In this document: positions 1 through 64,000 of the stretch, piece after piece
How the letters are laid out: every line of letters begins with the position of its first letter
How positions within the stretch are numbered: the stretch's first letter is position 1
IMG/VR virus record: IMGVR_UViG_3300028597_000010
Coordinates: 41,623-105,622 of that record
DNA length: 64,000 nt
DNA from: a virus
Direction: 5' to 3' (one strand)
Translations under genes and position numbers: made by a program
Notes under the pieces: model-generated
Seen by the model: only the letters and a program-made list of their open reading frames with translations
Told to the model about the DNA's origin: nothing
The model's database searches: none

Positions 1-501
1 CTGACAGATGCCAATCATCAACTCTTCCAGCGCAGACCGCCGCTTACGCACCACGATAGAACGGATATTCGACGAGAATCGTTTATCCAGTTCTGCCGAC
101 TCGCCACGGTAGAAAATCAACAACGGTTTACCAACGTCCAGCGTCAAACGATAAGGCTCGCCCTTGAACTCGCAGCGAGCCAGTGTTACACCGCGGAAAG
201 GTGACGGGATAGGATCATCACCATCGAAGTCCGCGTTGAGGTGACCAGCAGCCACAGCCGCTTCACGACGTTGACGAATGTTAAATGCATGGTTAGGATC
301 AAACAGATCCCGGCCAGTACAGTTAACAGCGTCCATCGCCGCTTGACGAAGATCAGTGGCAGTAGAGTACGGAAGCTCTCCGAAGATTGCTTCGATAGTG
401 CCGGGCTTGGCGTGTACCGTGTAATAGTCAGGGGGAAGACCGTCGGCCTCCATCTGCTTAAGAAACTCGGCATCACTTGCAGCAGTGTGTTTATTAGCCA
501 T
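1..501 (-). CDS. hypothetical protein, 3' end outside window
   Basis: The frame is open from an ATG at 501 to base 1 (167 codons) with no stop, so the gene runs out of the window. The protein begins MANKHTAASDAEFLKQM, is soluble and mixed in charge, and matches no family I recognise. Its ATG overlaps the last 8 nt of the upstream gene (ATGGCTAA), and AAGGGGGAA lies a suitable distance upstream as ribosome binding site. It is the downstream-most visible member of the minus-strand operon that starts near 3.25 kb. Confidence 0.75.
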   Translation of the reverse strand, partial: MANKHTAASDAEFLKQMEADGLPPDYYTVHAKPGTIEAIFGELPYSTATDLRQAAMDAVNCTGRDLFDPNHAFNIRQRREAAVAAGHLNADFDGDDPIPSPFRGVTLARCEFKGEPYRLTLDVGKPLLIFYRGESAELDKRFSSNIRSIVVRKRRSALEELMIGICQ

Positions 502-1141
502 GATTCACTTCCCCCTTAGGACCGACAACGATACGTTGAATGGTTTTCGAGTAGACGTGCAATAAATGAACGTCCCCGTTAAATTCCCGGTTAAAGATCT
601 CACGCTTCACTGGGTGCCCTGTATCGTACACACACAGTAAAGAATCCATGTCCTGATCGCCCGGAATACGATCTTCATCTTCCAGATCGTCGAAGTCATC
701 ATCATCGATGTCGTCGCCGTCCCAGAACTCATCATTGTTCTCAGCCAACTCGCGCTCATCTGCTGCACGATCTTCCTTGTCGACTTCCAATCTCCTTTGA
801 TGCTGAGGCATTTCCCAGCACGTGTTGCAGATGGTCTTTTGAAACTTTATCCGAGGAAGTTCGTCCACCGAATAAGGAATATAACTTCTCGTTTCATTGC
901 GGGGTAAGTCCATCCCGCAGTCATCACAATCGACCAGCTCAGTTACACGATCTACGAGGAACTTCTCGTAGCACTCTTTGCACATCAGATAAACTTCGCT
1001 ACCGAAGCTATCGCACTCAGACGACTGACCGTAAGCTTGGTCACCATCCGTCAAGTGTTCGCAGTTACCGCCTTCACAAGCATTACCATCGCGAATAAAG
1101 CCGACGTGCTTAGAAGTTGTACCATGCACAAACCAATTCAT
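494..1141 (-). CDS. acidic protein with several CxxC pairs (zinc-ribbon-like)
   Basis: A 215-aa protein starting MNWFVHGTTSK; this ATG is preferred over an upstream in-frame start because a GGGG stretch precedes it and it lies 1 nt after the previous stop. CKEC, CDDC and CNTC pairs in the middle, plus CEGGNC near the N-terminus, suggest bound zinc. An extremely acidic tract follows (DDIDDDDFDDLEDED). Near its C-terminus it carries YSKTIQRI, nearly repeated in the 61-aa neighbour. Acidic zinc proteins of phages often bind host or phage nucleic-acid enzymes, but no specific role can be assigned. Confidence 0.7.
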   Translation of the reverse strand: MNWFVHGTTSKHVGFIRDGNACEGGNCEHLTDGDQAYGQSSECDSFGSEVYLMCKECYEKFLVDRVTELVDCDDCGMDLPRNETRSYIPYSVDELPRIKFQKTICNTCWEMPQHQRRLEVDKEDRAADERELAENNDEFWDGDDIDDDDFDDLEDEDRIPGDQDMDSLLCVYDTGHPVKREIFNREFNGDVHLLHVYSKTIQRIVVGPKGEVNHG

Positions 1142-1142
1142 A

Positions 1143-1328
1143 TTACTTACCCCGGTGCGATAAAAGAGGGTCGTTACGACCATGTACGCAAATCATTTGA
1201 ATGGTCTTGGAATAACGATCGACGAAACCAAACTCTTGCAGATCGTAGTTGCCACGCTGGTAAACACACTGAGGCACAATTCTGACCTTGTGATCCCCAT
1301 GCACATTAACAGTACGAAGCCATCCCAT
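1143..1328 (-). CDS. small hypothetical protein
   Basis: A 61-aa protein, MGWLRTVNVHGDHK at the start. The ATG at 1328 shares its A with the TGA stop of the gene upstream, and AGGGGGTG precedes it. A GTG one codon earlier is possible. It contains YSKTIQMI, closely matching YSKTIQRI in the next gene, which suggests a shared short module or a partial duplication. Function unknown. Confidence 0.6.
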   Translation of the reverse strand: MGWLRTVNVHGDHKVRIVPQCVYQRGNYDLQEFGFVDRYSKTIQMICVHGRNDPLLSHRGK

Positions 1329-1750
1329 CACGCACCCCCTTTACCCTTTGGAGTTTTACCGAAGTAAGCCTTGGTCCTTCCAAACAACCGCGCCCACGCC
1401 CGTGTAACTGTACCAGACGGGTGACTAGTAACATCACTCGACGACTTAAGCGGGTTGTTCTTATAACCACCCACCTCCATCTCCGGCACCTGAGGAATCA
1501 AATCTTCAGGCGAAGGCTTAAACAGATCAGCTCGCTTACCCACCACACGAACCAGAAACTTCTGCTCATCGTCGTTCAGGGTTTTAGAGTAAGCATTGAT
1601 CTCTGCTTCAGTCTCGTCGTCCACCGAAACAAACTTACTGGCAAGACTGTCACCGAACCCATTGCTGTTCTTGACCATGATGATGCCAGGTACAAGGCGT
1701 TCTTCCAGTTGCAGCTTCTGGAGAAACAAGAACACAGTTTGTTGGCTCAT
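1328..1750 (-). CDS. hypothetical protein
   Basis: A 140-aa soluble protein beginning MSQQTVFLFLQKLQ, with a basic C-terminus (FGRTKAYFGKTPKGKGGA). The start overlaps the upstream stop as ATGA (translational coupling) and the stop overlaps the next start as TGATG. No recognised domain. The tight packing shows it belongs to the same transcription unit as its neighbours. Confidence 0.7.
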   Translation of the reverse strand: MSQQTVFLFLQKLQLEERLVPGIIMVKNSNGFGDSLASKFVSVDDETEAEINAYSKTLNDDEQKFLVRVVGKRADLFKPSPEDLIPQVPEMEVGGYKNNPLKSSSDVTSHPSGTVTRAWARLFGRTKAYFGKTPKGKGGA

Positions 1751-2199
1751 TGCAGACGCTCCGGCGCAGGGTGAGTTGGCTTCTTGACAGGGGCGGTGCT
1801 CATTGGACTGATGACACCGAGGGAACCGATGTCATCAACACTCCGCCGTCGCATTGGGTGCATGGTGGTAGACAAAGACACACCGGTAGGGTAGGTCTTC
1901 GCAACAGGGGTCTCTTCCATCAGCGCCTGCAGAATATCACCCCTGCGTTCTGGGTGACGTTCAAGCGCATCACCCAAAGCACCCATTATGAACACGCCAA
2001 TGGGGTTATCTACTTCTTCTCGCTGGAATGGCTTCTGCTCACGCACCGCTTTGATAATCTCCATGCACAGTGCGTGGTCAGTGCGATGGTTAGCGAGGAT
2101 GGGCTCCAGAATCAACTTGCCCAGTGCATCGATTTCTTTCAGTACAGCGGCAATCTCTGCATCAACAGCTTCTTGCATTTCAGCGGGTGACTTCTGCAT
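1747..2199 (-). CDS. hypothetical protein with helical N-terminus
   Basis: A 150-aa protein whose first 60 residues look helical (MQKSPAEMQEAVDAEIAAVL). The C-terminus is proline- and serine-rich and probably flexible. GAGGAA lies 8 nt before the ATG at 2199. It overlaps the next gene by 4 nt. No family recognised; an adaptor or virion-associated role is possible but not supported by sequence. Confidence 0.7.
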   Translation of the reverse strand: MQKSPAEMQEAVDAEIAAVLKEIDALGKLILEPILANHRTDHALCMEIIKAVREQKPFQREEVDNPIGVFIMGALGDALERHPERRGDILQALMEETPVAKTYPTGVSLSTTMHPMRRRSVDDIGSLGVISPMSTAPVKKPTHPAPERLQ

Positions 2200-2227
2200 A
2201 ACAGTTTCCTCAAAGACAATAACGTAG

Positions 2228-2695
2228 TTAGAAGCTGTAAACTGGAAGAGTGTTGTTCACCCTTCTGACATCTACAGCTCGGCTTGTATCACGTACCTTC
2301 ATCTGTTTCGTGGCGGGTACTTCAAAAGAACACCCAGAGAAAACAGACTTATCTTCGAACATGTCGTCACTGTCGTGACGCAGACGACTGATACCGATCT
2401 CTTCCTGATCCTGCTCGTTGATGTAGAGGTACAGGACCTTGTCATCATCTTGCTGGAAGTAAGTGATCGCCAAACCTTCTAGGTCAACCTTACTAGGATC
2501 ACCCATGACGTAAACATCAGCACCGACAATGACTTTATCATCTTCGATGTTAAACGAGGTTACGCGTTTGGTCATCTTCATTGGCTGGCCGTCTGCGCTA
2601 AGATCGGTATGACCGAACTCGGTACACTGCATGGTTTTAGCCATAGCAGACAACGATACCAGGGACAACAGCAACAACATCACAAACTTACGCAT
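2228..2695 (-). CDS. exported protein with two cysteines
   Basis: A 155-aa protein with a typical signal peptide: basic MRK, a hydrophobic run (FVMLLLLSLVSL) and an AMA cleavage site before KTMQ. The mature part is rich in beta-prone and acidic residues and has two cysteines far apart that could form a disulphide in the periplasm. The ATG directly follows the TAA of the upstream gene, so translation is probably coupled. A secreted phage protein made among soluble accessory genes could alter the host envelope, for example superinfection exclusion, but that is inference. Confidence 0.75.
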   Translation of the reverse strand: MRKFVMLLLLSLVSLSAMAKTMQCTEFGHTDLSADGQPMKMTKRVTSFNIEDDKVIVGADVYVMGDPSKVDLEGLAITYFQQDDDKVLYLYINEQDQEEIGISRLRHDSDDMFEDKSVFSGCSFEVPATKQMKVRDTSRAVDVRRVNNTLPVYSF

Positions 2696-3250
2696 TTAAG
2701 CTGCTCCTTGCAGAATGGTGGCGAGAGAGGTGTTCTTGATGTCCGCCAAGTGCGCGTTAAACGCATTGATGATGGAATCAATCTTGATGTTAAACGAACG
2801 GAATGCGACGGCCTGTTTGTAGTCCATTGCAATTTCCAAGTCGTGCAGGCCTTCACCAAAGATCTTGAAGGAAATACCCTTACTGTTACGCACCGCATGA
2901 AACATCAGCGGGTGTTCTTCGCACAGTACCTGATTGAAGATATCGTCAGGTGCTGCAAGGTCACCATTACTGTGACGCACATCGGCTGCCCAAGTTTTCA
3001 AGGCAGTCATGATCGAAACGATCTCACCAATACTTTCTTGGTATTCACGCAGATCCTTGGTAATGTTCTTGAACGTGTTGCCAACAGCCTTGATGCTGAT
3101 ACCGCGCAGCAACTTACCGCTGTAGCCGAAGTCAATCGAGCAGCGGAAGAGGATGTCATCATTCTTACTGCGGACACCAGTCGACTCAATAACTACGTTA
3201 CGTTGAGGAAAGGCATTGGACAGTGTACGATTACGAAAAAGACTAGCCAT
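2696..3250 (-). CDS. hypothetical protein
   Basis: A 184-aa protein starting MASLFRNRTLSNAFPQRN. I chose this ATG over one two codons earlier because GGAG then lies 8 nt away. It looks mostly alpha/beta and soluble, with helices such as NITKDLREYQESIGEIVSIM. No family recognised. It ends exactly where the exported-protein gene begins. Confidence 0.7.
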   Translation of the reverse strand: MASLFRNRTLSNAFPQRNVVIESTGVRSKNDDILFRCSIDFGYSGKLLRGISIKAVGNTFKNITKDLREYQESIGEIVSIMTALKTWAADVRHSNGDLAAPDDIFNQVLCEEHPLMFHAVRNSKGISFKIFGEGLHDLEIAMDYKQAVAFRSFNIKIDSIINAFNAHLADIKNTSLATILQGAA

Positions 3251-3318
3251 GATCATTACTCCAGTAATTCGGGGAATCGAGTGTTCCCCGGTAAGTGGTT
3301 TACAACAAGAAGGCGAAG

Positions 3319-3627
3319 TTAGACCCCGCCGTGCAACTTGTACGAGATACCATCGAGCTCTTCGAGAGTGAAGTGCCCGTCAAGCATGATGCCCGGGTTG
3401 AGTACGATGGAATGTTCCCCACCAATACCAACCCGGATGCCAACCGCTTCATCTACCTGCGATGCCGAAGCAAACAGGAAGTGAGGACGTTCAGCATGTT
3501 CAACACGAACCAGACCTCGAACATTGTTATCTGCAAGAGCGTTAGCAACCAACTTGAAGATGTGTTGTCCAAGCTCTTTATCAAGTCCAGTAATAGTAAT
3601 CACCGGACCGTGTTCTTTTGAAGGCAT
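3319..3627 (-). CDS. hypothetical protein
   Basis: A 102-aa protein, MPSKEHGPVITITGLDKELG at the start, with AGAGGAG before the ATG. It looks like a compact alpha/beta domain; the plus-strand frame across it is only a shadow. Function unknown. It lies between the 548-aa protein and the 184-aa protein on the same strand. Confidence 0.65.
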   Translation of the reverse strand: MPSKEHGPVITITGLDKELGQHIFKLVANALADNNVRGLVRVEHAERPHFLFASASQVDEAVGIRVGIGGEHSIVLNPGIMLDGHFTLEELDGISYKLHGGV

Positions 3628-3661
3628 GCCGAAACTCCTCTAATTGAAACGGTTGAAAGTG

Positions 3662-5308
3662 TTACGATTCGCGGTTAAGGCGATCGCTTGCAACGTTACA
3701 GAAATCAGCGGTAGAGAAGTGACCGTACAGCTTCGCTTCTTCACCGGTGATATTGCGCTGCATGACACGAGTAAACAACTCACTGAACTCGCGGTCATTC
3801 AGATCACGCAACACAGAAAGGTTCTTCTGTGCAACGCCACCAGCACCATTTTGTTCGGAAGCAAAGAACACCGGCAACGGATTGCCGAGAATGTCATGTG
3901 TACTGTTGAACATACCTTCCTGGAGGAATGGGAAGAAGGCCGTCCGCGAAGCTTCTGGATTAGGCTCCTGGGTAGGAACAATCTTGCCAGCTTTGGACAG
4001 ATGCTTACAGAGCTCGTTAAGCACAAACAGCCGCTTGATTAAATCCGGTTCAGTATCGAAACCCAAAGCAACACGGATATCATCTTCAGGTACGTCAACA
4101 ACCTCCCGAACCTTCTTCACCATGAAGCTTTGCGTGACCGACGCGTGTTCCAATCCCAGTGCCATGTAGACGCCCAGTACTTGCCGCGACCAGCTCAAAT
4201 GAGCTCTGCGGTGGGAGTACTCTTCGCCAGGGCCGAACCGGTTTAGTTGACGTTCGGCACGAGCAACATTTGGAACGACCACGTGGTCCGAAGCGAAAAG
4301 CTTTCCAGAGTCACCTTTCAGCTCGGTGTTCCTGACCAGATACACCAGTGCTTCGAGTTCTTCAGCAGTCATGTAACCGTTGACGTGGAAGAAGAGGCAC
4401 CGTTCTTCTTTCGAAAGATGAAAAGGAACCGAAATACCGGCCATATCGAAGGTTGCCTTGGCCGCTTCGAGCGCACGGTTCTCGTTTACCGCGAACGGAT
4501 GGGACGAGACTTTGTTGCCACCAGTGTCGGTGTACGTCACTTCAGCAGCACGACGACCGAGGTGAACGATCTCCGCCACCGGTTTGTCGTAAGCACCCGG
4601 TTCTGGCATTTGGTCATCAGGAATGACTTCACAGACCACACCGCGGGCACCGTGCATGTCGGTCAGGATGTAGCGTTGAGTAGGAACAACTGTTACCCCC
4701 GACAACTTCTCGTAAGCCGCTACGAGCTCACGCAGATTACTCATCGCTTCCGTGTAAGTCTGGGACCACTCGGTAAGTGTGTAGTTACCCAGATGCATGT
4801 AAACACACAGACCCTTGTGGATCAGACGCTCATCAACACCCAGCTTTGCCAGTTCCTTGCCGGCTTTGCGAGCCCCGACGTTGCTGGTAAAGCCTTTGTC
4901 AGTACCCATCGCAGTGCACAACCCGCTGAACAGGTTTTCGTACTCGGTCATCAGACGACGTTCCTGCTTGGCGACCTTGGCAGCGATGTCGTAAGGAATA
5001 TCGACCTCAGGGTAGTTGCCTTCCAGTACCGCCACACGACGAGCCAACCAGCGCATACGTTCTTTGGTTGCAGTCATGAAAGCAATCTTCGGATGGTGAC
5101 CTTCAGCCCTGCCCAGCAGAATGTCGTGTTCTTCACCGAGGGGACGGTTGTAGTACATGAACGCATAGTTGGCCAGCGTGTCATCGCTCATGTCGGAGCA
5201 AGGCAAATCTTCACGCGGCCGTTGCAGGTAGTGAGCAAAGGAATCCTTCTCACCTTTAACCAGCCACTCCATGGACGGTGCTGCTACAAACTTCTTATCG
5301 TTACTCAT
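3662..5308 (-). CDS. large unrecognised protein, possibly virion-associated
   Basis: A 548-aa protein starting MSNDKKFVAAPSMEWLVKG. The start is fixed by AGGAAG upstream and by a one-base overlap (TAATG) with the previous stop. It is soluble with alternating helical and beta segments, no membrane segment and no clear catalytic motif. Size and codon use resemble the structural or non-virion large proteins elsewhere in the window, but it sits alone among small accessory genes. I cannot name a family. Confidence 0.8.
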   Translation of the reverse strand: MSNDKKFVAAPSMEWLVKGEKDSFAHYLQRPREDLPCSDMSDDTLANYAFMYYNRPLGEEHDILLGRAEGHHPKIAFMTATKERMRWLARRVAVLEGNYPEVDIPYDIAAKVAKQERRLMTEYENLFSGLCTAMGTDKGFTSNVGARKAGKELAKLGVDERLIHKGLCVYMHLGNYTLTEWSQTYTEAMSNLRELVAAYEKLSGVTVVPTQRYILTDMHGARGVVCEVIPDDQMPEPGAYDKPVAEIVHLGRRAAEVTYTDTGGNKVSSHPFAVNENRALEAAKATFDMAGISVPFHLSKEERCLFFHVNGYMTAEELEALVYLVRNTELKGDSGKLFASDHVVVPNVARAERQLNRFGPGEEYSHRRAHLSWSRQVLGVYMALGLEHASVTQSFMVKKVREVVDVPEDDIRVALGFDTEPDLIKRLFVLNELCKHLSKAGKIVPTQEPNPEASRTAFFPFLQEGMFNSTHDILGNPLPVFFASEQNGAGGVAQKNLSVLRDLNDREFSELFTRVMQRNITGEEAKLYGHFSTADFCNVASDRLNRES

Positions 5309-5547
5309 TAACGTGCTTCCTTGTGTAGTGAAACGAGAGTAGAATCGACGAAAACAATTGTTGGAACTTGCTTGATGAACAAACCTACGTTCAACAGTAC
5401 AGCCAGCAAGAGTACCCATTCCCAAACTGCTTGAGATTTAACCCAGCCCTTGGCAAAACTGTAAGGGGCGTTTGCAAACACACCCAATCCAAGAACTGCG
5501 AAAATCATCGGTAAAGCGCTCATTGCTGCCCACATGTCAAATTTCAT
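5308..5547 (-). CDS. small membrane protein
   Basis: A 79-aa protein with two likely transmembrane segments (roughly residues 8-28 and 40-60: ALPMIFAVLGLGVF and WVLLLAVLLNVGLFI), joined by a short basic loop. Its ATG has AAGGATG just upstream, and the stop overlaps the next start. It is the first gene after an early-type promoter at 5582-5589, so it is probably expressed early. It could be an envelope or superinfection protein; it is far from the spanins, so a holin role is less likely. Confidence 0.65.
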   Translation of the reverse strand: MKFDMWAAMSALPMIFAVLGLGVFANAPYSFAKGWVKSQAVWEWVLLLAVLLNVGLFIKQVPTIVFVDSTLVSLHKEAR

Positions 5548-5581
5548 CCTTATGAATTAGTGCTATTACTATTCTACCCAA

Positions 5582-5589
5582 GTAATATA
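5582..5589 (-). promoter_or_regulatory. TATATTAC promoter element
   Basis: Read on the minus strand the intergenic gap holds CCTATATTACTTGGG, 35 nt before the 79-aa gene. TATATTAC is the element I recall for phiKZ early promoters. Five exact copies occur in this window, all between genes and all facing minus-strand genes. An A/T-rich stretch with TACAT lies just upstream. Confidence 0.65.
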
Positions 5590-5609
5590 GGTCTAAGATC
5601 CAATGTATC

Positions 5610-6092
5610 TTAAATCGCAGTGCGGCTAGGTAGTGTACCTTTATTGAACATGCTGCCGAGTTCAAACTCGAAGCCTACTCGTTTGTAGAACTCCATAGCC
5701 CGAAGGTTACCGACAAAGCACTGAACTTGAACAGGTATGTTACCAAGGTTAACTTGGAACACCCTGATGAGTCTTTCTCCCACGCCACTTGAGCGGACCT
5801 CAGGAGACACGTACAACCCCGCTATCTCGTAAGGCTGGCCCTTGTCTACAAACAACAGCCCAACCGGCTCCTTGAATGCATTAAAGGCTACCAGCCCGTA
5901 GTCTAGTGTTGTGTTAACAAACTCTTCCACCAACCCCTTCATTTGAGTGTCAGTGAGATTGACATGTTCTTTGGCAAGGTCTGCTTCAAAACGAATCAGA
6001 CTTTCGTACAGGTTAGCGACGATAGCTCGTTCAGGATCTACCATCGTGTCCGCTTTAAACTTCCGCATTATAACAGGTGTCTTCAGTTTCAT
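5610..6092 (-). CDS. GNAT-family N-acetyltransferase
   Basis: A 160-aa protein, start MKLKTPVIMRKF chosen because GGAG lies 8 nt upstream. It has the GNAT acetyl-CoA fold signatures: a strand then AGLYVSPEVRSSGVGERLI (motif A, R/Q-x-x-G-x-G/A type) and a C-terminal NLRAMEFYKRVGFEF (motif B). Such enzymes move an acetyl group from acetyl-CoA to an amine on a protein, antibiotic or small molecule. The target cannot be read from sequence; modification of a host protein is a reasonable hypothesis. An early-type promoter lies just beyond its 3' end, facing away. Confidence 0.85.
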   Translation of the reverse strand: MKLKTPVIMRKFKADTMVDPERAIVANLYESLIRFEADLAKEHVNLTDTQMKGLVEEFVNTTLDYGLVAFNAFKEPVGLLFVDKGQPYEIAGLYVSPEVRSSGVGERLIRVFQVNLGNIPVQVQCFVGNLRAMEFYKRVGFEFELGSMFNKGTLPSRTAI

Positions 6093-6201
6093 GTACAACT
6101 CCATTAACCTGTCAGCCGAACATAACAGCCCAGATGCATAAACGTCCGGGCTGTTAGTAATAAATAGGCGGTGCAGTTACAAATTAGAAAGCATAATAGA
6201 C

Positions 6202-6239
6202 CCTAACCCACAAGAACCCTAAGGCTCCTGTGGGTTAGG
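6202..6239 (-). terminator. hairpin terminator
   Basis: CCTAACCCACA at 6202-6212 pairs perfectly with TGTGGGTTAGG at 6229-6239. It lies 14 nt past the stop of the 158-aa exported-protein gene and is followed by TCTATT on the minus strand. Confidence 0.75.
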
Positions 6240-6252
6240 AATCTACTTGCAG

Positions 6253-6729
6253 TTATTGCGTACGACGACACTGACCCAGAACGGTGAGGTTCTCGATAGG
6301 CGCATTACGCGGACGGTCTTCCGGGTCTTGCTCATCAGCAAAAGTGTAGATCGTGAAATAGAGCGCACCCGGTACATCGTTACGCAGAGACAGGATAGTT
6401 CTGCTATCAGAGCCGAAGTTGTTGAACGGACCTGTCAGCTCGCTACTGAGGAACATCTTCTCTTTGAAGGCACCCCCAGCTTCAATCGTGAAGCCTTTGC
6501 TATCTTCCCGCACCGTAGTAATTGAGTACTTCGGTTTGTTATCCGTGAGTTTACCATCAGACTGCACGGAGTTCTTGGTGAAAGCCTCGCACTTGTACGT
6601 CCGCTCTTTCGAGTTGACGTCATAGTTGGGACTGGTTACATTTGTATTCGCGGCTGCGAACATCGGAGAAACAACAAACAAGATCACAATCATTGTGATC
6701 AGACCAAAACCAATCTTCTTGATATTCAT
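6253..6729 (-). CDS. exported or membrane-anchored protein with two cysteines
   Basis: A 158-aa protein with N-terminal signal or anchor (MNIKKIGFGLITMIVILFVV, then SPMFAAA as possible cleavage site). Two cysteines (about 47 and 154) flank a beta-rich domain, the same arrangement as in the 155-aa exported protein at 2.2-2.7 kb, though I see no clear sequence match. Probably periplasmic; role unknown. A strong hairpin follows it. Confidence 0.7.
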   Translation of the reverse strand: MNIKKIGFGLITMIVILFVVSPMFAAANTNVTSPNYDVNSKERTYKCEAFTKNSVQSDGKLTDNKPKYSITTVREDSKGFTIEAGGAFKEKMFLSSELTGPFNNFGSDSRTILSLRNDVPGALYFTIYTFADEQDPEDRPRNAPIENLTVLGQCRRTQ

Positions 6730-6784
6730 CTACAAACTCCTAATGTTGTTTTGTGTTTTGTCCGTAACATGCCGCCAATAACGC

Positions 6785-7579
6785 TTACAAGCAAAAGTAG
6801 TAAGTGCTATTGGTTTCTTCGTTGACCGCTTTCAACAACTTGCCCGAGTAATCCATGGTCAGTGGAAACGTCAGTTTGAACTTGGTGGTCGGTGCCTCTA
6901 CTTGAACCCGGCGGTACAGATCCGGTTCCTTGTACAGCTCCAGACGCTGGATGGTATCGATCGGAGAGATCATCCCACCTGGGATACGTTGCAGCCCGAA
7001 CAACCCATTGATTTGTGTTTGGGTGACCGGGTTCAGCACATAGCCCAGGAACTTCTTGTCTTGCGTTCTGAGCCACACACCCTTCAAACCGATGTAGTCG
7101 GTCTGTGGGGTACCGATGTACGTTTCTACGCCCTTAGGAAGCTTCTCCAACACGGCATAGAACGACAACAACCACTCAGCGAAACCTTTAACCTGCGCGA
7201 AGGAATAACCAGCGGCGTGTGCAAAGGCCAACGGTGCCAAAGTAACTCTCTGGCAGATGAGATCTTCGAACTCGACCATCGGGTAAACCGCCAGCAGGTC
7301 CTTCATGATCTCGGGGCTGTAGGCGGCCAGTTCGATACGGCTAGCCAGACGATCGTCACCACAGAAGTCGAGCAGGGTCTTGACGGTGAAGTCAACTTCC
7401 TTCTTCTTCTCACCACGTTCTGCAACCGTGCTGTTCGCCATACGGGAAACAGTCCAGATGTGTTTGATGACCTTCTCAACGTCGGTCAGTTCACGCGACT
7501 GGTAATGCTCCATGGCTGCAAGCCCACGAGCTTCGGTTGCGGTAATGTAAAGCTTAACTGGATTCTTGACCTGGTCCAC
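6785..7579 (-). CDS. hypothetical protein
   Basis: A 264-aa soluble protein. The start is a GTG (GTG GAC CAG) with AAGGA 8 nt upstream; there is no better ATG. The N-terminal half is helical and the C-terminal 60 residues look beta-rich. No domain recognised. It is the first gene after the early-type promoter at 7632-7639, about 50 nt away, and ends one gene before a terminator, so it and the exported protein probably form a short early operon. Confidence 0.7.
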   Translation of the reverse strand: MDQVKNPVKLYITATEARGLAAMEHYQSRELTDVEKVIKHIWTVSRMANSTVAERGEKKKEVDFTVKTLLDFCGDDRLASRIELAAYSPEIMKDLLAVYPMVEFEDLICQRVTLAPLAFAHAAGYSFAQVKGFAEWLLSFYAVLEKLPKGVETYIGTPQTDYIGLKGVWLRTQDKKFLGYVLNPVTQTQINGLFGLQRIPGGMISPIDTIQRLELYKEPDLYRRVQVEAPTTKFKLTFPLTMDYSGKLLKAVNEETNSTYYFCL

Positions 7580-7631
7580 AGTTGTATCCTTTTAGAAACG
7601 TGTAAGAAAGAGTGTTATTACAACTACCCGG

Positions 7632-7639
7632 GTAATATA
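7632..7639 (-). promoter_or_regulatory. TATATTAC promoter element
   Basis: Minus-strand context ACATCTATATTACCCGGG, with AAGTTGTAG about 25 nt upstream, in the gap before the 264-aa gene. Exact match to the octamer shared with 5582, 17633, 26837 and 53607. Confidence 0.65.
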
Positions 7640-7659
7640 GATGTGAAGCAAACTACAAC

Positions 7660-7917
7660 TTAATCTGGATCTTCAGAGCTGGTCCGGCTGAGCAACTCAA
7701 GAACTACCAAATCATGGTCGAGCACATTGAGCTCGAACCAGCTCTGATTGCCGGCGGCGTCAAGGTAGCCATGTGCAAGCATGGTGATGCCACCTTTGGT
7801 ATCGTGAACAGTCGTAAACAGTGCCGAGGCAATCCCCGCCAGACAAGTATTCCCGCGAGTCTCTAACCACGCACTTACTTTGTTTCGGCGGTCTATTTCT
7901 TCTTTGTTAGCGGACAT
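7660..7917 (-). CDS. small hypothetical protein
   Basis: An 85-aa protein beginning MSANKEEIDRRNKVSAW. AAGGAG lies 7 nt before this ATG and the upstream gene stops 10 nt before it, which rules out the longer in-frame version. Mixed alpha/beta, no membrane segment, function unknown. Confidence 0.65.
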   Translation of the reverse strand: MSANKEEIDRRNKVSAWLETRGNTCLAGIASALFTTVHDTKGGITMLAHGYLDAAGNQSWFELNVLDHDLVVLELLSRTSSEDPD

Positions 7918-7927
7918 TGTTATCTCC

Positions 7928-8467
7928 TTAACCAGCCCTTGCGTAGTACGGATCGGTGATTTCACCGGTACGTTCTTTGTAGATCTTGCGTGCAACAGAA
8001 AAAGCGTATTCGTCAGGATCTTCTTCATCGAGAGGAGAATCCGACAACAACTTCTCCCGGAACTCGTTGATCTCCTTTTCGAAAGCTTCGAAAGCTTCCA
8101 ACGTCATGGACCGGTAGATCTGATCACGCTGACAGGCCCAGTCGGTTCCGGTGTGGTTGAGGAGATAACTACCCACATCATCCAGACACAGATCGAGATG
8201 GCAGAGCTGACCTTCCTTGAAGAACAGAACGCCCATGGTGGTATCCATAGGACCCGTCCAGTTAGCCAGTTCTTTCTCGTAGTCGTCCTTCGCCTTACCA
8301 GCGAACGGGTGACCGTGCCAAACATCAGGCAAGATCTTGCCGTTCTTGTCGATGTTGAAACCGCCGATACCGAGATCCCAGCGAACCTGAGTACCCACAC
8401 CACGAGCAACCTTGGTGCCGTTAAGTTCAACACCATCCAAGAAGTTAATGTTTGTAATCCAACCCAT
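7928..8467 (-). CDS. hypothetical protein
   Basis: A 179-aa protein, MGWITNINFLDGVEL at the start, with GAGGAG 7 nt upstream. It is acidic and has a long helical C-terminal region (AFEAFEKEINEFREKLL). No family recognised. It sits 3 nt after the 98-aa gene. Confidence 0.7.
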   Translation of the reverse strand: MGWITNINFLDGVELNGTKVARGVGTQVRWDLGIGGFNIDKNGKILPDVWHGHPFAGKAKDDYEKELANWTGPMDTTMGVLFFKEGQLCHLDLCLDDVGSYLLNHTGTDWACQRDQIYRSMTLEAFEAFEKEINEFREKLLSDSPLDEEDPDEYAFSVARKIYKERTGEITDPYYARAG

Positions 8468-8470
8468 GTT

Positions 8471-8767
8471 TTACTCCTCGTTAGCCTTAGCTTTATTACG
8501 TCGATTATTACGGTTCTCGCGACGACCCATCTTCATATCGCGAGCCACCTCTACATCAAGATTGTTTTCTTCAACGTACGCCTTAAGAATACGCATGCCG
8601 GGAAGACTAGTATTACCGTACAGAACACCCTCTTGGCACTCAAGGTACTTAGCGAGGTCACGTTCCCCTAAAGGTGTAAACTTAACCTTCAGCTTAATAA
8701 GTGTGTCCTGGTCGGCAATGACCGGAACCCCGCCAACTAAGGCGCGACCAATACGGTTACTTTTCAT
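8471..8767 (-). CDS. small protein with very basic C-terminus
   Basis: A 98-aa protein. The last third is strongly basic (MKMGRRENRNNRRNKAKANEE), typical of a nucleic-acid-binding tail. The N-terminal part looks like a small alpha/beta domain. TAAGGA lies about 9 nt before the ATG. Function unknown. Confidence 0.65.
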   Translation of the reverse strand: MKSNRIGRALVGGVPVIADQDTLIKLKVKFTPLGERDLAKYLECQEGVLYGNTSLPGMRILKAYVEENNLDVEVARDMKMGRRENRNNRRNKAKANEE

Positions 8768-8781
8768 GGCTCGGTCCTTAC

Positions 8782-8946
8782 TTAATACGGCCTTTGAGGG
8801 CGACCTTTCTTGGCTCGCTGTTTATAGCCGTGATTTGGAGCAATTTCCTTTACGGCTTTATCCAGTAGCGCTTCTTTCAGAGCATCGGTCCCGAGAGTAG
8901 TCCCGATGCCTATTATCAAGATCTTCTTTTTGGGCTTCTCGTCCAC
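8782..8946 (-). CDS. small basic protein, GTG start
   Basis: A 54-aa frame starting GTG GAC GAG, preceded by AGGGGG. The product MDEKPKKKILIIGIGTTLG... ends in a basic tail (YKQRAKKGRPQRPY). It fills the gap between two other genes, with 8 nt on one side and 14 on the other, as expected in this densely packed operon. Function unknown. Confidence 0.5.
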   Translation of the reverse strand: MDEKPKKKILIIGIGTTLGTDALKEALLDKAVKEIAPNHGYKQRAKKGRPQRPY

Positions 8947-8954
8947 AAAACCCC

Positions 8955-9113
8955 CTACAGGTAAAAACCTTTGTCTTCCTGAGCCTTTGCAGGATCGTCC
9001 AGCGGCACTACGCGACGAGGGCGAGGTTTGCTACGGATACCCGGTGGTTTACGTGCCAGGTGCCACATAGGGTCGGTAGGCATCGGGATTGCATCTTTCT
9101 CTACTGCGTTCAT
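8955..9113 (-). CDS. small basic proline-rich protein
   Basis: A 52-aa frame, MNAVEKDAIPMPTDPMWHL, rich in Pro and Arg (KPPGIRSKPRPRRVVPL). AAGGAG is 6 nt before the ATG, within the last codons of the upstream gene. The first residues MNA and an Arg/Pro-rich middle recall the 54-aa protein at 15.7 kb, but the similarity is too short to call homology. Confidence 0.55.
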   Translation of the reverse strand: MNAVEKDAIPMPTDPMWHLARKPPGIRSKPRPRRVVPLDDPAKAQEDKGFYL

Positions 9114-9116
9114 ACG

Positions 9117-9635
9117 TTACTCCTTGCGAGGGAATTTCATTACACGGAAGTAACCACTGAACCCGAAGATGGGAAACAGCAATACCTTACCGTCAAACTT
9201 GGTGGAACCGTTTGCTTCCATCCATGAAGAAACTGCTGTCTCCATGATTTCGATCTCTTGCTCTTCTGACCAACGGTCTTCAAGCTTCAGCCATTTAGCC
9301 AACGCCTTAACTTCAAGCGGATAAAGAGTGTCAGTCCACTTATCCTTGATAATCCCGTGGAACCCTTGCTCGATGAAATCAGGGATGATCACAGCATAAT
9401 CAGCGTGCTGGTTAATACATTCCTTCAGATACCCAAGTGGGTCCCTGGTCCGCAAAACAGATTTTAGAACACCCTCTACTAGGTATTCCGAATAGTCACC
9501 CGACTGAATCATACGGGTAGCCAGCTTCTGCAACTTCTTGGGGTTAGTAGTCCAGTTGCTGGTGAAGTGGTCGAACACCGCCTTCTCTTCTTTGAAGGGG
9601 TCTTTGTAATCTTCCAGCTGTGACAGAATTGCCAT
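9117..9635 (-). CDS. TTNPKKL-family protein, copy 1
   Basis: A 172-aa member of a three-copy family in this window (others at 10982-11635 and 12415-12942). Shared landmarks in order: W-TTNPKKL-K-A near residue 27, a G-HG-I motif near the middle, an E-E-EI...W-M-A helix, and F-GK-LLF--FGFSG near the C-terminus. No known function comes to mind; the conserved Trp/Gly pattern suggests a folded alpha/beta domain. This copy has changed GNHGMI to GFHGII and is the most diverged. It ends 3 nt before the 52-aa gene. Confidence 0.75.
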   Translation of the reverse strand: MAILSQLEDYKDPFKEEKAVFDHFTSNWTTNPKKLQKLATRMIQSGDYSEYLVEGVLKSVLRTRDPLGYLKECINQHADYAVIIPDFIEQGFHGIIKDKWTDTLYPLEVKALAKWLKLEDRWSEEQEIEIMETAVSSWMEANGSTKFDGKVLLFPIFGFSGYFRVMKFPRKE

Positions 9636-9640
9636 AGTGC

Positions 9641-10153
9641 TCAGTCTTTTGGGAAATCAACAGTGACAGTGCGAAAGTAGCACTCGTGAGGTTCTTCTGG
9701 CGGCACACTGAAAGAGCGCACGCTAACGTTAAACGATTCCGGTTTAGTCAGCGCACTCAGTACAACAAGATCGTTCTTGCTGAGGCGTAGTTGTTGGCCG
9801 GCTAACTTCTCCAACGCCTCTTTGGTGTATACCACACCAGTGCGTCCGGGAGTATCGGTGGTAACCACAGGAGAGAACCCACGAGGCCACTTACCTTCCT
9901 CGTAGATGCATGCCTTACCGTCCAACACACCCAAGGTGTACTTAGGTGGATTATCCAGCAGGTCCTGTAACTCCTTCGATGGTTTCCAGTCGTGCACGAG
10001 TTTGTCCATAGACCCAGGTGCATACAGACGTCCGTTGGCGTTCATCTCGTGTGTAGTGAGACCACCGCACTTTACATCGATGTACTCTTTAGGCAGACGC
10101 ACCAAAGCACCCGTCGGAGTCACACCCACCTTTGGTTTAAACTCTTTTGCCAT
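9641..10153 (-). CDS. hypothetical protein with KxGVxPxGA N-terminus
   Basis: A 170-aa protein beginning MAKEFKPKVGVTPTGALVR. The segment KVGVTPTGALV matches KLGVSPKGAVV at the start of the 140-aa protein at 11632-12054. The two also hold the same position relative to a TTNPKKL-family gene, so the pair may derive from duplication of a two-gene unit. Otherwise no recognised domain. Confidence 0.65.
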   Translation of the reverse strand: MAKEFKPKVGVTPTGALVRLPKEYIDVKCGGLTTHEMNANGRLYAPGSMDKLVHDWKPSKELQDLLDNPPKYTLGVLDGKACIYEEGKWPRGFSPVVTTDTPGRTGVVYTKEALEKLAGQQLRLSKNDLVVLSALTKPESFNVSVRSFSVPPEEPHECYFRTVTVDFPKD

Positions 10154-10167
10154 TACAAGACTCCTGA

Positions 10168-10893
10168 TTAGAAACCAGCCCAGAACGTATGAAGGAGTGC
10201 AGTCAGTTGTTCTTGACCAAAACCTTCATAACCAGTGAACTCACCCACAAATTCACCACCCTTCTGCTTGATGGTAACCAGCTTGTAGGTTATCTTGGGG
10301 TTCTTTTCATGTACCTGGACAATAACGATGGACTCGCTTATTGGGCCGGGTAGCAGTAGATACGGAACCGCCACAGTTTCGGGACCGACTTTGTAGCGCC
10401 AGATGGGGTAACCGATCCCAGGAAGAGCCATGATGTCCTTCCACCAACGGTCTTGCCAATATTCCTGGTTATCCAGCGTCAGTCCGCTGAGATCGCGCTC
10501 GTGCTCGGCAACCAACACCGCAGACTCCGGAGACATGTTGTTGTCACGAGCGTATTGCAACACCCAGCGCAAACTGATCTTGCGGGTATCGCCGATAAAC
10601 ATGGTGGGTGCTGGATCGAAGACAGGAGGATCTGGTAACCAGTTTGGTTGCAACTCGTTACGCAGCCGCTTGATCAGCTTGACGCTTTCCATTATCGGAT
10701 CTTGCAAAGCAAACCAAGCCGGAGGGCAATGGTACATCGGTTTATCAGGATTCTTTTCTTTCCAATCGGCGTAGTACGCACCCCTTTGCCTCGCATCAAA
10801 CCACAGTGGCCACGCCCAATAATTGTTATCGGAACGGAACACACTGGGTTCGTCTTCAGCAGGAATGTAGTACTCTGCTACTTCAAGTTCCAT
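10168..10893 (-). CDS. hypothetical protein
   Basis: A 241-aa protein rich in Trp and Tyr (NNYWAWPLWFDARQRGAYYADW), probably a compact globular enzyme or binding protein. No catalytic motif recognised. It lies 9 nt downstream of a tiny membrane-protein gene and 14 nt upstream of the 170-aa gene. Confidence 0.7.
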   Translation of the reverse strand: MELEVAEYYIPAEDEPSVFRSDNNYWAWPLWFDARQRGAYYADWKEKNPDKPMYHCPPAWFALQDPIMESVKLIKRLRNELQPNWLPDPPVFDPAPTMFIGDTRKISLRWVLQYARDNNMSPESAVLVAEHERDLSGLTLDNQEYWQDRWWKDIMALPGIGYPIWRYKVGPETVAVPYLLLPGPISESIVIVQVHEKNPKITYKLVTIKQKGGEFVGEFTGYEGFGQEQLTALLHTFWAGF

Positions 10894-10902
10894 GATCTTC
10901 CC

Positions 10903-11025
10903 CTAATTAACAAAGAAAGACGCCACTGCAAACAACACACCCACGATAATACAAAGTGCGAATACACGCAGGGTGTGACGGTTATAGTGGTGTCCCTTGT
11001 ACGGATGTTTGTTGTGAGGTTTCAT
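10903..11025 (-). CDS. tiny single-pass membrane protein
   Basis: A 40-aa frame: a basic, His-rich N-terminus (MKPHNKHPYKGHHYNRH) followed by one transmembrane helix (VFALCIIVGVLFAVASFFV). GGAAG lies 7 nt before the ATG. Its first 44 nt overlap the end of the 217-aa gene in another frame. Such small phage membrane proteins are often regulators of envelope enzymes; no specific role is shown. Confidence 0.5.
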   Translation of the reverse strand: MKPHNKHPYKGHHYNRHTLRVFALCIIVGVLFAVASFFVN

Positions 11026-11635
11026 TGCTTTCTTCCATCAATTCTGGATTAAGCAGGTACTGGAGTTCCAAGTTGGTGCGTTCGTTGTCTTCCTTTGCCC
11101 AGATTTCTGTCAGCTTGGCCCAGGTGGTGTCATCGAAACGATGGGGTGCTTCGTACGGAATACCAGAGAAGCCAAACTCAGTGAACAGAGTAAGACGACC
11201 ATTGAACGTACGCATGCGGTTCTTGGCCATCCAGTGAAGCAGGGCCTTGTCGATAATGTCGCTTTCATCTTCTAACGACCAGCGACCATCCTTGTTTGGA
11301 TTGAGCCACTTCTCGTTAGTGTCCAGCGAGATGCCGTAGATCTCGGCACCTAGCATGATCATGCCGTGGTTGCCATCAGCGATCAGACCCGCCATGATGG
11401 CCGGGTAAGCAGCGAGATCCGTGAAGGCACGCTTCATGAACCGAACTGGATCGTTCGAAAGGATCAAGGTATCGCACAGGCTTTTCTGGATCCACTCAGG
11501 CAACAGAGGGCGAACCCGAGCAGCCATTTTCTTGAGCTTCTTGGGGTTAGTGGTGAAGTTCTCCTGAAACCAGCTCAGGATGTGCAACTCCTGTTGGAAT
11601 GCTGGCAGGTCTACAGGGAATACGTATTCGCTCAT
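10982..11635 (-). CDS. TTNPKKL-family protein, copy 2
   Basis: A 217-aa paralog of the proteins at 9117-9635 and 12415-12942, with FTTNPKKLKKMA, GNHGMI, a W-L....DGRW-LEDE-DI helix and F-GRLTLFTEFGFSG in the same order. It carries an extra C-terminal tail of about 50 residues (Glu/Asn/Gln/Ser-rich, likely flexible) that the others lack. The start ATG overlaps the upstream stop by 4 nt. Confidence 0.75.
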   Translation of the reverse strand: MSEYVFPVDLPAFQQELHILSWFQENFTTNPKKLKKMAARVRPLLPEWIQKSLCDTLILSNDPVRFMKRAFTDLAAYPAIMAGLIADGNHGMIMLGAEIYGISLDTNEKWLNPNKDGRWSLEDESDIIDKALLHWMAKNRMRTFNGRLTLFTEFGFSGIPYEAPHRFDDTTWAKLTEIWAKEDNERTNLELQYLLNPELMEESNETSQQTSVQGTPL

Positions 11636-12054
11636 TTATCTTCACTTCCAACAATAACAGGTTTAACCCACGTTTCAAAAAACCGATTAATTACGGAATT
11701 AGTGTGGTCAATTTCTTCGATGGTGTGGTAGTGGGCCGAAGGAGGATCGAGTCCACGTACCTTGGGGATTACGATGTCGTATTTCTTTTCATCCGGGAAT
11801 GGGTGTCCGGTAAACACGACGTGGAACTCGCCATCAATGATGTCGATCAGTTCCTTGTTAACAACCAGATCCCTGTTCAAGATACCAAGGACAGGGAACT
11901 CTCGCATCAACCCCACAATGGGATTGGGCTCACGATGAACAGCGCTAGGTGTGATGATCACCGGACGAGGAAGATTACGACGGCGTTCCTCCTCACGAGC
12001 ACGCAGAACAACAGCACCCTTAGGACTTACTCCTAACTTCGATTTCTTTTTCAT
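11632..12054 (-). CDS. hypothetical protein with KxGVxPxGA N-terminus
   Basis: A 140-aa protein, MKKKSKLGVSPKGAVVLRA, followed by a highly basic run (REEERRRNLPRP). Shares its N-terminal motif with the 170-aa protein at 9641-10153 and, like it, neighbours a TTNPKKL-family gene. The overlap with the next gene is 4 nt. Function unknown. Confidence 0.65.
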   Translation of the reverse strand: MKKKSKLGVSPKGAVVLRAREEERRRNLPRPVIITPSAVHREPNPIVGLMREFPVLGILNRDLVVNKELIDIIDGEFHVVFTGHPFPDEKKYDIVIPKVRGLDPPSAHYHTIEEIDHTNSVINRFFETWVKPVIVGSEDK

Positions 12055-12061
12055 GAAGTGG

Positions 12062-12418
12062 CTACCCCAGACTTTCCATTTCTTTATCGCGGTCTTCGCG
12101 CTTCATTTCGTCAAGTACCAAGAAAGCACGACCGCACTTGCACTTGGTGTTGGTCTTAACGTTAAACCCATAAGCGGACACCAGTACAGCACGACCTTCA
12201 GCCAGTGGTTGAATACACTGTGACCGTCCTCGTTCTGGCAAACTGACACGACGCAAAGCATCGATGACGCCGACACCAAATACGCTGTGTGTATAGTCGT
12301 CGATGAATTCTTCGATTGCTGCCATGGCATGCTCTTTGTGCAACCCCTCAAAGAGCTTACCCAAACGCTCACCAACAATCTCTGCTGTGTCGTAATTAAA
12401 CCGTGGCTTGTCAGTCAT
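12062..12418 (-). CDS. hypothetical protein with CKC motif
   Basis: A 118-aa protein, MTDKPRFNYDTAEIVGERL, with a helical N-terminal half. The C-terminal half carries CKCGRAF, which could form half of a metal site. The start overlaps the upstream stop as ATGA. No family recognised. Confidence 0.65.
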   Translation of the reverse strand: MTDKPRFNYDTAEIVGERLGKLFEGLHKEHAMAAIEEFIDDYTHSVFGVGVIDALRRVSLPERGRSQCIQPLAEGRAVLVSAYGFNVKTNTKCKCGRAFLVLDEMKREDRDKEMESLG

Positions 12419-12942
12419 TTTGCTTGTCTCGCTTTTGGTCTCGGTTCAATAATTTCACGAAGCATGCCGGAGAAGCCGAACTCGTCGAACAACACGATCT
12501 TGCCGTGGAACTTGGTGAGACCTTCCTGGGCCATCCACTGCCTGATAACGGTGTCTTGAATCTCGATCTCCTGTTCATGGTTCCAGAGATCGTCTTCGGT
12601 TAACCACTTAGGGTTGGCCTTGAGGTCGAACCCGTGAATTTCGTTACTGCCCTTGATGATCATGCCGTGATTACCGTCGGCAATCAGTTTAGGCACGACA
12701 TCCTTCCACTCAGCCATGATGGTAAAGAACATCTCCAACAGCTGAGCAGGTTTGTCGTCTTCGATGATGTTTTGCAGCAGACCACGTTGAATCCAATCTG
12801 GTTGGTCAGCCCAAATCTTAAGCGCCATCTTTTTCAGCTTCTTAGGATTGGTTGTCCAGTTATCTGCGAAATACTGAAGGACGGCGTCTTCCTGTTGACG
12901 GTAAGACAGTCCAGCGGTAACGGTGTGATTATGTTCGTCCAT
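12415..12942 (-). CDS. TTNPKKL-family protein, copy 3
   Basis: A 175-aa paralog of the copies at 9117 and 10982. It keeps the landmarks WTTNPKKLKKMALKI, GNHGMI, WL..DDLWNHEQEIEI and FHGKIVLFDEFGFSGML, and by eye is closer to copy 2 than to copy 1. It is the promoter-proximal copy in this stretch. The family could be an internal amplification of a host-interaction gene; function unknown. Confidence 0.75.
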   Translation of the reverse strand: MDEHNHTVTAGLSYRQQEDAVLQYFADNWTTNPKKLKKMALKIWADQPDWIQRGLLQNIIEDDKPAQLLEMFFTIMAEWKDVVPKLIADGNHGMIIKGSNEIHGFDLKANPKWLTEDDLWNHEQEIEIQDTVIRQWMAQEGLTKFHGKIVLFDEFGFSGMLREIIEPRPKARQAK

Positions 12943-12968
12943 AACAGCCTCTTAACAGCTAGGTTAAA

Positions 12969-12991
12969 CCGTGGGGAGATATTCCCCACGG
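12969..12991 (-). terminator. hairpin between operon segments
   Basis: CCGTGGGGA (12969-12977) pairs with TCCCCACGG (12983-12991) around a short loop, in the 63-nt gap after the 628-aa gene. The run of T after it is weak, so it may attenuate rather than stop transcription. Confidence 0.6.
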
Positions 12992-13006
12992 CTATTCAGG
13001 TATTAC

Positions 13007-14893
13007 TTACAGCACCTGCCCATTGTACATTCCGCTACCGGTGACGATGAACGCCGGCACCTTCATGTCGTATTGCTCGCTGTGCACCAGATCGCTGTGG
13101 ACACACCAGCCGCTGTAATCACTCCACAGCATTTTCTGCAGACCTTCAGCCAGCGTTTCGATACGACCGACAGTGTAATGCAGGCGTACTTCTTTACCAG
13201 GCTCAACAGCCAGCAACAACGCTAGGTCTCTGGCACGACCTTGCAACGCCTTGGTAACCTTACGTACATGATCATCCAGCTGTGGCTTTGGAAGGCCAGA
13301 CATGGCGTACAGTCCAGCCTCAAAACGTTCCATGGTAATCGACAGGGTCATGTTCAACACGAACGAGAACGAATCGGTAACAGTAAACGGTAGAGTGGTG
13401 TTGTGCATAGGACGACCAATATCGTAATCGTCCATCATGCCACCACCCCAACGCAGCCAATCGAGAGGCCCGGTAATAGCGCCGTCTTTGTTGGCATCAG
13501 TACGCGGATACAAAATCCAGTTGGTGAACCGGTAGTCCACCATCAACCCGCGGGTCAACTGTACAGGGTAACCTGTTTCCAGTGTTATCTGTTGATCCTT
13601 GTTCTGAACTACGCCGTCAGGGAATGGGTTGCGCATCAACACAACGTGAATTTGCTCGATCAAGGTTTCTACAAACACGTCACGATCTGTAGTTGCCATG
13701 GTCAAGCCAATTTGCTTGATAACCGACCGGCGAATGTTGTTCATGAGGTCGATCAGTGAATCAGCTTCAGCCGGAACAAAATGCAACTTCAGTCTCGGGA
13801 TGAACTTCACTTCACAACCACCAGGCTGACCGGCAGAACCCGTTGGGCGATACGCACCACGCATTGCTTCACGGGCAGCATCGAATACACCCTGAGGTTT
13901 GTTGAACCGCGCGTCATTGAACATGTTGGCTTGGAACACGCCGCCGGGGAACATGTTTGGCATACCGCCGAACATGTTTGGCATACCACGATGCATACGG
14001 TCAGCACCCAAACGGAGCTGGATCAAATGCAGCAGGTCGAGACCTTGTGGCAGTTGAGTGGTTGGGATGCCTGGCGGAAAGTCCTTGATCTGCGTCAGCG
14101 AGTAGCAGTTGAGCAGTTCAATGATGCCTTCGTTAGTCAGCCCTGGCCAGCGATCTTGCGGGTGTGGGTTGTATTGCTGTTCGTTAAAGTTAGGCCGCAC
14201 GTACTGCTGAAAGCGGAACTGTGGGCGACGAAGGTTTTCAGGCACGTCATGACTGAAGCGAGGGCGAATGATGTTGTCGTCAGCACGCTGTTGCTCGAAG
14301 GAAGCCTTCTGGGAATGAGTCGTCCACGAGGCTACCCGATCTCCATCAGGAACGAAGATATCCAGCACGGCATCGTCGTACCGCATCACGATTTCCCGGA
14401 ACAGGTCGATGTTAAGAAACAAGGCATCCCGGGTCTGTTGCATCGTTTCAACAGATACCGCCCAACGACCATCTTTCTGGGCTTTCTCGAGAATGGATTC
14501 CAGCATGGTTTGTGGTCCGACCAGATCGTCGACGAACAATGCAGTCAGATTGATACGGAGTATGTCTGGAGGCATGGCCGCGGATTCCTGGGTGTCGGGT
14601 TTGAATTGGAAGACCACCATGTAGCCTTCGCCGTGCAGGACGGATTCGACGTTACCAGTTGGCCAGTCGATCGACGACGTCGGGGTAACGATGAACACTT
14701 CCGCCAACAGATCTTTGCCGATGCGTTCAACCACGGTATCACTCGAAGCAGCTTTGTAATGGTCGAGGAAACCGCCGAGGTAGGTCAGAGCACCTTCAGT
14801 GTCACCGGCCTGTGCTTCGGTGAGTGCGTCAGTGAAGGCAGAAAGATTCAGGACGCCTTCATTGTAAAACTGGTTCAGGTTAAGTTTGATCAT
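13007..14893 (-). CDS. large unrecognised protein with Met/Phe/Gly repeat
   Basis: A 628-aa protein starting MIKLNLNQFYNEGVLNLSAF. The ATG is chosen for GGAG 7-8 nt upstream; a longer frame would overlap the previous gene. The middle holds a low-complexity tandem repeat, MPNMFGGMPNMFPGG, visible as a direct DNA repeat near 13.95 kb. The C-terminal half looks like a folded alpha/beta domain. The 778-aa protein at 53.7-56.0 kb has a similar Met/Gly-rich stretch, but at its N-terminus, and no clear overall match. Function unknown. Confidence 0.8.
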   Translation of the reverse strand: MIKLNLNQFYNEGVLNLSAFTDALTEAQAGDTEGALTYLGGFLDHYKAASSDTVVERIGKDLLAEVFIVTPTSSIDWPTGNVESVLHGEGYMVVFQFKPDTQESAAMPPDILRINLTALFVDDLVGPQTMLESILEKAQKDGRWAVSVETMQQTRDALFLNIDLFREIVMRYDDAVLDIFVPDGDRVASWTTHSQKASFEQQRADDNIIRPRFSHDVPENLRRPQFRFQQYVRPNFNEQQYNPHPQDRWPGLTNEGIIELLNCYSLTQIKDFPPGIPTTQLPQGLDLLHLIQLRLGADRMHRGMPNMFGGMPNMFPGGVFQANMFNDARFNKPQGVFDAAREAMRGAYRPTGSAGQPGGCEVKFIPRLKLHFVPAEADSLIDLMNNIRRSVIKQIGLTMATTDRDVFVETLIEQIHVVLMRNPFPDGVVQNKDQQITLETGYPVQLTRGLMVDYRFTNWILYPRTDANKDGAITGPLDWLRWGGGMMDDYDIGRPMHNTTLPFTVTDSFSFVLNMTLSITMERFEAGLYAMSGLPKPQLDDHVRKVTKALQGRARDLALLLAVEPGKEVRLHYTVGRIETLAEGLQKMLWSDYSGWCVHSDLVHSEQYDMKVPAFIVTGSGMYNGQVL

Positions 14894-14897
14894 GGTA

Positions 14898-15071
14898 TTA
14901 CTCCGATTGTTCTTTAAGACGACGTTTAAGTTCTTCCAGCATTTCTGGACCAGAAGCAACCTTGGGATTATTAGCCCCAGATGTTGCGTACAAATGGTAA
15001 TGCGGCAACAGCGCCAACAGCTCTTTGTTAGTGAGCTTAGCCAGTTCGCTATTGCTTCGAGAGTTCCTCAT
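14898..15071 (-). CDS. small hypothetical protein
   Basis: A 57-aa protein, MRNSRSNSELAKLTNKELL, mostly helical with a basic C-terminal end (LEELKRRLKEQSE). AAGGG lies 8 nt before the ATG and the frame overlaps the end of the 170-aa gene by 23 nt. A longer in-frame version would overlap that gene by over 150 nt and has no good ribosome site. Confidence 0.6.
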   Translation of the reverse strand: MRNSRSNSELAKLTNKELLALLPHYHLYATSGANNPKVASGPEMLEELKRRLKEQSE

Positions 15072-15561
15072 ACAGTTTGTACCCTTCCACGGTGATCTCG
15101 GCATAGTTGAGGTCGGTCTTGAAGTTGGTTTTGAAGTAGACCACCCAACGCATGGTAACTTGTCCTTTGCGGTTGGTGAGGTCAGGCGGTGTTGCTGGAC
15201 CCAACCCACGATACATCTTTGGGTGTGGGGGAATAATCCCTTTGAGCAATTGCTCTGCAGTCACCGCACCATATACCACAGCGTCACGGTGACCACATTT
15301 ATATTCGGCCATGTACCACTCAACCCAAGCAGGATTGAGGCTACCATTCCCACTCGTGTCGTAAATAGACGGCTCGTGTGGAGTACAGCCAGGGAAGTAG
15401 GGTTCACGATGAGTAACCACTTCCGGCTCCTTGGGAACTTCTTCCTTGGGAGGTGTCGCCTTCTTGCCATACACCCACGGGAACAACTTTTCGGTTGCTC
15501 CTGCACCGAGAGCCTTGTCAAGGACCCTCTGCAATGAATCGAGACCACTATCTTTACTCAT
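15049..15561 (-). CDS. hypothetical protein
   Basis: A 170-aa protein, MSKDSGLDSLQRVLDKALG. A Lys/Pro/Glu linker follows (KKATPPKEEVPKEPEVV), then a C-terminal alpha/beta part. It is the first gene after a variant early-promoter motif at 15599-15606, about 40 nt upstream. Function unknown. Confidence 0.7.
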   Translation of the reverse strand: MSKDSGLDSLQRVLDKALGAGATEKLFPWVYGKKATPPKEEVPKEPEVVTHREPYFPGCTPHEPSIYDTSGNGSLNPAWVEWYMAEYKCGHRDAVVYGAVTAEQLLKGIIPPHPKMYRGLGPATPPDLTNRKGQVTMRWVVYFKTNFKTDLNYAEITVEGYKLYEELSKQ

Positions 15562-15598
15562 GACAATTTCCTCGTATCACCTAATGTTTACTGGGTAA

Positions 15599-15606
15599 AT
15601 AATGTA
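15599..15606 (-). promoter_or_regulatory. variant of TATATTAC promoter element (TACATTAT)
   Basis: Minus-strand context CAGACCTACATTATTTACCC, in the same place relative to a downstream gene and with the same flanking CCTA as the exact copies at 5582 and 26837. Two of eight bases differ. The same variant occurs at 58946-58953. Confidence 0.45.
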
Positions 15607-15642
15607 GGTCTGTAAAAAAATGAAGAACAAGGTGATAGAATA

Positions 15643-15673
15643 ACTCCCCTCTGGTGGTTAGCCAGAGGGGAGT
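15643..15673 (-). terminator. strong hairpin terminator
   Basis: ACTCCCCTCTGG (15643-15654) pairs perfectly with CCAGAGGGGAGT (15662-15673). It follows the stop of the 54-aa gene by 7 nt and precedes the variant promoter, so it separates two transcription units. Confidence 0.8.
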
Positions 15674-15679
15674 ATTCCG

Positions 15680-15844
15680 TCAGTTAAAGATCCGCTTAAG
15701 AATAGTCTTTAGCTTATCCATCCTGGATGTTACAACCACGCGGCCAGCTCCTTTAATAAACTTCTGATAGTCAGCACTCCCGTCACGAGAGTAATAACGC
15801 AGAGGCAGTGGAGAGATGGTACGGCGAGTTTGCATTGCGTTCAT
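15680..15844 (-). CDS. small basic protein
   Basis: A 54-aa frame, MNAMQTRRTISPLPLRYYSR, very basic, ending in DKLKTILKRIFN. AAGGA lies 6 nt before the ATG and a strong terminator follows the stop directly, as expected for the last gene of an operon. Its MNA start and Arg/Pro-rich beginning resemble the 52-aa protein at 8.95 kb. Function unknown. Confidence 0.55.
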   Translation of the reverse strand: MNAMQTRRTISPLPLRYYSRDGSADYQKFIKGAGRVVVTSRMDKLKTILKRIFN

Positions 15845-15865
15845 GTACGTTCCTTGTTAGACAGA

Positions 15866-16237
15866 TTAGTGAGCGGTGTGAGAGAAGCGGTACGGGCGAT
15901 GAGGCATAGGCAAGTGAAACACCATATGCGGCTCATCAGACTTTGGGAGCATAGCGGCAACCTCCTCGGCACCGAGGAGACGCAACTCAGTAGGTTTGGT
16001 CAGAGTAAGGTGGCTGATCAACTCTACGTCGCTGTAGTTCTTTTTACGAACCAGATCTTCAGCGGTTACTACCCAAGCGCCTTCGGGGCCTGCACGCCAG
16101 AAACCATCTTCATAATAGATGGTGTCCAACGGATGGATGTAAGCCACAAGTTTAACCATGCGGCCTACGTTTGGGTTCAGAGCTTCGTCACCTTCGATGA
16201 CGACGTGGTCGTGAACTTTAAGTGCATTCATGTTCAT
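15866..16237 (-). CDS. hypothetical protein, paralog of the 17.7-kb protein
   Basis: A 123-aa protein; the ATG at 16237 has GAGGG 8 nt upstream, better than the neighbouring in-frame starts. The segment from VGRMVKLVAYIHPLDTIYY to WVVTAEDLVR lines up with IGKTVELIQFVPPGTSAFY to WIVKGEDLIR in the 103-aa protein at 17732-18043, with the same D-G-F/Y spacing. They look like copies of one small beta-rich domain placed either side of the glycine-zipper gene. Function unknown. Confidence 0.65.
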   Translation of the reverse strand: MNMNALKVHDHVVIEGDEALNPNVGRMVKLVAYIHPLDTIYYEDGFWRAGPEGAWVVTAEDLVRKKNYSDVELISHLTLTKPTELRLLGAEEVAAMLPKSDEPHMVFHLPMPHRPYRFSHTAH

Positions 16238-16301
16238 ATTTTGGTCCCTCAAAATGGATTAATGGATTATTACAAAGTTGTTTGGTACAAAGAAAAAATA
16301 A

Positions 16302-16319
16302 GGGGATCCGAAGATCCCC
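16302..16319 (-). terminator. hairpin with T-run
   Basis: GGGGATC (16302-16308) pairs with GATCCCC (16313-16319); on the minus strand it is followed by TTATTTTTTC. It stops transcription after the 408-aa gene. Confidence 0.8.
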
Positions 16320-16337
16320 CTTTTACGTCAGTCCGGA

Positions 16338-17564
16338 TTACAGTTGGACTGAGAAGTTCACAGCGCCAGCTGGCAGAGCCGGTACTGGTTGGCCACCGAT
16401 CTCAGGAACTGTGTCACCGCCACCGAAACCGCTGACAGCTTTACCCGGCAGCATTGCACGACCAGCGGCCGCACCCAGAGCACCCAGGCCCATGCCGATC
16501 ACGCCACCAGCAACGTAACGACCGAACTGGCCTTCAACGTGCTGATCAACTTGCTCGCCAGCGAAGAATGCTGCAACGCCACCGACTACAGTGCCCAGAC
16601 CAGCGCCCAGAGTCAGACCGCCGCGTGCGGTCATTTCCAGACCACCACCGACTACTGCTGCACCGGCAGCGACCCAGGAGGTACGGATGCCTTCGTCACG
16701 ATCGCCCATGATGCTGAAGCGCGATTTCGACATTGCTGCAACTTCGGCGTCGGTGGCTGCGGTCACAGGGTTGATCATCATCCAGCCCATGAACTGCTTG
16801 CCGACTTCGGAGTTCTGGTCGCAGAAGTTGAAGATGATGGTGTCGGTGTCCTGGGAGTCAGATGCCTTGCTGAACTCGTTGAAAGCTTCAGCGTGTGGTT
16901 GGCCTACCACGTTACCCAGGAAACCCTGCCATGCGATGCAGCGCAGTTCAGCGGTATTGCGACCGACCATCTGGCAGCCCATCAGGAACTCGACTTGCTC
17001 GGTGGTGCCTTGAGCCAGGTTTTCGTTGGTGTTGTTGGTAGCGGTGTTAGCGTTGGAATTTTTCATGGTGTTATCCTTGTCAGCAGAAGTGGTTTGAGTT
17101 TGTTGTTGAACAGCTGCAGCAGGCGCTGCTTGTGAAGCGGTGTCAGCCGGTGCTGCAGTTGCTTGGCTTTGCTCAATGGCTGCTTGAGCATCGCCGGTGA
17201 TAGCAGGAGCTTTCTCGATGAAGCTGGCTTCTTGGGGGCCAGTACCGCCGAGGTTTACGGAACCGTGAAGTTCATCCACGATTACGTGTTTGGTATCGAC
17301 TTGGATCAGAACAGCATCGCCTTGTTCGGACAGACTGAGGTCTGCACGTTTGACGTTGTTCATCGACCAGTTGGTGCCGAGACCTTTGTTAACCAGCTTC
17401 AGCAGATGTGGCCGCTGTGCAGGGTCAACGAATTCAGCATCGAACAACTTGCCTTTCAGGTAACCCAGCTGTACATCCTGGGCAGAACCTTTAGAGCGAA
17501 GTTCAGTAATAACGCCCACAATGTTTTTAACCATGTGGTCAACAGCCGAGTTACGATCGTTCAT
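16338..17564 (-). CDS. glycine-zipper membrane-associated protein
   Basis: A 408-aa protein with TAGGAGT before its ATG. Residues 1-110 form a soluble domain. Residues 115-190 are a Gln/Ala/Asn/Thr-rich linker. From about 285 on there are Gly/Ala-rich hydrophobic helices (WVAAGAAVVGGGLEM, LGTVVGGVAAFFAG, GGVIGMGLGALGAAAG) of glycine-zipper type that can pack in membranes. Only one other such protein is seen here (53205-53552), and both lie directly behind exact TATATTAC promoters. An internal in-frame ATG at 17066 (Met167) has AAGGA 8 nt upstream and may yield a separate 242-aa C-terminal form. Early membrane-targeted or DNA-injection-associated roles are possible. Confidence 0.7.
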   Translation of the reverse strand: MNDRNSAVDHMVKNIVGVITELRSKGSAQDVQLGYLKGKLFDAEFVDPAQRPHLLKLVNKGLGTNWSMNNVKRADLSLSEQGDAVLIQVDTKHVIVDELHGSVNLGGTGPQEASFIEKAPAITGDAQAAIEQSQATAAPADTASQAAPAAAVQQQTQTTSADKDNTMKNSNANTATNNTNENLAQGTTEQVEFLMGCQMVGRNTAELRCIAWQGFLGNVVGQPHAEAFNEFSKASDSQDTDTIIFNFCDQNSEVGKQFMGWMMINPVTAATDAEVAAMSKSRFSIMGDRDEGIRTSWVAAGAAVVGGGLEMTARGGLTLGAGLGTVVGGVAAFFAGEQVDQHVEGQFGRYVAGGVIGMGLGALGAAAGRAMLPGKAVSGFGGGDTVPEIGGQPVPALPAGAVNFSVQL

Positions 17565-17632
17565 GGTGCGACTCCTATCGAGTGAATTCGATTAACTGTC
17601 AATGCAATTAATCTTTATGACTTATCCCACAA

Positions 17633-17640
17633 GTAATATA
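17633..17640 (-). promoter_or_regulatory. TATATTAC promoter element
   Basis: Minus-strand context ACGTCTATATTACTTGTGGG, with AAGTTACAG about 20 nt upstream, about 70 nt before the glycine-zipper gene. It closely matches 53607-53614, the other glycine-zipper promoter, over a longer stretch that includes the TTGTGGGATAA downstream. Confidence 0.7.
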
Positions 17641-17689
17641 GACGTGAGATTAACTGTAACTTAAAAATAACGAAAAGCAATTATAACCC

Positions 17690-17725
17690 TATACCCCTAC
17701 CAACCCGGAGGCTGGTAGGGGTATA
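17690..17725 (-). terminator. strong hairpin terminator
   Basis: TATACCCCTACCA (17690-17702) pairs with TGGTAGGGGTATA (17713-17725). It lies 6 nt past the 103-aa gene and ends the long operon that begins near 26.7 kb or 23-25 kb. Confidence 0.8.
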
Positions 17726-17731
17726 AGTAGA

Positions 17732-18043
17732 TCAGGCTGTCTTGGTACGCATGCGCAAGGTTGCTACGTGATTCAATTCGAGGTGCAATGGATCAACAGC
17801 ACAGATAGGGCTTGGGATGTTACCACCCTCAGTACAACGGATCAGATCTTCACCCTTAACAATCCAGCAACCACCTTCATGACCATCGAAGTAGCCATCG
17901 CGGTAGAATGCAGAAGTACCCGGAGGTACGAACTGTATTAACTCAACAGTTTTGCCAATGTTCTCTTTAACGGAGAATGCATTAACAATGTTGGCCTTGC
18001 TTCCGGCCATGAACTTGCTGTGGAATGGGTTGTTGGTCATCAT
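17732..18043 (-). CDS. hypothetical protein, paralog of the 15.9-kb protein
   Basis: A 103-aa protein starting MMTNNPFHSKFMAG. It overlaps the 2H phosphoesterase stop by 4 nt, so it is probably co-translated with it. Its core aligns by eye with the 123-aa protein at 15866-16237 (VELIQFVPPG, FYRDGYF, WIVKGEDLIR). Beta-rich, possibly an SH3-like small barrel. Function unknown. Confidence 0.65.
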   Translation of the reverse strand: MMTNNPFHSKFMAGSKANIVNAFSVKENIGKTVELIQFVPPGTSAFYRDGYFDGHEGGCWIVKGEDLIRCTEGGNIPSPICAVDPLHLELNHVATLRMRTKTA

Positions 18044-18489
18044 GCTGCCTTCTTAACTTTCTTGTAGCCGAAGCATTCGTTGTTGAAAACCAGTTGGCGT
18101 CCCATCCAATCAGAGAAGGCCGCATTGATTGCCATGATGTCGTATTTGTCGAAGTCATACTTCAACGACATGTGAAACAGGGGAGTACCAAACGAGTGCT
18201 GGTAGCCCGCATCCTTCAACCGGCGGAACTCATCGTTCAGTTCTTTACCGGTCAAATGGAAAACGATGCCGTCGCCCAAAGGTTCCAGCTTAATGATGCT
18301 CGCGGTGAATTCCTTTTCTGGCAACAAGGCACAGAGAGGTTTCTCAATGTCGCGGTCGTCATAGATCATTGTGCAGTGCAACTCGTGCTTAGACTCCGGT
18401 GCAATACCGGCTTCCAGTAAACGAGCGATTACGTCAGCTTGAAACTCGGATTTGAGTTGGACACTGACGTAGCTATAATTGAGCTCCAT
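18040..18489 (-). CDS. 2H phosphoesterase, Acb1-like anti-CBASS candidate
   Basis: A 149-aa protein with the two histidine motifs of the 2H (LigT/CPDase) superfamily: HCTMIY (H38, T40) and HMSLKY (H106, S108), 68 residues apart. 2H enzymes cleave 2'-5' or cyclic phosphodiester bonds. Length, N-terminal tyrosine (Y7), motif spacing and a late glutamate (E138) fit what I recall of T4 Acb1 (about 150 aa; Y12, H44/T46, H113/T115, E141), which destroys the cyclic oligonucleotide signals of CBASS immunity. The Trp147 of Acb1 has no visible match. The gene lies 12 nt after a DHH phosphoesterase, whose activity on short oligonucleotides could finish the degradation. RNA-end repair is the main alternative. 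Confidence 0.7.
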   Translation of the reverse strand: MELNYSYVSVQLKSEFQADVIARLLEAGIAPESKHELHCTMIYDDRDIEKPLCALLPEKEFTASIIKLEPLGDGIVFHLTGKELNDEFRRLKDAGYQHSFGTPLFHMSLKYDFDKYDIMAINAAFSDWMGRQLVFNNECFGYKKVKKAA

Positions 18490-18501
18490 TCTTGTCTTCC
18501 T

Positions 18502-19389
18502 TTAGAACAAGTTCTTGAAGTACAACTTGACGCAGTCCCAGATAGACCGGTTCAACATCATGTGCGATTTGGCGAAACGCTTATCAGAGAATGGAAGCGT
18601 GAAACTTGCTGCTTCACCATGGCCGCCGCCACCGAAATATTCAGCAATCTCGTTTACCGGATAACCTGTAACCTTTTTACTGCGGAACGAGAACTTACGC
18701 CCGTCGGCTTGGTCGGAGTAAATCACAACCAGCGGATAGACGTGGTACAAGGCATCGCCAAGATCAGATGTGAACATGATGTTGGCGTTAATCACCGGAA
18801 CTTCCATACCGAAAACAATCATGGTCCGGGTATTGTGCAAGATACGCTTAATGTCCTGCCGCTGTTTACGCAGAAGGGTTTCGCCCTCGGCTACCATGTC
18901 CAGTGGATCACGGTTAACCAAGGAGTCGAAGATCTCTACGGTCAGCGGATAAGAGAACGCTGCAGTTACCCACGCTTTGGTGCTAGGGTAGGTAAACTTC
19001 CACAGGTCGTTATCTTCAACGTAACGGATAGCTTCTGGAGCCGGCGTGTTGGGGTTGAAGTACCGCCAAGCTAGCATCGCACCAGAATAAGTCAGATCGA
19101 CCTCACACAAGCCTTGGAGCGCCTTCTTGGCCGACTTGTGGTGATCGAGCAGAACCAGGTTGGTGTTTTCAATCAACCACTCCGTCTTCTCACGGTCAAA
19201 GCTGAAGTCGACAACGAAAACAGTCTTGCCTGCCAAACCTTCTGGCAATGGCTTATTGTAAACCCCGGGAATCAGAGTGATCTCCAACCCGAGGTTTTTG
19301 AAATGTCGCCAAACCACCCACGCAGCTGCGATACCATCCAAGCAGTGATCGTGGTAAATACATACAACGTGATTATTAGGTGAAGTCAC
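18502..19389 (-). CDS. DHH/DHHA1-family phosphoesterase (NrnA-like)
   Basis: A 295-aa protein with all main DHH-family landmarks: HDHCLDG (residues 13-19), VVDFS (D61), LDHH (82-84) and a C-terminal DHHA1 motif GGGGHGEAAS. These bind two manganese ions and hydrolyse phosphodiesters; relatives are oligoribonucleases, pAp phosphatases and cyclic-dinucleotide phosphodiesterases. Length fits a stand-alone NrnA-like enzyme. It is probably cytoplasmic. It lies between the 2H phosphoesterase and the 132-aa gene, with RNase HI just upstream, so it belongs to a nucleotide-degradation cluster. Confidence 0.85.
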   Translation of the reverse strand: MTSPNNHVVCIYHDHCLDGIAAAWVVWRHFKNLGLEITLIPGVYNKPLPEGLAGKTVFVVDFSFDREKTEWLIENTNLVLLDHHKSAKKALQGLCEVDLTYSGAMLAWRYFNPNTPAPEAIRYVEDNDLWKFTYPSTKAWVTAAFSYPLTVEIFDSLVNRDPLDMVAEGETLLRKQRQDIKRILHNTRTMIVFGMEVPVINANIMFTSDLGDALYHVYPLVVIYSDQADGRKFSFRSKKVTGYPVNEIAEYFGGGGHGEAASFTLPFSDKRFAKSHMMLNRSIWDCVKLYFKNLF

Positions 19390-19400
19390 GAGCAGTCCTT

Positions 19401-19799
19401 TTAAACAGGCACGATTTCGAGGTCCTTCCAGACATCGTGTTTAACCTTTGCTTTATGCAAGTTTTCAACACATTGTTCCTGGGCGGCTTTAACGTAGTCG
19501 CGGGGGTTGACGTTCTTGTTGATCCAGTACGTAACTTCTTTGGTTACGCTACCTTTATCATACGATACAATACAACAGAACTCAACCAAGTGGTGGTTTT
19601 GCTTATTCTCAGACAGCTCGTCATGCGCCTCACACAGTCGGTACATGTCATAGCGTTCCTTATTGAAACGCGCCCATGCGGGATCATGCACATCCATCTG
19701 TGCCAAGATCCCTTCACTGTGTTCGGCTACCTTCAGCGCTTCCCCGTAACTCAACCCGTGGAAGCGCTGTACCACCATCTTTGCGGTTAATAGATTCAT
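19401..19799 (-). CDS. hypothetical protein
   Basis: A 132-aa protein, MNLLTAKMVVQRFHGLSYG, with a helical N-terminal half and a beta part ending KDLEIVPV. The cysteines and histidines do not form a clear metal site. It fits between RNase HI and the DHH phosphoesterase with gaps of 3 and 11 nt, so it is cotranscribed with them. Confidence 0.65.
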   Translation of the reverse strand: MNLLTAKMVVQRFHGLSYGEALKVAEHSEGILAQMDVHDPAWARFNKERYDMYRLCEAHDELSENKQNHHLVEFCCIVSYDKGSVTKEVTYWINKNVNPRDYVKAAQEQCVENLHKAKVKHDVWKDLEIVPV

Positions 19800-19802
19800 C
19801 CA

Positions 19803-20291
19803 TCACCCCATGAAGCCTTCGTCGATTTCGGTAGGAGCCGCTGCCGCTTCCTTGGCTAGCTTATCCGCCATTTCGTTATCCGGAATACCTGTGTGAGCGC
19901 GCACGTGCGTGAACTTCACCTTGTTAGCTTTCAACAGAGGTTCTACGCGCTTCCACAGGTCGGCATTCTTGACGGGCTGTTGAGTCCGCCAAGTGATCCA
20001 GTTATTCCTAGCCCAACTCTTGTGCCACTTCGTAGCCCCATCAATGACGTACATCGAATCTGTGTATACGTCAAAGAAGTTCCCCGGGGCTCCGTAAGTC
20101 TCCAGCAGCACAATGATGGCCAGCAATTCCATCCGGTTGTTTGTTGTTTTGAAGTAGCCTTTCGAGAGTGTGACGACCTCCGCGTCTCCGCATCTCACTA
20201 CCAACGCATAACCACCAGGCCCAGGATTGCCCAAGGCACTGCCATCGGTATGCACCTTGTAAACAATAGTGTCTGGTTTTGATTTGCTCAT
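19803..20291 (-). CDS. rnhA: ribonuclease HI
   Basis: A 162-aa protein with the complete type 1 RNase H core: TDGSALGNPGPGGYA (D16), NRMELLA (E55), YTDSMYV (D78), RAHTG (H133) and NEMADKLA (D143). It cuts RNA in RNA-DNA hybrids, for example to remove primers during phage replication, with the DNA ligase in the same operon able to seal the gaps. The start MSKSKPD is chosen over an in-frame Met 18 codons earlier because it carries GAGAGA upstream and only the core follows. Confidence 0.95.
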   Translation of the reverse strand: MSKSKPDTIVYKVHTDGSALGNPGPGGYALVVRCGDAEVVTLSKGYFKTTNNRMELLAIIVLLETYGAPGNFFDVYTDSMYVIDGATKWHKSWARNNWITWRTQQPVKNADLWKRVEPLLKANKVKFTHVRAHTGIPDNEMADKLAKEAAAAPTEIDEGFMG

Positions 20292-20301
20292 TTCATCTCT
20301 C

Positions 20302-21288
20302 TTATTCCAATGCTCGCATGAACTCCGCCTGTTTAGCGTCATCAATTTTCTTCAGCACACTGAGACGTGATTTAACACACGCATCAATATACTCGGCCAC
20401 ATCTTCAGGGATAGGGTGACCAGAATGTTTCAACAGGCGAATCAATTTCTCCCTGTAATCCGGATCATCCACATCAATGACGTCTTCGTACCCTTCCATC
20501 GAAAGAGCACCACTGTCAGTACGGGCCATATGGAACTGCAACCGCCCGGTATCAAGTTCCAACGAGAACGAGCAGAACTTGTTGTAAAGGTCCAAGCTGT
20601 CGGCGTGGAACTCAACATTCTCCAAGCGCTGATTGGTGAGTCGCATGAAACCTTTCACCGTCAGAACAACGTTGCTCAGAACGCTGGTGTAGATATCGAA
20701 GACATTCCCCACGTCAAAGGTGGAGTTATCGATGGTGCTATCCTCAATGAGAATACCCACACCATGGTTTTCGATATCGTTGCCGACCAAGCTGCTGTTA
20801 CGCAAAGTAAGCGCACGGCACGAACTACGGATCGTGTTATCTTCGAGATAGCACGTTTCAATAAGAGCGTTCTTGATCGTCCTGAATTGCAGGTTACCCC
20901 ACCTCTCGTTGTACAGCATAGTGGAGTTAACCACACAGCAGTTTTCCAAGACGACGTTAGTAAACGTACTGACACCAGCAAATGCGCTGTCAACGATTTG
21001 CGAGTTGATCAAAACGATATCAGCCAAGATGCAAGGCGCATCCGGAAGATCGTCGTCGCACATAGCCAGTCGCTTAAAGAACTTGTGTTCAGAGTCCAGA
21101 TCAACCAAGGACTCACTGTCCAGACACATCCGAAGCACGTAGCCTTTAAGTTCCACTTCGAACAAACTGAACACGCCACCAATCGGCACCCAGTCAGGAC
21201 CGTTACCGTCAGGGTTAGGCATGTGCTCGGTATCGACTGGAGAAACTTCTACGCCGTCCAAAAGTACGGTTGCTTTGCTAATAGCCAT
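20302..21288 (-). CDS. beta-helix/pentapeptide-like repeat protein
   Basis: A 328-aa protein, start MAISKATVLLDGVEV with GGAG 8 nt upstream. Residues 100-230 contain short irregular repeats of about 20 residues rich in N, S, V and L (VLENCCVVNSTM, LRNSSLVGNDI, IEDSTIDNSTF, LENVEFHADSL), typical of a right-handed parallel beta-helix. Its C-terminus (NKFCSFSLEL..., KSRLSVLKKIDDAKQAEF) matches the end of the upstream 554-aa protein (NKFCALQIDL..., RSRIKVIKLLDSAIKVAE), so they are paralogs. Beta-helix proteins can mimic DNA or bind sugars or gyrase; which applies is unknown. Confidence 0.7.
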   Translation of the reverse strand: MAISKATVLLDGVEVSPVDTEHMPNPDGNGPDWVPIGGVFSLFEVELKGYVLRMCLDSESLVDLDSEHKFFKRLAMCDDDLPDAPCILADIVLINSQIVDSAFAGVSTFTNVVLENCCVVNSTMLYNERWGNLQFRTIKNALIETCYLEDNTIRSSCRALTLRNSSLVGNDIENHGVGILIEDSTIDNSTFDVGNVFDIYTSVLSNVVLTVKGFMRLTNQRLENVEFHADSLDLYNKFCSFSLELDTGRLQFHMARTDSGALSMEGYEDVIDVDDPDYREKLIRLLKHSGHPIPEDVAEYIDACVKSRLSVLKKIDDAKQAEFMRALE

Positions 21289-21355
21289 AAAGAACACTCC
21301 ACATAGCTATAGCCCGCCGAGTAATTAAACTCGACAGGCGTATAGAGGTTAAGGA

Positions 21356-23020
21356 TCAGAACGGTTGTTGATCGTAGTAGTCGTCACGACCGGTTGCGGT
21401 GATGGTTTCAGCCACCTTGATAGCGCTGTCCAACAGTTTGATGACCTTGATGCGGGAGCGGATAGCGGCCACCACATATATCATCAGATTGCGGGTCAGC
21501 GGATCGTTGTCTTTCGGATCGATGCCGGAAGTATTCCCCCAGCCGCCGGCAGACTTGGTCATCAGCTCGGCAACCTTCTCTTCGATCGTGTCGAAGTCAT
21601 CGTCCAGATTCATCACGACCGAAATGTACGAGTTGACCGTCAGGCAAATCTTTTCTTTGCTTTCACGGTACATGGACAACTGACCGAGCGGCAAATCGAT
21701 CTGCAACGCACAGAACTTGTTCGGCATGTACAGCCCAGGGAGAACCGGAGCAACATCTTTGAAGCGAGCGTTAACAATCAACACCGGCCCATCGGTCATC
21801 AAACGGAAGCCCTTGGTGGTGGTGTGCTTCATGACGATAGACTTCGCCTTGATAGTGTCACCGTCCATGCTCACGTTCTCAAACGTAACGGAATGCTCAC
21901 TCTTGATAGTCGACGCAAAGATCTGCACATTCTTGTACACGCCAGATGCCAAGATACTGCCTTCGATCAAAGCTTGGCGGAAAGTAGCGTGAGAGACCTT
22001 GTTACGGTCCGTGCCAAAGCTGGCCCCACGAGAGTCCCACGGCAGGTCAACGATCGGCGGCGGTGTCTTGGCGCGGTAGCTGCCAGTGAGGGTCTTGCTA
22101 ACGCAGGCATCGGTGTACGAGCTATACGTCGACTCGAGACCGATCAACAGGTTGTCGCCGAAGAAGCTGTCGTTACGGCTGCTGGAGTTGATGAGGGTCA
22201 CCAGTGCATTACGCTGGATTGCTGCATCGGAGTCAGACCGTTCGCTACCGAAGTAGGTGTTGGTGACTTCCAGAGTCGACTTCTCATCGAGCATGACGGT
22301 AACAGTACGGCCGTTGATGACTACCGCGAACTGAGTGAACGTCAGATCTTTGGAGTCGGCGCCGTAGTAGTTGATGTAGACGTCACGCTCATAGGTCAGT
22401 GGTGTTTGGTTAGGGACAATACGCCCGCCAGACAACTTGAGACCGGTCGCCTTGGGTTCGATCTGGACACCGTCAATGATCACCCATGGCTTTGGCAGCA
22501 GCTCGCGTTCTTCAAACGTCAGCGGGCGCTTCAGACGGTAGTCGATGACCTTACCGGTACCGCTATCAAGAGTGGCAACCAGTTCACCAGGGGTGGTTAT
22601 CACGTCCAAGATAAACGAGTGCGCCAGATCAATCGCTTTTGCCGTGTCGCCCTTGATCTTCACTTCGCCGTCTTCAGCTACTTCCAACGACACGCCGGTC
22701 TTCTTGTTGATTTCACGCAGTACGTCGCCAGAGTTGGCGGTCAGCATACGTGCCTGTGCCGGAGTAATGTGGATGACCGAAGTCAGACCCGTTTCCATGA
22801 TCAGCTTACCGCCACCTTTAGAAACATCTTCACTTTGTGTGAGAGATTCTTCAGCCGCTGCAACCGCTTTGGCCACTGCTTTGCCTTTGTTGGCTTCGAT
22901 GTTCTTTGTAACGAGTTCATCCAGTTCTTCCTTGACGTCTTTCGGTAGCGCTTTAACAGCGGCGGTGGTTTGCTTCTGGACTTCGTTATGGTCCAGCTTC
23001 TTGGTCTTAGCGGTTGTCAT
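21356..23020 (-). CDS. large paralog of the beta-helix protein
   Basis: A 554-aa protein. The first 80 residues are a charged, probably coiled segment (KALPKDVKEELDELVTKNIEAN). A short alpha/beta region follows, and from about 300 on come beta-helix-type repeats (IEGSILASGVYKNVQIFAST, VTFENVSMDGDTIKAKSIVM). The C-terminal 120 residues align with the 328-aa neighbour. Its start overlaps the last 14 nt of the ligase gene. A virion or nucleic-acid-associated scaffold is possible; no direct evidence. Confidence 0.7.
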   Translation of the reverse strand: MTTAKTKKLDHNEVQKQTTAAVKALPKDVKEELDELVTKNIEANKGKAVAKAVAAAEESLTQSEDVSKGGGKLIMETGLTSVIHITPAQARMLTANSGDVLREINKKTGVSLEVAEDGEVKIKGDTAKAIDLAHSFILDVITTPGELVATLDSGTGKVIDYRLKRPLTFEERELLPKPWVIIDGVQIEPKATGLKLSGGRIVPNQTPLTYERDVYINYYGADSKDLTFTQFAVVINGRTVTVMLDEKSTLEVTNTYFGSERSDSDAAIQRNALVTLINSSSRNDSFFGDNLLIGLESTYSSYTDACVSKTLTGSYRAKTPPPIVDLPWDSRGASFGTDRNKVSHATFRQALIEGSILASGVYKNVQIFASTIKSEHSVTFENVSMDGDTIKAKSIVMKHTTTKGFRLMTDGPVLIVNARFKDVAPVLPGLYMPNKFCALQIDLPLGQLSMYRESKEKICLTVNSYISVVMNLDDDFDTIEEKVAELMTKSAGGWGNTSGIDPKDNDPLTRNLMIYVVAAIRSRIKVIKLLDSAIKVAETITATGRDDYYDQQPF

Positions 23021-25022
23021 GCACGTCCCCTTGGTTGTGGTTCTTGATCTGTTCGATCAGGTTATCGATGCTAGATGCTTTATCAGAATTCACCATAAAG
23101 ATACCCAGCTCAGTTGCCTTTAACAGCTTGACGTTTCCGGGCTTCTCACCCACGATCAAAGCGACACAGCTCTTGGTGAGGTTGTCCACCAATTCGATAC
23201 CTTGATCGGCAAAGTAATCAATCAGTTCGTCACGAGATAGTCCCAGCTCCCCCGTTATACAAACCTTGAGATCGTTATCGGTGTCACCTTCCGGCAGAAT
23301 GTCCAAGTACATCAATACGTTAAGGGCGTTCTTCCAGAAAGCATTGTCTTCCAACGTTTTCGCGATAGGAAGTGCGATACCGGTAGAGATACCCGGGATC
23401 TTTACGAGGTTGTCTACATTACCGATGAAGTGCAGCATGTCCCCACGGATGTCCACGTCACCATCAACCTTGATATGACTCATGGCCTTGGCAATCTTCT
23501 TCGCACGGATCAGGTCGATCCCAGGAAGCCCCAGCGCCTTAATAGCACGATGCAGGAACTGAATACGGCTGCCTTGAATCTCCGCGTACAGTTTATCCCC
23601 CACGTGCTGAGGAGTCATCATGAAGAGGTCTGCGGTACTGCTGATCTTCTTGTGGGTAATCAGCTCACCCAACTGCACCGGCCCTAACCCGTCGATATCG
23701 AGGCAACGTTTGTTAACCAGCGATACACAACGATTAAGAAGCTGGCTAGAACAACCTATGACGTTCTTACAGACGAGGTCGGTGCTGGTCTTCCCTGTCT
23801 TCAGCTCCAGCTTGGAATTGCAGCTAGGACATTCCACAGGAGCTTTAAGGCGACTACCAAACCCACGATCGACAACGCGGCTAACACGAGGAATAACATT
23901 CCCGTTACGCGTAATACCCAGTACAGAATCTTCATGAAGTTCCAATGCCATGAATTGGTGGTAGTTATCCAGATTGGCCCTACGGCAAGTTACACCACCT
24001 AACTCAATAGGGGTGTATTCCACAACGGGTACAACACGGCCCGTCATAGAGGTTTGCCAGATAACGCGCTCGAGAGGAGATTCCTTCTCTTCATCTGGGA
24101 ACTTGTACGCAATCGCCCAGTTAGGGTGCTTGTTAGTGTAGCCAAGCGCTTCCTGTACGGTGAAGCTACGCACCTTGCCCACAATCCCGTCAGTTGGCAG
24201 GATGGTGTCTTGGTAGTCGTTACGGATGTCTTCAAGGCAAGATAACGGCGCAGGGTGGAAACCAATAGCCTCCCAGCAACTACGCAGGTCGTTGTAATCC
24301 TCAGCTCCCATACTGGTGTTAGTCCAATAGGCGTAGAACTGCAGAATACCGACCACGTCTTTGTTCTGGTTCTTCTCTAGCGCACGCACCCAGCCACTTA
24401 CCGCATTACGAGGATTAGCTGCAGGCTTAACCGCAGTCTCGTTGTAACGCAGGAAATCATGGATAGTGATGCACCCTTCACCACGAACCACCAGATCTCC
24501 CGGAACCAGTAACCCACCACCAACTACCTTTGGGATCTCGGCAGGAATGTTACCGAACAGACGGAATGAATGGGTAACGTCCTCGCCCTTTAGGCCATCA
24601 CCCCGGGTAAAGATCTTGTGCAGTTTCCAGTCGAGGTAACGGATCTCAAGCGCCAGCCCGTCAATCTTCTTCTCGTAAACAATAGCGAGATAGACGGCGC
24701 TAGGAAACTTGTTGAGCCAAGCATCAAACTGCGGCCACGTTAAAGCCTTCTTCAGACTGAGCATGGGAGAATCGAATACAACGATCTCCAGCCCTTCGTT
24801 AGTCAGGTCGTGCAGTGGAACCGCCTTCTGTTGATGAACAAACAACTTGGCGATATCCGGATAGATCTCAGCCAGTTCATCAAAGCGTTCTACCATGGCA
24901 TCGAACTCACTGTGGGGAATAACGTGAGTGTCTTTGTTGTGGTAAAGATCATTGTGATACAGGATGTCATCGTTTAGCTTTTTCATTTCAGCATAAACGG
25001 TAGGATTCGAATGGATTTCCAT
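23007..25022 (-). CDS. ligA: NAD-dependent DNA ligase
   Basis: A 671-aa protein, the usual full LigA length. In order: a helical Ia domain with Tyr/His-rich start; the adenylation domain with PMLSLKKAL (86-94), the active lysine motif K119-I-D-G, RGDGLKGEDVT, NPRNAVSG, TDGIVGKV and AIAYKFP; an OB fold; a four-cysteine zinc finger (C398, C401, C418, C424); helix-hairpin-helix repeats; and a C-terminal BRCT domain with VCITGELGLSRDEL. It joins nicks using NAD. A complete bacterial-type ligase is uncommon in phages, many of which use ATP ligases. GAGGCTGTT lies just before the ATG. Confidence 0.96.
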   Translation of the reverse strand: MEIHSNPTVYAEMKKLNDDILYHNDLYHNKDTHVIPHSEFDAMVERFDELAEIYPDIAKLFVHQQKAVPLHDLTNEGLEIVVFDSPMLSLKKALTWPQFDAWLNKFPSAVYLAIVYEKKIDGLALEIRYLDWKLHKIFTRGDGLKGEDVTHSFRLFGNIPAEIPKVVGGGLLVPGDLVVRGEGCITIHDFLRYNETAVKPAANPRNAVSGWVRALEKNQNKDVVGILQFYAYWTNTSMGAEDYNDLRSCWEAIGFHPAPLSCLEDIRNDYQDTILPTDGIVGKVRSFTVQEALGYTNKHPNWAIAYKFPDEEKESPLERVIWQTSMTGRVVPVVEYTPIELGGVTCRRANLDNYHQFMALELHEDSVLGITRNGNVIPRVSRVVDRGFGSRLKAPVECPSCNSKLELKTGKTSTDLVCKNVIGCSSQLLNRCVSLVNKRCLDIDGLGPVQLGELITHKKISSTADLFMMTPQHVGDKLYAEIQGSRIQFLHRAIKALGLPGIDLIRAKKIAKAMSHIKVDGDVDIRGDMLHFIGNVDNLVKIPGISTGIALPIAKTLEDNAFWKNALNVLMYLDILPEGDTDNDLKVCITGELGLSRDELIDYFADQGIELVDNLTKSCVALIVGEKPGNVKLLKATELGIFMVNSDKASSIDNLIEQIKNHNQGDVHDNR

Positions 25023-25057
25023 AACAGCCTCTTAAAAATCAAAATGCGTAATAAAGG

Positions 25058-25096
25058 CCTTAAGTACCAAGTGGAGTTACCCACCGGTACTTAAGG
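25058..25096 (-). terminator. hairpin after the nucleotidyltransferase pair
   Basis: CCTTAAGTACC (25058-25068) pairs with GGTACTTAAGG (25086-25096), 7 nt past the 156-aa gene. It separates the nucleotidyltransferase-fold pair from the ligase operon. Confidence 0.7.
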
Positions 25097-25102
25097 GTCT
25101 TA

Positions 25103-25573
25103 CTAAGCCACTTTGTTACGTGTTGCATGGATCTCGGCGAGGATGCGCAAGTCCATTCGATCTTGTTTACGCTTCGCTACCGGACGGGCAGGTTCAGCAT
25201 AGCCACCGCGCTTCTGGACAATCAGTGCCAGAACGTTGAAGACCTGAATACCGCCGATCACGTCATGACCGAAGTAACGATTGCGCTGGCGCACGTAGGT
25301 GAATACGTTCGGCATCATGATGACAGTGTCAACCATTGGGTGGTTGATGGTCTTCATTTCTTCCGCTAGCTTCTCGAAGTACGGCGAATCGACCCACAGG
25401 TTCAGATCGTGAGTTTCTTCACGGATACCCATGAGCACCAACGCAGCACCACCACCGACACAGACTTGATCGAGGGGGATGTTCCAGTTGTCAGCGAAGA
25501 TACGAATAGCGTCAGCTACTTTTTCTTTGCCTTTAAACATAACTCGCTTACGGAGTTCAACGAGGTCTTCCAT
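25103..25573 (-). CDS. nucleotidyltransferase-fold protein, degenerate active site
   Basis: A 156-aa protein with the helix-turn signature CVGGGAALVLMGIREETHDLNLWV: GGG (40-42) and a following D56-L-N58 where active MNT-type enzymes have DxD. So the second acidic residue is changed to Asn, suggesting a weakened or non-catalytic domain. It resembles the 147-aa neighbour, which keeps DxD. Proteins of this fold transfer nucleotides to tRNA, proteins or drugs and occur in toxin-antitoxin pairs. The two genes abut with no gap, so they may work as a pair. Confidence 0.65.
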   Translation of the reverse strand: MEDLVELRKRVMFKGKEKVADAIRIFADNWNIPLDQVCVGGGAALVLMGIREETHDLNLWVDSPYFEKLAEEMKTINHPMVDTVIMMPNVFTYVRQRNRYFGHDVIGGIQVFNVLALIVQKRGGYAEPARPVAKRKQDRMDLRILAEIHATRNKVA

Positions 25574-26017
25574 TTAAACGGCCTTCGCAGTAAATTTAGG
25601 TTTACGGATAAGTTCTTCCAGCTGAGATACTTCCAACTGGTCACGCAGCATCTTCTCTGCACGGCGGTTAGGCATGCGCATCAGATAACGCTTTTGATTC
25701 AACAGCTCTTGGGGACTGTAGACCCAGACCCCCTCGATACAAACACGCCCACGATCTTCATCGAGGATGTGCAAATCAACCTTATCGGAATACTTGATCC
25801 GATCGTTTACATTCTCTTCAACGATGACGGTTGCTTTCTTGACGGCGCAGGCCCATTTGAATACACCGGGCAGTACATCTGCATCCAAGTCGTCAGTCTC
25901 ATCGCGGAGACCCATCATCACCGAAGCAGATCCGGCGCTCAGTACTACGTTGTGTGCGGGCTCAACAAGCTCCTTAACCAGCTCTTGGTACCTCGCAATG
26001 ACTTCTTCCTTTCTCAT
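25574..26017 (-). CDS. nucleotidyltransferase-fold protein
   Basis: A 147-aa protein with LSAGSASVMMGLRDETDDLDADV, matching the GS...G-R-(E/D)ET-D-D-D pattern of minimal nucleotidyltransferases; D43 and D45 would hold the metal ion. A later acidic strand (KVDLHILDED) could give the third carboxylate. Likely substrate unknown. It is paralogous to the gene that follows immediately, and its start lies inside the end of the 156-aa gene upstream (44-nt overlap). A toxin-like or RNA-modifying role is possible. Confidence 0.65.
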   Translation of the reverse strand: MRKEEVIARYQELVKELVEPAHNVVLSAGSASVMMGLRDETDDLDADVLPGVFKWACAVKKATVIVEENVNDRIKYSDKVDLHILDEDRGRVCIEGVWVYSPQELLNQKRYLMRMPNRRAEKMLRDQLEVSQLEELIRKPKFTAKAV

Positions 26018-26441
26018 GATGATTCCCTAGCTGAAAGCTTATTAGTTTAGGACTAATGTCCCTTAGATTGGCAAACAGTTGTGATACGGCCAATGGATTG
26101 ACGTTGGCTCTTATAAAAGATACAAAGGGTGAAGCATTAACAAAATCTTCGAACGCTCTACGCAGGAACTCATGGCGGTAGAAACTACAAGTAGACCAAT
26201 GAGTTGGACGATCTTCGAACGTTCGCTGGGATGCAAGTGACAAACGCACTTGATCAAGAATTAGGAGTGATCCTTCACTCTGTAACCGCTTTCCGATAAC
26301 AAAACACAACTTGTTATTATCCTTAACCAACCCCAGTTCGATGGTGGCCTTATTGTTGCGGCTCTGCATGGAAACTGTAATAGGCTCAAAGGACCCTATG
26401 AATTCATCAGGGTCCTGGTTAAAGTACTTCTGTACATTCAT
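25974..26441 (-). CDS. hypothetical protein
   Basis: A protein of about 155 aa, MNVQKYFNQDPDEFIGSF. The ATG at 26441 has no clear ribosome site; a TTG at 26450 with GAG nearby is the alternative. The C-terminal 15 residues overlap the next gene in another frame by 44 nt, longer than usual here. No domain recognised. Confidence 0.55.
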   Translation of the reverse strand: MNVQKYFNQDPDEFIGSFEPITVSMQSRNNKATIELGLVKDNNKLCFVIGKRLQSEGSLLILDQVRLSLASQRTFEDRPTHWSTCSFYRHEFLRRAFEDFVNASPFVSFIRANVNPLAVSQLFANLRDISPKLISFQLGNHHEKGRSHCEVPRAG

Positions 26442-26454
26442 GTCGGGCAATTAC

Positions 26455-26727
26455 TCAATGGAAGAGTTGGGGGATGTAACGCATGATGTTTTCGATGCTG
26501 GCCAGATCTTGCTGGGTGGCCATTGGGCTGTACGGCATGTAGCTGACAGGCTGGTTACCGGTTTCATCGAACGTGATCAGGGCTTGGTTGTTACCCATGA
26601 AGTTGATGATTGCGGTTTTGCCATTCATGTCGTAGTTAAACGTCACGGTGGCGATACCAACACCTTGTGGATGTGGAACAAGCGAACCATCCGCTGCATT
26701 CGCTATTGGGATCTGAACTGTTTGCAT
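26455..26727 (-). CDS. small hypothetical protein
   Basis: A 90-aa protein, MQTVQIPIANAADGSLVPHP. It looks like a small beta-sandwich or barrel (GIATVTFNYDMNGKTAIINFMG) with a helical C-terminus. AGAGAT lies upstream of the ATG, and it is the first gene after the early-type promoter at 26837-26844. Function unknown. Confidence 0.65.
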   Translation of the reverse strand: MQTVQIPIANAADGSLVPHPQGVGIATVTFNYDMNGKTAIINFMGNNQALITFDETGNQPVSYMPYSPMATQQDLASIENIMRYIPQLFH

Positions 26728-26836
26728 AGTCTTATCTCTTCTGAAGTATGTAGGTCGTCATAAACAAGGGTATGCAGTACGAATACAACCAAAGAGATAA
26801 GAGGCGAACAATTCACCTCCACTCCATCTCACACTA

Positions 26837-26844
26837 GTAATATA
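26837..26844 (-). promoter_or_regulatory. TATATTAC promoter element
   Basis: Minus-strand context AAACCTATATTACTAGTGTG, between the SbcC-like gene and the 90-aa gene. It sits only 10 nt past the SbcC-like stop and would drive the 26.7-25.1 kb genes. Confidence 0.65.
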
Positions 26845-26853
26845 GGTTTAAAA

Positions 26854-29319
26854 TTACATTACTGTTGAGTGCTGATTAACCTCACCCGGAAGAGTGAGAC
26901 CTTCGTACCGCAGTGCAATGATGTTGGCGTCTTTGAAAACACCCAACTGACCGAAGTAATGTGACACTAGGAACAACTGACGTGCGTCTTTGCCTTGCGT
27001 GTACTCCTGAACAAAGTTGAAGAACCGTCCTCGTTTGATCTCATCCAAGAAAGGTCCTACTTCGTCCATTACGAGTGGGAACGGGAACTTGTGGTATCCC
27101 AGCAGTACGAACCGGAATACCCAGTCCAAGATGTCTGCTTCCCCTGCACTGCAATCTGACACGTCTGGTGCTCCGTCTTTCTCCCCTTTGACGACTGGGA
27201 ACTTATACGTCAAGTCCCCATTCTCTTTCGCACACGGTTTGATGTACAGTGGGGTGTTCCAGATCTGGCTGATGACGGCATTCATGTTACCGCAGATACT
27301 GGTGATGAAGTCAGACATCAACTTACCAATCAGACCTTTATTCGGGCACAAGCCATTCATCAGAATATCGACAATCTTCAAGCGTCGTTTCATACGCTCA
27401 ATGTCCGTCGAAATAGACTGAACCACCGCCGTCAATGATTTACTCTTGATGATCGAGGTCAGATAGTTCTCTTTATCGGTAGTCAATTCACTGATGCGTT
27501 GATCAACCACACCGCGCAAATTGAACTTACCCTGACTCTCTAAACCAACAAGGATTTCATGCCGAAGTACGTCTAACCGTTTTACATCGCTCCCATAAGT
27601 TTGAATGGAACGCAAAGTGTTGTTGAGCTTATCGAGTTTAGCCCGATAAAACGAGATCTTCTCGTTCTCCTTACGCAGCTCTTGTTCAGTGCTGCTAACA
27701 TAGATCGCCACATCCAGAACGTTATTACGGTCTAGAAGGGCGATACGAGCGTCCAGGAGCGATTCTTCTTTACCCAGCGTGTCTCGGTGCTGTTGCAGGT
27801 CGAAACGCTTCTGGAACAACTCCAGTGCGTTGTGGAGCCTACGACTGTGCACCTTACCCACTTCAAACTGCTTGATCAAATCTGGCAGGATACGAACGTG
27901 GCTGTTATCCCGAACGAAGGTAAACAGTTGGTTCATGCTCACATACCAATCCGCATCATTCTCGATGAGGACCTGCAGCTTTTCCTGAGCTGCTTCTAAT
28001 TTGCTCAGCTGACCCTGATGAGCTTCTAGGATCATACGTTTCTTATCTACGTCGGCTTTAGTCACACCGATCTTGAACTGGCTGTTGCAATCGGGACAGT
28101 CGATTAACGCTGCACTGTCATAATGCTTCAGCTCATGCGCCAGGTCAGTGATGTCAGATGCTAAAGCTCTGATCTTTACCGCCGCCTGTTCTTGTTGTTG
28201 TAGATAACCTTTATACTGGTTACCTGTAAGCTCCTGAGTGCTCGCTACAGTTACACGATCAACGTAGCCGATAAACTGGATAACTACTTCTTCCAGTCGC
28301 TCCAGCGGGCTCTCAGGATCGTTGAACACAGGGTATTGCTGCATCCCCAAGTTAATCACTTCAATCTGAGCCAGAGTAGAAGCAATGTCATCCTTAATGT
28401 GGCCCGCTTGTTCCTTGAAGCTGTCGGGGTCCTTGAGGAACTCTTCTAGCCCGTCGAGATAACTGGCGTGCTCACTGATGATGCCTTGCAGGATAGCTGC
28501 CTGTTCCTGATGACGATTCAGAATACGCGTAGCCGTTTCAATGGCGTCGAGGTATTCGTTCTCAGTCCAGATGATCCCGCTCAACTTGTTGGCCAACAGT
28601 TGGTCGGTCAGACGGTTGAAAGTATCGACCTTGGACTGGAGTGCAGGATCAATATCAACGTTCTCCAAACCACCACGAATCAAGAGAGACTGCTTAAGCT
28701 CTTCCTCGATTCCTTTAATGCGGATTTCTAGCTGATCAATGCCGGCCTCGTTGATGTAGGACAGCTTACGGTTCTCTTCGGTATAACGACCAATCTGATT
28801 CTTGATCGCAGCCTTGAGTTCATTCCGTTCTGATTTAAGCTTGTTGTAAACCCCCAACGCGTAATCGGTGTCGTTAGGGTAGATCTGCATCAACACATCT
28901 TTACGGCGAGCAGGCGACATAGCGGACAGTCTGTCAACAATGCGCAACCCACTCAACACCTTGGTCATGCCCGAGTCCATTTGGAAGTGAGCGTCTACCA
29001 ACTCCTTCTGTACGGAAAAGGTGCCACCGGTGTTGAGTTCCGGACCCCCATTTACCTTGAAGCTATGACCGTTACCAATCCCTGTGTAGCCGTCTAACTC
29101 ATAAGTGTTAGAACCAAAACGCCACTTGGAATACTTACGACCATTTTTATAGTTACCGTTCTCCGGAGGGTTCGGATTCGCTTCTTTCAGAATGCTGGTC
29201 TTACCAGTACCGTTCTGAGAGATAAGCAGGTTGATCATATGTTCAGTATTCAGTTCCACTTTATGAATGTTGCTGCTCAACAGTGGGACATAATTCTCAA
29301 GTACCAATTCAAGTAGCAT
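26854..29319 (-). CDS. SbcC/Rad50/gp46-like recombination ATPase
   Basis: An 821-aa SMC-type ATPase. Walker A is LLISQNGTGKTS (G37-T38-G39-K40-T41). Two long coiled-coil arms flank a zinc hook C408-P-D-C411. The C-terminal lobe has a signature-like SDCSAGEADILDW and Walker B FPLVMDEVG near residue 750, then LFLVSHYFGQ. Such proteins pair with a Mre11/SbcD nuclease to process DNA ends in recombination and replication restart; no nuclease partner is visible in this window. The gene is transcribed away from the spike gene, with 54 bp between starts. Confidence 0.9.
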   Translation of the reverse strand: MLLELVLENYVPLLSSNIHKVELNTEHMINLLISQNGTGKTSILKEANPNPPENGNYKNGRKYSKWRFGSNTYELDGYTGIGNGHSFKVNGGPELNTGGTFSVQKELVDAHFQMDSGMTKVLSGLRIVDRLSAMSPARRKDVLMQIYPNDTDYALGVYNKLKSERNELKAAIKNQIGRYTEENRKLSYINEAGIDQLEIRIKGIEEELKQSLLIRGGLENVDIDPALQSKVDTFNRLTDQLLANKLSGIIWTENEYLDAIETATRILNRHQEQAAILQGIISEHASYLDGLEEFLKDPDSFKEQAGHIKDDIASTLAQIEVINLGMQQYPVFNDPESPLERLEEVVIQFIGYVDRVTVASTQELTGNQYKGYLQQQEQAAVKIRALASDITDLAHELKHYDSAALIDCPDCNSQFKIGVTKADVDKKRMILEAHQGQLSKLEAAQEKLQVLIENDADWYVSMNQLFTFVRDNSHVRILPDLIKQFEVGKVHSRRLHNALELFQKRFDLQQHRDTLGKEESLLDARIALLDRNNVLDVAIYVSSTEQELRKENEKISFYRAKLDKLNNTLRSIQTYGSDVKRLDVLRHEILVGLESQGKFNLRGVVDQRISELTTDKENYLTSIIKSKSLTAVVQSISTDIERMKRRLKIVDILMNGLCPNKGLIGKLMSDFITSICGNMNAVISQIWNTPLYIKPCAKENGDLTYKFPVVKGEKDGAPDVSDCSAGEADILDWVFRFVLLGYHKFPFPLVMDEVGPFLDEIKRGRFFNFVQEYTQGKDARQLFLVSHYFGQLGVFKDANIIALRYEGLTLPGEVNQHSTVM

Positions 29320-29373
29320 AGTTAAGATTCTTTATGAAAAATTCGTGGAAGCCTACAGAATAGGACGATTAGT

Positions 29374-30375
29374 ATGAACTTATTGAATTGTCTAGGGGTC
29401 GGTACGGTCGCCGCCACCAAAGACACGAACACCGATCAGATCATGGTGTACTTGCCCAGCCTATTCCCACAGGCTGATGGACGTGTATCTGCTAGCGTAA
29501 AACAAGTAGACCGCTCTAGTGTTAACGCCGCTGGCGAAGAAATCAAAAGCACCTTGATGCACAGTAACGCGGTTCCTGCTGTGTGGAAGAACATGGGCAA
29601 CACTAACCGCCTGACGTCACCTGACGTACGGGAAGGTTCTCAGGTAGCCATCTATCAGGTATCCGGTCAGAACAAGTACTACTGGACAACCGACGGTGTT
29701 AACGCCAACACCTTCCGTTTGGAATCGGTGATGTGGGGCTGGAGTGGTAGTCCTGATGTCAGTGAGAATGCTGACTTCGACGTTGACAAGTTCTATATGG
29801 CCAAGGTCGATACTCGCACAGGGTTAATGGCGGTTCGTACTGCCATGGCCAACGGCGAGAAGTCGATGTGGGACATCCAGATCAACGGGATGGAAGGGAT
29901 CATCCAGATCGGTGGTAATGAAGGTAGTTTCATGGTCATGAACGACATGGAACGCGCTTTCACTTATACCAACGCGGATAAGTCATTCCTTCGCATCGAA
30001 AAGAAGAAGATGACTGTCTACATGCCGGAACAGTTAAATCTGTTTACCGACGTGGACATCAACATCAAGACCAAGACGATCAACATTCAAGCTGAAGAGA
30101 TGAATATTGACGTGGGTCTGACTCGTTGGAAAGGTCGCATCGAACACACGGGTGATACCGAGCAAGTCGGCGACTACACCCAAGAAGGCAATTACAACCT
30201 TACTGGTGATATTGATCAGGAAGGTGATATGACTCAAGATGGTAACATCGACAGCAGCGGCACTATCCATGCTGACGTTGACGTTACTTCCCTCACTTCC
30301 CTCAACTACCACGTTCAGACTGGGGTCAGAGGCGGTAGCGATACATCCGGTCCTCCTGTACCAACTGGCGGTTAA
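29374..30375 (+). CDS. baseplate spike-like protein
   Basis: A 333-aa protein. The N-terminal part looks like an OB-fold domain (MNLLNCLGVGTVAATKDTNT, then DQIMVYLPSLFP). The C-terminal 70 residues are a regular series of short Gly/Asp/Gln repeats (TGDTEQVGDYTQEGNYNLTGDIDQEGDMTQDGN, in register of about six residues), the pattern of a triple-stranded beta-helix needle such as in gp5/gpV puncturing devices. No lysozyme domain. It ends HADVDVTSLTSLNYHVQTGV, a tip-like module. It lies next to the tail-fibre genes, consistent with a central baseplate spike. The ATG has AGGACGA upstream. Confidence 0.75.
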   Translation: MNLLNCLGVGTVAATKDTNTDQIMVYLPSLFPQADGRVSASVKQVDRSSVNAAGEEIKSTLMHSNAVPAVWKNMGNTNRLTSPDVREGSQVAIYQVSGQNKYYWTTDGVNANTFRLESVMWGWSGSPDVSENADFDVDKFYMAKVDTRTGLMAVRTAMANGEKSMWDIQINGMEGIIQIGGNEGSFMVMNDMERAFTYTNADKSFLRIEKKKMTVYMPEQLNLFTDVDINIKTKTINIQAEEMNIDVGLTRWKGRIEHTGDTEQVGDYTQEGNYNLTGDIDQEGDMTQDGNIDSSGTIHADVDVTSLTSLNYHVQTGVRGGSDTSGPPVPTGG

Positions 30376-30383
30376 CAACCTTA

Positions 30384-30416
30384 CTACCCTACAGCCCCAT
30401 AAAGGCTGTAGGGTAG
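30384..30416. terminator. bidirectional terminator, spike/fibre convergence
   Basis: CTACCCTACAGCC (30384-30396) pairs with GGCTGTAGGGTAG (30404-30416), midway between the convergent ends of the spike gene (30375) and the first fibre gene (30426). Confidence 0.85.
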
Positions 30417-30425
30417 GGGTTATAT

Positions 30426-33305
30426 TTACGACTTCACATCTCGACGAGTAAAGAACTGGTTCACACCTTGTCCGCCATCATCGATAAAGCATGGGATAGC
30501 AGAGCCGTGACGAGTTGCACTGATAGAACGACTGTCCATCACGATGTAACTCTTCTGCAATGCCAGCACTCCGTTGGTGGAGATGCCGAACAACACTTCG
30601 TTGTTAACTGGCTCACGAAGAACCGACGAGGCAATGGTCGACAAGTTAGCACCAGAACGACGCAGGTAGCAGTAGGTCACACCAGACGTTGCTACCTTAA
30701 CCGAATAATCCCGATCAAGGATAATGGTACGACCGTTCACTACAAAGCGAGCGCCTGCGGGCAAACGCACCCAACCTGTTTCGTTGATGTTGAAAGGATC
30801 CACTTTTGTAGTCCCGCCAACTTCGTTCATCACAGTCACAAACCGGCTGTTTGTCGGCTCGTGCTGATACACACCCTTGTTGGGGATGAGGATCGATGGA
30901 TAGACTTCTTCCACTGTGTCAAACGCATCAATACCTTGGTACAAGCGGGCGGTGTTAACCTTACCACGAGTAACCGAAGGCGAGGCGGTAGTAGCACCAG
31001 CGAGGATGCAACTCACATCACCGTAGATGTTACCGAACGCACGAGTGAACACAAGGTTGAACGTGTTAGCGTCCACCATCACCGCGTGCATGTCCGCGTA
31101 GTTCATCCAAGTGTCGTCACCCGAGGCCGAGTTACGTTTACCACTCATGGCCGGTTGACCCGCTGGAGTAGCCGGGAACAACTTGAGGCCGTTTGTGGTT
31201 TGGAACGTCAGTACACACTGGCTACCGGTCACTGTGTAATCAGCCACACCAACTTCAGCATAGCTCAGACCATCACTGATCATTACTACCATTTTGTTAG
31301 CGTTAAGCTTGAACGCTTGGATTGACGGAACCCGCAGAGCAGCGTTCACCAGTGGGTTGGCAGCAGCCGCACGAGCCATCACACTGCCGCTAGCGGCGCG
31401 CAATGCAATCAGACTGGGTAGCGCCAAGGAAACATCAGCACCAGTCGTCAGAACACCAGAGAGGTACTGGAAGCTTGCCTTACCGACATAGCCGTTTGCC
31501 TCGTTAAATGCCAAAGCACTCACCGATGCGCCTACCCCCGACTTGTTTACGTAAATCGACAACCCAGGAGGCACGTCAGCAATCGCCTCGTTGACATCTG
31601 CCAGACCGGGCAGTGCAATACCGAAGGTACCGTCACCCGATTGAGTGCTAACAATGCTGTTGCTTGCCCAGCTGTAGTCACGCCAACCGAAACGACCCGT
31701 CTTCTCATCAGCCCCATACACCAAATAAAGGGTGTTGATGGTGTTGTGAGTGTGAGGGATGATCCGTTCAGGAATCAAGCCAAAACAAGCATGGCGCATT
31801 GGCGCATACATTTCTGTAGACGTCAGGCGTGCATCCACGGTTGGACGGTTGGCCAGCAGGAAGTCCTTCAGACCGGTGTAGTCGGTACCGAAGCGCTTAA
31901 CCCGAGTACCCAGCTTGGTCGAAGCTGTCTTGATCAACTCACCCGAGTTCAACATTACCCCGGGATACTGCACGAGGTTGAAGAAGTCGAAGAGGTTGCC
32001 GTCTTTGAAGTAGTTCGGAGTACCGACAGGGAGCAGATCTGCACCCAAGGTGTCCTTACCACGCGTGCCCACTTGACGGAACACCGCCGTACCGCCCGCA
32101 GACAGCGTACCCGGAACGATAGACAACAGGAGGTTGAACACCAGCCGCTGCGATTTGGCACCCAGACGAGCTGTTACAGGAACTGCTACGTGTAGGTAAG
32201 CCTCAACGTTGGCAATGTTCCACAACAACGACGAAACGATACCGTGACTACCACCAGAAACCTCAATAGTAGCCTGAGGTGGCAGGTCAACGTAGTCTTT
32301 CAGATCGAACGTCTGGCTACCGTTAGCTGGGGCTGAGTACTGTGCTGTGTCGAAACGGTCAAACAACGCCAAGTAGGCCGCCGATATCTGATCGCCCAAC
32401 GCAGGGTCAGTTCCAGGGTTAGCCGTGGAGAAGAACTTGTGATACAACGTGATCGCCGTACCAGTGAATGCTGTCGATACCGCAATACCTTTGTAGGCAG
32501 CGTTAGTCGACATGCTGTACAACAAGTAGTTCTTGTTGGTGCCCGCCATGGCGAGGTTGTTCTTGTACTGATAGATCTTCTTGTCGGCCAACGGCTTAAA
32601 GAATGCAGTCAACCCATCAGTCGTGTCACAACCCACCGTGTTCCAACTGGACGTCAAGTAGCTGGCGTTCAGGTTAGGGATCTCACCTAGGCGAGTACCC
32701 TTGGAAATACCGGTCGGCATCGAGGTGAAGATCGACTGGTAGGTATAACGAGAACTGTCGCAAACCGGAGAGAACACCAAGGCATCGGTATTCAGCAGCA
32801 ACCCTGTCTTCTTGCTGGCGCCGAAGTAACGAACAGGGTCGTTAACAGTCGGAGTAACCACCGGGTAGTAGTCAGGGTAGAAGAACGACGCGAATTGGAA
32901 CATGTCGTTGTTCTGGTAATCTGACAGCTTAAACGAACCGTTGCTGGCGACCAGCGCAGCCTTGGCCCCCTGAGGCGTTACAAAGGCCTGTACGGGTGCG
33001 AAAGCAATTTGCTCGGCAAGTGTAGCCGTCCGGAAGTTATCCTTCTTAGACAGCCCCACAGAAGCCTTGGTTTCACCGTGCTGAGGACCACGAGCCGCCA
33101 AGTGTGCATCGACAGGAATGGCTACCGTGTCAACGAACTCTTGTACGTCTCCTTTGATGGTCTCCAGCTTATCTGCGTTGTTGTGGTTGAAGTTGTCTGT
33201 TGCCACGTGGATGGCTTCGACAAACGCGTTCATCTTTTTGATGACTTCTCCGAACCGTGGCTCGGGGGTATCTACAAAGGGTGGTTCCCCGCCCAGAATA
33301 ATCAT
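30426..33305 (-). CDS. tail-fibre protein, 959 aa
   Basis: A large, Ala/Thr/Ser/Asn-rich, beta-dominated protein without signal or membrane segment. It starts MIILGGEPPFVDTPEPRFGE with a helical segment, followed by many beta segments, and ends with a module resembling the ends of the two following fibres (GARFVVNGRTIILDRDYSVK and a final ISATRHGSAIPCFIDDGGQG). GGAG lies 8 nt before the ATG. In phiKZ-like phages a family of paralogous fibres (gp131-135) lies near the portal gene; this gene and its two neighbours fit that family. Likely role: host receptor binding or baseplate decoration. Confidence 0.75.
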   Translation of the reverse strand: MIILGGEPPFVDTPEPRFGEVIKKMNAFVEAIHVATDNFNHNNADKLETIKGDVQEFVDTVAIPVDAHLAARGPQHGETKASVGLSKKDNFRTATLAEQIAFAPVQAFVTPQGAKAALVASNGSFKLSDYQNNDMFQFASFFYPDYYPVVTPTVNDPVRYFGASKKTGLLLNTDALVFSPVCDSSRYTYQSIFTSMPTGISKGTRLGEIPNLNASYLTSSWNTVGCDTTDGLTAFFKPLADKKIYQYKNNLAMAGTNKNYLLYSMSTNAAYKGIAVSTAFTGTAITLYHKFFSTANPGTDPALGDQISAAYLALFDRFDTAQYSAPANGSQTFDLKDYVDLPPQATIEVSGGSHGIVSSLLWNIANVEAYLHVAVPVTARLGAKSQRLVFNLLLSIVPGTLSAGGTAVFRQVGTRGKDTLGADLLPVGTPNYFKDGNLFDFFNLVQYPGVMLNSGELIKTASTKLGTRVKRFGTDYTGLKDFLLANRPTVDARLTSTEMYAPMRHACFGLIPERIIPHTHNTINTLYLVYGADEKTGRFGWRDYSWASNSIVSTQSGDGTFGIALPGLADVNEAIADVPPGLSIYVNKSGVGASVSALAFNEANGYVGKASFQYLSGVLTTGADVSLALPSLIALRAASGSVMARAAAANPLVNAALRVPSIQAFKLNANKMVVMISDGLSYAEVGVADYTVTGSQCVLTFQTTNGLKLFPATPAGQPAMSGKRNSASGDDTWMNYADMHAVMVDANTFNLVFTRAFGNIYGDVSCILAGATTASPSVTRGKVNTARLYQGIDAFDTVEEVYPSILIPNKGVYQHEPTNSRFVTVMNEVGGTTKVDPFNINETGWVRLPAGARFVVNGRTIILDRDYSVKVATSGVTYCYLRRSGANLSTIASSVLREPVNNEVLFGISTNGVLALQKSYIVMDSRSISATRHGSAIPCFIDDGGQGVNQFFTRRDVKS

Positions 33306-33338
33306 AGACGTTCTCCATTGGTCGAGCAGGAAAGGAAT

Positions 33339-33356
33339 GGGGGAGATAACTCCCCC
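33339..33356 (-). terminator. small hairpin between fibre genes
   Basis: GGGGGAG (33339-33345) pairs with CTCCCCC (33350-33356), between the stop of the second fibre gene and the start of the 959-aa one. It may attenuate rather than end transcription. Confidence 0.55.
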
Positions 33357-33362
33357 GAAGTG

Positions 33363-36300
33363 TTAAGGCAGCAGCTCGCCATTGCTTACGAACACAAACG
33401 AACCTTCATCTTGAGGGAAACCGGAGCTCATCGGAATGATACCGCCCTCACGAGTGTAACTGAGGAGAAGGTCACCGACCATGAACGGTTGTTCCCGCGC
33501 AATGGTCACGATAGAACTGGCGTTGGTAACGACGGTAGCCACACGCAGCAGCGAACCACTCTTCCGCATCTTGGTTGTCGACAACAAGTATTTAGGCAAG
33601 TCGTCTTCAATCGTCACGTAGATGTAGTACGTTTTGTTTTGTGGAGCGCCATCAATATCACGCAAGTCCAGTGTACCACCGGGCACTCGATAAGCCGCAC
33701 CGTTGATCATCACCGCGATGTTGTCTTGGAAGAACAACGACCACCCGGTCTCAGGATAAGCAGACCCACCCAAGTAATACGTGAAGCTGGTGTCTGGGTT
33801 AGTCTTCCTGAAGATACTCGCCGCGCCCCCGGTTTCCGAATAGATGTTAAACGGATACTGAAGACCGCCGGTATCAGGGACGGTTCCGGTCAAGACGAGG
33901 TCGGTCATCCCCACCTTAGGCACCATCATTACGGGATCGTTCTGTGACCAGCTAGACGACTGGCCATACGTACCAGTAACCTTGTTGGTGGCGAGGTCAA
34001 CATCGAACGTGGAGAACAGCTTGGTGTAGACCGTAGAGCTCGTCACGGTGCTGTAGGGTGATACGAAGAACACCTTCAGTTTACCGTTGTCACGATAGGC
34101 GTTGAAGAACCCACGTGGTTTGTGCGCCTGCGTACTCAGAATGAAGTTAACGTCGTTGATCTTGACGTTGACACCATTACGGAAGTGCGGTGGTGTATCC
34201 AGAACAGTAACATCACTGATCAGGTAAACCCCAGGGTGGTCGGCATTGGGTGCTTCTACCACCGGACGGAACAACACCAACTGTGTACGGATCGTCGTGT
34301 TAGCGGCATCGATGAAGTGAATCACCGCCATCGCAACGTTCATTCCAGTAAACATCCCACCGTTCTCAGCCCCCAGCATGTGCAGGGAGAATGCCCAATA
34401 CTTGGTAGTCTGAAACTCAGCCGGGATAAACGTCTTCAACTTGTCGATGAGCGCTTGACGGAACCCGTAGAAGGTTACCCCACTGTAGGTTGCTTTCTTA
34501 CCGACGTTGTCCAACACACGCTGTGTGGTCCGAGGGAACGTTTGCAACACATTGTTCCCTGCTGGCGCCTTGAGAGCGTTGTTACGCGGATAGAAGTTGT
34601 TGGTTGTCTGGTACGAGCTCCAACCACAGGTGCTGAAACTGGTACTACCCATCTCCACCCCACCAGCTACCAAATCAGCAGCAGAACCGGTCATCCCGAT
34701 AACACCGTCGGTGTACGTCAGGTTGGTTTCAAACACCGCGTTCGACAGAGGACGTGCTTGCAGGTTAGGCAACTTCAGGTTGGTGATACCAGCCCGTGCT
34801 TGATAGCCACCTGTCACCAAACGAAGATACGTTTTACGGTTGTTGGTTGCTTGCTCCATGGCGCCATACAACTCGCCATCTGGTTCAAACGTCATCGTCC
34901 CAGGGAACGTACCGCTCAACAGTGGGGACCGCAGTTGAGGCAACAGGTACTTGCGGTTTACTGGAGGAGCCGCCGCGTTCCACAATCCACCGGCCAACAG
35001 TGCTGCGTCAGTGGTTTTACCCGTATGGCCGTAGACCTCGATAACGGCTGGAAAGTCATTACCGTCCTCAATTGTCGCGCACACTGTCTCGCCGCTTGGC
35101 AACACAACGATAGACGCCGAGTTACTTTGGATGGTCGGGTTGTACCAGCCAGCGTAGTAATCGTTGAGGTAGGCGTTCTTCTCGGCCTGAGTGGAGTCCG
35201 TGAAACCCATCTCGTACGCCGGTGTCTTGTTGAGCAACGTCATAACGCCGGTAGCCGGGTTAATCGAATAGCCCATCGACATGATCACCGTGATGTTGAT
35301 GATCGTACCAGCACCGTCGTTGTAGACCCCCGCGTTACCCAAAATAAGCTGCAACAGATAAGATCCTGAAGCATTCGGGTTGGCACAGGAAAGAGACGCA
35401 GTCCGTCCACTCTTGTTCAACGTGGTAACAGGTTGACGATAAGTCCAAGGCCCGTTACGAGTCCACTTCCCGCCCACTTGCACCGGAACCATTGGTTTCC
35501 AGAAGGTGGAGTTGGTGTAGGCCACACCGTCGTAGTCGGCGAAGGTCAGGTCCAACCGAGTCCAAGTAATTTGAGTACCGGCAATAACGCTGGCCACTGG
35601 AGCACGGAAGAACGTATGTTTCTCATCGCTACCGATACCGGTGCTCTGAACCAACAGCAACCAATCACCCATGAAGTGGATGGTCGACTTGTCATGACTG
35701 CTGAAAGTTGTGCCACCGTACAGTGTAATCACGTTGGTCATGTCGCATTTAACATACGCATGAGATGCTGGGTTCATCGTGCCGTTGGTAATCGCCACAT
35801 ACCAGTTATTCGTAGCAGGGATACCCACCATGATAACCTTGTGGTTACTGCCTGCCACGACCGCCGTTGGGTTGATACCCAGTGCTACCAAGGACGCAGG
35901 AGCGTACTTGAAAGCGGAATACACATACTTGGCGTCTGGCTTATTGTAGTTCTCGACGTACGAGTAGTACAACCCTTCTGAACGGCCGTCATTGTGGTTG
36001 GTCAGGATCATCAGCAGACCGTTGTCTTCCAGACAGATCGCCGAGCAATCAGACACAGCACCCAACCCTTCGAACGACCCACTGATGTTGGGAGGAATGA
36101 AACTCTCACCACCAAACGAGCTGATAGGCATGATACCCGACAACATCGCTTTGTCCGTATTAGGGACGTAGGTCTTGGCCAACTGCACCACACCGTATGG
36201 CGTACTGAATCGATCAGCAGCAACACCCGCCATGTCTTCAGCCAGAGTGGCCGTCGGGAAGTTGTCTACGTTACCCACGTCAACATCGAATGCATCGATA

Positions 36301-36950
36301 CCGTGTGGGTTGTAGTAGTTACCGTCGTGCAGTTGCAAACGGTTCAGTTGGTCATCACGTGCGTCGTACAGCTTGTCGTAGGCGTCGTCTACCACCACAG
36401 TCAACTTGTCGTTGAACGTGTAGTCACGAGACATGCGGATGCCTTTCAACTGAATGAAGAACTGAGTGAAGTCAAACCAATCACTGATCTCCGTCTTGAT
36501 GTTGTGCGTGTGATACTCCGGCGGCAGCGTCGGAGGTACGCCAAACACCTTGCTCCACGGGATAGGAACCTTACCCGCGTTCATCATGTAAATCCATTCC
36601 TCCAAGTTACTGCGAGGAACGAAGTAGGCCCCGAGACTTTGATAGTCAATGGTCACGAAGTCGTTGTTCAGAACGATGGCGTCAGACAACCGGATGTAAG
36701 AACAGATAGAACGGCCGGTGATGTTGCAGAAGGGTACGAACTCACCTTCTACGTAGTAGTCACGATCACGCCGCATGAGTGCGCCGCGCTGGTCACGCAT
36801 TACGACCAGGCCAGCTTCCCCGAAGAAAGGAGAACCGTCAGGCAAATACCAGTTAAGGGTTTTGTCTGTCAGTTTCCACTTTTCTCCAGTAATGGTGTTC
36901 ACGGGCTCAGTGCCCCGAATATCAAACTTTACGAGAGGAATGGAATCCAT
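33363..36950 (-). CDS. tail-fibre protein, 1195 aa
   Basis: Start MDSIPLVKFDIRGTEPVN is used because AAGG lies about 9 nt upstream; a longer frame would run into the previous gene. The protein is closely related to the 1185-aa one upstream: both hold a PP-I-GSFEGLG segment, C-ED-G-L-LVGN/NHNDGR-GLY motifs, ITNGTMNP-(S/K)H-Y-(K/R)-DM, and the same C-terminal ending (LRDIDGAPQNKTYYIYVTIED). The N-terminal region contains HTHNIKTEISDWFDF, which recurs in all long fibres. Large beta-sheet repeats suggest seven-bladed or beta-propeller-like domains. Probably a baseplate-attached fibre. Confidence 0.8.
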   Translation of the reverse strand: MDSIPLVKFDIRGTEPVNTITGEKWKLTDKTLNWYLPDGSPFFGEAGLVVMRDQRGALMRRDRDYYVEGEFVPFCNITGRSICSYIRLSDAIVLNNDFVTIDYQSLGAYFVPRSNLEEWIYMMNAGKVPIPWSKVFGVPPTLPPEYHTHNIKTEISDWFDFTQFFIQLKGIRMSRDYTFNDKLTVVVDDAYDKLYDARDDQLNRLQLHDGNYYNPHGIDAFDVDVGNVDNFPTATLAEDMAGVAADRFSTPYGVVQLAKTYVPNTDKAMLSGIMPISSFGGESFIPPNISGSFEGLGAVSDCSAICLEDNGLLMILTNHNDGRSEGLYYSYVENYNKPDAKYVYSAFKYAPASLVALGINPTAVVAGSNHKVIMVGIPATNNWYVAITNGTMNPASHAYVKCDMTNVITLYGGTTFSSHDKSTIHFMGDWLLLVQSTGIGSDEKHTFFRAPVASVIAGTQITWTRLDLTFADYDGVAYTNSTFWKPMVPVQVGGKWTRNGPWTYRQPVTTLNKSGRTASLSCANPNASGSYLLQLILGNAGVYNDGAGTIINITVIMSMGYSINPATGVMTLLNKTPAYEMGFTDSTQAEKNAYLNDYYAGWYNPTIQSNSASIVVLPSGETVCATIEDGNDFPAVIEVYGHTGKTTDAALLAGGLWNAAAPPVNRKYLLPQLRSPLLSGTFPGTMTFEPDGELYGAMEQATNNRKTYLRLVTGGYQARAGITNLKLPNLQARPLSNAVFETNLTYTDGVIGMTGSAADLVAGGVEMGSTSFSTCGWSSYQTTNNFYPRNNALKAPAGNNVLQTFPRTTQRVLDNVGKKATYSGVTFYGFRQALIDKLKTFIPAEFQTTKYWAFSLHMLGAENGGMFTGMNVAMAVIHFIDAANTTIRTQLVLFRPVVEAPNADHPGVYLISDVTVLDTPPHFRNGVNVKINDVNFILSTQAHKPRGFFNAYRDNGKLKVFFVSPYSTVTSSTVYTKLFSTFDVDLATNKVTGTYGQSSSWSQNDPVMMVPKVGMTDLVLTGTVPDTGGLQYPFNIYSETGGAASIFRKTNPDTSFTYYLGGSAYPETGWSLFFQDNIAVMINGAAYRVPGGTLDLRDIDGAPQNKTYYIYVTIEDDLPKYLLSTTKMRKSGSLLRVATVVTNASSIVTIAREQPFMVGDLLLSYTREGGIIPMSSGFPQDEGSFVFVSNGELLP

Positions 36951-37009
36951 TGCGATAGCCTTATTAAAGAGGAGGGGAGGGTTAGACCCACTCCCCTTTA
37001 TACCTAGTG

Positions 37010-40000
37010 TTAAGGAAGGATCTCGCTTGGGTAGAACCAAGGGATTTGACCTTCCTCGTTGACCAAGCCCGATGCACCCGGGATGGAGTTACCGCGTTTT
37101 ACTTCTGTGATGCGGTGACCGTTCAGTGCAAACACGTTCAGTCGTTCTACCGTGATGATCTGAGTGCCGTTGGTTTTCACCGTAGCAGCCCACAACTGGG
37201 TAAGAGTTTCCAAACGCTTCTGGAGGGTCACTTGATACGTTGGCTTGCCGTTTTCCAAGGTAGCGTAAACGTAGAACGTCTTGTTACCTGGAGACGCGTC
37301 GATATCCCGCAAGTCAATCAACCCTGCGGGGAACGTGTACGGCTTGCCTTGGAACACCGCATCCGTAGGAGCCTGGAAGAAGATCACCCAGCCAATTTCC
37401 GGATACACCGAGGCCAGCAGCGGGTTGTTTACAGAACCCTTCTGGATAACAGCGGCACCACCAGTGGAGGTCTCGTAGTTCCAGCAGATGCTGATCCCGT
37501 TGTCGGGAGTTACAGCGTATGTCGGAACGTTCACCTGAGTAGACGGGAACTCACACGTAGTCCAACGCCCAGTACCTCGGTTAGCGTACTTGACGCGAGT
37601 TGCCATCCCCACAACGTTACTGTAGGCCCCACTTTGAATAGCTGGGTCCAAGTAAATGTCCAACGAGTTGTCGGAGTTGAGGTACACTAAGCAGCACTGG
37701 CTACCCTGGATGTAACGAACGTCAACAAAGCTGTTACCACCGATTTCCGATCCGGTGACCCATGCATCCCACTGACCTTGACTCTGCTGAGAGGCTGAGC
37801 CAGGGAAGATACCGTGAGCTTTGTCTAGTACTGTAAACCCATTGACGATCGCACGCACACCAGTTTCGGTGTATGTCGGAGAAACCGACATTGTTGTAAC
37901 ACGACGAGAGAAGTTCACTGGATCGGTGTACGTAACCATCACGAGAGTGGGCAGCCAACCGAACTTACCTGTCAGCCCGCCGTTAGGGTCAAAGATCGTT
38001 ACGAACACACGCCCGGCGTAAGACAACAGATCAGGTCGCTCGATTTGCTGTTTAAGCGCCTCGACGATGTTCGAAGGCCACAGCATCTCACGAGTCGGCA
38101 CAATGGTAGTAGTACCGTCAGCATCATCTCGGAAGTTACAGGCACCAATCAACAAGACGTCGTCTAAACCAACTGGAGCGGTCCAAGCATTGCCGTACAC
38201 ATTGCGATCCAGATAACGACGCTGAGACCCTACACACATTGCAGACTGGGAGATCTCAATCCCATAGGTATCTAGCAAGCTCGACGGAACGCTAACAGTC
38301 GCTCCACCGATACCCGCCACGCAGTTCACTTTACGGATGTTGTTAGTCAACGCCCGCGAAACTACGTTCGGTACCAGCAAGTTCTGGATGTTTGCCCGTG
38401 AAACATACTTACCCGAGATCCGCTTGATGTACAACCCCAACGCATCGGAGTTATCGCCTCTCGACGACATGAACACTTCCGCACCCGGGAATTGCAGCGG
38501 TGGACGAACCGACACGTTGTTAGCCGTTGGTGGGACTACACCTTCCACAGCCGATGTATACGACGACATAGGGAGTGGGTTCCAGGTCTTGGTCAGCAAG
38601 TCATACTTGTTAATCGGACCAATGGCTTTCATCAGAGTAGTAAACCACGGGAAGCCGTTGTACTTAAGGCTGTGCGTGGTAACGACCCGAAGGTCATCCA
38701 ATATCGCAATCGACGTTTTGGAGTCGGAAGTACAAACTGCCGACCAGTTACTGGTGCGACCATCAAAAGACGTCGGGTCATCGAAGTTGATCAGAGGAAG
38801 AGCAATCTGGGAGATCTTCGTCATCACGTTGGTGTTCGGATCGATCTCGTACGCCACATCCAAGTCAGCATAGCAGTATCGCCCAGAAGACAACAACCCA
38901 CTGTAGTAGTAGCTGAGGAACTTCAACGCGGTTCTACCACTTGGAGCAGGGGTAGAAACGGTCAGCTGTGTCCAACTTACTCGTGCCCCTTGGTCGTCAT
39001 ACGGTGCGAACGGAAACAGGAATTTCGACACCTTCTGTGTTGGCTTATCAATAAAGTGTTTGGTACCCCAACGCCAAACGGGAGAGTTATTCCACTGAAC
39101 ACCGTCCAGATCCTGGAAGGTCATATTGACACGTTCCGGTGTCAGCGGGTTCAGCAGACGGATATCAGAAATCCGCACCCGGAAGAAATAACGGTAGGTG
39201 AAACTCTGAATGAGGACCGGCCCATCAGGATCGTCAACAAAACCGTTCCAGTGAGCGTAGAAGATGTAGATCCATTCCCCTACAACAGCGATACTCACTT
39301 GGTGAATCTCGTTGCTCATCTTGCGACTAGCCCAATCGCCATAAACCGCTTGCAACAGCGGGTTCATGTCCAAGCGGCAATAAACGTGCTTGGATGGGTT
39401 CATCGTGCCGTTGGTGATGCCGATGTAATACTTCTGACTGAGGGAGTCACCCACCAACATCGCTTCGCCGTTACTGCCTGACGCTACCACGTCAACGTTG
39501 GCACCATCCTGAATGAACTTAGGGTGGGTCCACTTGTACGCCGAGAAGGTTTGCTTTGGAGTTGGCGTGTCGTAGTCTTTGATCACGGAGCAATACAGTC
39601 CGTTAACCCGACCATCCAAACGGTTACCTACCAACACCAGCGACCCGTCGTCTTCCTGGCAGACAGCACAGGTTTCTGCCTTACTGCCCAGACCTTCAAA
39701 CGAACCGTCAATCGACGGAGGAATGAAGTTGGTGTTACCGAAACGAGACAGTGGCAACAGAGCTGCTTCCAAGAACTCAGAGCTATTGAAGCCATAGTTC
39801 TCAACGATGGTTTCCAGCGCCAGCGGAGTGAGGTGCATGTCCTTACGGGCTTGCATCACGTTACCGGTAGTCGCTGTGGCAAAGTTGTCGACGTTCTCTT
39901 TGCCGATCTGCGCTGCGTTCAGGCCGTGGGCGTTGTACGCTTCGAGGTGGTTGGCGAGGTATTCCGACAACATCGTGCCATAGACGTTGACGTAGTTGGT

Positions 40001-40567
40001 CAGCAGGTTGTAGAAGTGGTCGATACGAACTTGTACCGGCTCACGACCGTTAGCCTGCTTCATGGCCAAGTACATGTCCAAGCAGTCAATCATGTCCTGC
40101 CAGGCAATGATGTCACGGATCAGGCTGTGACTGTGTAGCGTCGGTGGGAACACGACAGGTTTGTTCTCAAGGTTATCCCACCACACAGGACGATCGTCTT
40201 CTACAGCGGACGTGATGAGCTGCAGCATGCTGTTATCGATGAGAGAGAACTCACCTACAACCTTGTAGTCCATCAGAACGTCGGTCAGGTCTTCCGGGAT
40301 CAACTCGATCATGCACGCGACTGGTTCAGCACAGTGTTCTGTCAGTCGTGTCATGAGACGGTGGATGCGGTAGTCCTTATCGTAGATCAGTGGTTCGCCG
40401 TTAGGCTTCTTCATGACCAACGACTTAACAAAGAACGGCGCGTGGAGCGGAACGATTACCCGAGTCCACAGGCCCGGTTCGACGGTTCTGGGTTCGTCAA
40501 TGATGACGTTCTCCGGATTATTACCATCAATGTCTGTCTTGTACTGTTGGACAATAGGAAAGTGCAT
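37010..40567 (-). CDS. tail-fibre protein, 1185 aa
   Basis: Paralog of the 1195-aa protein. The N-terminal 250 residues hold a TLHSHSLIRDIIAWQDMID segment and a coiled-coil-like stretch (VRIDHFYNLLTNYVNVYGTMLSEYLANHLEAYNAHG), probably the trimeric attachment part. A beta-rich body follows and the C-terminus has LRDIDASPGNKTFYVYATLEN. AAGGAACGG precedes the ATG. Three related fibres in a row suggest repeated duplication followed by divergence of host-contact regions. Confidence 0.8.
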   Translation of the reverse strand: MHFPIVQQYKTDIDGNNPENVIIDEPRTVEPGLWTRVIVPLHAPFFVKSLVMKKPNGEPLIYDKDYRIHRLMTRLTEHCAEPVACMIELIPEDLTDVLMDYKVVGEFSLIDNSMLQLITSAVEDDRPVWWDNLENKPVVFPPTLHSHSLIRDIIAWQDMIDCLDMYLAMKQANGREPVQVRIDHFYNLLTNYVNVYGTMLSEYLANHLEAYNAHGLNAAQIGKENVDNFATATTGNVMQARKDMHLTPLALETIVENYGFNSSEFLEAALLPLSRFGNTNFIPPSIDGSFEGLGSKAETCAVCQEDDGSLVLVGNRLDGRVNGLYCSVIKDYDTPTPKQTFSAYKWTHPKFIQDGANVDVVASGSNGEAMLVGDSLSQKYYIGITNGTMNPSKHVYCRLDMNPLLQAVYGDWASRKMSNEIHQVSIAVVGEWIYIFYAHWNGFVDDPDGPVLIQSFTYRYFFRVRISDIRLLNPLTPERVNMTFQDLDGVQWNNSPVWRWGTKHFIDKPTQKVSKFLFPFAPYDDQGARVSWTQLTVSTPAPSGRTALKFLSYYYSGLLSSGRYCYADLDVAYEIDPNTNVMTKISQIALPLINFDDPTSFDGRTSNWSAVCTSDSKTSIAILDDLRVVTTHSLKYNGFPWFTTLMKAIGPINKYDLLTKTWNPLPMSSYTSAVEGVVPPTANNVSVRPPLQFPGAEVFMSSRGDNSDALGLYIKRISGKYVSRANIQNLLVPNVVSRALTNNIRKVNCVAGIGGATVSVPSSLLDTYGIEISQSAMCVGSQRRYLDRNVYGNAWTAPVGLDDVLLIGACNFRDDADGTTTIVPTREMLWPSNIVEALKQQIERPDLLSYAGRVFVTIFDPNGGLTGKFGWLPTLVMVTYTDPVNFSRRVTTMSVSPTYTETGVRAIVNGFTVLDKAHGIFPGSASQQSQGQWDAWVTGSEIGGNSFVDVRYIQGSQCCLVYLNSDNSLDIYLDPAIQSGAYSNVVGMATRVKYANRGTGRWTTCEFPSTQVNVPTYAVTPDNGISICWNYETSTGGAAVIQKGSVNNPLLASVYPEIGWVIFFQAPTDAVFQGKPYTFPAGLIDLRDIDASPGNKTFYVYATLENGKPTYQVTLQKRLETLTQLWAATVKTNGTQIITVERLNVFALNGHRITEVKRGNSIPGASGLVNEEGQIPWFYPSEILP

Positions 40568-40577
40568 ATCCCGTTCC

Positions 40578-41324
40578 TTAGTTGATGTTCAGCGTGCCGG
40601 CTGCCAGTTGGCGGAGACCTTCCTTAAACACATCAACAGTGATGAGGAGGTTACCGCTGCTACCGACCAGATCGGCTGCAGTCGCTGCTTTCATGTTGGG
40701 GGTCAACGGGAGACCAATGTCCGCCTTACTGGCGGCGTGTGCTTCCGTCAGTGGCTTGGAGATGTGTTCTTCCAACAGCTCTTTAAGCGATACGCTCTGA
40801 GTACTGTCGGTGACTGCGAGGATGAGACTTTTAACAGCGTCCATCATTTCCAGGTAGTCGTAAGTCTGCGAAGCTGGGTGGTCGTGCGGATCAGGCGGGA
40901 ACTCGGTAGGAATGGTAGGTCCATCCAATTCGCTCCAATCGGCCACACGAGGGGCGTTAACGATGTTGGCGATCAGTTCAGCGAAGGCTACCTGATCCAG
41001 TACGAAACCGGCACCGATGGTGTCGTAGTCGGCCAGCAGTACGTCGCCAGCAACCGGACGCAGCATGATCACCGAGCCGAACACGTTACGGTTGTACTTA
41101 CTGATGAACCCACCGAACTGGTGAGCGAAGCAGTAGTCAAAGCCCAGGATCAGGGGAGTAGCGTTGCCCTGACGGAACAGTTTGAAGTTACGCCCGAAGA
41201 AGGGAGCAGCACGTGGAACGAATTCCACTCGATCGTTTACCGTGGAGGTTTTGATGACCTCTTGTGTAATGCGGTTGTCGATGCGCTGTTGGAACGGGTT
41301 CCACTGATAAACGATGTTGGCCAT
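40578..41324 (-). CDS. short fibre-like protein, N-terminal module only
   Basis: A 248-aa protein, start MANIVYQWNPFQQR with AGGAG 7 nt upstream. It resembles only the attachment part of the long fibres: FPPDPHDHPASQTYDYLEMMDAV parallels the HSH...W-DMID region and a helical tail follows. It lacks the large beta body. It could be a connector or a chaperone that shares the baseplate-binding module, or a shortened fibre. Confidence 0.7.
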   Translation of the reverse strand: MANIVYQWNPFQQRIDNRITQEVIKTSTVNDRVEFVPRAAPFFGRNFKLFRQGNATPLILGFDYCFAHQFGGFISKYNRNVFGSVIMLRPVAGDVLLADYDTIGAGFVLDQVAFAELIANIVNAPRVADWSELDGPTIPTEFPPDPHDHPASQTYDYLEMMDAVKSLILAVTDSTQSVSLKELLEEHISKPLTEAHAASKADIGLPLTPNMKAATAADLVGSSGNLLITVDVFKEGLRQLAAGTLNIN

Positions 41325-41372
41325 TTCATAACTCCTAGGTCCAATAAAAGGGCATCTTATGACCTGCCCAGC

Positions 41373-41417
41373 ATAGTGATACCGGTGCCTACAGTAGCCT
41401 GTAGGGGCCAGTTTTTT
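41373..41417 (+). promoter_or_regulatory. intergenic region with hairpin and T-run
   Basis: In the 119-bp gap between the divergent short-fibre gene and the 412-aa gene, CCTACAG and CTGTAGG form a short hairpin followed by CCAGTTTTTT on the plus strand. It could stop plus-strand read-through or shape the 5' leader of the plus-strand genes. No exact TATATTAC copy occurs here. Confidence 0.4.
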
Positions 41418-41443
41418 CATAGAATCGTAAGGAGTCTAACCCC

Positions 41444-42682
41444 ATGTATACGTATAAAAGGGCGGTCGGGATCAACCGACTCGATCCAAAAGGAGAAGAA
41501 CTTTTAGACATCAGTGCTATCCTCACGAAGGATCTTTTCACCAATTTTGAAAACCTCATCATTGTGATCACTGATGGGCTGACCTTTCAAGACGTGGCAT
41601 TGGAGGCAATCGTCTACCGAAATGAGATGACGACCTTCACTGGTACCATTCAGGCTTGGTTGACGGCTAGAGCGACTGTCCCCCTGAAAACCTCCAACGT
41701 CTTGCCGGGCACCGAATACCGTTACGTTACTCAACACGACATCCAGTACAAGTGGTTCTCACTGAAGCCGGGTAACGCGTTGATGGGTGACGACAAGCAG
41801 GATCTGTTGACAACCTCGAATGCTCCTGACATCCGTGTGACCAAGACTGATGGCACCAATGTTGATTACAGCAAGCTGGTGGACCGCTGCCTGTGGAACA
41901 TCAATGGTCACTTAACCCGTGCGGTACTGGGTGACGAGTGTATCTACCTGCTGAATGCCGGTAAACATTTCCGTGTTGACGATAACGTGCATATCAACTG
42001 CATGAACTTCAACACTGTATCGAACCTGAAGACCTACCCGCTCACTGCGGCGAATCTCAAGATCGAAGAATTCCCGACGTACAACTTCGTTCACATCAAA
42101 TCCCCAGTCTCCCTCAAGGGCAAGACTGTGTGGATGTCGATTGGCGGGCGTCTCTACTTCAATGACGTCGTACAGGTGAACAGTGACAACTCGATTGCCA
42201 TTAACACCGAGAAGGTAGACTGGTTCTCCCGGGTCTTTGACTCGAAGCAACTGATCGACCTGAGCGCTGTTATCGATCTCGAACGAGAAGTAGTGCCGGC
42301 AGACTTCTTCAGTACTGCAGACTTCTTCACCAAGCTTCTGACCGACCTGTCAAGCTTCTTGATTGTGTTGGACAACCCGCACCTCTATGTCGAGGCTAAA
42401 CCGCTGGTAGTTTACCAGTATCCATACACGTACCACACGGAAGAAACTCGCCCCCTGCCTTTCATGACTGGCGGCGGTATCTTTCCTAAGTACTTTACCC
42501 GTCAGATTATCAACAGGAGGCTACTGGACATCGATATCGGTGTACAACGTAAATACGTAAACGAAACAACAGGTACTCAGAACGAGGGCGACCTCTATCA
42601 TGGGTACACCAACCGGTATGTCCCCTGCAATTTGCATGAGGGATATTTTCTTTATATACGTGGCCTTATCCAAGAGGACTAA
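41444..42682 (+). CDS. virion-associated protein near fibre genes
   Basis: A 412-aa protein, MYTYKRAVGINRLDPKGEEL, with AAGGAG 8 nt before the ATG. Beta-rich, without membrane segments or enzyme motifs. Its place between the fibre cluster and the lysis genes, and its own strand, suggest a tail or baseplate part. It ends 4 nt before the inner spanin gene. I do not recognise a family. Confidence 0.6.
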   Translation: MYTYKRAVGINRLDPKGEELLDISAILTKDLFTNFENLIIVITDGLTFQDVALEAIVYRNEMTTFTGTIQAWLTARATVPLKTSNVLPGTEYRYVTQHDIQYKWFSLKPGNALMGDDKQDLLTTSNAPDIRVTKTDGTNVDYSKLVDRCLWNINGHLTRAVLGDECIYLLNAGKHFRVDDNVHINCMNFNTVSNLKTYPLTAANLKIEEFPTYNFVHIKSPVSLKGKTVWMSIGGRLYFNDVVQVNSDNSIAINTEKVDWFSRVFDSKQLIDLSAVIDLEREVVPADFFSTADFFTKLLTDLSSFLIVLDNPHLYVEAKPLVVYQYPYTYHTEETRPLPFMTGGGIFPKYFTRQIINRRLLDIDIGVQRKYVNETTGTQNEGDLYHGYTNRYVPCNLHEGYFLYIRGLIQED

Positions 42683-42686
42683 CCAC

Positions 42687-43235
42687 ATGAGAGATATGTT
42701 TTTCACGGACAAGTTGAGATCGATTGCCAGCTTACTGCTTGGCACTTTGATCTTGGGTGCTATCTTGGCTTCGTGGGCCTTCCCACGGCATTCTGATAGC
42801 ACACTGGATAAACAGACACTTTCGACCCTCAAGGAAGTCGGCGAGCAAGTTAAGCGTGCAGCCGACAATCTGGAATCCCAGGGCAAGCTGACGGCCAGTC
42901 TCAATACGACTCTGAGCCAGACGTTAGCCCTCCAACAATCGGAGCGCGGTGATGCTTACAAACAACTTCTCGGTCGCTATGGGACCGACACTATCGATAT
43001 CGACTCTTACCCGGGCGGTCACCAGTACAATCCTGGCGGGCCTCCTCCTACTCCTACTGTTATCAATATCGGCGTGCAGTCACCAGACAACCGTGTCCGA
43101 AGCGACGACATACCTTCAGGCGCAGGCGCTGCAAGTCGAGATCGACAGCTACAAAAACCAGCTGGCAGCTACGAGAACCCGACTGACCGAGGTGCTTCCC
43201 CAGTTTCAGAACGCAAGTCCGCTTCCCCCAGCTAG
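42687..43235 (+). CDS. inner-membrane spanin (Rz-like)
   Basis: A 182-aa protein, start MRDMFFTDKLRSI with GAGGACT upstream. One N-terminal transmembrane helix (ASLLLGTLILGAILASWAF) is followed by a long charged, helical periplasmic part (STLKEVGEQVKRAADNLES, SLNTTLSQTLALQQSERG), the layout of i-spanins. A second gene with a lipobox begins inside it in another frame, the classic embedded Rz1 arrangement. Together the pair would link inner and outer membranes and fuse them in the last step of lysis. Confidence 0.75.
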   Translation: MRDMFFTDKLRSIASLLLGTLILGAILASWAFPRHSDSTLDKQTLSTLKEVGEQVKRAADNLESQGKLTASLNTTLSQTLALQQSERGDAYKQLLGRYGTDTIDIDSYPGGHQYNPGGPPPTPTVINIGVQSPDNRVRSDDIPSGAGAASRDRQLQKPAGSYENPTDRGASPVSERKSASPS

Positions 43236-43623
43236 TTTGTCTGGGGATTTGGCAGCCTTCTTAGCTAGCAATGATTGCCTTACAGCGACCGACAAAAAGT
43301 ATTGTTACCAATTGACGCTCATGAGGCTGATTGATGTAACGCGACAACTTGATGACGCTTCTCTGAATAATTGGGCTGCCAAGCGAACTATAGGTCAGTT
43401 GACGGACAACATTAACACGATCATTGAAGGACTGGAGCGAAAGAACAACTCCACGATACCCGACAGTGTCAAGTCCATGATATCGAGAACTGTTACTGCG
43501 GTTAATCCAAACCCTATGCCCGATCAGCCCGGACCTAAGGTCCCAGAACAGGCCATTCCGGTGGCCCCGGTACAGCGTGAACTCCCAGTACCTAGAAACT
43601 CACTGGGTGATCCGCCGAAGTAG
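42952..43623 (+). CDS. outer-membrane spanin lipoprotein (Rz1-like)
   Basis: A 223-aa protein starting inside the inner-spanin gene, in a different frame, with GGAG 7 nt before its ATG at 42952. The N-terminus is a lipoprotein signal ending in a lipobox (LLLLLLSISAC); the cysteine would carry lipid and anchor the protein in the outer membrane. A helical body with two further cysteines follows, then a proline-rich C-terminus (NPNPMPDQPGPKVPEQ), a usual Rz1 feature. It is much larger than most Rz1 proteins. A strong terminator follows. Confidence 0.75.
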   Translation: MLTNNFSVAMGPTLSISTLTRAVTSTILAGLLLLLLLSISACSHQTTVSEATTYLQAQALQVEIDSYKNQLAATRTRLTEVLPQFQNASPLPPASLSGDLAAFLASNDCLTATDKKYCYQLTLMRLIDVTRQLDDASLNNWAAKRTIGQLTDNINTIIEGLERKNNSTIPDSVKSMISRTVTAVNPNPMPDQPGPKVPEQAIPVAPVQRELPVPRNSLGDPPK

Positions 43624-43680
43624 TACCGTGATTGAACGTAACAGGATGTAACGGGTAATAACGGGAAGCAATACCTTAAT

Positions 43681-43720
43681 AACCCCTCCAGGAGCCTCAC
43701 AAGGGCTCCTGGAGGGGGTT
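43681..43720. terminator. very strong bidirectional terminator
   Basis: AACCCCTCCAGGAGCC (43681-43696) pairs with GGCTCCTGGAGGGGGTT (43704-43720), between the convergent ends of the outer spanin (43623) and the small membrane protein (43733). Confidence 0.85.
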
Positions 43721-43732
43721 AAGATATGTTTG

Positions 43733-44131
43733 CTACGCTTGTTGCGGTGGAGGTGGATCTGTCTTGTCTTTAGTCGCGAGTGCGGTAGACAAGCTATTAC
43801 GCAGTCGGTCAGTAACACCCTTAACCTGCATGATAGTTGAAATCGTCTTACTGGAGTTCATGAACGTCCAGCCCACGATGACCGGGCCGATGTTGGTGAT
43901 AAACAACGACATCTCAGATGGCCACTGCCCGCCACTCTTAACCGATTGGTAAGTAGTGAAGGCGTTGAACACAGCAATAACACACGCAGTAATGACTGCG
44001 GTAAAACCACCTACGTTGCGCAGGAGGATGGTCCACATACCAAAGAGCTCGCGCTCAATCCCACCAGAGACCGGATCCACGCTCGGAGGGTCGGTGGTGA
44101 CTTCTGGCGGGGGATCTTCTAACTTAGCCAT
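43733..44131 (-). CDS. small membrane protein, holin candidate
   Basis: A 132-aa protein, start MAKLEDPPPEVTTDPPSV with GGGG 7-8 nt upstream. Two transmembrane segments (FTAVITACVIAVFNAF and FITNIGPVIVGWTFMNS) joined by a short loop, a charged C-terminus (KDKTDPPPPQQA) and an N-terminal cytoplasmic-like part. Its 3' end faces the spanin genes. Size and topology fit a class II holin or pinholin. There is no endolysin nearby, so the role rests on position and shape only. Confidence 0.5.
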   Translation of the reverse strand: MAKLEDPPPEVTTDPPSVDPVSGGIERELFGMWTILLRNVGGFTAVITACVIAVFNAFTTYQSVKSGGQWPSEMSLFITNIGPVIVGWTFMNSSKTISTIMQVKGVTDRLRNSLSTALATKDKTDPPPPQQA

Positions 44132-44714
44132 GATACACCCCATAGTTTTTGGCAATTTGTTCACACCGATAGAGAGTTACTGCGCCAGCATCGACGGAGT
44201 GCTCATCCAGCAGTGACAGGTCAAACCCATTTGCATCTAACAGCGGATATTTCAACAACCCTGCACGGACATCTTCTTTCTGCGATCCCTTGAAGTTAGC
44301 CCCGACAATTGCCTTGGCCAAGTTAGGTAGTACATAGGACAAATGCACGCCATTGTTGTTAAAGCTTTCCCTCACCAGTCCGACGAACTGAATCAACTGT
44401 TTAAAGGTTCCCGCAGAAACCCCTAAGTAATTATCTTCACAAATACCAACGTCGGGTTGATAGATTTCGATGAGGGTACCTAACGAGCGCGCTAAACAAA
44501 AGCCACGCGCACTGACACCCGTTGAAGCGGTGTCATCAAACTGAACAGGAACGTCGTAGAGAACTTTCTCGCCGAACAATGTGTTGCCATACACCATAAC
44601 AAACGGGGCTGGCTCAGCGATGTTGACATCTACAACGAACACCCCCGTATTGGTCGGAGAAGGGTCAATTCCCATGACCCTTACCGTGTGGGGGACTTTT
44701 ACGTCCTCAGGCAT
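44124..44714 (-). CDS. RuvC-like Holliday-junction resolvase
   Basis: A 196-aa RNase H-fold nuclease with the RuvC set of acidic residues: MGIDPSPTNTG (D17), ICEDNYLG (E93), and LLDEHSVDAGAV (D170 and D175). RuvC-like proteins cut four-way DNA junctions and are used by phages to resolve branched DNA before packaging. The start overlaps the upstream stop by 16 nt and its own stop overlaps the holin-like gene, so it is co-expressed with virion genes (late). Confidence 0.85.
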   Translation of the reverse strand: MPEDVKVPHTVRVMGIDPSPTNTGVFVVDVNIAEPAPFVMVYGNTLFGEKVLYDVPVQFDDTASTGVSARGFCLARSLGTLIEIYQPDVGICEDNYLGVSAGTFKQLIQFVGLVRESFNNNGVHLSYVLPNLAKAIVGANFKGSQKEDVRAGLLKYPLLDANGFDLSLLDEHSVDAGAVTLYRCEQIAKNYGVYHG

Positions 44715-45319
44715 ATGTATCCTTTTTGTTCACCGTGGTTGATTTGGATCACGGCAATGTTGGGGGAGTAGTCCACCAGGAGCTCTTCTGGGGCTTCACT
44801 GCTTGGGCCGAGATAGACCAGAGTGAAACCACCAGTTGCATATTCACCCATAGTACCGGACACCCAGCTACCAATAAATTGGTAGGAGTTCAGCAAAGAC
44901 GACAACTGATACGGAATGTTGTTGTCTACACCGAAGATTGGATAGGTATTACCTGAACCCAATCCGCTGAGGAACTCCAGCTCCTTTGCGTCATGCACGA
45001 TAATCACAGGACCCATCCAGGAAACAAACTGGCTTGGATCCATTGGATTACTGAGCATCAGCATTGGTTCTGCTGCGACACTGAGCTTATTCCCCGTAGA
45101 ACGGTTGTAGAAGCTCTCCAGCACCTCGCCAGACTCCGGATCGATGAGATCCAGCTGTAAGACGTTATCGACTCCCCAGAAGGCTTGTGTCTCCTTGTAG
45201 TCGTTAACATCTAACTCGGTCTGGTAGAACCCGTTAGCCAAGGCAATAGCTTGAGCCGAAGTGGTGCTAACCGTCAGGGGCAAATGAACGCCCCCTTTCA
45301 GGATATCAGGAATGCTCAT
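44699..45319 (-). CDS. hypothetical virion-region protein
   Basis: A 206-aa protein, MSIPDILKGGVHLPLTVSTT, mostly beta with loops (GSWVSGTMGEYATGGFTLVYLG). Cotranscribed with the RuvC-like and structural genes. Family unknown; possibly a tail-completion or head-tail joining part, but not supported by a motif. Confidence 0.6.
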   Translation of the reverse strand: MSIPDILKGGVHLPLTVSTTSAQAIALANGFYQTELDVNDYKETQAFWGVDNVLQLDLIDPESGEVLESFYNRSTGNKLSVAAEPMLMLSNPMDPSQFVSWMGPVIIVHDAKELEFLSGLGSGNTYPIFGVDNNIPYQLSSLLNSYQFIGSWVSGTMGEYATGGFTLVYLGPSSEAPEELLVDYSPNIAVIQINHGEQKGYICLRT

Positions 45320-45335
45320 TTATGAACTCTCCCGA

Positions 45336-46265
45336 TTAAGGTGCGACAGTGGCGTTGGTGTGCAACAGCATTGGTTCGCTGGCGCCGTGGTCGAATGCGT
45401 ATTGCAGACGAACGTTGTTCAGGGCGGAACGTGCATCGCGCTCAGTGATGTAGTGAGCATAGACAGCACTCAGTACTTCAGTGTAGCGAATCACGGCGCC
45501 TTGGCCGATCTGGCCGTCGGTCTGGGTGTCGATACCGTAGGCAATGCCCACTTCGTTCGGTGCAGCCAGGGAAGCATCGCCGTACAGAATGCGGCAGGCG
45601 TTTTCCATTTCGGTCAGGTCGGCTTGGTCCAACGAGCAGTCCAGGATAGCGGAGCTGTTCATGTAGACGTTGCTGATAGGCACCGAGCCAGTGCTGATGA
45701 AGTCGACCGGAGTTGGGTTGAACAGGTCGTCTTTCTCAGGGATGTACGGAACCGGCGTTTCGTTGTTGTTCTCGTCACGGGTGATAACCATGACCTGCGG
45801 GTTGTAGTTGGCGAAACTGATCAGCTTCAACCAATAGAACGCAGTGGCCACACCGTTGACGTCTTGAACGGTACGCATGCGGTACTTGCCGCGGTTGACG
45901 TTGTCGAAGTCGCTGGCAACTGGACGGCAGGCGAACGGGATCGGCACGAACAGGTTGGCGTCTTTCGGCTGGTGCTGGTTGACCTTCATCTTGGTAGCGC
46001 CAAGGAGGTTCTTGCCATCGCAGTCGGAACCACGGATACCCACACCAAAGTACTTCAGTTCGAAGTCCTTACCGTTCTTCGGCCCGATGGACTGGGTCGC
46101 CAGGATGTTGTAGCGCTCGTTCAGCGTGGTGTATTGTGGGAGGTTAAACGGTTGGCGAGTAACCACGCATTTGGTGATGATGTTCCCCCAGCCAGTGTTG
46201 GTTACCGACTGAGTAGGAACCTCGGAACGGTTCTGGTCTTGAATTTCTGTTGCAGAAAGAGCCAT
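45336..46265 (-). CDS. putative structural protein
   Basis: A 309-aa protein, MALSATEIQDQNRSEVPTQ, with AGGGA before the ATG. GC-rich wobble positions, like the capsid gene, suggest high expression. Beta-rich, no membrane segment. Position among portal, baseplate-like and RuvC genes suggests an abundant virion protein such as a tail tube or head part. I cannot tell which. Confidence 0.65.
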   Translation of the reverse strand: MALSATEIQDQNRSEVPTQSVTNTGWGNIITKCVVTRQPFNLPQYTTLNERYNILATQSIGPKNGKDFELKYFGVGIRGSDCDGKNLLGATKMKVNQHQPKDANLFVPIPFACRPVASDFDNVNRGKYRMRTVQDVNGVATAFYWLKLISFANYNPQVMVITRDENNNETPVPYIPEKDDLFNPTPVDFISTGSVPISNVYMNSSAILDCSLDQADLTEMENACRILYGDASLAAPNEVGIAYGIDTQTDGQIGQGAVIRYTEVLSAVYAHYITERDARSALNNVRLQYAFDHGASEPMLLHTNATVAP

Positions 46266-46278
46266 AATGAAAAAATCC

Positions 46279-46683
46279 CTATAGACGGATTAGCTGGAAG
46301 CTATTTTTAAAGCGCATAGAATCCGGTGAAATGATCACCTGAATAGCCTTTTTCTCTAGCGCCATGGTTTGTATGTCTTCAACCAGAATACGGTGTCCCG
46401 TGAACTGGTAAACCCAATCTGCAATGAACACTTTGCTGAGATCGGCTTGTTTAACGTTGCGGAATGCGGCAGGAATATCCAAAGCCCGATGAGCGGACAA
46501 ACCTGCTAGGTCGATCCGCTGGTGAACGTAGGTCGACGACTTCCCATCACGTAGTACAAACATGATGGGGTTGCCGGTGCCCTTCTCCGCTTGGCAGAAG
46601 GACATTGCAATCGACTCAGGGTCACTGATGGCGTTGTCCTCGCAATACCGCTGCTTGATAAGACTTAGCACCTGTATGTTCAA
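46279..46683 (-). CDS. hypothetical protein, TTG start
   Basis: A 134-aa protein beginning at TTG (MNIQVLSLIKQRY), preceded by GGAG 8 nt upstream inside the last codons of the 760-aa gene. No ATG is available in this position. Function unknown; it sits between two virion genes. Confidence 0.6.
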   Translation of the reverse strand: MNIQVLSLIKQRYCEDNAISDPESIAMSFCQAEKGTGNPIMFVLRDGKSSTYVHQRIDLAGLSAHRALDIPAAFRNVKQADLSKVFIADWVYQFTGHRILVEDIQTMALEKKAIQVIISPDSMRFKNSFQLIRL

Positions 46684-46686
46684 GTG

Positions 46687-48969
46687 TTATTCTCCGAGGT
46701 CAAGGTCGCCGTTAGCTTTCAGGACTTTGTAATACGTTTCAGGGAACGAGTACTGGTAAGCACCCATCACGTCTTCTTCCAGTTCCCCGTAATAGGTGCC
46801 TGGGATCTCGACTGGGTCAGCAAACAGTTCGCCGTAGTACGTACCTGGAATCTCCTTAGGCTGGAACTCTTCTTCCGTGAGGATTCGGATGTGTCCAGTG
46901 TTTGGGAACTTCAACGCATTGATACGCAGGTCTTTGATGACGTCGACAGACTTCACCAGATCGTGTGTAACGATCGTTGCCTTCGCAGCCATATCAACGA
47001 CTAGCTTAGGCTGGTAAGAGTCTATAACAGCTGTAACAGACTTCAGGGCGTTGCTTGCGTCGTTGTTGGTGTCCACGTTGAGCATGACGTGTTTGAAATC
47101 GCCATAACTACCGTTACCTTGGCCCACCCAACGGCTATCGCCAACGAAGAGATCGTTCTTCAGCTCTGTCTGATCCGTACCGTCGTCAATCTTCTTAACG
47201 AACTGCACGGTGTAGGACGACAGCTGTGTCATGATCGCAATCAAGTCAGCCTGTTTGACCCGAGTAGACGGATGCTGGTTGGTATCCCAGCCTGTGACAC
47301 GTTTAAAGATGTCCCAAGCAAAGGCCTTGGCTTCGGCCGCAGTGTATTCACTGAAGTCGAGCTCGTAGGTTTCCAGCAACGAGTCGTAATTGGTGTAGTT
47401 CCCGAGTTTGATGATCCCCGAGTCGTACATGAAGTCACAGGTGTTCTTGGCCCTTGCCCGCAGGTTCAAGTCATACCACTTGCTGTACAGCTTCCGATGC
47501 TTCCACATGTTCGTGTAGACTTCGGTAGAGTACTGGATCAGATAATCCGGGGACACAAATGGGGTAACAGGCGCCCAAATATTGCGAATGTCCTGAGCCG
47601 CATAAGGACGAATGAAATCGGGACCCCCGATCTCAATGAGCTGTTCAACGGTTGGCGCTTTTAACTTCAACACGTTCTGGTAGTAGACCTTGCAGATACG
47701 CAGGGGGCTTTCACCCTTACTGTGCTCGACGAGGAACTTCCAGATGTGGTAGGCGTCAGCTACCGGGAAACGGTATTGTTTACCCGTCTTGGGGTCCACG
47801 GTAATGATGTTGCCTTGATAGACCTTCTTACCCGCCAAGTAGATCCACTCGTTGTACACCACCTTCATCAATGTATCGATGTGTCGGTTGGTGTAGTCAG
47901 CCATAGCCGACTCAAGCGTTTTGGTAGGCAGCTCAGAGTGCAGACTGTACGTACCCTTGACCAGAGCATCTTCCAGATAGGTAGCGGTCTGGTCGTAGTT
48001 CTCCGTAGCCTCCATCTGTTGCTTCAGGATCATGGCTTCGGTATCGATAAACGTGGCAGCGCGCCCGTAAGTATCGATAAGGTTCATCTGCATCCGACGG
48101 TACAGAGGGGTAGGGGTTAAATCTTCCAACTGAGTTTCAGTGGACTCTACCATGTCGAACTTAGCCAATGGCACACTGGCGCGAGTCAGTATGTTGTGCA
48201 TCAGCTTATTAAAGGTGTACTGCTGGCCTGGGTTGTTGCGGATCCAAGCGATGTTGCGGAACAGCCACATGGTCTGTTCTTTGGAGAGACTGGCCTTGTA
48301 CTGGGAGAAATCACCGAAAGAATCGATGTGGCTCCAGATGAAGAACTCGTGCGTATGCCGAGTAAAACAATCTTCTAGGCGGATCGCATGAATTGCACCC
48401 ATGACATCGATGTGCAATTTCTCAATCATCAACGGCAAGAACAAGTCATCAGTCGTAATGTAGTCGTTCTTGAACGAATGACTCACGTCACTGTCCACAA
48501 ACAGCTGCAATTTCTTGATGAGCTGATCCTCGTTCCACAACACTAATTTCTTGTTGTAGCGCAGGATCTTATAGTCTTTAGCCTCGATCGTCTCGGAGTA
48601 CGGGATGGGCGAGAGTATGCCGTTAATCAGAGTAGACTGCCCAGGATAGCGTTCGACCAAACGGTTGAACCAATAGCCTCCTTTACTGTACTCGCGATTC
48701 GTTGCGAGGTGCAGCAACAAGCTATCCTTGTTGAAAACAATCTGCTCACCGGTATCAATGGAGTTGATCCACATCACCTCATCGGTGGGGTGGTAGTCTC
48801 CATTCAAGTTCATGTAATAACGCCACGATGTTTTATCCGTGGATACGGGATGCCCAGCTTTAGTCAGTACCAAGTTATCTCTGTCGGCCAAGGCCTCGAT
48901 TTTGATAACCATGGTCCGAACAAGGCTGAAAGTGTCCGCATAATACTGATCAAGATCGACACTATTCAT
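46687..48969 (-). CDS. large virion protein, possibly baseplate
   Basis: A 760-aa protein, MNSVDLDQYYADTFSLV. Helix-rich, with many Trp and Tyr, no membrane segment. Near the C-terminus a 10-residue unit EIPGTYYGEL occurs twice 13-15 residues apart, followed by a related MGAYQYSFPETYYKVL; this looks like a short extended binding segment. The start lies 21 nt from the divergent portal start. Size and place fit a baseplate wedge-like protein. Confidence 0.65.
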   Translation of the reverse strand: MNSVDLDQYYADTFSLVRTMVIKIEALADRDNLVLTKAGHPVSTDKTSWRYYMNLNGDYHPTDEVMWINSIDTGEQIVFNKDSLLLHLATNREYSKGGYWFNRLVERYPGQSTLINGILSPIPYSETIEAKDYKILRYNKKLVLWNEDQLIKKLQLFVDSDVSHSFKNDYITTDDLFLPLMIEKLHIDVMGAIHAIRLEDCFTRHTHEFFIWSHIDSFGDFSQYKASLSKEQTMWLFRNIAWIRNNPGQQYTFNKLMHNILTRASVPLAKFDMVESTETQLEDLTPTPLYRRMQMNLIDTYGRAATFIDTEAMILKQQMEATENYDQTATYLEDALVKGTYSLHSELPTKTLESAMADYTNRHIDTLMKVVYNEWIYLAGKKVYQGNIITVDPKTGKQYRFPVADAYHIWKFLVEHSKGESPLRICKVYYQNVLKLKAPTVEQLIEIGGPDFIRPYAAQDIRNIWAPVTPFVSPDYLIQYSTEVYTNMWKHRKLYSKWYDLNLRARAKNTCDFMYDSGIIKLGNYTNYDSLLETYELDFSEYTAAEAKAFAWDIFKRVTGWDTNQHPSTRVKQADLIAIMTQLSSYTVQFVKKIDDGTDQTELKNDLFVGDSRWVGQGNGSYGDFKHVMLNVDTNNDASNALKSVTAVIDSYQPKLVVDMAAKATIVTHDLVKSVDVIKDLRINALKFPNTGHIRILTEEEFQPKEIPGTYYGELFADPVEIPGTYYGELEEDVMGAYQYSFPETYYKVLKANGDLDLGE

Positions 48970-48990
48970 AGTTTAACTCGTGAGGTTTAT

Positions 48991-51975
48991 ATGGGGTTCG
49001 AAACACGCGGTACGACAAGAGGGAATGAACGGGTTGACTACACGAGAATTCGTGAAGATCTTAAATCCGTATCCCCCGCCATTGCTGCCACTCTGCGCAA
49101 CGCGGTTCCCAAAAATGGCCAAACTCCTGATGCCAATGAAGGCAAAGGTAGAGAAACTGTCAATCCTTACAAGCTGCAACGCTTGAGTGACATCATCAGC
49201 AACAACATCAATGCCAGTACCGATCTGCGGGCTATCACGCCGTACATTGATAAAGCTGAGCTGATTTGGAACACCATCCTGCTCTACCCTAACGGTAAGC
49301 AAGACAAAGTGTTGACCTACGACACTCAAACGACGAAGCTGAAGAATGCTGGTCTCCACGCCGAGTTGTTGACGGTGTGGGATAATTACTTCACCAACGA
49401 CTATAAGATCGAGCCAGAACTGGGTAAAATGATCAATGACATCCTGTGGAATACAGGGAGTTATGTTCTGTTTAACCTCAGTCGTCCAGGTCTGGATTAT
49501 TTGATTAACGGTTCTGCCGCTGATCCAAATAGCCCTGAAGGTCGTACGGGTAACGAAGCCTTCCGCTTACAGGCTAAGCAACACCTTGACCACGAGTTCG
49601 TGGATGTCAGCGGTGTCAAGCGAGCGCGTAACAAAGGCTTCTTCGTTCGTGATCCACATTCGGCTGCTGACAAGAATGCGGTCAGTGGTCTGGAAGCGAT
49701 CTTGGGTGACCGCCCTGCTTACAACGGCACCGAGTTCAACATCTTCAGTAAAGAAGAAGATCCGGACAACCTGTTCAAGATCACCCTGACCGATAACCCG
49801 GCTATCCTTTATCTGCAGAAGTTCAACGAAGCAGTGCGGGATCAGGACATTAACTCGATCATGGGTGTCGAGAGTTTCGACCTCGTTATCTCTTCTGCCA
49901 TGCAAAGTGACAAGAAGAAGAAAGCGAAGACGGCTGACGGTCCTGATGCTACTACTCAGAACCTGACCGAAGATCAGATGGAAGCGATTAACCGCGAGAT
50001 CTACAAGGCTCGTGATATCCGCCATCAGACCATGCAGTACGTTAAGCCAATCGACACCCTGTCGGTAGCGCCCTACGGTCGCGGCCTGAGCTGGCACATT
50101 CCTAGTGAAGCGGTTATCCCAATTCACCACAACGGTTCTAGCCGTCAGATCGACGACTACATCATTCTGCTTGACGATCAGGGTAACTTCCTGAAGACCA
50201 CGGTTGATCCTGACTTCTATCAGTCAACCAAGGCCCAAGCCGATCAAGTGGCTAACAAGCCCAAGAACGGTAGCGACAACAGTCTGATCTCCAGTCTGCG
50301 TATGGTTCAGGAAGGCAAGCCGTGTGACTTCGACATGCGCGAGTTCATCGACCTTGCACAAAGCAGTCTGATCCGTCGGTTCGTGTCTTCGGTAGTGAGC
50401 GGTAAAGGCGACTCCGTCAGTGTCACTATTGACGAAGAAACCAACAAGATCTTCTTGTCCCGTCTCTGGCGTCGTCAGGGTGTGCGCTGCCTGTATGTTC
50501 CAGGTGAGGCTATTACTTACGGTGCTCTGAAGTTCAACCGTTTGGGTACTGGTCAGTCGTTGACCCAGTCGGCCAAGATGCACATCGCTCGTCTGGCTGC
50601 CTACGACCTCGCTGACGCCTTGGCTAACCTTGAAGCCGCCCAACCTCACACCGAGATGACTATCAACGTGGAGAAGGAGGATGCGGACCCTGAGGCCACC
50701 ATTGCTATTGCTCGGGCTACCTTCTTTGAGGCTAACCCGCGGTTGCACAGTCTGTTGTCTACGGCTCAGTTGTCTGTTCCGTCTATTGTTGATGCCCTGC
50801 GAGAATCCTCGTTGTCGGTAAAGGTTAATGCCGGGGATAACGTTCACCTGCCTACTCCTGACATTCAAACCACAGGTAAGCAGAAGGACAACTTCCACGC
50901 GGTAGATACCGCTAGCCGTGATGCTGTGTTGAACTCGATCGCCAACTACTTCAACCTGCCTCGTGCATGGCTGGATGTGAGCGACGATCAGAACAACTTC
51001 CAGATCGAAGCTATTACCGAACACCAAATGGTTTTCAACCAAGCGGTGAACTGGCAGACCGAGATCGCTAACTTCGTGATCGACTTCCAGCGTAAGCATG
51101 CTCGTGTAAACGGTCCGTTGATGCAAGCGCTGGTACAGTGCGTTCTCGACAACAAGAAGATGTGGGTTCCTGACAGTAAGGAAGTGATTGAAGGTGAGGA
51201 TGAAGCTAAGGTCAAGATTATTCTGGCTGACTTCTTCAACTCCATCTACTGCACGCTGCCTGTACCTACCAGCACTGAAACCACCAACAAACTCATTGAG
51301 AGTCTGGAAGCGGTAGATAAGCTGGTGGCGTCGTGGGAAGAGCTGTCGGGTACTGGGGTGGTCATGGCTCAGATGATCAAGTTGCTGGGTATTGAGGCAG
51401 AAGACTTCTCTGCGGATGAGATCAAGGCCATGATCAAGTCTGTACTGAAGACTGAGGCCTTCAAGCGATTCAACCTGCCAATGCCGTTCGATGAGATTGT
51501 CAACGAAGGTAAAGGCGGTGGTATTGCTTCCTTGGTACACCATATCGTTCACCAGCGTAACAACGTTGCTGACTTTGTGGCTAAGCTTATCATTGAGCGT
51601 TCCGATGCTGATGGTAAACTGCTCAAGGAATACAAAGGCAAGATCGACAAGAAGCTGGCAGCCAACGCTCCACCTGAAGAACCTTTGGGTGACGAAGGCG
51701 GCCTAGGCGGTACTGGTGAACCGGATGACGTGGAGCCTACGGGTGACGACGACATCGCTGGCACTGGTGAGCCTGATGACAGCACTGTCAATGTAGATGA
51801 GCCACCACCGATGCCTGATGGTGAGACTCCTCCAGCAGACGGTGAAGAGCCACCTGCTGAACCTGTAGAGGGTGAAGAGAAGGCAGAAGGAGAAGAAGAG
51901 CCTCCTGTCGATGGTTCCAAAGCGGGTAGTGACGATCCAACCGATCCTAACTACAACCCTTGGAAAGGTGCATAA
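48991..51975 (+). CDS. portal protein
   Basis: A 994-aa protein, start MGFETRGTTRGNERVDY with GAGG 6 nt upstream; a longer frame would reach back into the opposite-strand gene. The central and later parts have portal-like features: a long helical stem region and NYFNLPRAWLDVSDDQNNFQ followed by EAITEHQMVFNQAV, similar to the crown/wing sequences of large portals. The size is close to what I recall for phiKZ-type portals. The last 100 residues are acidic, Pro/Gly-rich and repetitive (GTGEPDDVEPTGDDDIAGTG), probably a flexible tail inside the head. Twelve copies would form the DNA channel at one capsid vertex. Confidence 0.75.
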   Translation: MGFETRGTTRGNERVDYTRIREDLKSVSPAIAATLRNAVPKNGQTPDANEGKGRETVNPYKLQRLSDIISNNINASTDLRAITPYIDKAELIWNTILLYPNGKQDKVLTYDTQTTKLKNAGLHAELLTVWDNYFTNDYKIEPELGKMINDILWNTGSYVLFNLSRPGLDYLINGSAADPNSPEGRTGNEAFRLQAKQHLDHEFVDVSGVKRARNKGFFVRDPHSAADKNAVSGLEAILGDRPAYNGTEFNIFSKEEDPDNLFKITLTDNPAILYLQKFNEAVRDQDINSIMGVESFDLVISSAMQSDKKKKAKTADGPDATTQNLTEDQMEAINREIYKARDIRHQTMQYVKPIDTLSVAPYGRGLSWHIPSEAVIPIHHNGSSRQIDDYIILLDDQGNFLKTTVDPDFYQSTKAQADQVANKPKNGSDNSLISSLRMVQEGKPCDFDMREFIDLAQSSLIRRFVSSVVSGKGDSVSVTIDEETNKIFLSRLWRRQGVRCLYVPGEAITYGALKFNRLGTGQSLTQSAKMHIARLAAYDLADALANLEAAQPHTEMTINVEKEDADPEATIAIARATFFEANPRLHSLLSTAQLSVPSIVDALRESSLSVKVNAGDNVHLPTPDIQTTGKQKDNFHAVDTASRDAVLNSIANYFNLPRAWLDVSDDQNNFQIEAITEHQMVFNQAVNWQTEIANFVIDFQRKHARVNGPLMQALVQCVLDNKKMWVPDSKEVIEGEDEAKVKIILADFFNSIYCTLPVPTSTETTNKLIESLEAVDKLVASWEELSGTGVVMAQMIKLLGIEAEDFSADEIKAMIKSVLKTEAFKRFNLPMPFDEIVNEGKGGGIASLVHHIVHQRNNVADFVAKLIIERSDADGKLLKEYKGKIDKKLAANAPPEEPLGDEGGLGGTGEPDDVEPTGDDDIAGTGEPDDSTVNVDEPPPMPDGETPPADGEEPPAEPVEGEEKAEGEEEPPVDGSKAGSDDPTDPNYNPWKGA

Positions 51976-51997
51976 AGCAAAAAAGAAAAGACCTGAA

Positions 51998-52031
51998 GCT
52001 ACCCCTACTCCTTTGCGGGAGTAGGGGTAGC
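51998..52031. terminator. bidirectional terminator after portal
   Basis: GCTACCCCTACTCC (51998-52011) pairs with GGGAGTAGGGGTAGC (52017-52031). It lies between the convergent ends of the portal gene (51975) and the 204-aa gene (52052). Confidence 0.85.
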
Positions 52032-52051
52032 CTTATGGCCGGTTGACCGGA

Positions 52052-52666
52052 TTACTGAGCTGGCTCTTCTTCGACAGGTGGTTCTTCAGCTGGAACTTCT
52101 GGAGCAGGGATGGAAGCCACTACAGCGTCGTGTACGCGCAGTGCCATCTCGGTAACGCTGGATTGCACCAGATCAGACTCGCCGATCGACAGCACGCTTT
52201 CCAGGGTGTTCAGATCGGTGATTGCTTCATAACGAGCAACCAGTTCTTCTTCAGTCGGAGCAGGAGTTACCGGCTCTGGCTTGAAGTCCAGTTCGATCAC
52301 GCTGAGCGCACGGCTCTTCATGTCGCTGATGGCGCTGACAACGTCGGTGTTGTCGGCAGACTGAGGGGACTGTTCGATCAGCAGAGTCATGTAGGCTTTG
52401 GCCAGATCGTCCAGAGTTTCCAGGCCGGCGATCTGCGACAGCACAGCTTCGACGGTCATCAGTGGAACTTCGATCGGGGTCGGTACGGTCGGGGTAGCTT
52501 GAGCGGTCAGGCGGAAACGCGCCAGCTCGTTCAGTTGATCACCGAAAGGGATCAGGATGTTTTCGAAACGACGTTCGCGTTGACCGACAGCCACGAAGCG
52601 TTGGTTGGCCAGCAGTTGGGCAACTTCGCTGTTGGTAAGATGTGCATATTTTTCGCTGAGGGACAT
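52052..52666 (-). CDS. putative virion protein, Pro/Glu-rich tail
   Basis: A 204-aa protein, MSLSEKYAHLTNSEVAQLLA, helical, ending in a Pro/Glu repeat (APEVPAEEPPVEEEPAQ). High-expression codon use similar to the capsid gene. Function unknown; a head-decoration, scaffolding or inner-head role would fit an abundant small protein beside the portal. Confidence 0.65.
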   Translation of the reverse strand: MSLSEKYAHLTNSEVAQLLANQRFVAVGQRERRFENILIPFGDQLNELARFRLTAQATPTVPTPIEVPLMTVEAVLSQIAGLETLDDLAKAYMTLLIEQSPQSADNTDVVSAISDMKSRALSVIELDFKPEPVTPAPTEEELVARYEAITDLNTLESVLSIGESDLVQSSVTEMALRVHDAVVASIPAPEVPAEEPPVEEEPAQ

Positions 52667-52751
52667 GGATACTTCTCTCTATTCGATTGAGGAGATAGGA
52701 ACTCGTGTTTCCTATAAAAGGCTAGATGCAGAAAAAAAATAAACTAAAAGG

Positions 52752-52775
52752 TAGACCCCGGATACCCAGGGTCTA
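52752..52775 (-). terminator. small hairpin
   Basis: TAGACCC (52752-52758) pairs with GGGTCTA (52769-52775), directly after the stop of the 119-aa gene (52780) on the minus strand. Confidence 0.6.
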
Positions 52776-52779
52776 TTAC

Positions 52780-53139
52780 TTAATGTAATGTTCTTTGCTG
52801 TAGCGGTTGTGTAGAGAACACGTAGATTGGGTCGGCTTGCTTGTCATCCTTCCGTTTGAACAGAATGATCCAATCTTTAAACGGTTGATCCTTGTAGAAG
52901 GTCGCAAAGGCTCGTGGGAGCGCTTCCTTAGTACCGACGTACAAGAAGGCATGGTGGTTCTCTAATACAGCTTCAAAGTCGTCTGCCGTGACTACAGCAT
53001 CTAACTCAGTGATCAATTCATCTGGCTTGCGGATTAACTCAGGCCAGTTATCAGCCAAGATCAAGCCTTTGAAATAATCGACGATCTGATCAATAACACT
53101 TGCACCCATTGCAGTAGCGGTGTGTAATTTGAGCAGCAT
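52780..53139 (-). CDS. hypothetical protein
   Basis: A 119-aa protein, MLLKLHTATAMGASVIDQIV, alpha/beta. A second Met at residue 11 is a possible start. It is the second gene after the promoter at 53607, separated from the glycine-zipper gene by a hairpin. Function unknown. Confidence 0.6.
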   Translation of the reverse strand: MLLKLHTATAMGASVIDQIVDYFKGLILADNWPELIRKPDELITELDAVVTADDFEAVLENHHAFLYVGTKEALPRAFATFYKDQPFKDWIILFKRKDDKQADPIYVFSTQPLQQRTLH

Positions 53140-53165
53140 GGCATCACCTATTATTAGACAAAAAA

Positions 53166-53191
53166 TAAAAGGAAGCGTTAGCCTCCTTTTA
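53166..53191 (-). terminator. hairpin after glycine-zipper gene
   Basis: TAAAAGGA (53166-53173) pairs with TCCTTTTA (53184-53191), extended by GC pairs with one mismatch. It lies 14 nt past the 115-aa gene. Confidence 0.6.
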
Positions 53192-53204
53192 CTCTTTATG
53201 TTCT

Positions 53205-53552
53205 TTAGATAGCTACGTCTGGGTTTACAAAGCAGTCAACCAGTGCGGCAACGTTCGAGCTTACGCCCACGCCTACCAGACCAGCAGCAGCGCCAGACAG
53301 GATCTTGCCAGTAGTACCGAACCATTCAGCAGGACCGAATACGGTACCAGCAGCGTAACCTACAGCCGCGCCAGCAGCGGCACCGGCGATTGCACCACCG
53401 ACAGAACCACCACGAGATACAGCAGCGAGGCCACCGAGGACACCGCCAACAACGCCACAAACTTGACCAACGTTAATACCACTATCGCGGGAACCTTCGA
53501 TGTTCATCGAGTTGATGGCAGCGAGGTCAGCAGCAGAGAGACGTGCGTTCAT
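53205..53552 (-). CDS. small glycine-zipper membrane protein
   Basis: A 115-aa protein. After about 28 soluble residues come two Gly/Ala-rich hydrophobic stretches: VGQVCGVVGGVLGGLAAV and then VGGAIAGAAAGAAVGYAAG, the G-x-x-x-G pattern of glycine zippers, followed by a third hydrophobic segment. It is a shorter relative in style of the C-terminal part of the 408-aa protein. It lies 55 nt behind an exact TATATTAC promoter that closely matches the promoter of that protein. Possible roles are membrane insertion early in infection, pore formation or protection. Confidence 0.65.
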   Translation of the reverse strand: MNARLSAADLAAINSMNIEGSRDSGINVGQVCGVVGGVLGGLAAVSRGGSVGGAIAGAAAGAAVGYAAGTVFGPAEWFGTTGKILSGAAAGLVGVGVSSNVAALVDCFVNPDVAI

Positions 53553-53606
53553 AATGTATTACTCCAGAGATATAAGTGAAAGATATTGATTATCTTTATC
53601 CCACAA

Positions 53607-53614
53607 GTAATATA
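53607..53614 (-). promoter_or_regulatory. TATATTAC promoter element
   Basis: Minus-strand context AAGTCTATATTACTTGTGGG, with AAGTTACATT about 20 nt upstream and GGGATAA just downstream. Together with 17633 it shows the longest conserved version of the motif and could be the strongest promoter here. Confidence 0.7.
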
Positions 53615-53662
53615 GACTTGAAAAAGAATGTAACTTAAAAAACAAAAAAATAAACATAGTAA

Positions 53663-53688
53663 CCTAGGAAGGGTTTCCCCCTCCTAGG
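53663..53688 (-). terminator. hairpin after the 778-aa gene
   Basis: CCTAGGA (53663-53669) pairs with TCCTAGG (53682-53688), 28 nt past the stop. Minus-strand transcripts from the 778-aa gene would pass a 20-bp perfect palindrome (53697-53716) and then this hairpin. Confidence 0.65.
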
Positions 53689-53696
53689 CCACGCTA

Positions 53697-53716
53697 ATTT
53701 AACTGGCCAGTTAAAT
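53697..53716. repeat. 20-bp perfect palindrome at a stop codon
   Basis: ATTTAACTGG and its exact inverse CCAGTTAAAT join at 53706/53707 with no loop, and the end touches the TGA of the 778-aa gene. A loop-free palindrome of this length is more like a protein-binding or resolvase site than a terminator. It is the only one of this length seen in the window. Confidence 0.6.
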
Positions 53717-56052
53717 CAACTCAGTGCCAGAAGGCACAGATGTTTACTGCGGGTTACGAAACGCAGAGTAGCTACGTTACGGTCCACAATGGAATAGCTG
53801 AACAACCACATGTTACCGGACTCGTCAAACTTCAGCAGTTTGTCAGTCGATTCCGACATGTAGTTATCGCCCATGGTTACATCAAACCCGTCTTCAATCA
53901 TCTTGAAGTATTCCGGGAACTTGCTGCGCTTGATAACGATAGGAACATCGTTTTCCAAGTGAGAAGGACCGCCACGTTTGTTCATGACGTTGATGTACAT
54001 CGGACGTGCTACAACCAACTCGAGTTCGTGCTTGAGCTTGTCGATTTCGGATTCTTCAGCCTGACCTTTACGGTACGGGTTTTCGAAGTCGAAGATCTTG
54101 ACTTGCTCGTTCAGGTAGTTAACCTTCTCGGACTCTACCAGGTACGCACCAGTTTCTGGATCACGTTCCTTGAGGAATTCGAGCAGTGCACGGAAATCGT
54201 TGAACGCACTGGTAACAGACAAATGACGCTTGGCGTTCTTACGGCCTTCGTAGCCAGCACAGTTCACCAGCCAGTCATTGACCAGAGTGGTGTAGCGGGC
54301 ATCGATGAAATTGATCAGTTCGGAGCTGATCAGGCCTTGATCGTTGTAGCGGGTGATTGCAGCGCAGGCATTCATGAAGCTAACGGTTTCCGTGTTGTCT
54401 TTAAACAGGAACGGAAGATCGTTATGCAGACGGCGCTTTTCTTCAGGAGTGGCACAAACGTACACATCCCAAGGAACTGCGCAGAAACCCACGGCGCTTT
54501 CTTTGGTGAACTGGCTAGTCAGACGCTGGTTAACACTGTTGATGGTGGATTCCAGATCAGCCGAAGCTTGCGAAACAACTGGATCCTTAACCACGATTAC
54601 CGGCAGCGCTTGTTCCAGCTTGCGAACAGTTTCGATTTCGATGTCGAGACCGGCGCCGCCGTTTACTTCTTCCAGCTCAACTGGCTTCACGACCCAGGTA
54701 TCTTCCAGGGACGGATCTTCCAGCAGTGGCAGGAGTTTCTTTGGATCTGTCAGAACAGTTTGCATATTGAGCCCTTCTGCTCGAACGATGGTGCTGAACC
54801 AGCCATTGTCCACTTCGAGGTCCATGATCACGATACGGAAGCAACCAGGCATAACCGTTTCTTCCAAGCCCATTTCGGAATGCTTGGTGTACGCGTGCTT
54901 GATCTTAGTCCAATCGCTTTCAGGAATAACGTAGTGGTCTTGTTTACCGATGTTGCGGAAGAAACGGTTGAGTTGGAACTCTTTCCGGTTTAGCGGAGTG
55001 AGGTTGTTAAAGTCCTTACGTACTTCATCCCAGTTGCTCATAGGCTCACCTCCCATCGAAAACTCTTTGCGTGGTTGTTGATAAGCAGGTTTATTTTTCT
55101 GAGCAGCGTTACGGTTAACCATGTCCATGATATCGTGAAACGAATCAGTAGCAGGAGGCAGGTTAGTTTGGTTGTTCTGCTCAAACGGCTGGTGTACATA
55201 CTCGGACGCAGGACCGTACAGCATAGCAAAATCTGGACGGGTCGATTGAGGACGCTTGAACTCCAGGTTCGCGTACGGCGAAGTCTGGTTGAACACTTCG
55301 AACACTGCGCTAGTAGCTTCCTTGAAGTTCTCCAAGTTAGCGATGCGCATTTGCAGGCGTTGTGGCAGCCGCAAGCAATACTGCTTACCGGTCGGTGCCT
55401 TCATCAGCCAGTTAATCAGTTCGAAGAACAGGATATTGCGCGTTGCAATAAACGTACAGTTCAAGTATTCCTGCTGGGTCAACTGATCGCGGTTCCCCTG
55501 CCGGAGTAATTCGATCAGTCCCTTACCGAAGAATGGCGCGCCGTTGATTGCCACAATCCGGGTAAAGTCGGCTTGCTTGTTTACATCGTCGATGAATGCA
55601 TTACAAACTTCATCCACCTGTCCCGCTTCGTTCATGCGAAAGCTTTCACGGGACTTCTTGTACTCTTCGTGTAACGGCCCTGCACGATGGTAGATCTGAT
55701 AAATGAACTGTTGCATAGCGGCAGCAACACGCTCGATGTAATAAGCCATCGATTGAGGGTCGTTCTCAGGCGTAACCTTGAGAGCACGAAGTGCTTCGTC
55801 TTCGTACAAGGTAGTCCCGTACTGACCCCAGTTGAAGCCACCACCAGATTGTGTATTGGTAGTGTTGAGGCCAGATTGCAACATGTTGCGAACCATGTCC
55901 GCGCCAGACATCTGAGGAGTCATGCCACCCATACTTGGGTTCATCATTCCCCCCATACCTGGGCGTGCACCCATCCCTGGTGCGGTACCCATATTGTTAT
56001 CGGGCAGTTGTACAGCGGCTGGGTTTCGAGGGCGAAGGATACCGTCGTTCAT
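53716..56052 (-). CDS. large unrecognised protein near capsid genes
   Basis: A 778-aa protein, start MNDGILRPRNPAAVQLPD; a TTG two codons earlier is closer to AGGAG. The first 60 residues are Met/Gly/Pro-rich (GMGARPGMGGMMNPSMGG), low complexity. The rest alternates helices and strands with no known motif. It lies between the glycine-zipper gene and the RNA polymerase-like gene. The equivalent phiKZ region has virion and polymerase genes, but I cannot say which this is. Confidence 0.75.
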   Translation of the reverse strand: MNDGILRPRNPAAVQLPDNNMGTAPGMGARPGMGGMMNPSMGGMTPQMSGADMVRNMLQSGLNTTNTQSGGGFNWGQYGTTLYEDEALRALKVTPENDPQSMAYYIERVAAAMQQFIYQIYHRAGPLHEEYKKSRESFRMNEAGQVDEVCNAFIDDVNKQADFTRIVAINGAPFFGKGLIELLRQGNRDQLTQQEYLNCTFIATRNILFFELINWLMKAPTGKQYCLRLPQRLQMRIANLENFKEATSAVFEVFNQTSPYANLEFKRPQSTRPDFAMLYGPASEYVHQPFEQNNQTNLPPATDSFHDIMDMVNRNAAQKNKPAYQQPRKEFSMGGEPMSNWDEVRKDFNNLTPLNRKEFQLNRFFRNIGKQDHYVIPESDWTKIKHAYTKHSEMGLEETVMPGCFRIVIMDLEVDNGWFSTIVRAEGLNMQTVLTDPKKLLPLLEDPSLEDTWVVKPVELEEVNGGAGLDIEIETVRKLEQALPVIVVKDPVVSQASADLESTINSVNQRLTSQFTKESAVGFCAVPWDVYVCATPEEKRRLHNDLPFLFKDNTETVSFMNACAAITRYNDQGLISSELINFIDARYTTLVNDWLVNCAGYEGRKNAKRHLSVTSAFNDFRALLEFLKERDPETGAYLVESEKVNYLNEQVKIFDFENPYRKGQAEESEIDKLKHELELVVARPMYINVMNKRGGPSHLENDVPIVIKRSKFPEYFKMIEDGFDVTMGDNYMSESTDKLLKFDESGNMWLFSYSIVDRNVATLRFVTRSKHLCLLALS

Positions 56053-56082
56053 GAACAAATAACTCCTAATGACCCTTATCTT

Positions 56083-57744
56083 TTACCAAGCTTTGGGGTC
56101 ACGATAGCGCAAACGTTTCTCTGATTTCTCGTAAAGCTCTTTGAACTGAGGATCCAGTCCAGTGATCTTGCCACCGATCAGGTAAACGCATGGGGTTAAA
56201 TAACCACGACCATCAGGATAGGGTCCAGTTACCCTGAGATAGCTACAAACGAAGGGAAGTGATGCGTGTGCGAAACCGGCGCTGTCGCTGGTATCGAACT
56301 CTCCGCGCTTCTTAGCTTTGGTCGAGTTGGTGTAGACACGGTGCTGAGGCATACAACCGAGCATGTAATCTACATAAGGGTTGTCAGTCGGTGTCGCTTC
56401 TTGAATGAGATTGGTCGTGCGAGCATTGTCAATCTCCTTGATGTGAAAGTTGTTAGTCAAGAAACGGGCGACTTTCTTCTGGGATAGTTCACTGTTATTC
56501 TTGATCTCGTGTTTGAACTTGTTGGCGGCTGTAATCAGCTTGTCCAACGTAAACTCCAAACTCGCCAGCTCTTTATAGAACATGGACGCGCGATCAGTCG
56601 TTTGTACGATTTCACTCCGGTTGGCAATGATGTAGTTGAACAGATCAAACATGTTCGCTACTACGATCGATTGACTGGCAAACTTCTTGATGGAATCTTC
56701 ATCCAGATACTCGTTGATGGAATCGAAGTGTTCATGCATCAAGCGCATGATGTAATCGTTGCTGTCACCGGACTTAACCGAGCAGCGTCCAATAATGAGT
56801 TTCCAGTAATCCGGGTTATCGATGCAGTCAATGTCGAAGTACGACGACAAGCAGTCGATAATGAACAACAACGAGCAGGCGTATTGCAAACCCATGGAAC
56901 TGAGTTCTTTACGCTTGCTGGATTTGTTGCGTACAGCAATACCCAGATCGTGCGGCAGGAACTCCCCAAGGTGCCGGCTATTGGGAGAACTGCTACGGGT
57001 GAAGATTTCCCAGCGGTCTTTCGGCTGACATTCAGCGACCAGTACGTCTACTGGGCCGATCTCGTAATCGCACTCCCCGTAGATGTCCATGGCTTTACTG
57101 AAGCCCATGTTTGCAAAGATGTACCATCCAAGCAAGGGCATAGGTGTTTTGTTGTCGGTGATCTTCCGAGATTCCGTTGGGCTGTAGAACCGGTTCGCCG
57201 CCAGGTTGATATCCACCGTCTTGGACAGCACGTGTCCTGTCTCGGTAAATACCTGATCGAACTTAAAGTGCTCAACCCCAATCTTGAACTTGAAGCCCAA
57301 GACCTTAACGAACAAGGCGTTTTCTTTCGTAACGGGCAACCCACGTTCTGCCAGTACAAGCTGCAGACTGTAGTGAGTATCCCGCAGGAAGATATCGCCA
57401 TAGATGTCACAATACGGCAGCATGACGATCGTACTCATCGGAATGAGCTCGCCAGCTTTGTTACGGTATTCAAACAACAATCGTACCGGGTACAACGTCT
57501 CCTTGTGGATGTCGAAGAGTTTACCACTGCTATTGACGAGGTTGTCAATGTACTCGCGTGGCGAAACCTTTACGAGATCCCGATAGTAGACCCCTCGTTT
57601 CTCGATGCTCTTGAAGATCATCTTGAGGGCGTTGTTGTAGTAGTGGAATCCGCCTTCAAACTCTTTCTGGTGGAATCCCTCCACGATGGTTTGGTTAAAC
57701 CGTGGCATTGACGCGTCAATTGCCTGTGCCAATTTCAGTGACAT
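56083..57744 (-). CDS. RNA polymerase beta N-terminal-like subunit (gp123-type)
   Basis: A 553-aa protein, MSLKLAQAIDASMPRFNQTIV. The segment IVMLPYCDIYGDIFLRDTH and then YSLQLVLAERGLPVT resembles the beta protrusion pattern where bacterial beta has 'P-M-xxxGTFIINGxERVIVxQL'. A lobe-like helical part (DNPDYWKLIIGRCSVKSGD) follows. phiKZ-type phages split beta and beta-prime over several genes; from memory gp123, near the capsid gene, is the beta N-terminal subunit of the non-virion polymerase and is about this long. No other subunit is visible here. Gene position and size agree, but there is no catalytic motif in this part of beta, so the call rests on weak similarity and context. Confidence 0.5.
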   Translation of the reverse strand: MSLKLAQAIDASMPRFNQTIVEGFHQKEFEGGFHYYNNALKMIFKSIEKRGVYYRDLVKVSPREYIDNLVNSSGKLFDIHKETLYPVRLLFEYRNKAGELIPMSTIVMLPYCDIYGDIFLRDTHYSLQLVLAERGLPVTKENALFVKVLGFKFKIGVEHFKFDQVFTETGHVLSKTVDINLAANRFYSPTESRKITDNKTPMPLLGWYIFANMGFSKAMDIYGECDYEIGPVDVLVAECQPKDRWEIFTRSSSPNSRHLGEFLPHDLGIAVRNKSSKRKELSSMGLQYACSLLFIIDCLSSYFDIDCIDNPDYWKLIIGRCSVKSGDSNDYIMRLMHEHFDSINEYLDEDSIKKFASQSIVVANMFDLFNYIIANRSEIVQTTDRASMFYKELASLEFTLDKLITAANKFKHEIKNNSELSQKKVARFLTNNFHIKEIDNARTTNLIQEATPTDNPYVDYMLGCMPQHRVYTNSTKAKKRGEFDTSDSAGFAHASLPFVCSYLRVTGPYPDGRGYLTPCVYLIGGKITGLDPQFKELYEKSEKRLRYRDPKAW

Positions 57745-57754
57745 GTACGCTCCC

Positions 57755-58894
57755 TTAAGCTGACGTTAGCAATTTGTACCCCGTAAAAGCAACACCTGCC
57801 AGAGTGCCAATTGCTTTTGCGAAGTCCCCCCAGGAGTTATGGGCTCCCTTCTGTTTAACAATATCTAAATTGGCTTTAGTAACCGTGTCCTTTATCTTGG
57901 ATTCGAACTTGAACATGTCAGCAGTCATCTTGCCGCTGTTCTTAAGTTGATTGGCTTCCATTCGGTGCTCAAGCTTTAGCTGATTGATTTCAGTCTTGTG
58001 CGAATCATTCACTTTCGTGAGTTCGCCGCTGAGCCTTACGTTATTGGTTTCTGCTTTGACTAAGGCTTCTGACAGGGTGTCAAGCTGTACTTTGAAGGTG
58101 CCGTTGTCTTTTTGCAGATCCTTTATCTTGGCCTCTGCCGCCAAGAAGCGTTCTGTATTGCCTCCTTTATCACACTCAGCTTTGGTTTTGAACAGCCCTA
58201 GCTGTTCTAGTTTTGCATTATCCAAGCTGGCAAAGGTGTAATATTGGGTCTCCCGTGGTTCAATACCGCGAGAAATACCAACATACAATCCGGGTTGTTT
58301 GGTCTTGTCATAGTCGATCGGGACCTCAGTCGACTTACCCATGACATTCGTGTAGTAGGTATTGGAGACCCGCTGTGGGTCGTTCATGTAAATAAAGCAA
58401 TGCATCCCGCTGGAGTGTTCTGCTTCGCGGTCGTAGTTGTCGAACAGTTCTTGCAGCGTGTAGCCGGGAGTGTTCAGACAAGGCTTATCGAGGTTTTCCA
58501 TCCCGATGTACATTGTCACACCCAGCAACTCACTGTGGATCGCATCGTTGCGCTCTACCATGCTTGGACCCAAGTTAATGGTGACCATCAAATCAGTAGG
58601 CATCGAGGTGTGATACTGTTCATTTACTTTCAGCAACCTAGCGCGTTCTTTACTAACCTCCACCAGAATTGTCTTATCCAGTTTAGTCAGTGCCGCACGT
58701 TCGTCCACCTGAAGGTTTTCCAGATAGACCCCTTGGATGCAGATGTGTACTTGATGCTCGGTACGGTAGGTCGGTTGGTTACTGCGCTTAACGATGTAGC
58801 TCAGTCCTCCCTTTACCTTAACGATAATCTCTTTAGCTGAAATATTGGTGATCCGATAATCTAACCGGAAACAATTCATATCAACGCCGTCCAT
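57755..58894 (-). CDS. coiled-coil protein with C-terminal membrane segment
   Basis: A 379-aa protein, start MDGVDMNCFRLDYRI with GGAGG 5 nt upstream; a GTG four codons earlier would place the ribosome site inside the gene. Residues 1-230 are alpha/beta. About 250-340 form a coiled coil (AAEAKIKDLQKDNGTFKVQL, LKLEHRMEANQLKN). One C-terminal hydrophobic helix follows (FAKAIGTLAGVAFTGYKLL). A tail-anchored membrane protein is likely. It is the first gene after the variant promoter at 58946. Confidence 0.65.
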   Translation of the reverse strand: MDGVDMNCFRLDYRITNISAKEIIVKVKGGLSYIVKRSNQPTYRTEHQVHICIQGVYLENLQVDERAALTKLDKTILVEVSKERARLLKVNEQYHTSMPTDLMVTINLGPSMVERNDAIHSELLGVTMYIGMENLDKPCLNTPGYTLQELFDNYDREAEHSSGMHCFIYMNDPQRVSNTYYTNVMGKSTEVPIDYDKTKQPGLYVGISRGIEPRETQYYTFASLDNAKLEQLGLFKTKAECDKGGNTERFLAAEAKIKDLQKDNGTFKVQLDTLSEALVKAETNNVRLSGELTKVNDSHKTEINQLKLEHRMEANQLKNSGKMTADMFKFESKIKDTVTKANLDIVKQKGAHNSWGDFAKAIGTLAGVAFTGYKLLTSA

Positions 58895-58945
58895 CGGATC
58901 CTCCACTTGACTTTAAGAAGTCATAGTAAATACATAGTCCGACTG

Positions 58946-58953
58946 ATAATGTA
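58946..58953 (-). promoter_or_regulatory. variant of TATATTAC promoter element (TACATTAT)
   Basis: Minus-strand context AAACCTACATTATCAGTCGG, about 50 nt before the coiled-coil gene. The same two-base variant as at 15599. Flanks CCTA and CAG/TAG agree with the exact copies. Confidence 0.45.
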
Positions 58954-58999
58954 GGTTTGAAAATCTTTACTGAAATAACAAAATGCAAAATAGACCCTA

Positions 59000-59031
59000 C
59001 CTCCTACCACACCCTAAGGTATGGTAGGAGG
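59000..59031 (-). terminator. terminator after the capsid gene
   Basis: CCTCCTACCA (59000-59009) pairs with TGGTAGGAGG (59022-59031), about 80 nt past the capsid stop. The leader between stop and hairpin (59032-59113) holds no further gene that I can support. Confidence 0.75.
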
Positions 59032-59113
59032 AGGAATCTACGGTGCTTCCTTTCACTCGTTAGCCTGACTCACCCACCTGGTGATAACTCACCGTAATAG
59101 GTGGACGGCAGGC

Positions 59114-61282
59114 TTACGGGTTTGGGGGAGTGGTGTCGTTGGTATCAACAACGCCTTGAACGCTAACACGCTGAACAGCCAGCTTGGTCAGCAGACCGTT
59201 GTCGCCCAGGAACTCACGCGCATCTTCGATGATCAGCGAGCCGATGATCGGGTTCAGCGGCCAGTGACGGAAGGTCGGCAGGGTCATTACGACACCGAAG
59301 TCCTGTTGGTCACGAGTCACGTTACCTTGAACGAGGATGTTCTCTTTCGAGACATTCACGCCGATGCCGCCCAGCGGGTTGATGAACTCGTTGGTGGAGT
59401 TGTTCTTCGGCACGATCAGGATTTGCCCGATCTGGCTGTCGAAGTTGGTCTCAACCACTTTCATCGGCACGGTAGGGCCGAGGCTACGAGCATCGCCCGA
59501 ACGCATCAGGAAGCGGCTCAAGTTCTGGTGAACCACGACGGTCCATTCGATCTTGTCAGTACCGCCGTATTCAGCGATAGCCGCCAGGCCGGACTTGGTG
59601 TTCAGCGCGGAGGTGATGTCGCTGATTTCGTTCAGGAACACAGCAGAGACGTTGTCGAACACGTCCATCGAGTCCATGGACGACACGCGGTCGGCCAGCT
59701 TGATGCTGCGGTTGACAGCAGCCGCGGTAACGTAGTGCTGACCTGGCAGCACGTTGGAACCTTGGTTGTTGCCGACAACTGGAGCGCCGTCGATCGAAGT
59801 GATGTACTTCAAGTGTTCCTGAGCGACGTCGAACGCCTTCTTGGAGCACTGGTTGTTGATCGCGATCGACATCTGCTGGATGGCGAAGTCCAGGGAACCC
59901 TGGTTAACGTCGTCAGCAGAGATTGGGTACTTCACCGACACCGGGCTGTTGCGACGAACGCTCAGACGCTTGTTGGCGTCGAAGACTTCGATGCGGTAGC
60001 CGAAGTTGCCACGGCTGGTGTTGGACACGTTGAAGCCAGCGTCCAGACCAACTACAGCGCCTTCAGTCATGCTGCGGATCAGAGCTTTCTGAGTGCTGTC
60101 AGCGCGAGCAACGGAGATGGTGTTGCCGGTAGCGATTTCGCGCAGGGAATGCACGGTCGCTTGGCCGGAAGCAAGACGCAGCTCGTTGGTTTGACGCTGG
60201 TAGTTACCGCTCAGGCTGATGTTCAGCAGAGGCTCGTAACCGGCAGTCTTGAACGATGCGAACAGAGTTTCGCCGATAGCAGCGCCGTCTTTGTTCTGAA
60301 CCGAGAAGCCTGGCAGGTCGCGCATGTGCATGTTGATTGCACGGTCGTCGGACGACTGACCTTGGGAGGTCGGACCGAAGGTGTTGTTCGACATCGACTT
60401 GGTGTTGACGAAGAACTTGCCGGCGGTGGCGCCGAGTTTCAGGGTGACAGCTACCGACTTGATGGTGATCGAGTTGCTTTCGATCTCGTCAGTCGAAGTC
60501 CAGGCGCGCTGGCCAGGAGCTTGGCACAGACCCAGCAGGTTTGGCACGGTGCCAGGAACCTTCAGGTACTGAGTGGCGTGCGAGCTACGGCCGTAGGCGT
60601 CAGCCTCAGGGTAGGTAGCGGTGGTCGGCGCGATCAGGGTGTCGTCGACGAAGAACAGACGGGTGTCGTCCTGAGCGTCGTCCGGGTAAACCGGGAACAG
60701 GTCCAGGACTTCGTCCTTGAACATTTCGCCGGTACGCAGCAGGCCGAAGATCGGGCGCAGTTCGGAAGCCGACTGCCAGGCGCTGTTGCCGTAGGCGTAG
60801 CTACCGATACCAGCGGCACGAACAACCAGGTTTGCACCTTCGTCTTCGTAACGCACGGTGATGGTGGAGAACAGAGCTTCGGCCGCTTCGGTCTGCAGGT
60901 GAGACTGAGCGTTCAGAGTCAGGTTGGCCGCTTTGATGTCGGTCTCGCTGCCCTTGAAGTTCTGCATGGAGAAGCCTTCGTTACCAGCAACGCTGGCGAG
61001 GGCTTTACCGGCTTCTTCGAAAACCTGCATTTCGGCGGAAGGGATGCCTTCACGACCCAGCGATGCGGCGAACGCGTCGTAGGTCTTGCCGGTGACCTTG
61101 CCCATCAGGGTGGTCAGTTGCTGGCTTTCCATCCCGGCAACACCGCCGAGACCTTGTTGGAACGATTCGAACGACTCAGCCCCAACGACGGAGTTGAGCT
61201 TTTGGGAACCCAGGGCTTGCTTGACGGCGTGGAAGAGGTTACCGGTATTCTTCAGCGCCGCATTGACTGTTTTAAAGGCCAT
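59114..61282 (-). CDS. major capsid protein
   Basis: A 722-aa protein with very strong high-expression codon choice (mostly C/G third positions), unlike its neighbours. Length matches the roughly 750-aa capsid proteins of phiKZ-type phages. An N-terminal helical region (about residues 1-120) would be a scaffold/propeptide; S82-A-E84 is a candidate for a phiKZ-type SxE prohead-protease cut. Beta-rich body with long loops, ending VQGVVDTNDTTPPNP. The ATG has AAAGGA 9 nt upstream. It would form the hexamers and pentamers of a very large head. Confidence 0.75.
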   Translation of the reverse strand: MAFKTVNAALKNTGNLFHAVKQALGSQKLNSVVGAESFESFQQGLGGVAGMESQQLTTLMGKVTGKTYDAFAASLGREGIPSAEMQVFEEAGKALASVAGNEGFSMQNFKGSETDIKAANLTLNAQSHLQTEAAEALFSTITVRYEDEGANLVVRAAGIGSYAYGNSAWQSASELRPIFGLLRTGEMFKDEVLDLFPVYPDDAQDDTRLFFVDDTLIAPTTATYPEADAYGRSSHATQYLKVPGTVPNLLGLCQAPGQRAWTSTDEIESNSITIKSVAVTLKLGATAGKFFVNTKSMSNNTFGPTSQGQSSDDRAINMHMRDLPGFSVQNKDGAAIGETLFASFKTAGYEPLLNISLSGNYQRQTNELRLASGQATVHSLREIATGNTISVARADSTQKALIRSMTEGAVVGLDAGFNVSNTSRGNFGYRIEVFDANKRLSVRRNSPVSVKYPISADDVNQGSLDFAIQQMSIAINNQCSKKAFDVAQEHLKYITSIDGAPVVGNNQGSNVLPGQHYVTAAAVNRSIKLADRVSSMDSMDVFDNVSAVFLNEISDITSALNTKSGLAAIAEYGGTDKIEWTVVVHQNLSRFLMRSGDARSLGPTVPMKVVETNFDSQIGQILIVPKNNSTNEFINPLGGIGVNVSKENILVQGNVTRDQQDFGVVMTLPTFRHWPLNPIIGSLIIEDAREFLGDNGLLTKLAVQRVSVQGVVDTNDTTPPNP

Positions 61283-61308
61283 GACTCAAATCCTTTACTG
61301 AGGATGTT

Positions 61309-61324
61309 AACAAATATATTTGTT
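61309..61324. promoter_or_regulatory. capsid leader palindrome and possible late promoter
   Basis: A 16-bp perfect palindrome AACAAATATATTTGTT lies 27-42 nt before the capsid ATG. Ten bp further upstream GTAGCGCTAC (61332-61341) is another. On the minus strand TTTTATGTGT follows this at 61340-61350; TATG is the very short motif I recall for phiKZ late promoters. The palindrome could form an RNA hairpin in the 5' leader or bind a regulator. Confidence 0.45.
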
Positions 61325-61358
61325 TGTGTAAGTAGCGCTACACATAAAATATAGTGGA

Positions 61359-61907
61359 TTAAGGGTTTTCAATACTAACCAGTTTGTAAACCTCTGCCAG
61401 AGTGAATTCACCCAGGTTAGGTTTTGGGATTTTGCCGTTGTGAGATTCCATGTATCCCACCTTGGCAAAAACTGTTTCTAGCAATGCGCCAGAGAATGTT
61501 TGTGCTTCCAGTGAGTCCCAGCCGGGTACTTTAGAAGCGTCTTCCCCATTAAATAGAACAATGAGGGTATTCATGCCCGCGTCGAGACAAGCAAAGCTCT
61601 TCGTGGACTTGTAAATCTGGGTTAACGTTTCACTGTCAATGTCATTGAATGAACGCTCAACCATTCCGCCGTTGTAACCTTCCCCGAACAAATGTTTCGG
61701 GTCGAGAAGCGGAACGCCCATCTGTTGAGCAACGACATACTGGAACTTCAGGATGTGCGCTATCTCAGAGAATGTTACTTTCTGATGATATGATGCGAGT
61801 TTGGAAACATCGCTGAACGGAATAGCTTGACTGACCAGCACGTCGCGCATGGAGCTGGTCAAGAACAAAACACGAAAGGACTTCCCTTGCGGGGTCTTAA
61901 GAATCAT
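61359..61907 (-). CDS. hypothetical protein
   Basis: A 182-aa protein, MILKTPQGKSFRVLFLTSSM, alpha/beta with no recognised motif. AGGAG lies 7 nt before the ATG as part of a palindrome shared with the divergent helicase gene. It is the gene immediately upstream of the capsid gene and may share late transcription. Confidence 0.65.
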   Translation of the reverse strand: MILKTPQGKSFRVLFLTSSMRDVLVSQAIPFSDVSKLASYHQKVTFSEIAHILKFQYVVAQQMGVPLLDPKHLFGEGYNGGMVERSFNDIDSETLTQIYKSTKSFACLDAGMNTLIVLFNGEDASKVPGWDSLEAQTFSGALLETVFAKVGYMESHNGKIPKPNLGEFTLAEVYKLVSIENP

Positions 61908-61913
61908 TTTCAG

Positions 61914-61923
61914 CTCCTAGGAG
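61914..61923. promoter_or_regulatory. palindromic ribosome site shared by two divergent genes
   Basis: CTCCTAGGAG is its own reverse complement and holds AGGAG on both strands. It serves the 182-aa gene (ATG at 61907, minus) and the helicase (ATG at 61931, plus), whose start codons are only 23 bp apart. No room for a promoter remains between them. Confidence 0.7.
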
Positions 61924-61930
61924 TATCCTA

Positions 61931-63463
61931 ATGAACGATTTATTGGTACTGGTTAAGATTTTGTCTGCCCTTTATCAGGCCAAGAAACTTAAGGACACGA
62001 ATCTCATCACGGAATTGGTAGACACCCTTAACGAGTTGCCAGCTCCGAACGCAGATGTGTTCACGCAAGATAAGGGTATTCGCGATAGCATCAAAGCGAC
62101 TATCCATTGGCTGCTGAAGCAGCCGGAAGACGAACCTGTCATAAAATCATTGTTGATGCAACGTGTCAACATGTTTGCGAAGAGTGACGAGGGTTTACGT
62201 GACACTATCTCTGCCGGTTTGGAAGACCTCGAATCGGAAGAGATGACCCGCAAGATTGTCTATCAACACATCACAGAGATCCGCCTGAACTCTGAGGGTG
62301 AAGACTTTGCCAAGCGGTTCAAGAAGTCATTGAAGGATTTCTACTTCAAGGACATTGGCGAAATGGAGATGGCCGACTGGTCTAACCTCGCCGACTTGAT
62401 CAACGAACAGATGGCCACTGTTTCGGAAGAACGTCAGAGTGAGATTGTTCACACTGTTACTTCCGAGACACCTGAGTCCTTCCATGAAGTCATTGAGATG
62501 GCTCAGAAGGAAAACAGTGTTGAAGGCATCATCAAGTCTCCGCTGCAAGGTTTGAACGAAGCACTGGAACCTGATGGTGGTTTCCGTCGTAGCAAGTTCT
62601 ATCTGGTTAACGCCCTGACCAACCGTGGTAAGTCTCTCACCATGGGTCACCTTACCGCTGGTGTAGGTTTGTACAACAAGCCTCTGCTGCGTAACAAGGC
62701 GAAGATCGCAACGATCCTGATGGAGTCTGCAGAAGACACGATGGATCTGATCATCATGCGGATGTACAAGCTGGCGGTAATGGCCAAGCATGACATGGCG
62801 GGTGACTTCCAGACTGCTGATAAAGAAAACATTGTTGAGACCATTGTTCGTTGCTTTAAAGACAATGGCTGGTACTTGATCATTAACCAGATCGAATCGA
62901 GTAAGGATACTGCTGCGGCAATGTTCGCTCGTGTTCGTCGTCTGGAAATGAAAGGCCACGAAATCATTTGGTACGCATACGACTACTGTGGTCTGCAAAA
63001 CATTGACAAGATTCCTGGAGAAACAAAATCCGATAAGTTGCAATTGCACTTCCGGAAGATCAGGGCTTTCATTATTGCTCGCGGTATTTGCTTTGTTACG
63101 CCTCATCAGCTGTCCCCAGCTGCGAAGATGAAGTTGCAAGAGTCTGATGAAGAGTCAGAAGTTTACTTTGCTCGTGAAGTTGCTGGTAAGTCCTTGACGG
63201 AGACCTCTACCAAGATTACTAACGAAGTGGATGTGGAGATTACCATTCACGTTGCCAAGACTTCTTACAAGAACTACTTCACCTATTGCGTAGGTAAACA
63301 GCGTGGGGAAGGCTGTGCACCTGAGAAACGTTTTGGTATCTACGACCTCGATCCTGACAAAGGCTTGGTACACGATATCGGCAAGAAACCTGCTTACCGC
63401 CGTAGTTTGACACAACGCCTCGACGACAATGGACAAATGGTAGCTGACTGGGATCATCTCTAA
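61931..63463 (+). CDS. DnaB-like replicative helicase
   Basis: A 510-aa protein. An N-terminal helical domain of about 170 residues is followed by a RecA-type ATPase: Walker A NALTNRGKSLT (K234), a strand with LMESAEDTMDL, Walker B-like EIIWYAYDYCGLQ, and GICFVTPHQLSPAA, where the Gln matches the sensor Gln of DnaB. The arrangement and length fit DnaB-family helicases of phiKZ-like phages. It would unwind the template at the replication fork. No primase domain is fused. A strong terminator follows. AGGAG lies 7 nt before the ATG. Confidence 0.85.
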   Translation: MNDLLVLVKILSALYQAKKLKDTNLITELVDTLNELPAPNADVFTQDKGIRDSIKATIHWLLKQPEDEPVIKSLLMQRVNMFAKSDEGLRDTISAGLEDLESEEMTRKIVYQHITEIRLNSEGEDFAKRFKKSLKDFYFKDIGEMEMADWSNLADLINEQMATVSEERQSEIVHTVTSETPESFHEVIEMAQKENSVEGIIKSPLQGLNEALEPDGGFRRSKFYLVNALTNRGKSLTMGHLTAGVGLYNKPLLRNKAKIATILMESAEDTMDLIIMRMYKLAVMAKHDMAGDFQTADKENIVETIVRCFKDNGWYLIINQIESSKDTAAAMFARVRRLEMKGHEIIWYAYDYCGLQNIDKIPGETKSDKLQLHFRKIRAFIIARGICFVTPHQLSPAAKMKLQESDEESEVYFAREVAGKSLTETSTKITNEVDVEITIHVAKTSYKNYFTYCVGKQRGEGCAPEKRFGIYDLDPDKGLVHDIGKKPAYRRSLTQRLDDNGQMVADWDHL

Positions 63464-63487
63464 AAGTGTAGTTAAACGTGAATAGTG

Positions 63488-63528
63488 TTAATACCCTCCT
63501 AGCCTTTGTAAGGCTAGGAGGGTATTAA
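63488..63528. terminator. bidirectional terminator after helicase
   Basis: TTAATACCCTCCTAGCC (63488-63504) pairs perfectly with GGCTAGGAGGGTATTAA (63512-63528), the longest stem in the window, between the convergent helicase (63463) and 59-aa (63567) genes. Confidence 0.9.
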
Positions 63529-63566
63529 TTATAGCCGGTACATGCTGCAACCGCGTGTAAAGCGTT

Positions 63567-63746
63567 TTAAAGCGTTTTACGGTGTAACCCCTGACCAGCA
63601 CACTTCTTTACGACTGTTGTGCGTTTAGCAGGCGCTGGAGGCGGAGCAGGAGGTGGATCGAGTGGGCGTAATACCTTTACCTCTCGCCAATGGCTAGTAG
63701 GCTCCCCCAAACACATACGAAGGATCTTCTTAATGAACGACAACAT
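63567..63746 (-). CDS. small proline-rich basic protein
   Basis: A 59-aa protein, MLSFIKKILRMCLGEPTSHW, with a polyproline run (LDPPPAPPPAPAKR) and a basic C-terminus. AAGGA lies 7 nt before the ATG. Short, probably interacts with another protein through the proline-rich part. Function unknown. Confidence 0.55.
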   Translation of the reverse strand: MLSFIKKILRMCLGEPTSHWREVKVLRPLDPPPAPPPAPAKRTTVVKKCAGQGLHRKTL

Positions 63747-63756
63747 TAGCACATCC

Positions 63757-63894
63757 TTAGATCACTGCGAGTGTCTGTTCAATCAAGCGATCGTGGTCAG
63801 CCTTCTGTAAAGCCATGCGCTCCGCGTCTTTTTCTTTCTTGACTGGTTTGGGAATAACTACTTTGAGTACTTTGATTGCTAAGCTATTTAACAT
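63757..63894 (-). CDS. small basic protein
   Basis: A 45-aa frame, MLNSLAIKVLKVVIPKPVKK, helical and lysine-rich, ending DRLIEQTLAVI. AGGAA lies 7 nt before the ATG, and it stops 10 nt before the next gene. Too short for a function call. Confidence 0.5.
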   Translation of the reverse strand: MLNSLAIKVLKVVIPKPVKKEKDAERMALQKADHDRLIEQTLAVI

Positions 63895-63929
63895 ATCTAG
63901 TTTCCTGTAAGGCTAGAGCATAGAAGGAA

Positions 63930-63953
63930 CCTACCTCCCTAACGGAAGGTAGG
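63930..63953 (-). terminator. hairpin near the window end
   Basis: CCTACCT (63930-63936) pairs with AGGTAGG (63947-63953), between the 45-aa gene's start and the window end. It would belong to a minus-strand gene beyond 64000. Confidence 0.55.
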
Positions 63954-64000
63954 GCTAGTTTATATTGAAAATATCTCCCACACATCCCCCCCCCCTGCTT

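Follow-up and report, generated by a model that had tools for sequence, protein, structure and literature searches.

A predicted divergent Acb1-family phosphoesterase and its DHH-DHHA1 neighbour in a phiKZ-like phage

A compact block of genes on the minus strand

Two adjoining genes lie 12 nucleotides apart on the minus strand of the window, i.e. the whole stretch of 64,000 nucleotides of viral DNA analysed here, as the original prediction had it. The upstream gene (18502..19389, minus strand), which begins with GTG, codes for a protein of 295 residues, a predicted standalone DHH-DHHA1 phosphodiesterase with the motifs H13xxC16xD18G, D82HH84 and G254GGH257. The downstream gene (18040..18489, minus strand) codes for a 149-residue 2H phosphoesterase that we place in the Acb1 family, with Y7, H38/T40, F100, H106/S108 and E138 as its landmarks. 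Reading of the sequence gives this second gene a Shine-Dalgarno motif, AAAGGAA (18497..18503, minus strand), that overlaps the DHH stop codon at 18502-18504. Its own stop is engaged in a four-nucleotide ATGA overlap with ORF103 (17732..18043, minus strand; 103 residues, phrog_2529), an overlap that recurs in record L114. The phrog_2529 family is met twice in the window, at 17732-18043 and at 15866-16252, both on the minus strand.

On the 3′ side of ORF103 stands an 18-pair terminator-like hairpin (17688..17727, minus strand), possibly the end of the transcription unit, in a window where the hairpin search gave no more hits than shuffled sequences. On the other side, ORF132 (19401..19799, minus strand; 132 residues, weak match to phrog_32794) precedes the DHH gene by 11 nucleotides, and RNase H (19803..20345, minus strand; PF00075, E 1.8e-40) serves as the upstream syntenic anchor, its position in the gene order being kept across the lineage of Pseudomonas phage EL. 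PADLOC returned no match on this gene block. Further along the same strand, the interval 20302-23020 codes for a KH-domain protein of 554 residues and a 331-residue protein, the latter with two relatives in L112 and three in L119.

The pair had been taken for a possible two-step anti-CBASS module, where the ring of the signal would be opened by Acb1 and the resulting linear molecule then broken down by the DHH enzyme, so as to stop its re-use or residual signalling. Sharing of a strand, the 12-nucleotide gap and the overlap of the Acb1 Shine-Dalgarno motif with the DHH stop all speak for this. Unrelated neighbours in the block are just as near, however, with 3 nucleotides between RNase H and ORF132, 11 between ORF132 and DHH, and the four-nucleotide overlap between Acb1 and ORF103. 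The gap of 12 is therefore nothing special, and we discarded tight spacing as evidence of coupling. Such packing supports co-transcription while creating no specific tie between DHH and Acb1: the two genes are probably co-transcribed without being an obligate pair.

A divergent branch of the Acb1 family

The 149-residue protein passes the cut-off of the Pfam Acb1 model (PF23474; 32.1 bits for a cut-off of 27), and matches no other Pfam family. It also matches phrog_755 (E 1.9e-17). All 19 homologues drawn from the window and from viral contigs match the Acb1 model at E<=0.01, four of them matching the general 2′-5′ RNA ligase superfamily model as well. A homologue profile built without T4-like sequences, when compared with solved proteins, retrieves the Acb1 enzymes of FBB1 (7t26, E 9.6e-14) and of the Burkholderia phage BCSR5 (9q2g, E 1.1e-10), while hhalign relates T4 57B to the Acb1-like profile with a probability of 98.4%. 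Direct comparisons are far less telling. BLASTP between T4 57B and the window protein is not significant (E 0.15), the latter is at most about 20% identical to the Acb1 enzymes of solved structure, and phmmer searches of PDB sequences with either the 2H or the DHH protein gave chance or marginal matches, so that profiles are needed. Surveys that use BLASTP and set out from T4 Acb1, as that of PMC9117128 did, are likely to overlook this branch. No Acb1 relatives were found in genome contigs and plasmids, and single-protein scans of viral contigs with the Acb1-like or the DHH protein found nothing; in contig scans the widest alignments were too diverse for scanning, and closer alignments worked. 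The Acb1 profile also matches the C-terminal part (residues 482-593) of the Pam3 portal protein (PDB 8hds, E 5.3e-6), which suggests that a virion protein has incorporated a domain of the Acb1/2H type.

Fold prediction agrees with the profiles. For the AlphaFold2 model (pLDDT 89), Foldseek against the PDB lists five matches at E<=0.001, all of them Acb1 chains, with 9q2y/9q2g and 7t27/7t26 nearest. The closest solved structure is the BCSR5 Acb1 phosphodiesterase (E 6.7e-7, TM 0.72 by query length; about 20% identity), and FBB1 Acb1 is matched at E 2.6e-5. It had been proposed to weigh Acb1 against LigT and CPDase by structure: two solved Acb1 enzymes come first, and LigT/CPDase structures appear only from E 2.3e-3 on. 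The label "Acb1-like" is thus borne out by a profile above cut-off, the nearest fold and the active site considered below, and a divergent branch of the Acb1 family, belonging to phiKZ-like phages, is supported by sequence and model alike.

The HxT/HxT tetrad and the 2H mechanism of Acb1 have been described, together with the contacts of the FBB1 and T4 enzymes (PMC9117128), onto which we mapped an alignment of 28 homologues that includes T4 57B. Y12, H44, T46, F107, H113 and T115 of T4/FBB1 correspond to Y7, H38, T40, F100, H106 and S108 of the window protein. Y7, H38, T40 and H106 are invariant in all 28 sequences and the S108 position is always Thr or Ser; the motif is therefore not due to chance. 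The tetrad is present as H38-C-T40 and H106-M-S108, where Ser stands in place of the second Thr, a replacement shared by most homologues from jumbo phages. These pairs and the N-terminal Tyr had been correctly recognized, and match the T4 positions. A late Glu at T4-like spacing had also been claimed. Here the alignment decides otherwise: E138 aligns with E138 of T4 and not with E141, the residue that contacts adenine in T4/FBB1 Acb1 (PMC9117128), and its equation with E141 was rejected. The true counterpart is Gly141, with Gly in most of the EL lineage. It is Ala in the homologues of BcepSauron and Motura, and the change consequently matters for specificity, not for membership of the Acb1 family.

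Other parts of the pocket differ too. Among the base-stacking aromatics Y7 and F100 are kept, while the W74 position holds Leu (Leu or Met in the homologues except those of T4, nt-1, L120, BcepSauron and Motura) and the lid residue W147 of T4 is absent from the C-terminus. The BCSR5 enzyme, by contrast, keeps Trp in the W74 region (TIWQD). T4 57B and FBB1 Acb1 (7t26/7t27) share with the window protein the 2H fold, a similar length and the residues Y12, H44/T46, F107 and H113, and they differ from it at T115, W74, E141 and W147. The T4 gene lies between ipI and 57A, a different genomic place. With E141, W74 and W147 replaced or missing, base preference probably differs from that of T4 Acb1. The residues suggest, in short, that catalysis has been kept and base recognition changed.

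Would this protein act elsewhere, for example on RNA 2′,3′-cyclic phosphate ends, on products of the tRNA-splicing type, or on some cyclic nucleotide signal other than those of CBASS? The 2H superfamily is functionally broad, the pocket residues depart from those of FBB1/T4 Acb1, and the surroundings of the locus are genes of DNA and RNA metabolism (ligase, RNase H), not recognized anti-defence genes. RefSeq and PHROGs (phrog_755) moreover name the family "RNA ligase" (NC_007623 gp126). This label carries no weight for identity, as T4 57B (NC_000866), the founding Acb1, bears it too; Acb1 relatives of jumbo phages are filed under it in databases. Against such other substrates stand the specific Acb1 model, passed above its cut-off, and a fold nearer to Acb1 than to LigT/CPDase. 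We consider that a role outside CBASS is unlikely.

The DHH-DHHA1 neighbour

The 295-residue protein matches phrog_4771 (291 bits, E 1.8e-86). It falls short of the Pfam cut-offs both for DHH (PF01368; 20.4 bits for 28.1) and, narrowly, for DHHA1 (PF02272; 25.1 bits for 25.9), so that motifs, fold and phrog_4771 place it no more narrowly than in the superfamily. At that level the recognition of the partner as a DHH/DHHA1 protein was sound. Its AlphaFold2 model (pLDDT 93) has a two-domain fold, nearest to DhhP, TmPDE, NrnA, PAP phosphatase, PggH and GdpP at 12-19% identity. Searches of the PDB by fold and by sequence brought up no solved structure of a close relative. Among the motifs, DHH and GGGH are invariant in 21 homologues, and VDFS and DRDLW are nearly so; relatives annotated "DHHA1 domain-containing protein" are carried by plasmids as well.

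The standalone enzymes NrnA, NrnB, DhhP, TmPDE (TM1595) and PggH have in common with the window protein the DHH and DHHA1 domains, the DHH/GGGH motifs and the fold; low identity, the missed Pfam cut-offs and motif I set it apart from them. In enzymes of the RecJ/NrnA type, a metal-binding Asp occupies the motif-I position that is held here by Cys16. The motif reads HxxCxDG, and of the two motif-I Asp ligands of NrnA the first is replaced by this cysteine. Of 84 distinct phage homologues, 83 have C16 and the remaining one is a partly masked sequence; the residue would make for a metal site unusual among DHH enzymes throughout the phage DHH family. The curated NrnA model (NF053633) gives 13.5 bits for a cut-off of 350. 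The partner had been assigned to a family of enzymes breaking down linear oligonucleotides and pAp. This holds at the level of the superfamily only, given the Cys of motif I and the absence of a close relative among the solved structures found. Because B. subtilis NrnA degrades 5′-3′ and NrnB proteins 3′-5′ (PMC9757072, PMC12709177), the polarity of the window protein is not predictable.

Could the DHH protein act on cyclic dinucleotides in its own right, as a phosphodiesterase similar to DhhP and GdpP that complements Acb1 by removing rings which the latter cannot open? DhhP and the catalytic domain of GdpP are among the best fold matches, but these matches extend over the whole superfamily (80 chains at E<=0.001), motif I differs at C16, and the distribution discussed below weighs against this role as it does against the two-step module. 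It appears to us highly improbable.

Distribution of the pair and proposed function

The pair is found in phage EL (NC_007623), as gp125 ("DHH phosphoesterase") and gp126 ("RNA ligase"), and in eight IMG/VR contigs where DHH is always upstream on the same strand. EL agrees with the window in order, in strand and in the ligase and RNase H genes on the flanks, with 51% identity for the Acb1-like protein and about 42-46% for DHH; it differs by a 250-nucleotide gap, an N-terminal extension of DHH of about 100 residues, and the lack of ORF103 at the Acb1 stop. The EL annotation makes no functional comment on the pairing. It had been supposed that the pairing was undescribed: we found no description of it in the literature, but it was already present in deposited genomes. 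What is new here is a divergent Acb1 member in phiKZ-like phages; the pairing was there in EL, apparently unremarked.

Across 10 EL-like genomes the pair stays close while other genes of the interval vary, and DHH is 45-55% identical to that of the window. These are points in favour of a module, as are the fold neighbours TmPDE, NrnA, PggH and GdpP, which act on linear or cyclic dinucleotides. Other observations go against it. At least one small ORF separates DHH from Acb1 in several of the eight contigs, and several pairs are split in this way or by a gap of 250-1100 bp. Relatives devoid of DHH, namely RisingSun, L018 (Acb1 58% identical), L112 and L119, retain the order ligase, KH/beta-helix, RNase H, a variable segment, Acb1 and ORF408. 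Where no DHH gene lies next to Acb1, the full record was searched for one: of 17 such records 14 had none at all and three had a distant one. None was found in three further Acb1 phages, and T4 has no DHH of the family seen in the window. Conversely, among 55 phages or contigs that carry DHH and belong to other lineages than that of EL, none had a detectable Acb1 by a profile that recovers it in EL, RisingSun, USC-1 and OBP. These counts are indicative, many contigs being of unstated completeness and the sample being biased by the search patterns.

In trees, the EL-lineage DHH proteins make one group (SH-aLRT 94, by a quick method). To account for the presence of DHH on the Acb1 tree takes three changes, of which the simplest version is a single gain with two losses; two branches of the EL lineage lack DHH but have Acb1 at its usual place. 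DHH is accordingly an accessory gene, belonging to a single lineage and sitting at a conserved locus, which it would have entered once. Co-occurrence with Acb1 is thus confined to a single lineage instead of recurring in independent ones, and this distribution suggests neighbours rather than a dedicated two-step machine. The product of the Acb1 that has been studied is linear GpAp with a 3′-phosphate (PMC9117128), which would already be no ring signal. Its removal may be imagined as a further step, but no such step is needed: T4, like most Acb1 phages, does without a DHH of this family. The two-step module of the original prediction is not supported by the distribution, and we hold it to be quite unlikely. 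A variant of the idea, in which EL-like phages combine an Acb1 of altered base specificity with a Cys-type DHH that clears linear products with 5′-OH and 3′-phosphate ends, seems very unlikely as well. Should the DHH partner matter nonetheless, anti-CBASS action would be a pathway and not the work of a single enzyme.

The explanation that we find best, and rather likely, is that of a divergent Acb1 destroying CBASS signals, accompanied by an accessory, non-obligate DHH. From homology, predicted fold and conservation of the active site we infer an anti-CBASS role for the 149-residue protein, which, by the 2H mechanism, most likely would cleave the cyclic di- or trinucleotides of CBASS. A ribose 2′-OH would be activated by H38/T40 and H106/S108, and ring opening would give a 2′,3′-cyclic phosphate, then a linear product with 5′-OH and 3′-phosphate. 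The adjacent protein would probably be an accessory phosphodiesterase of general use, with short oligonucleotides or small nucleotides of other kinds as its substrates. Selective pressure for anti-CBASS functions does exist: against a phiKZ-like phage that forms a nucleus, CBASS III-C confers a protection of more than 10^5-fold (PMC10889362). In a June 2026 review, the sponge Tad1, which phiKZ is reported to use, figures as the sole anti-defence protein so far described for jumbo phages (PMC13282480). The present Acb1 branch bears on whether CBASS signals are destroyed by phiKZ-like phages too, and on which bases would then be preferred. Acb1 is detectable in EL, RisingSun, several Vibrio and Aeromonas jumbo phages, and OBP, which has Acb1 only; neither Acb1 nor DHH was detected in phiKZ, 201phi2-1 and PhiPA3.

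Elsewhere, in the jumbo phages Hallingskeid of Erwinia (L005, 4989-6759) and EJP2 of Escherichia (L006, 4986-6750), a gene of the Sir2 family comes directly after an Acb1-like gene, within about 5 kb of genes for NAD salvage (nicotinamide phosphoribosyltransferase, adenylyltransferase). In Hallingskeid an annotated Nudix hydrolase follows as well. Such a cluster is possibly directed against both nucleotide- and NAD-based defences.
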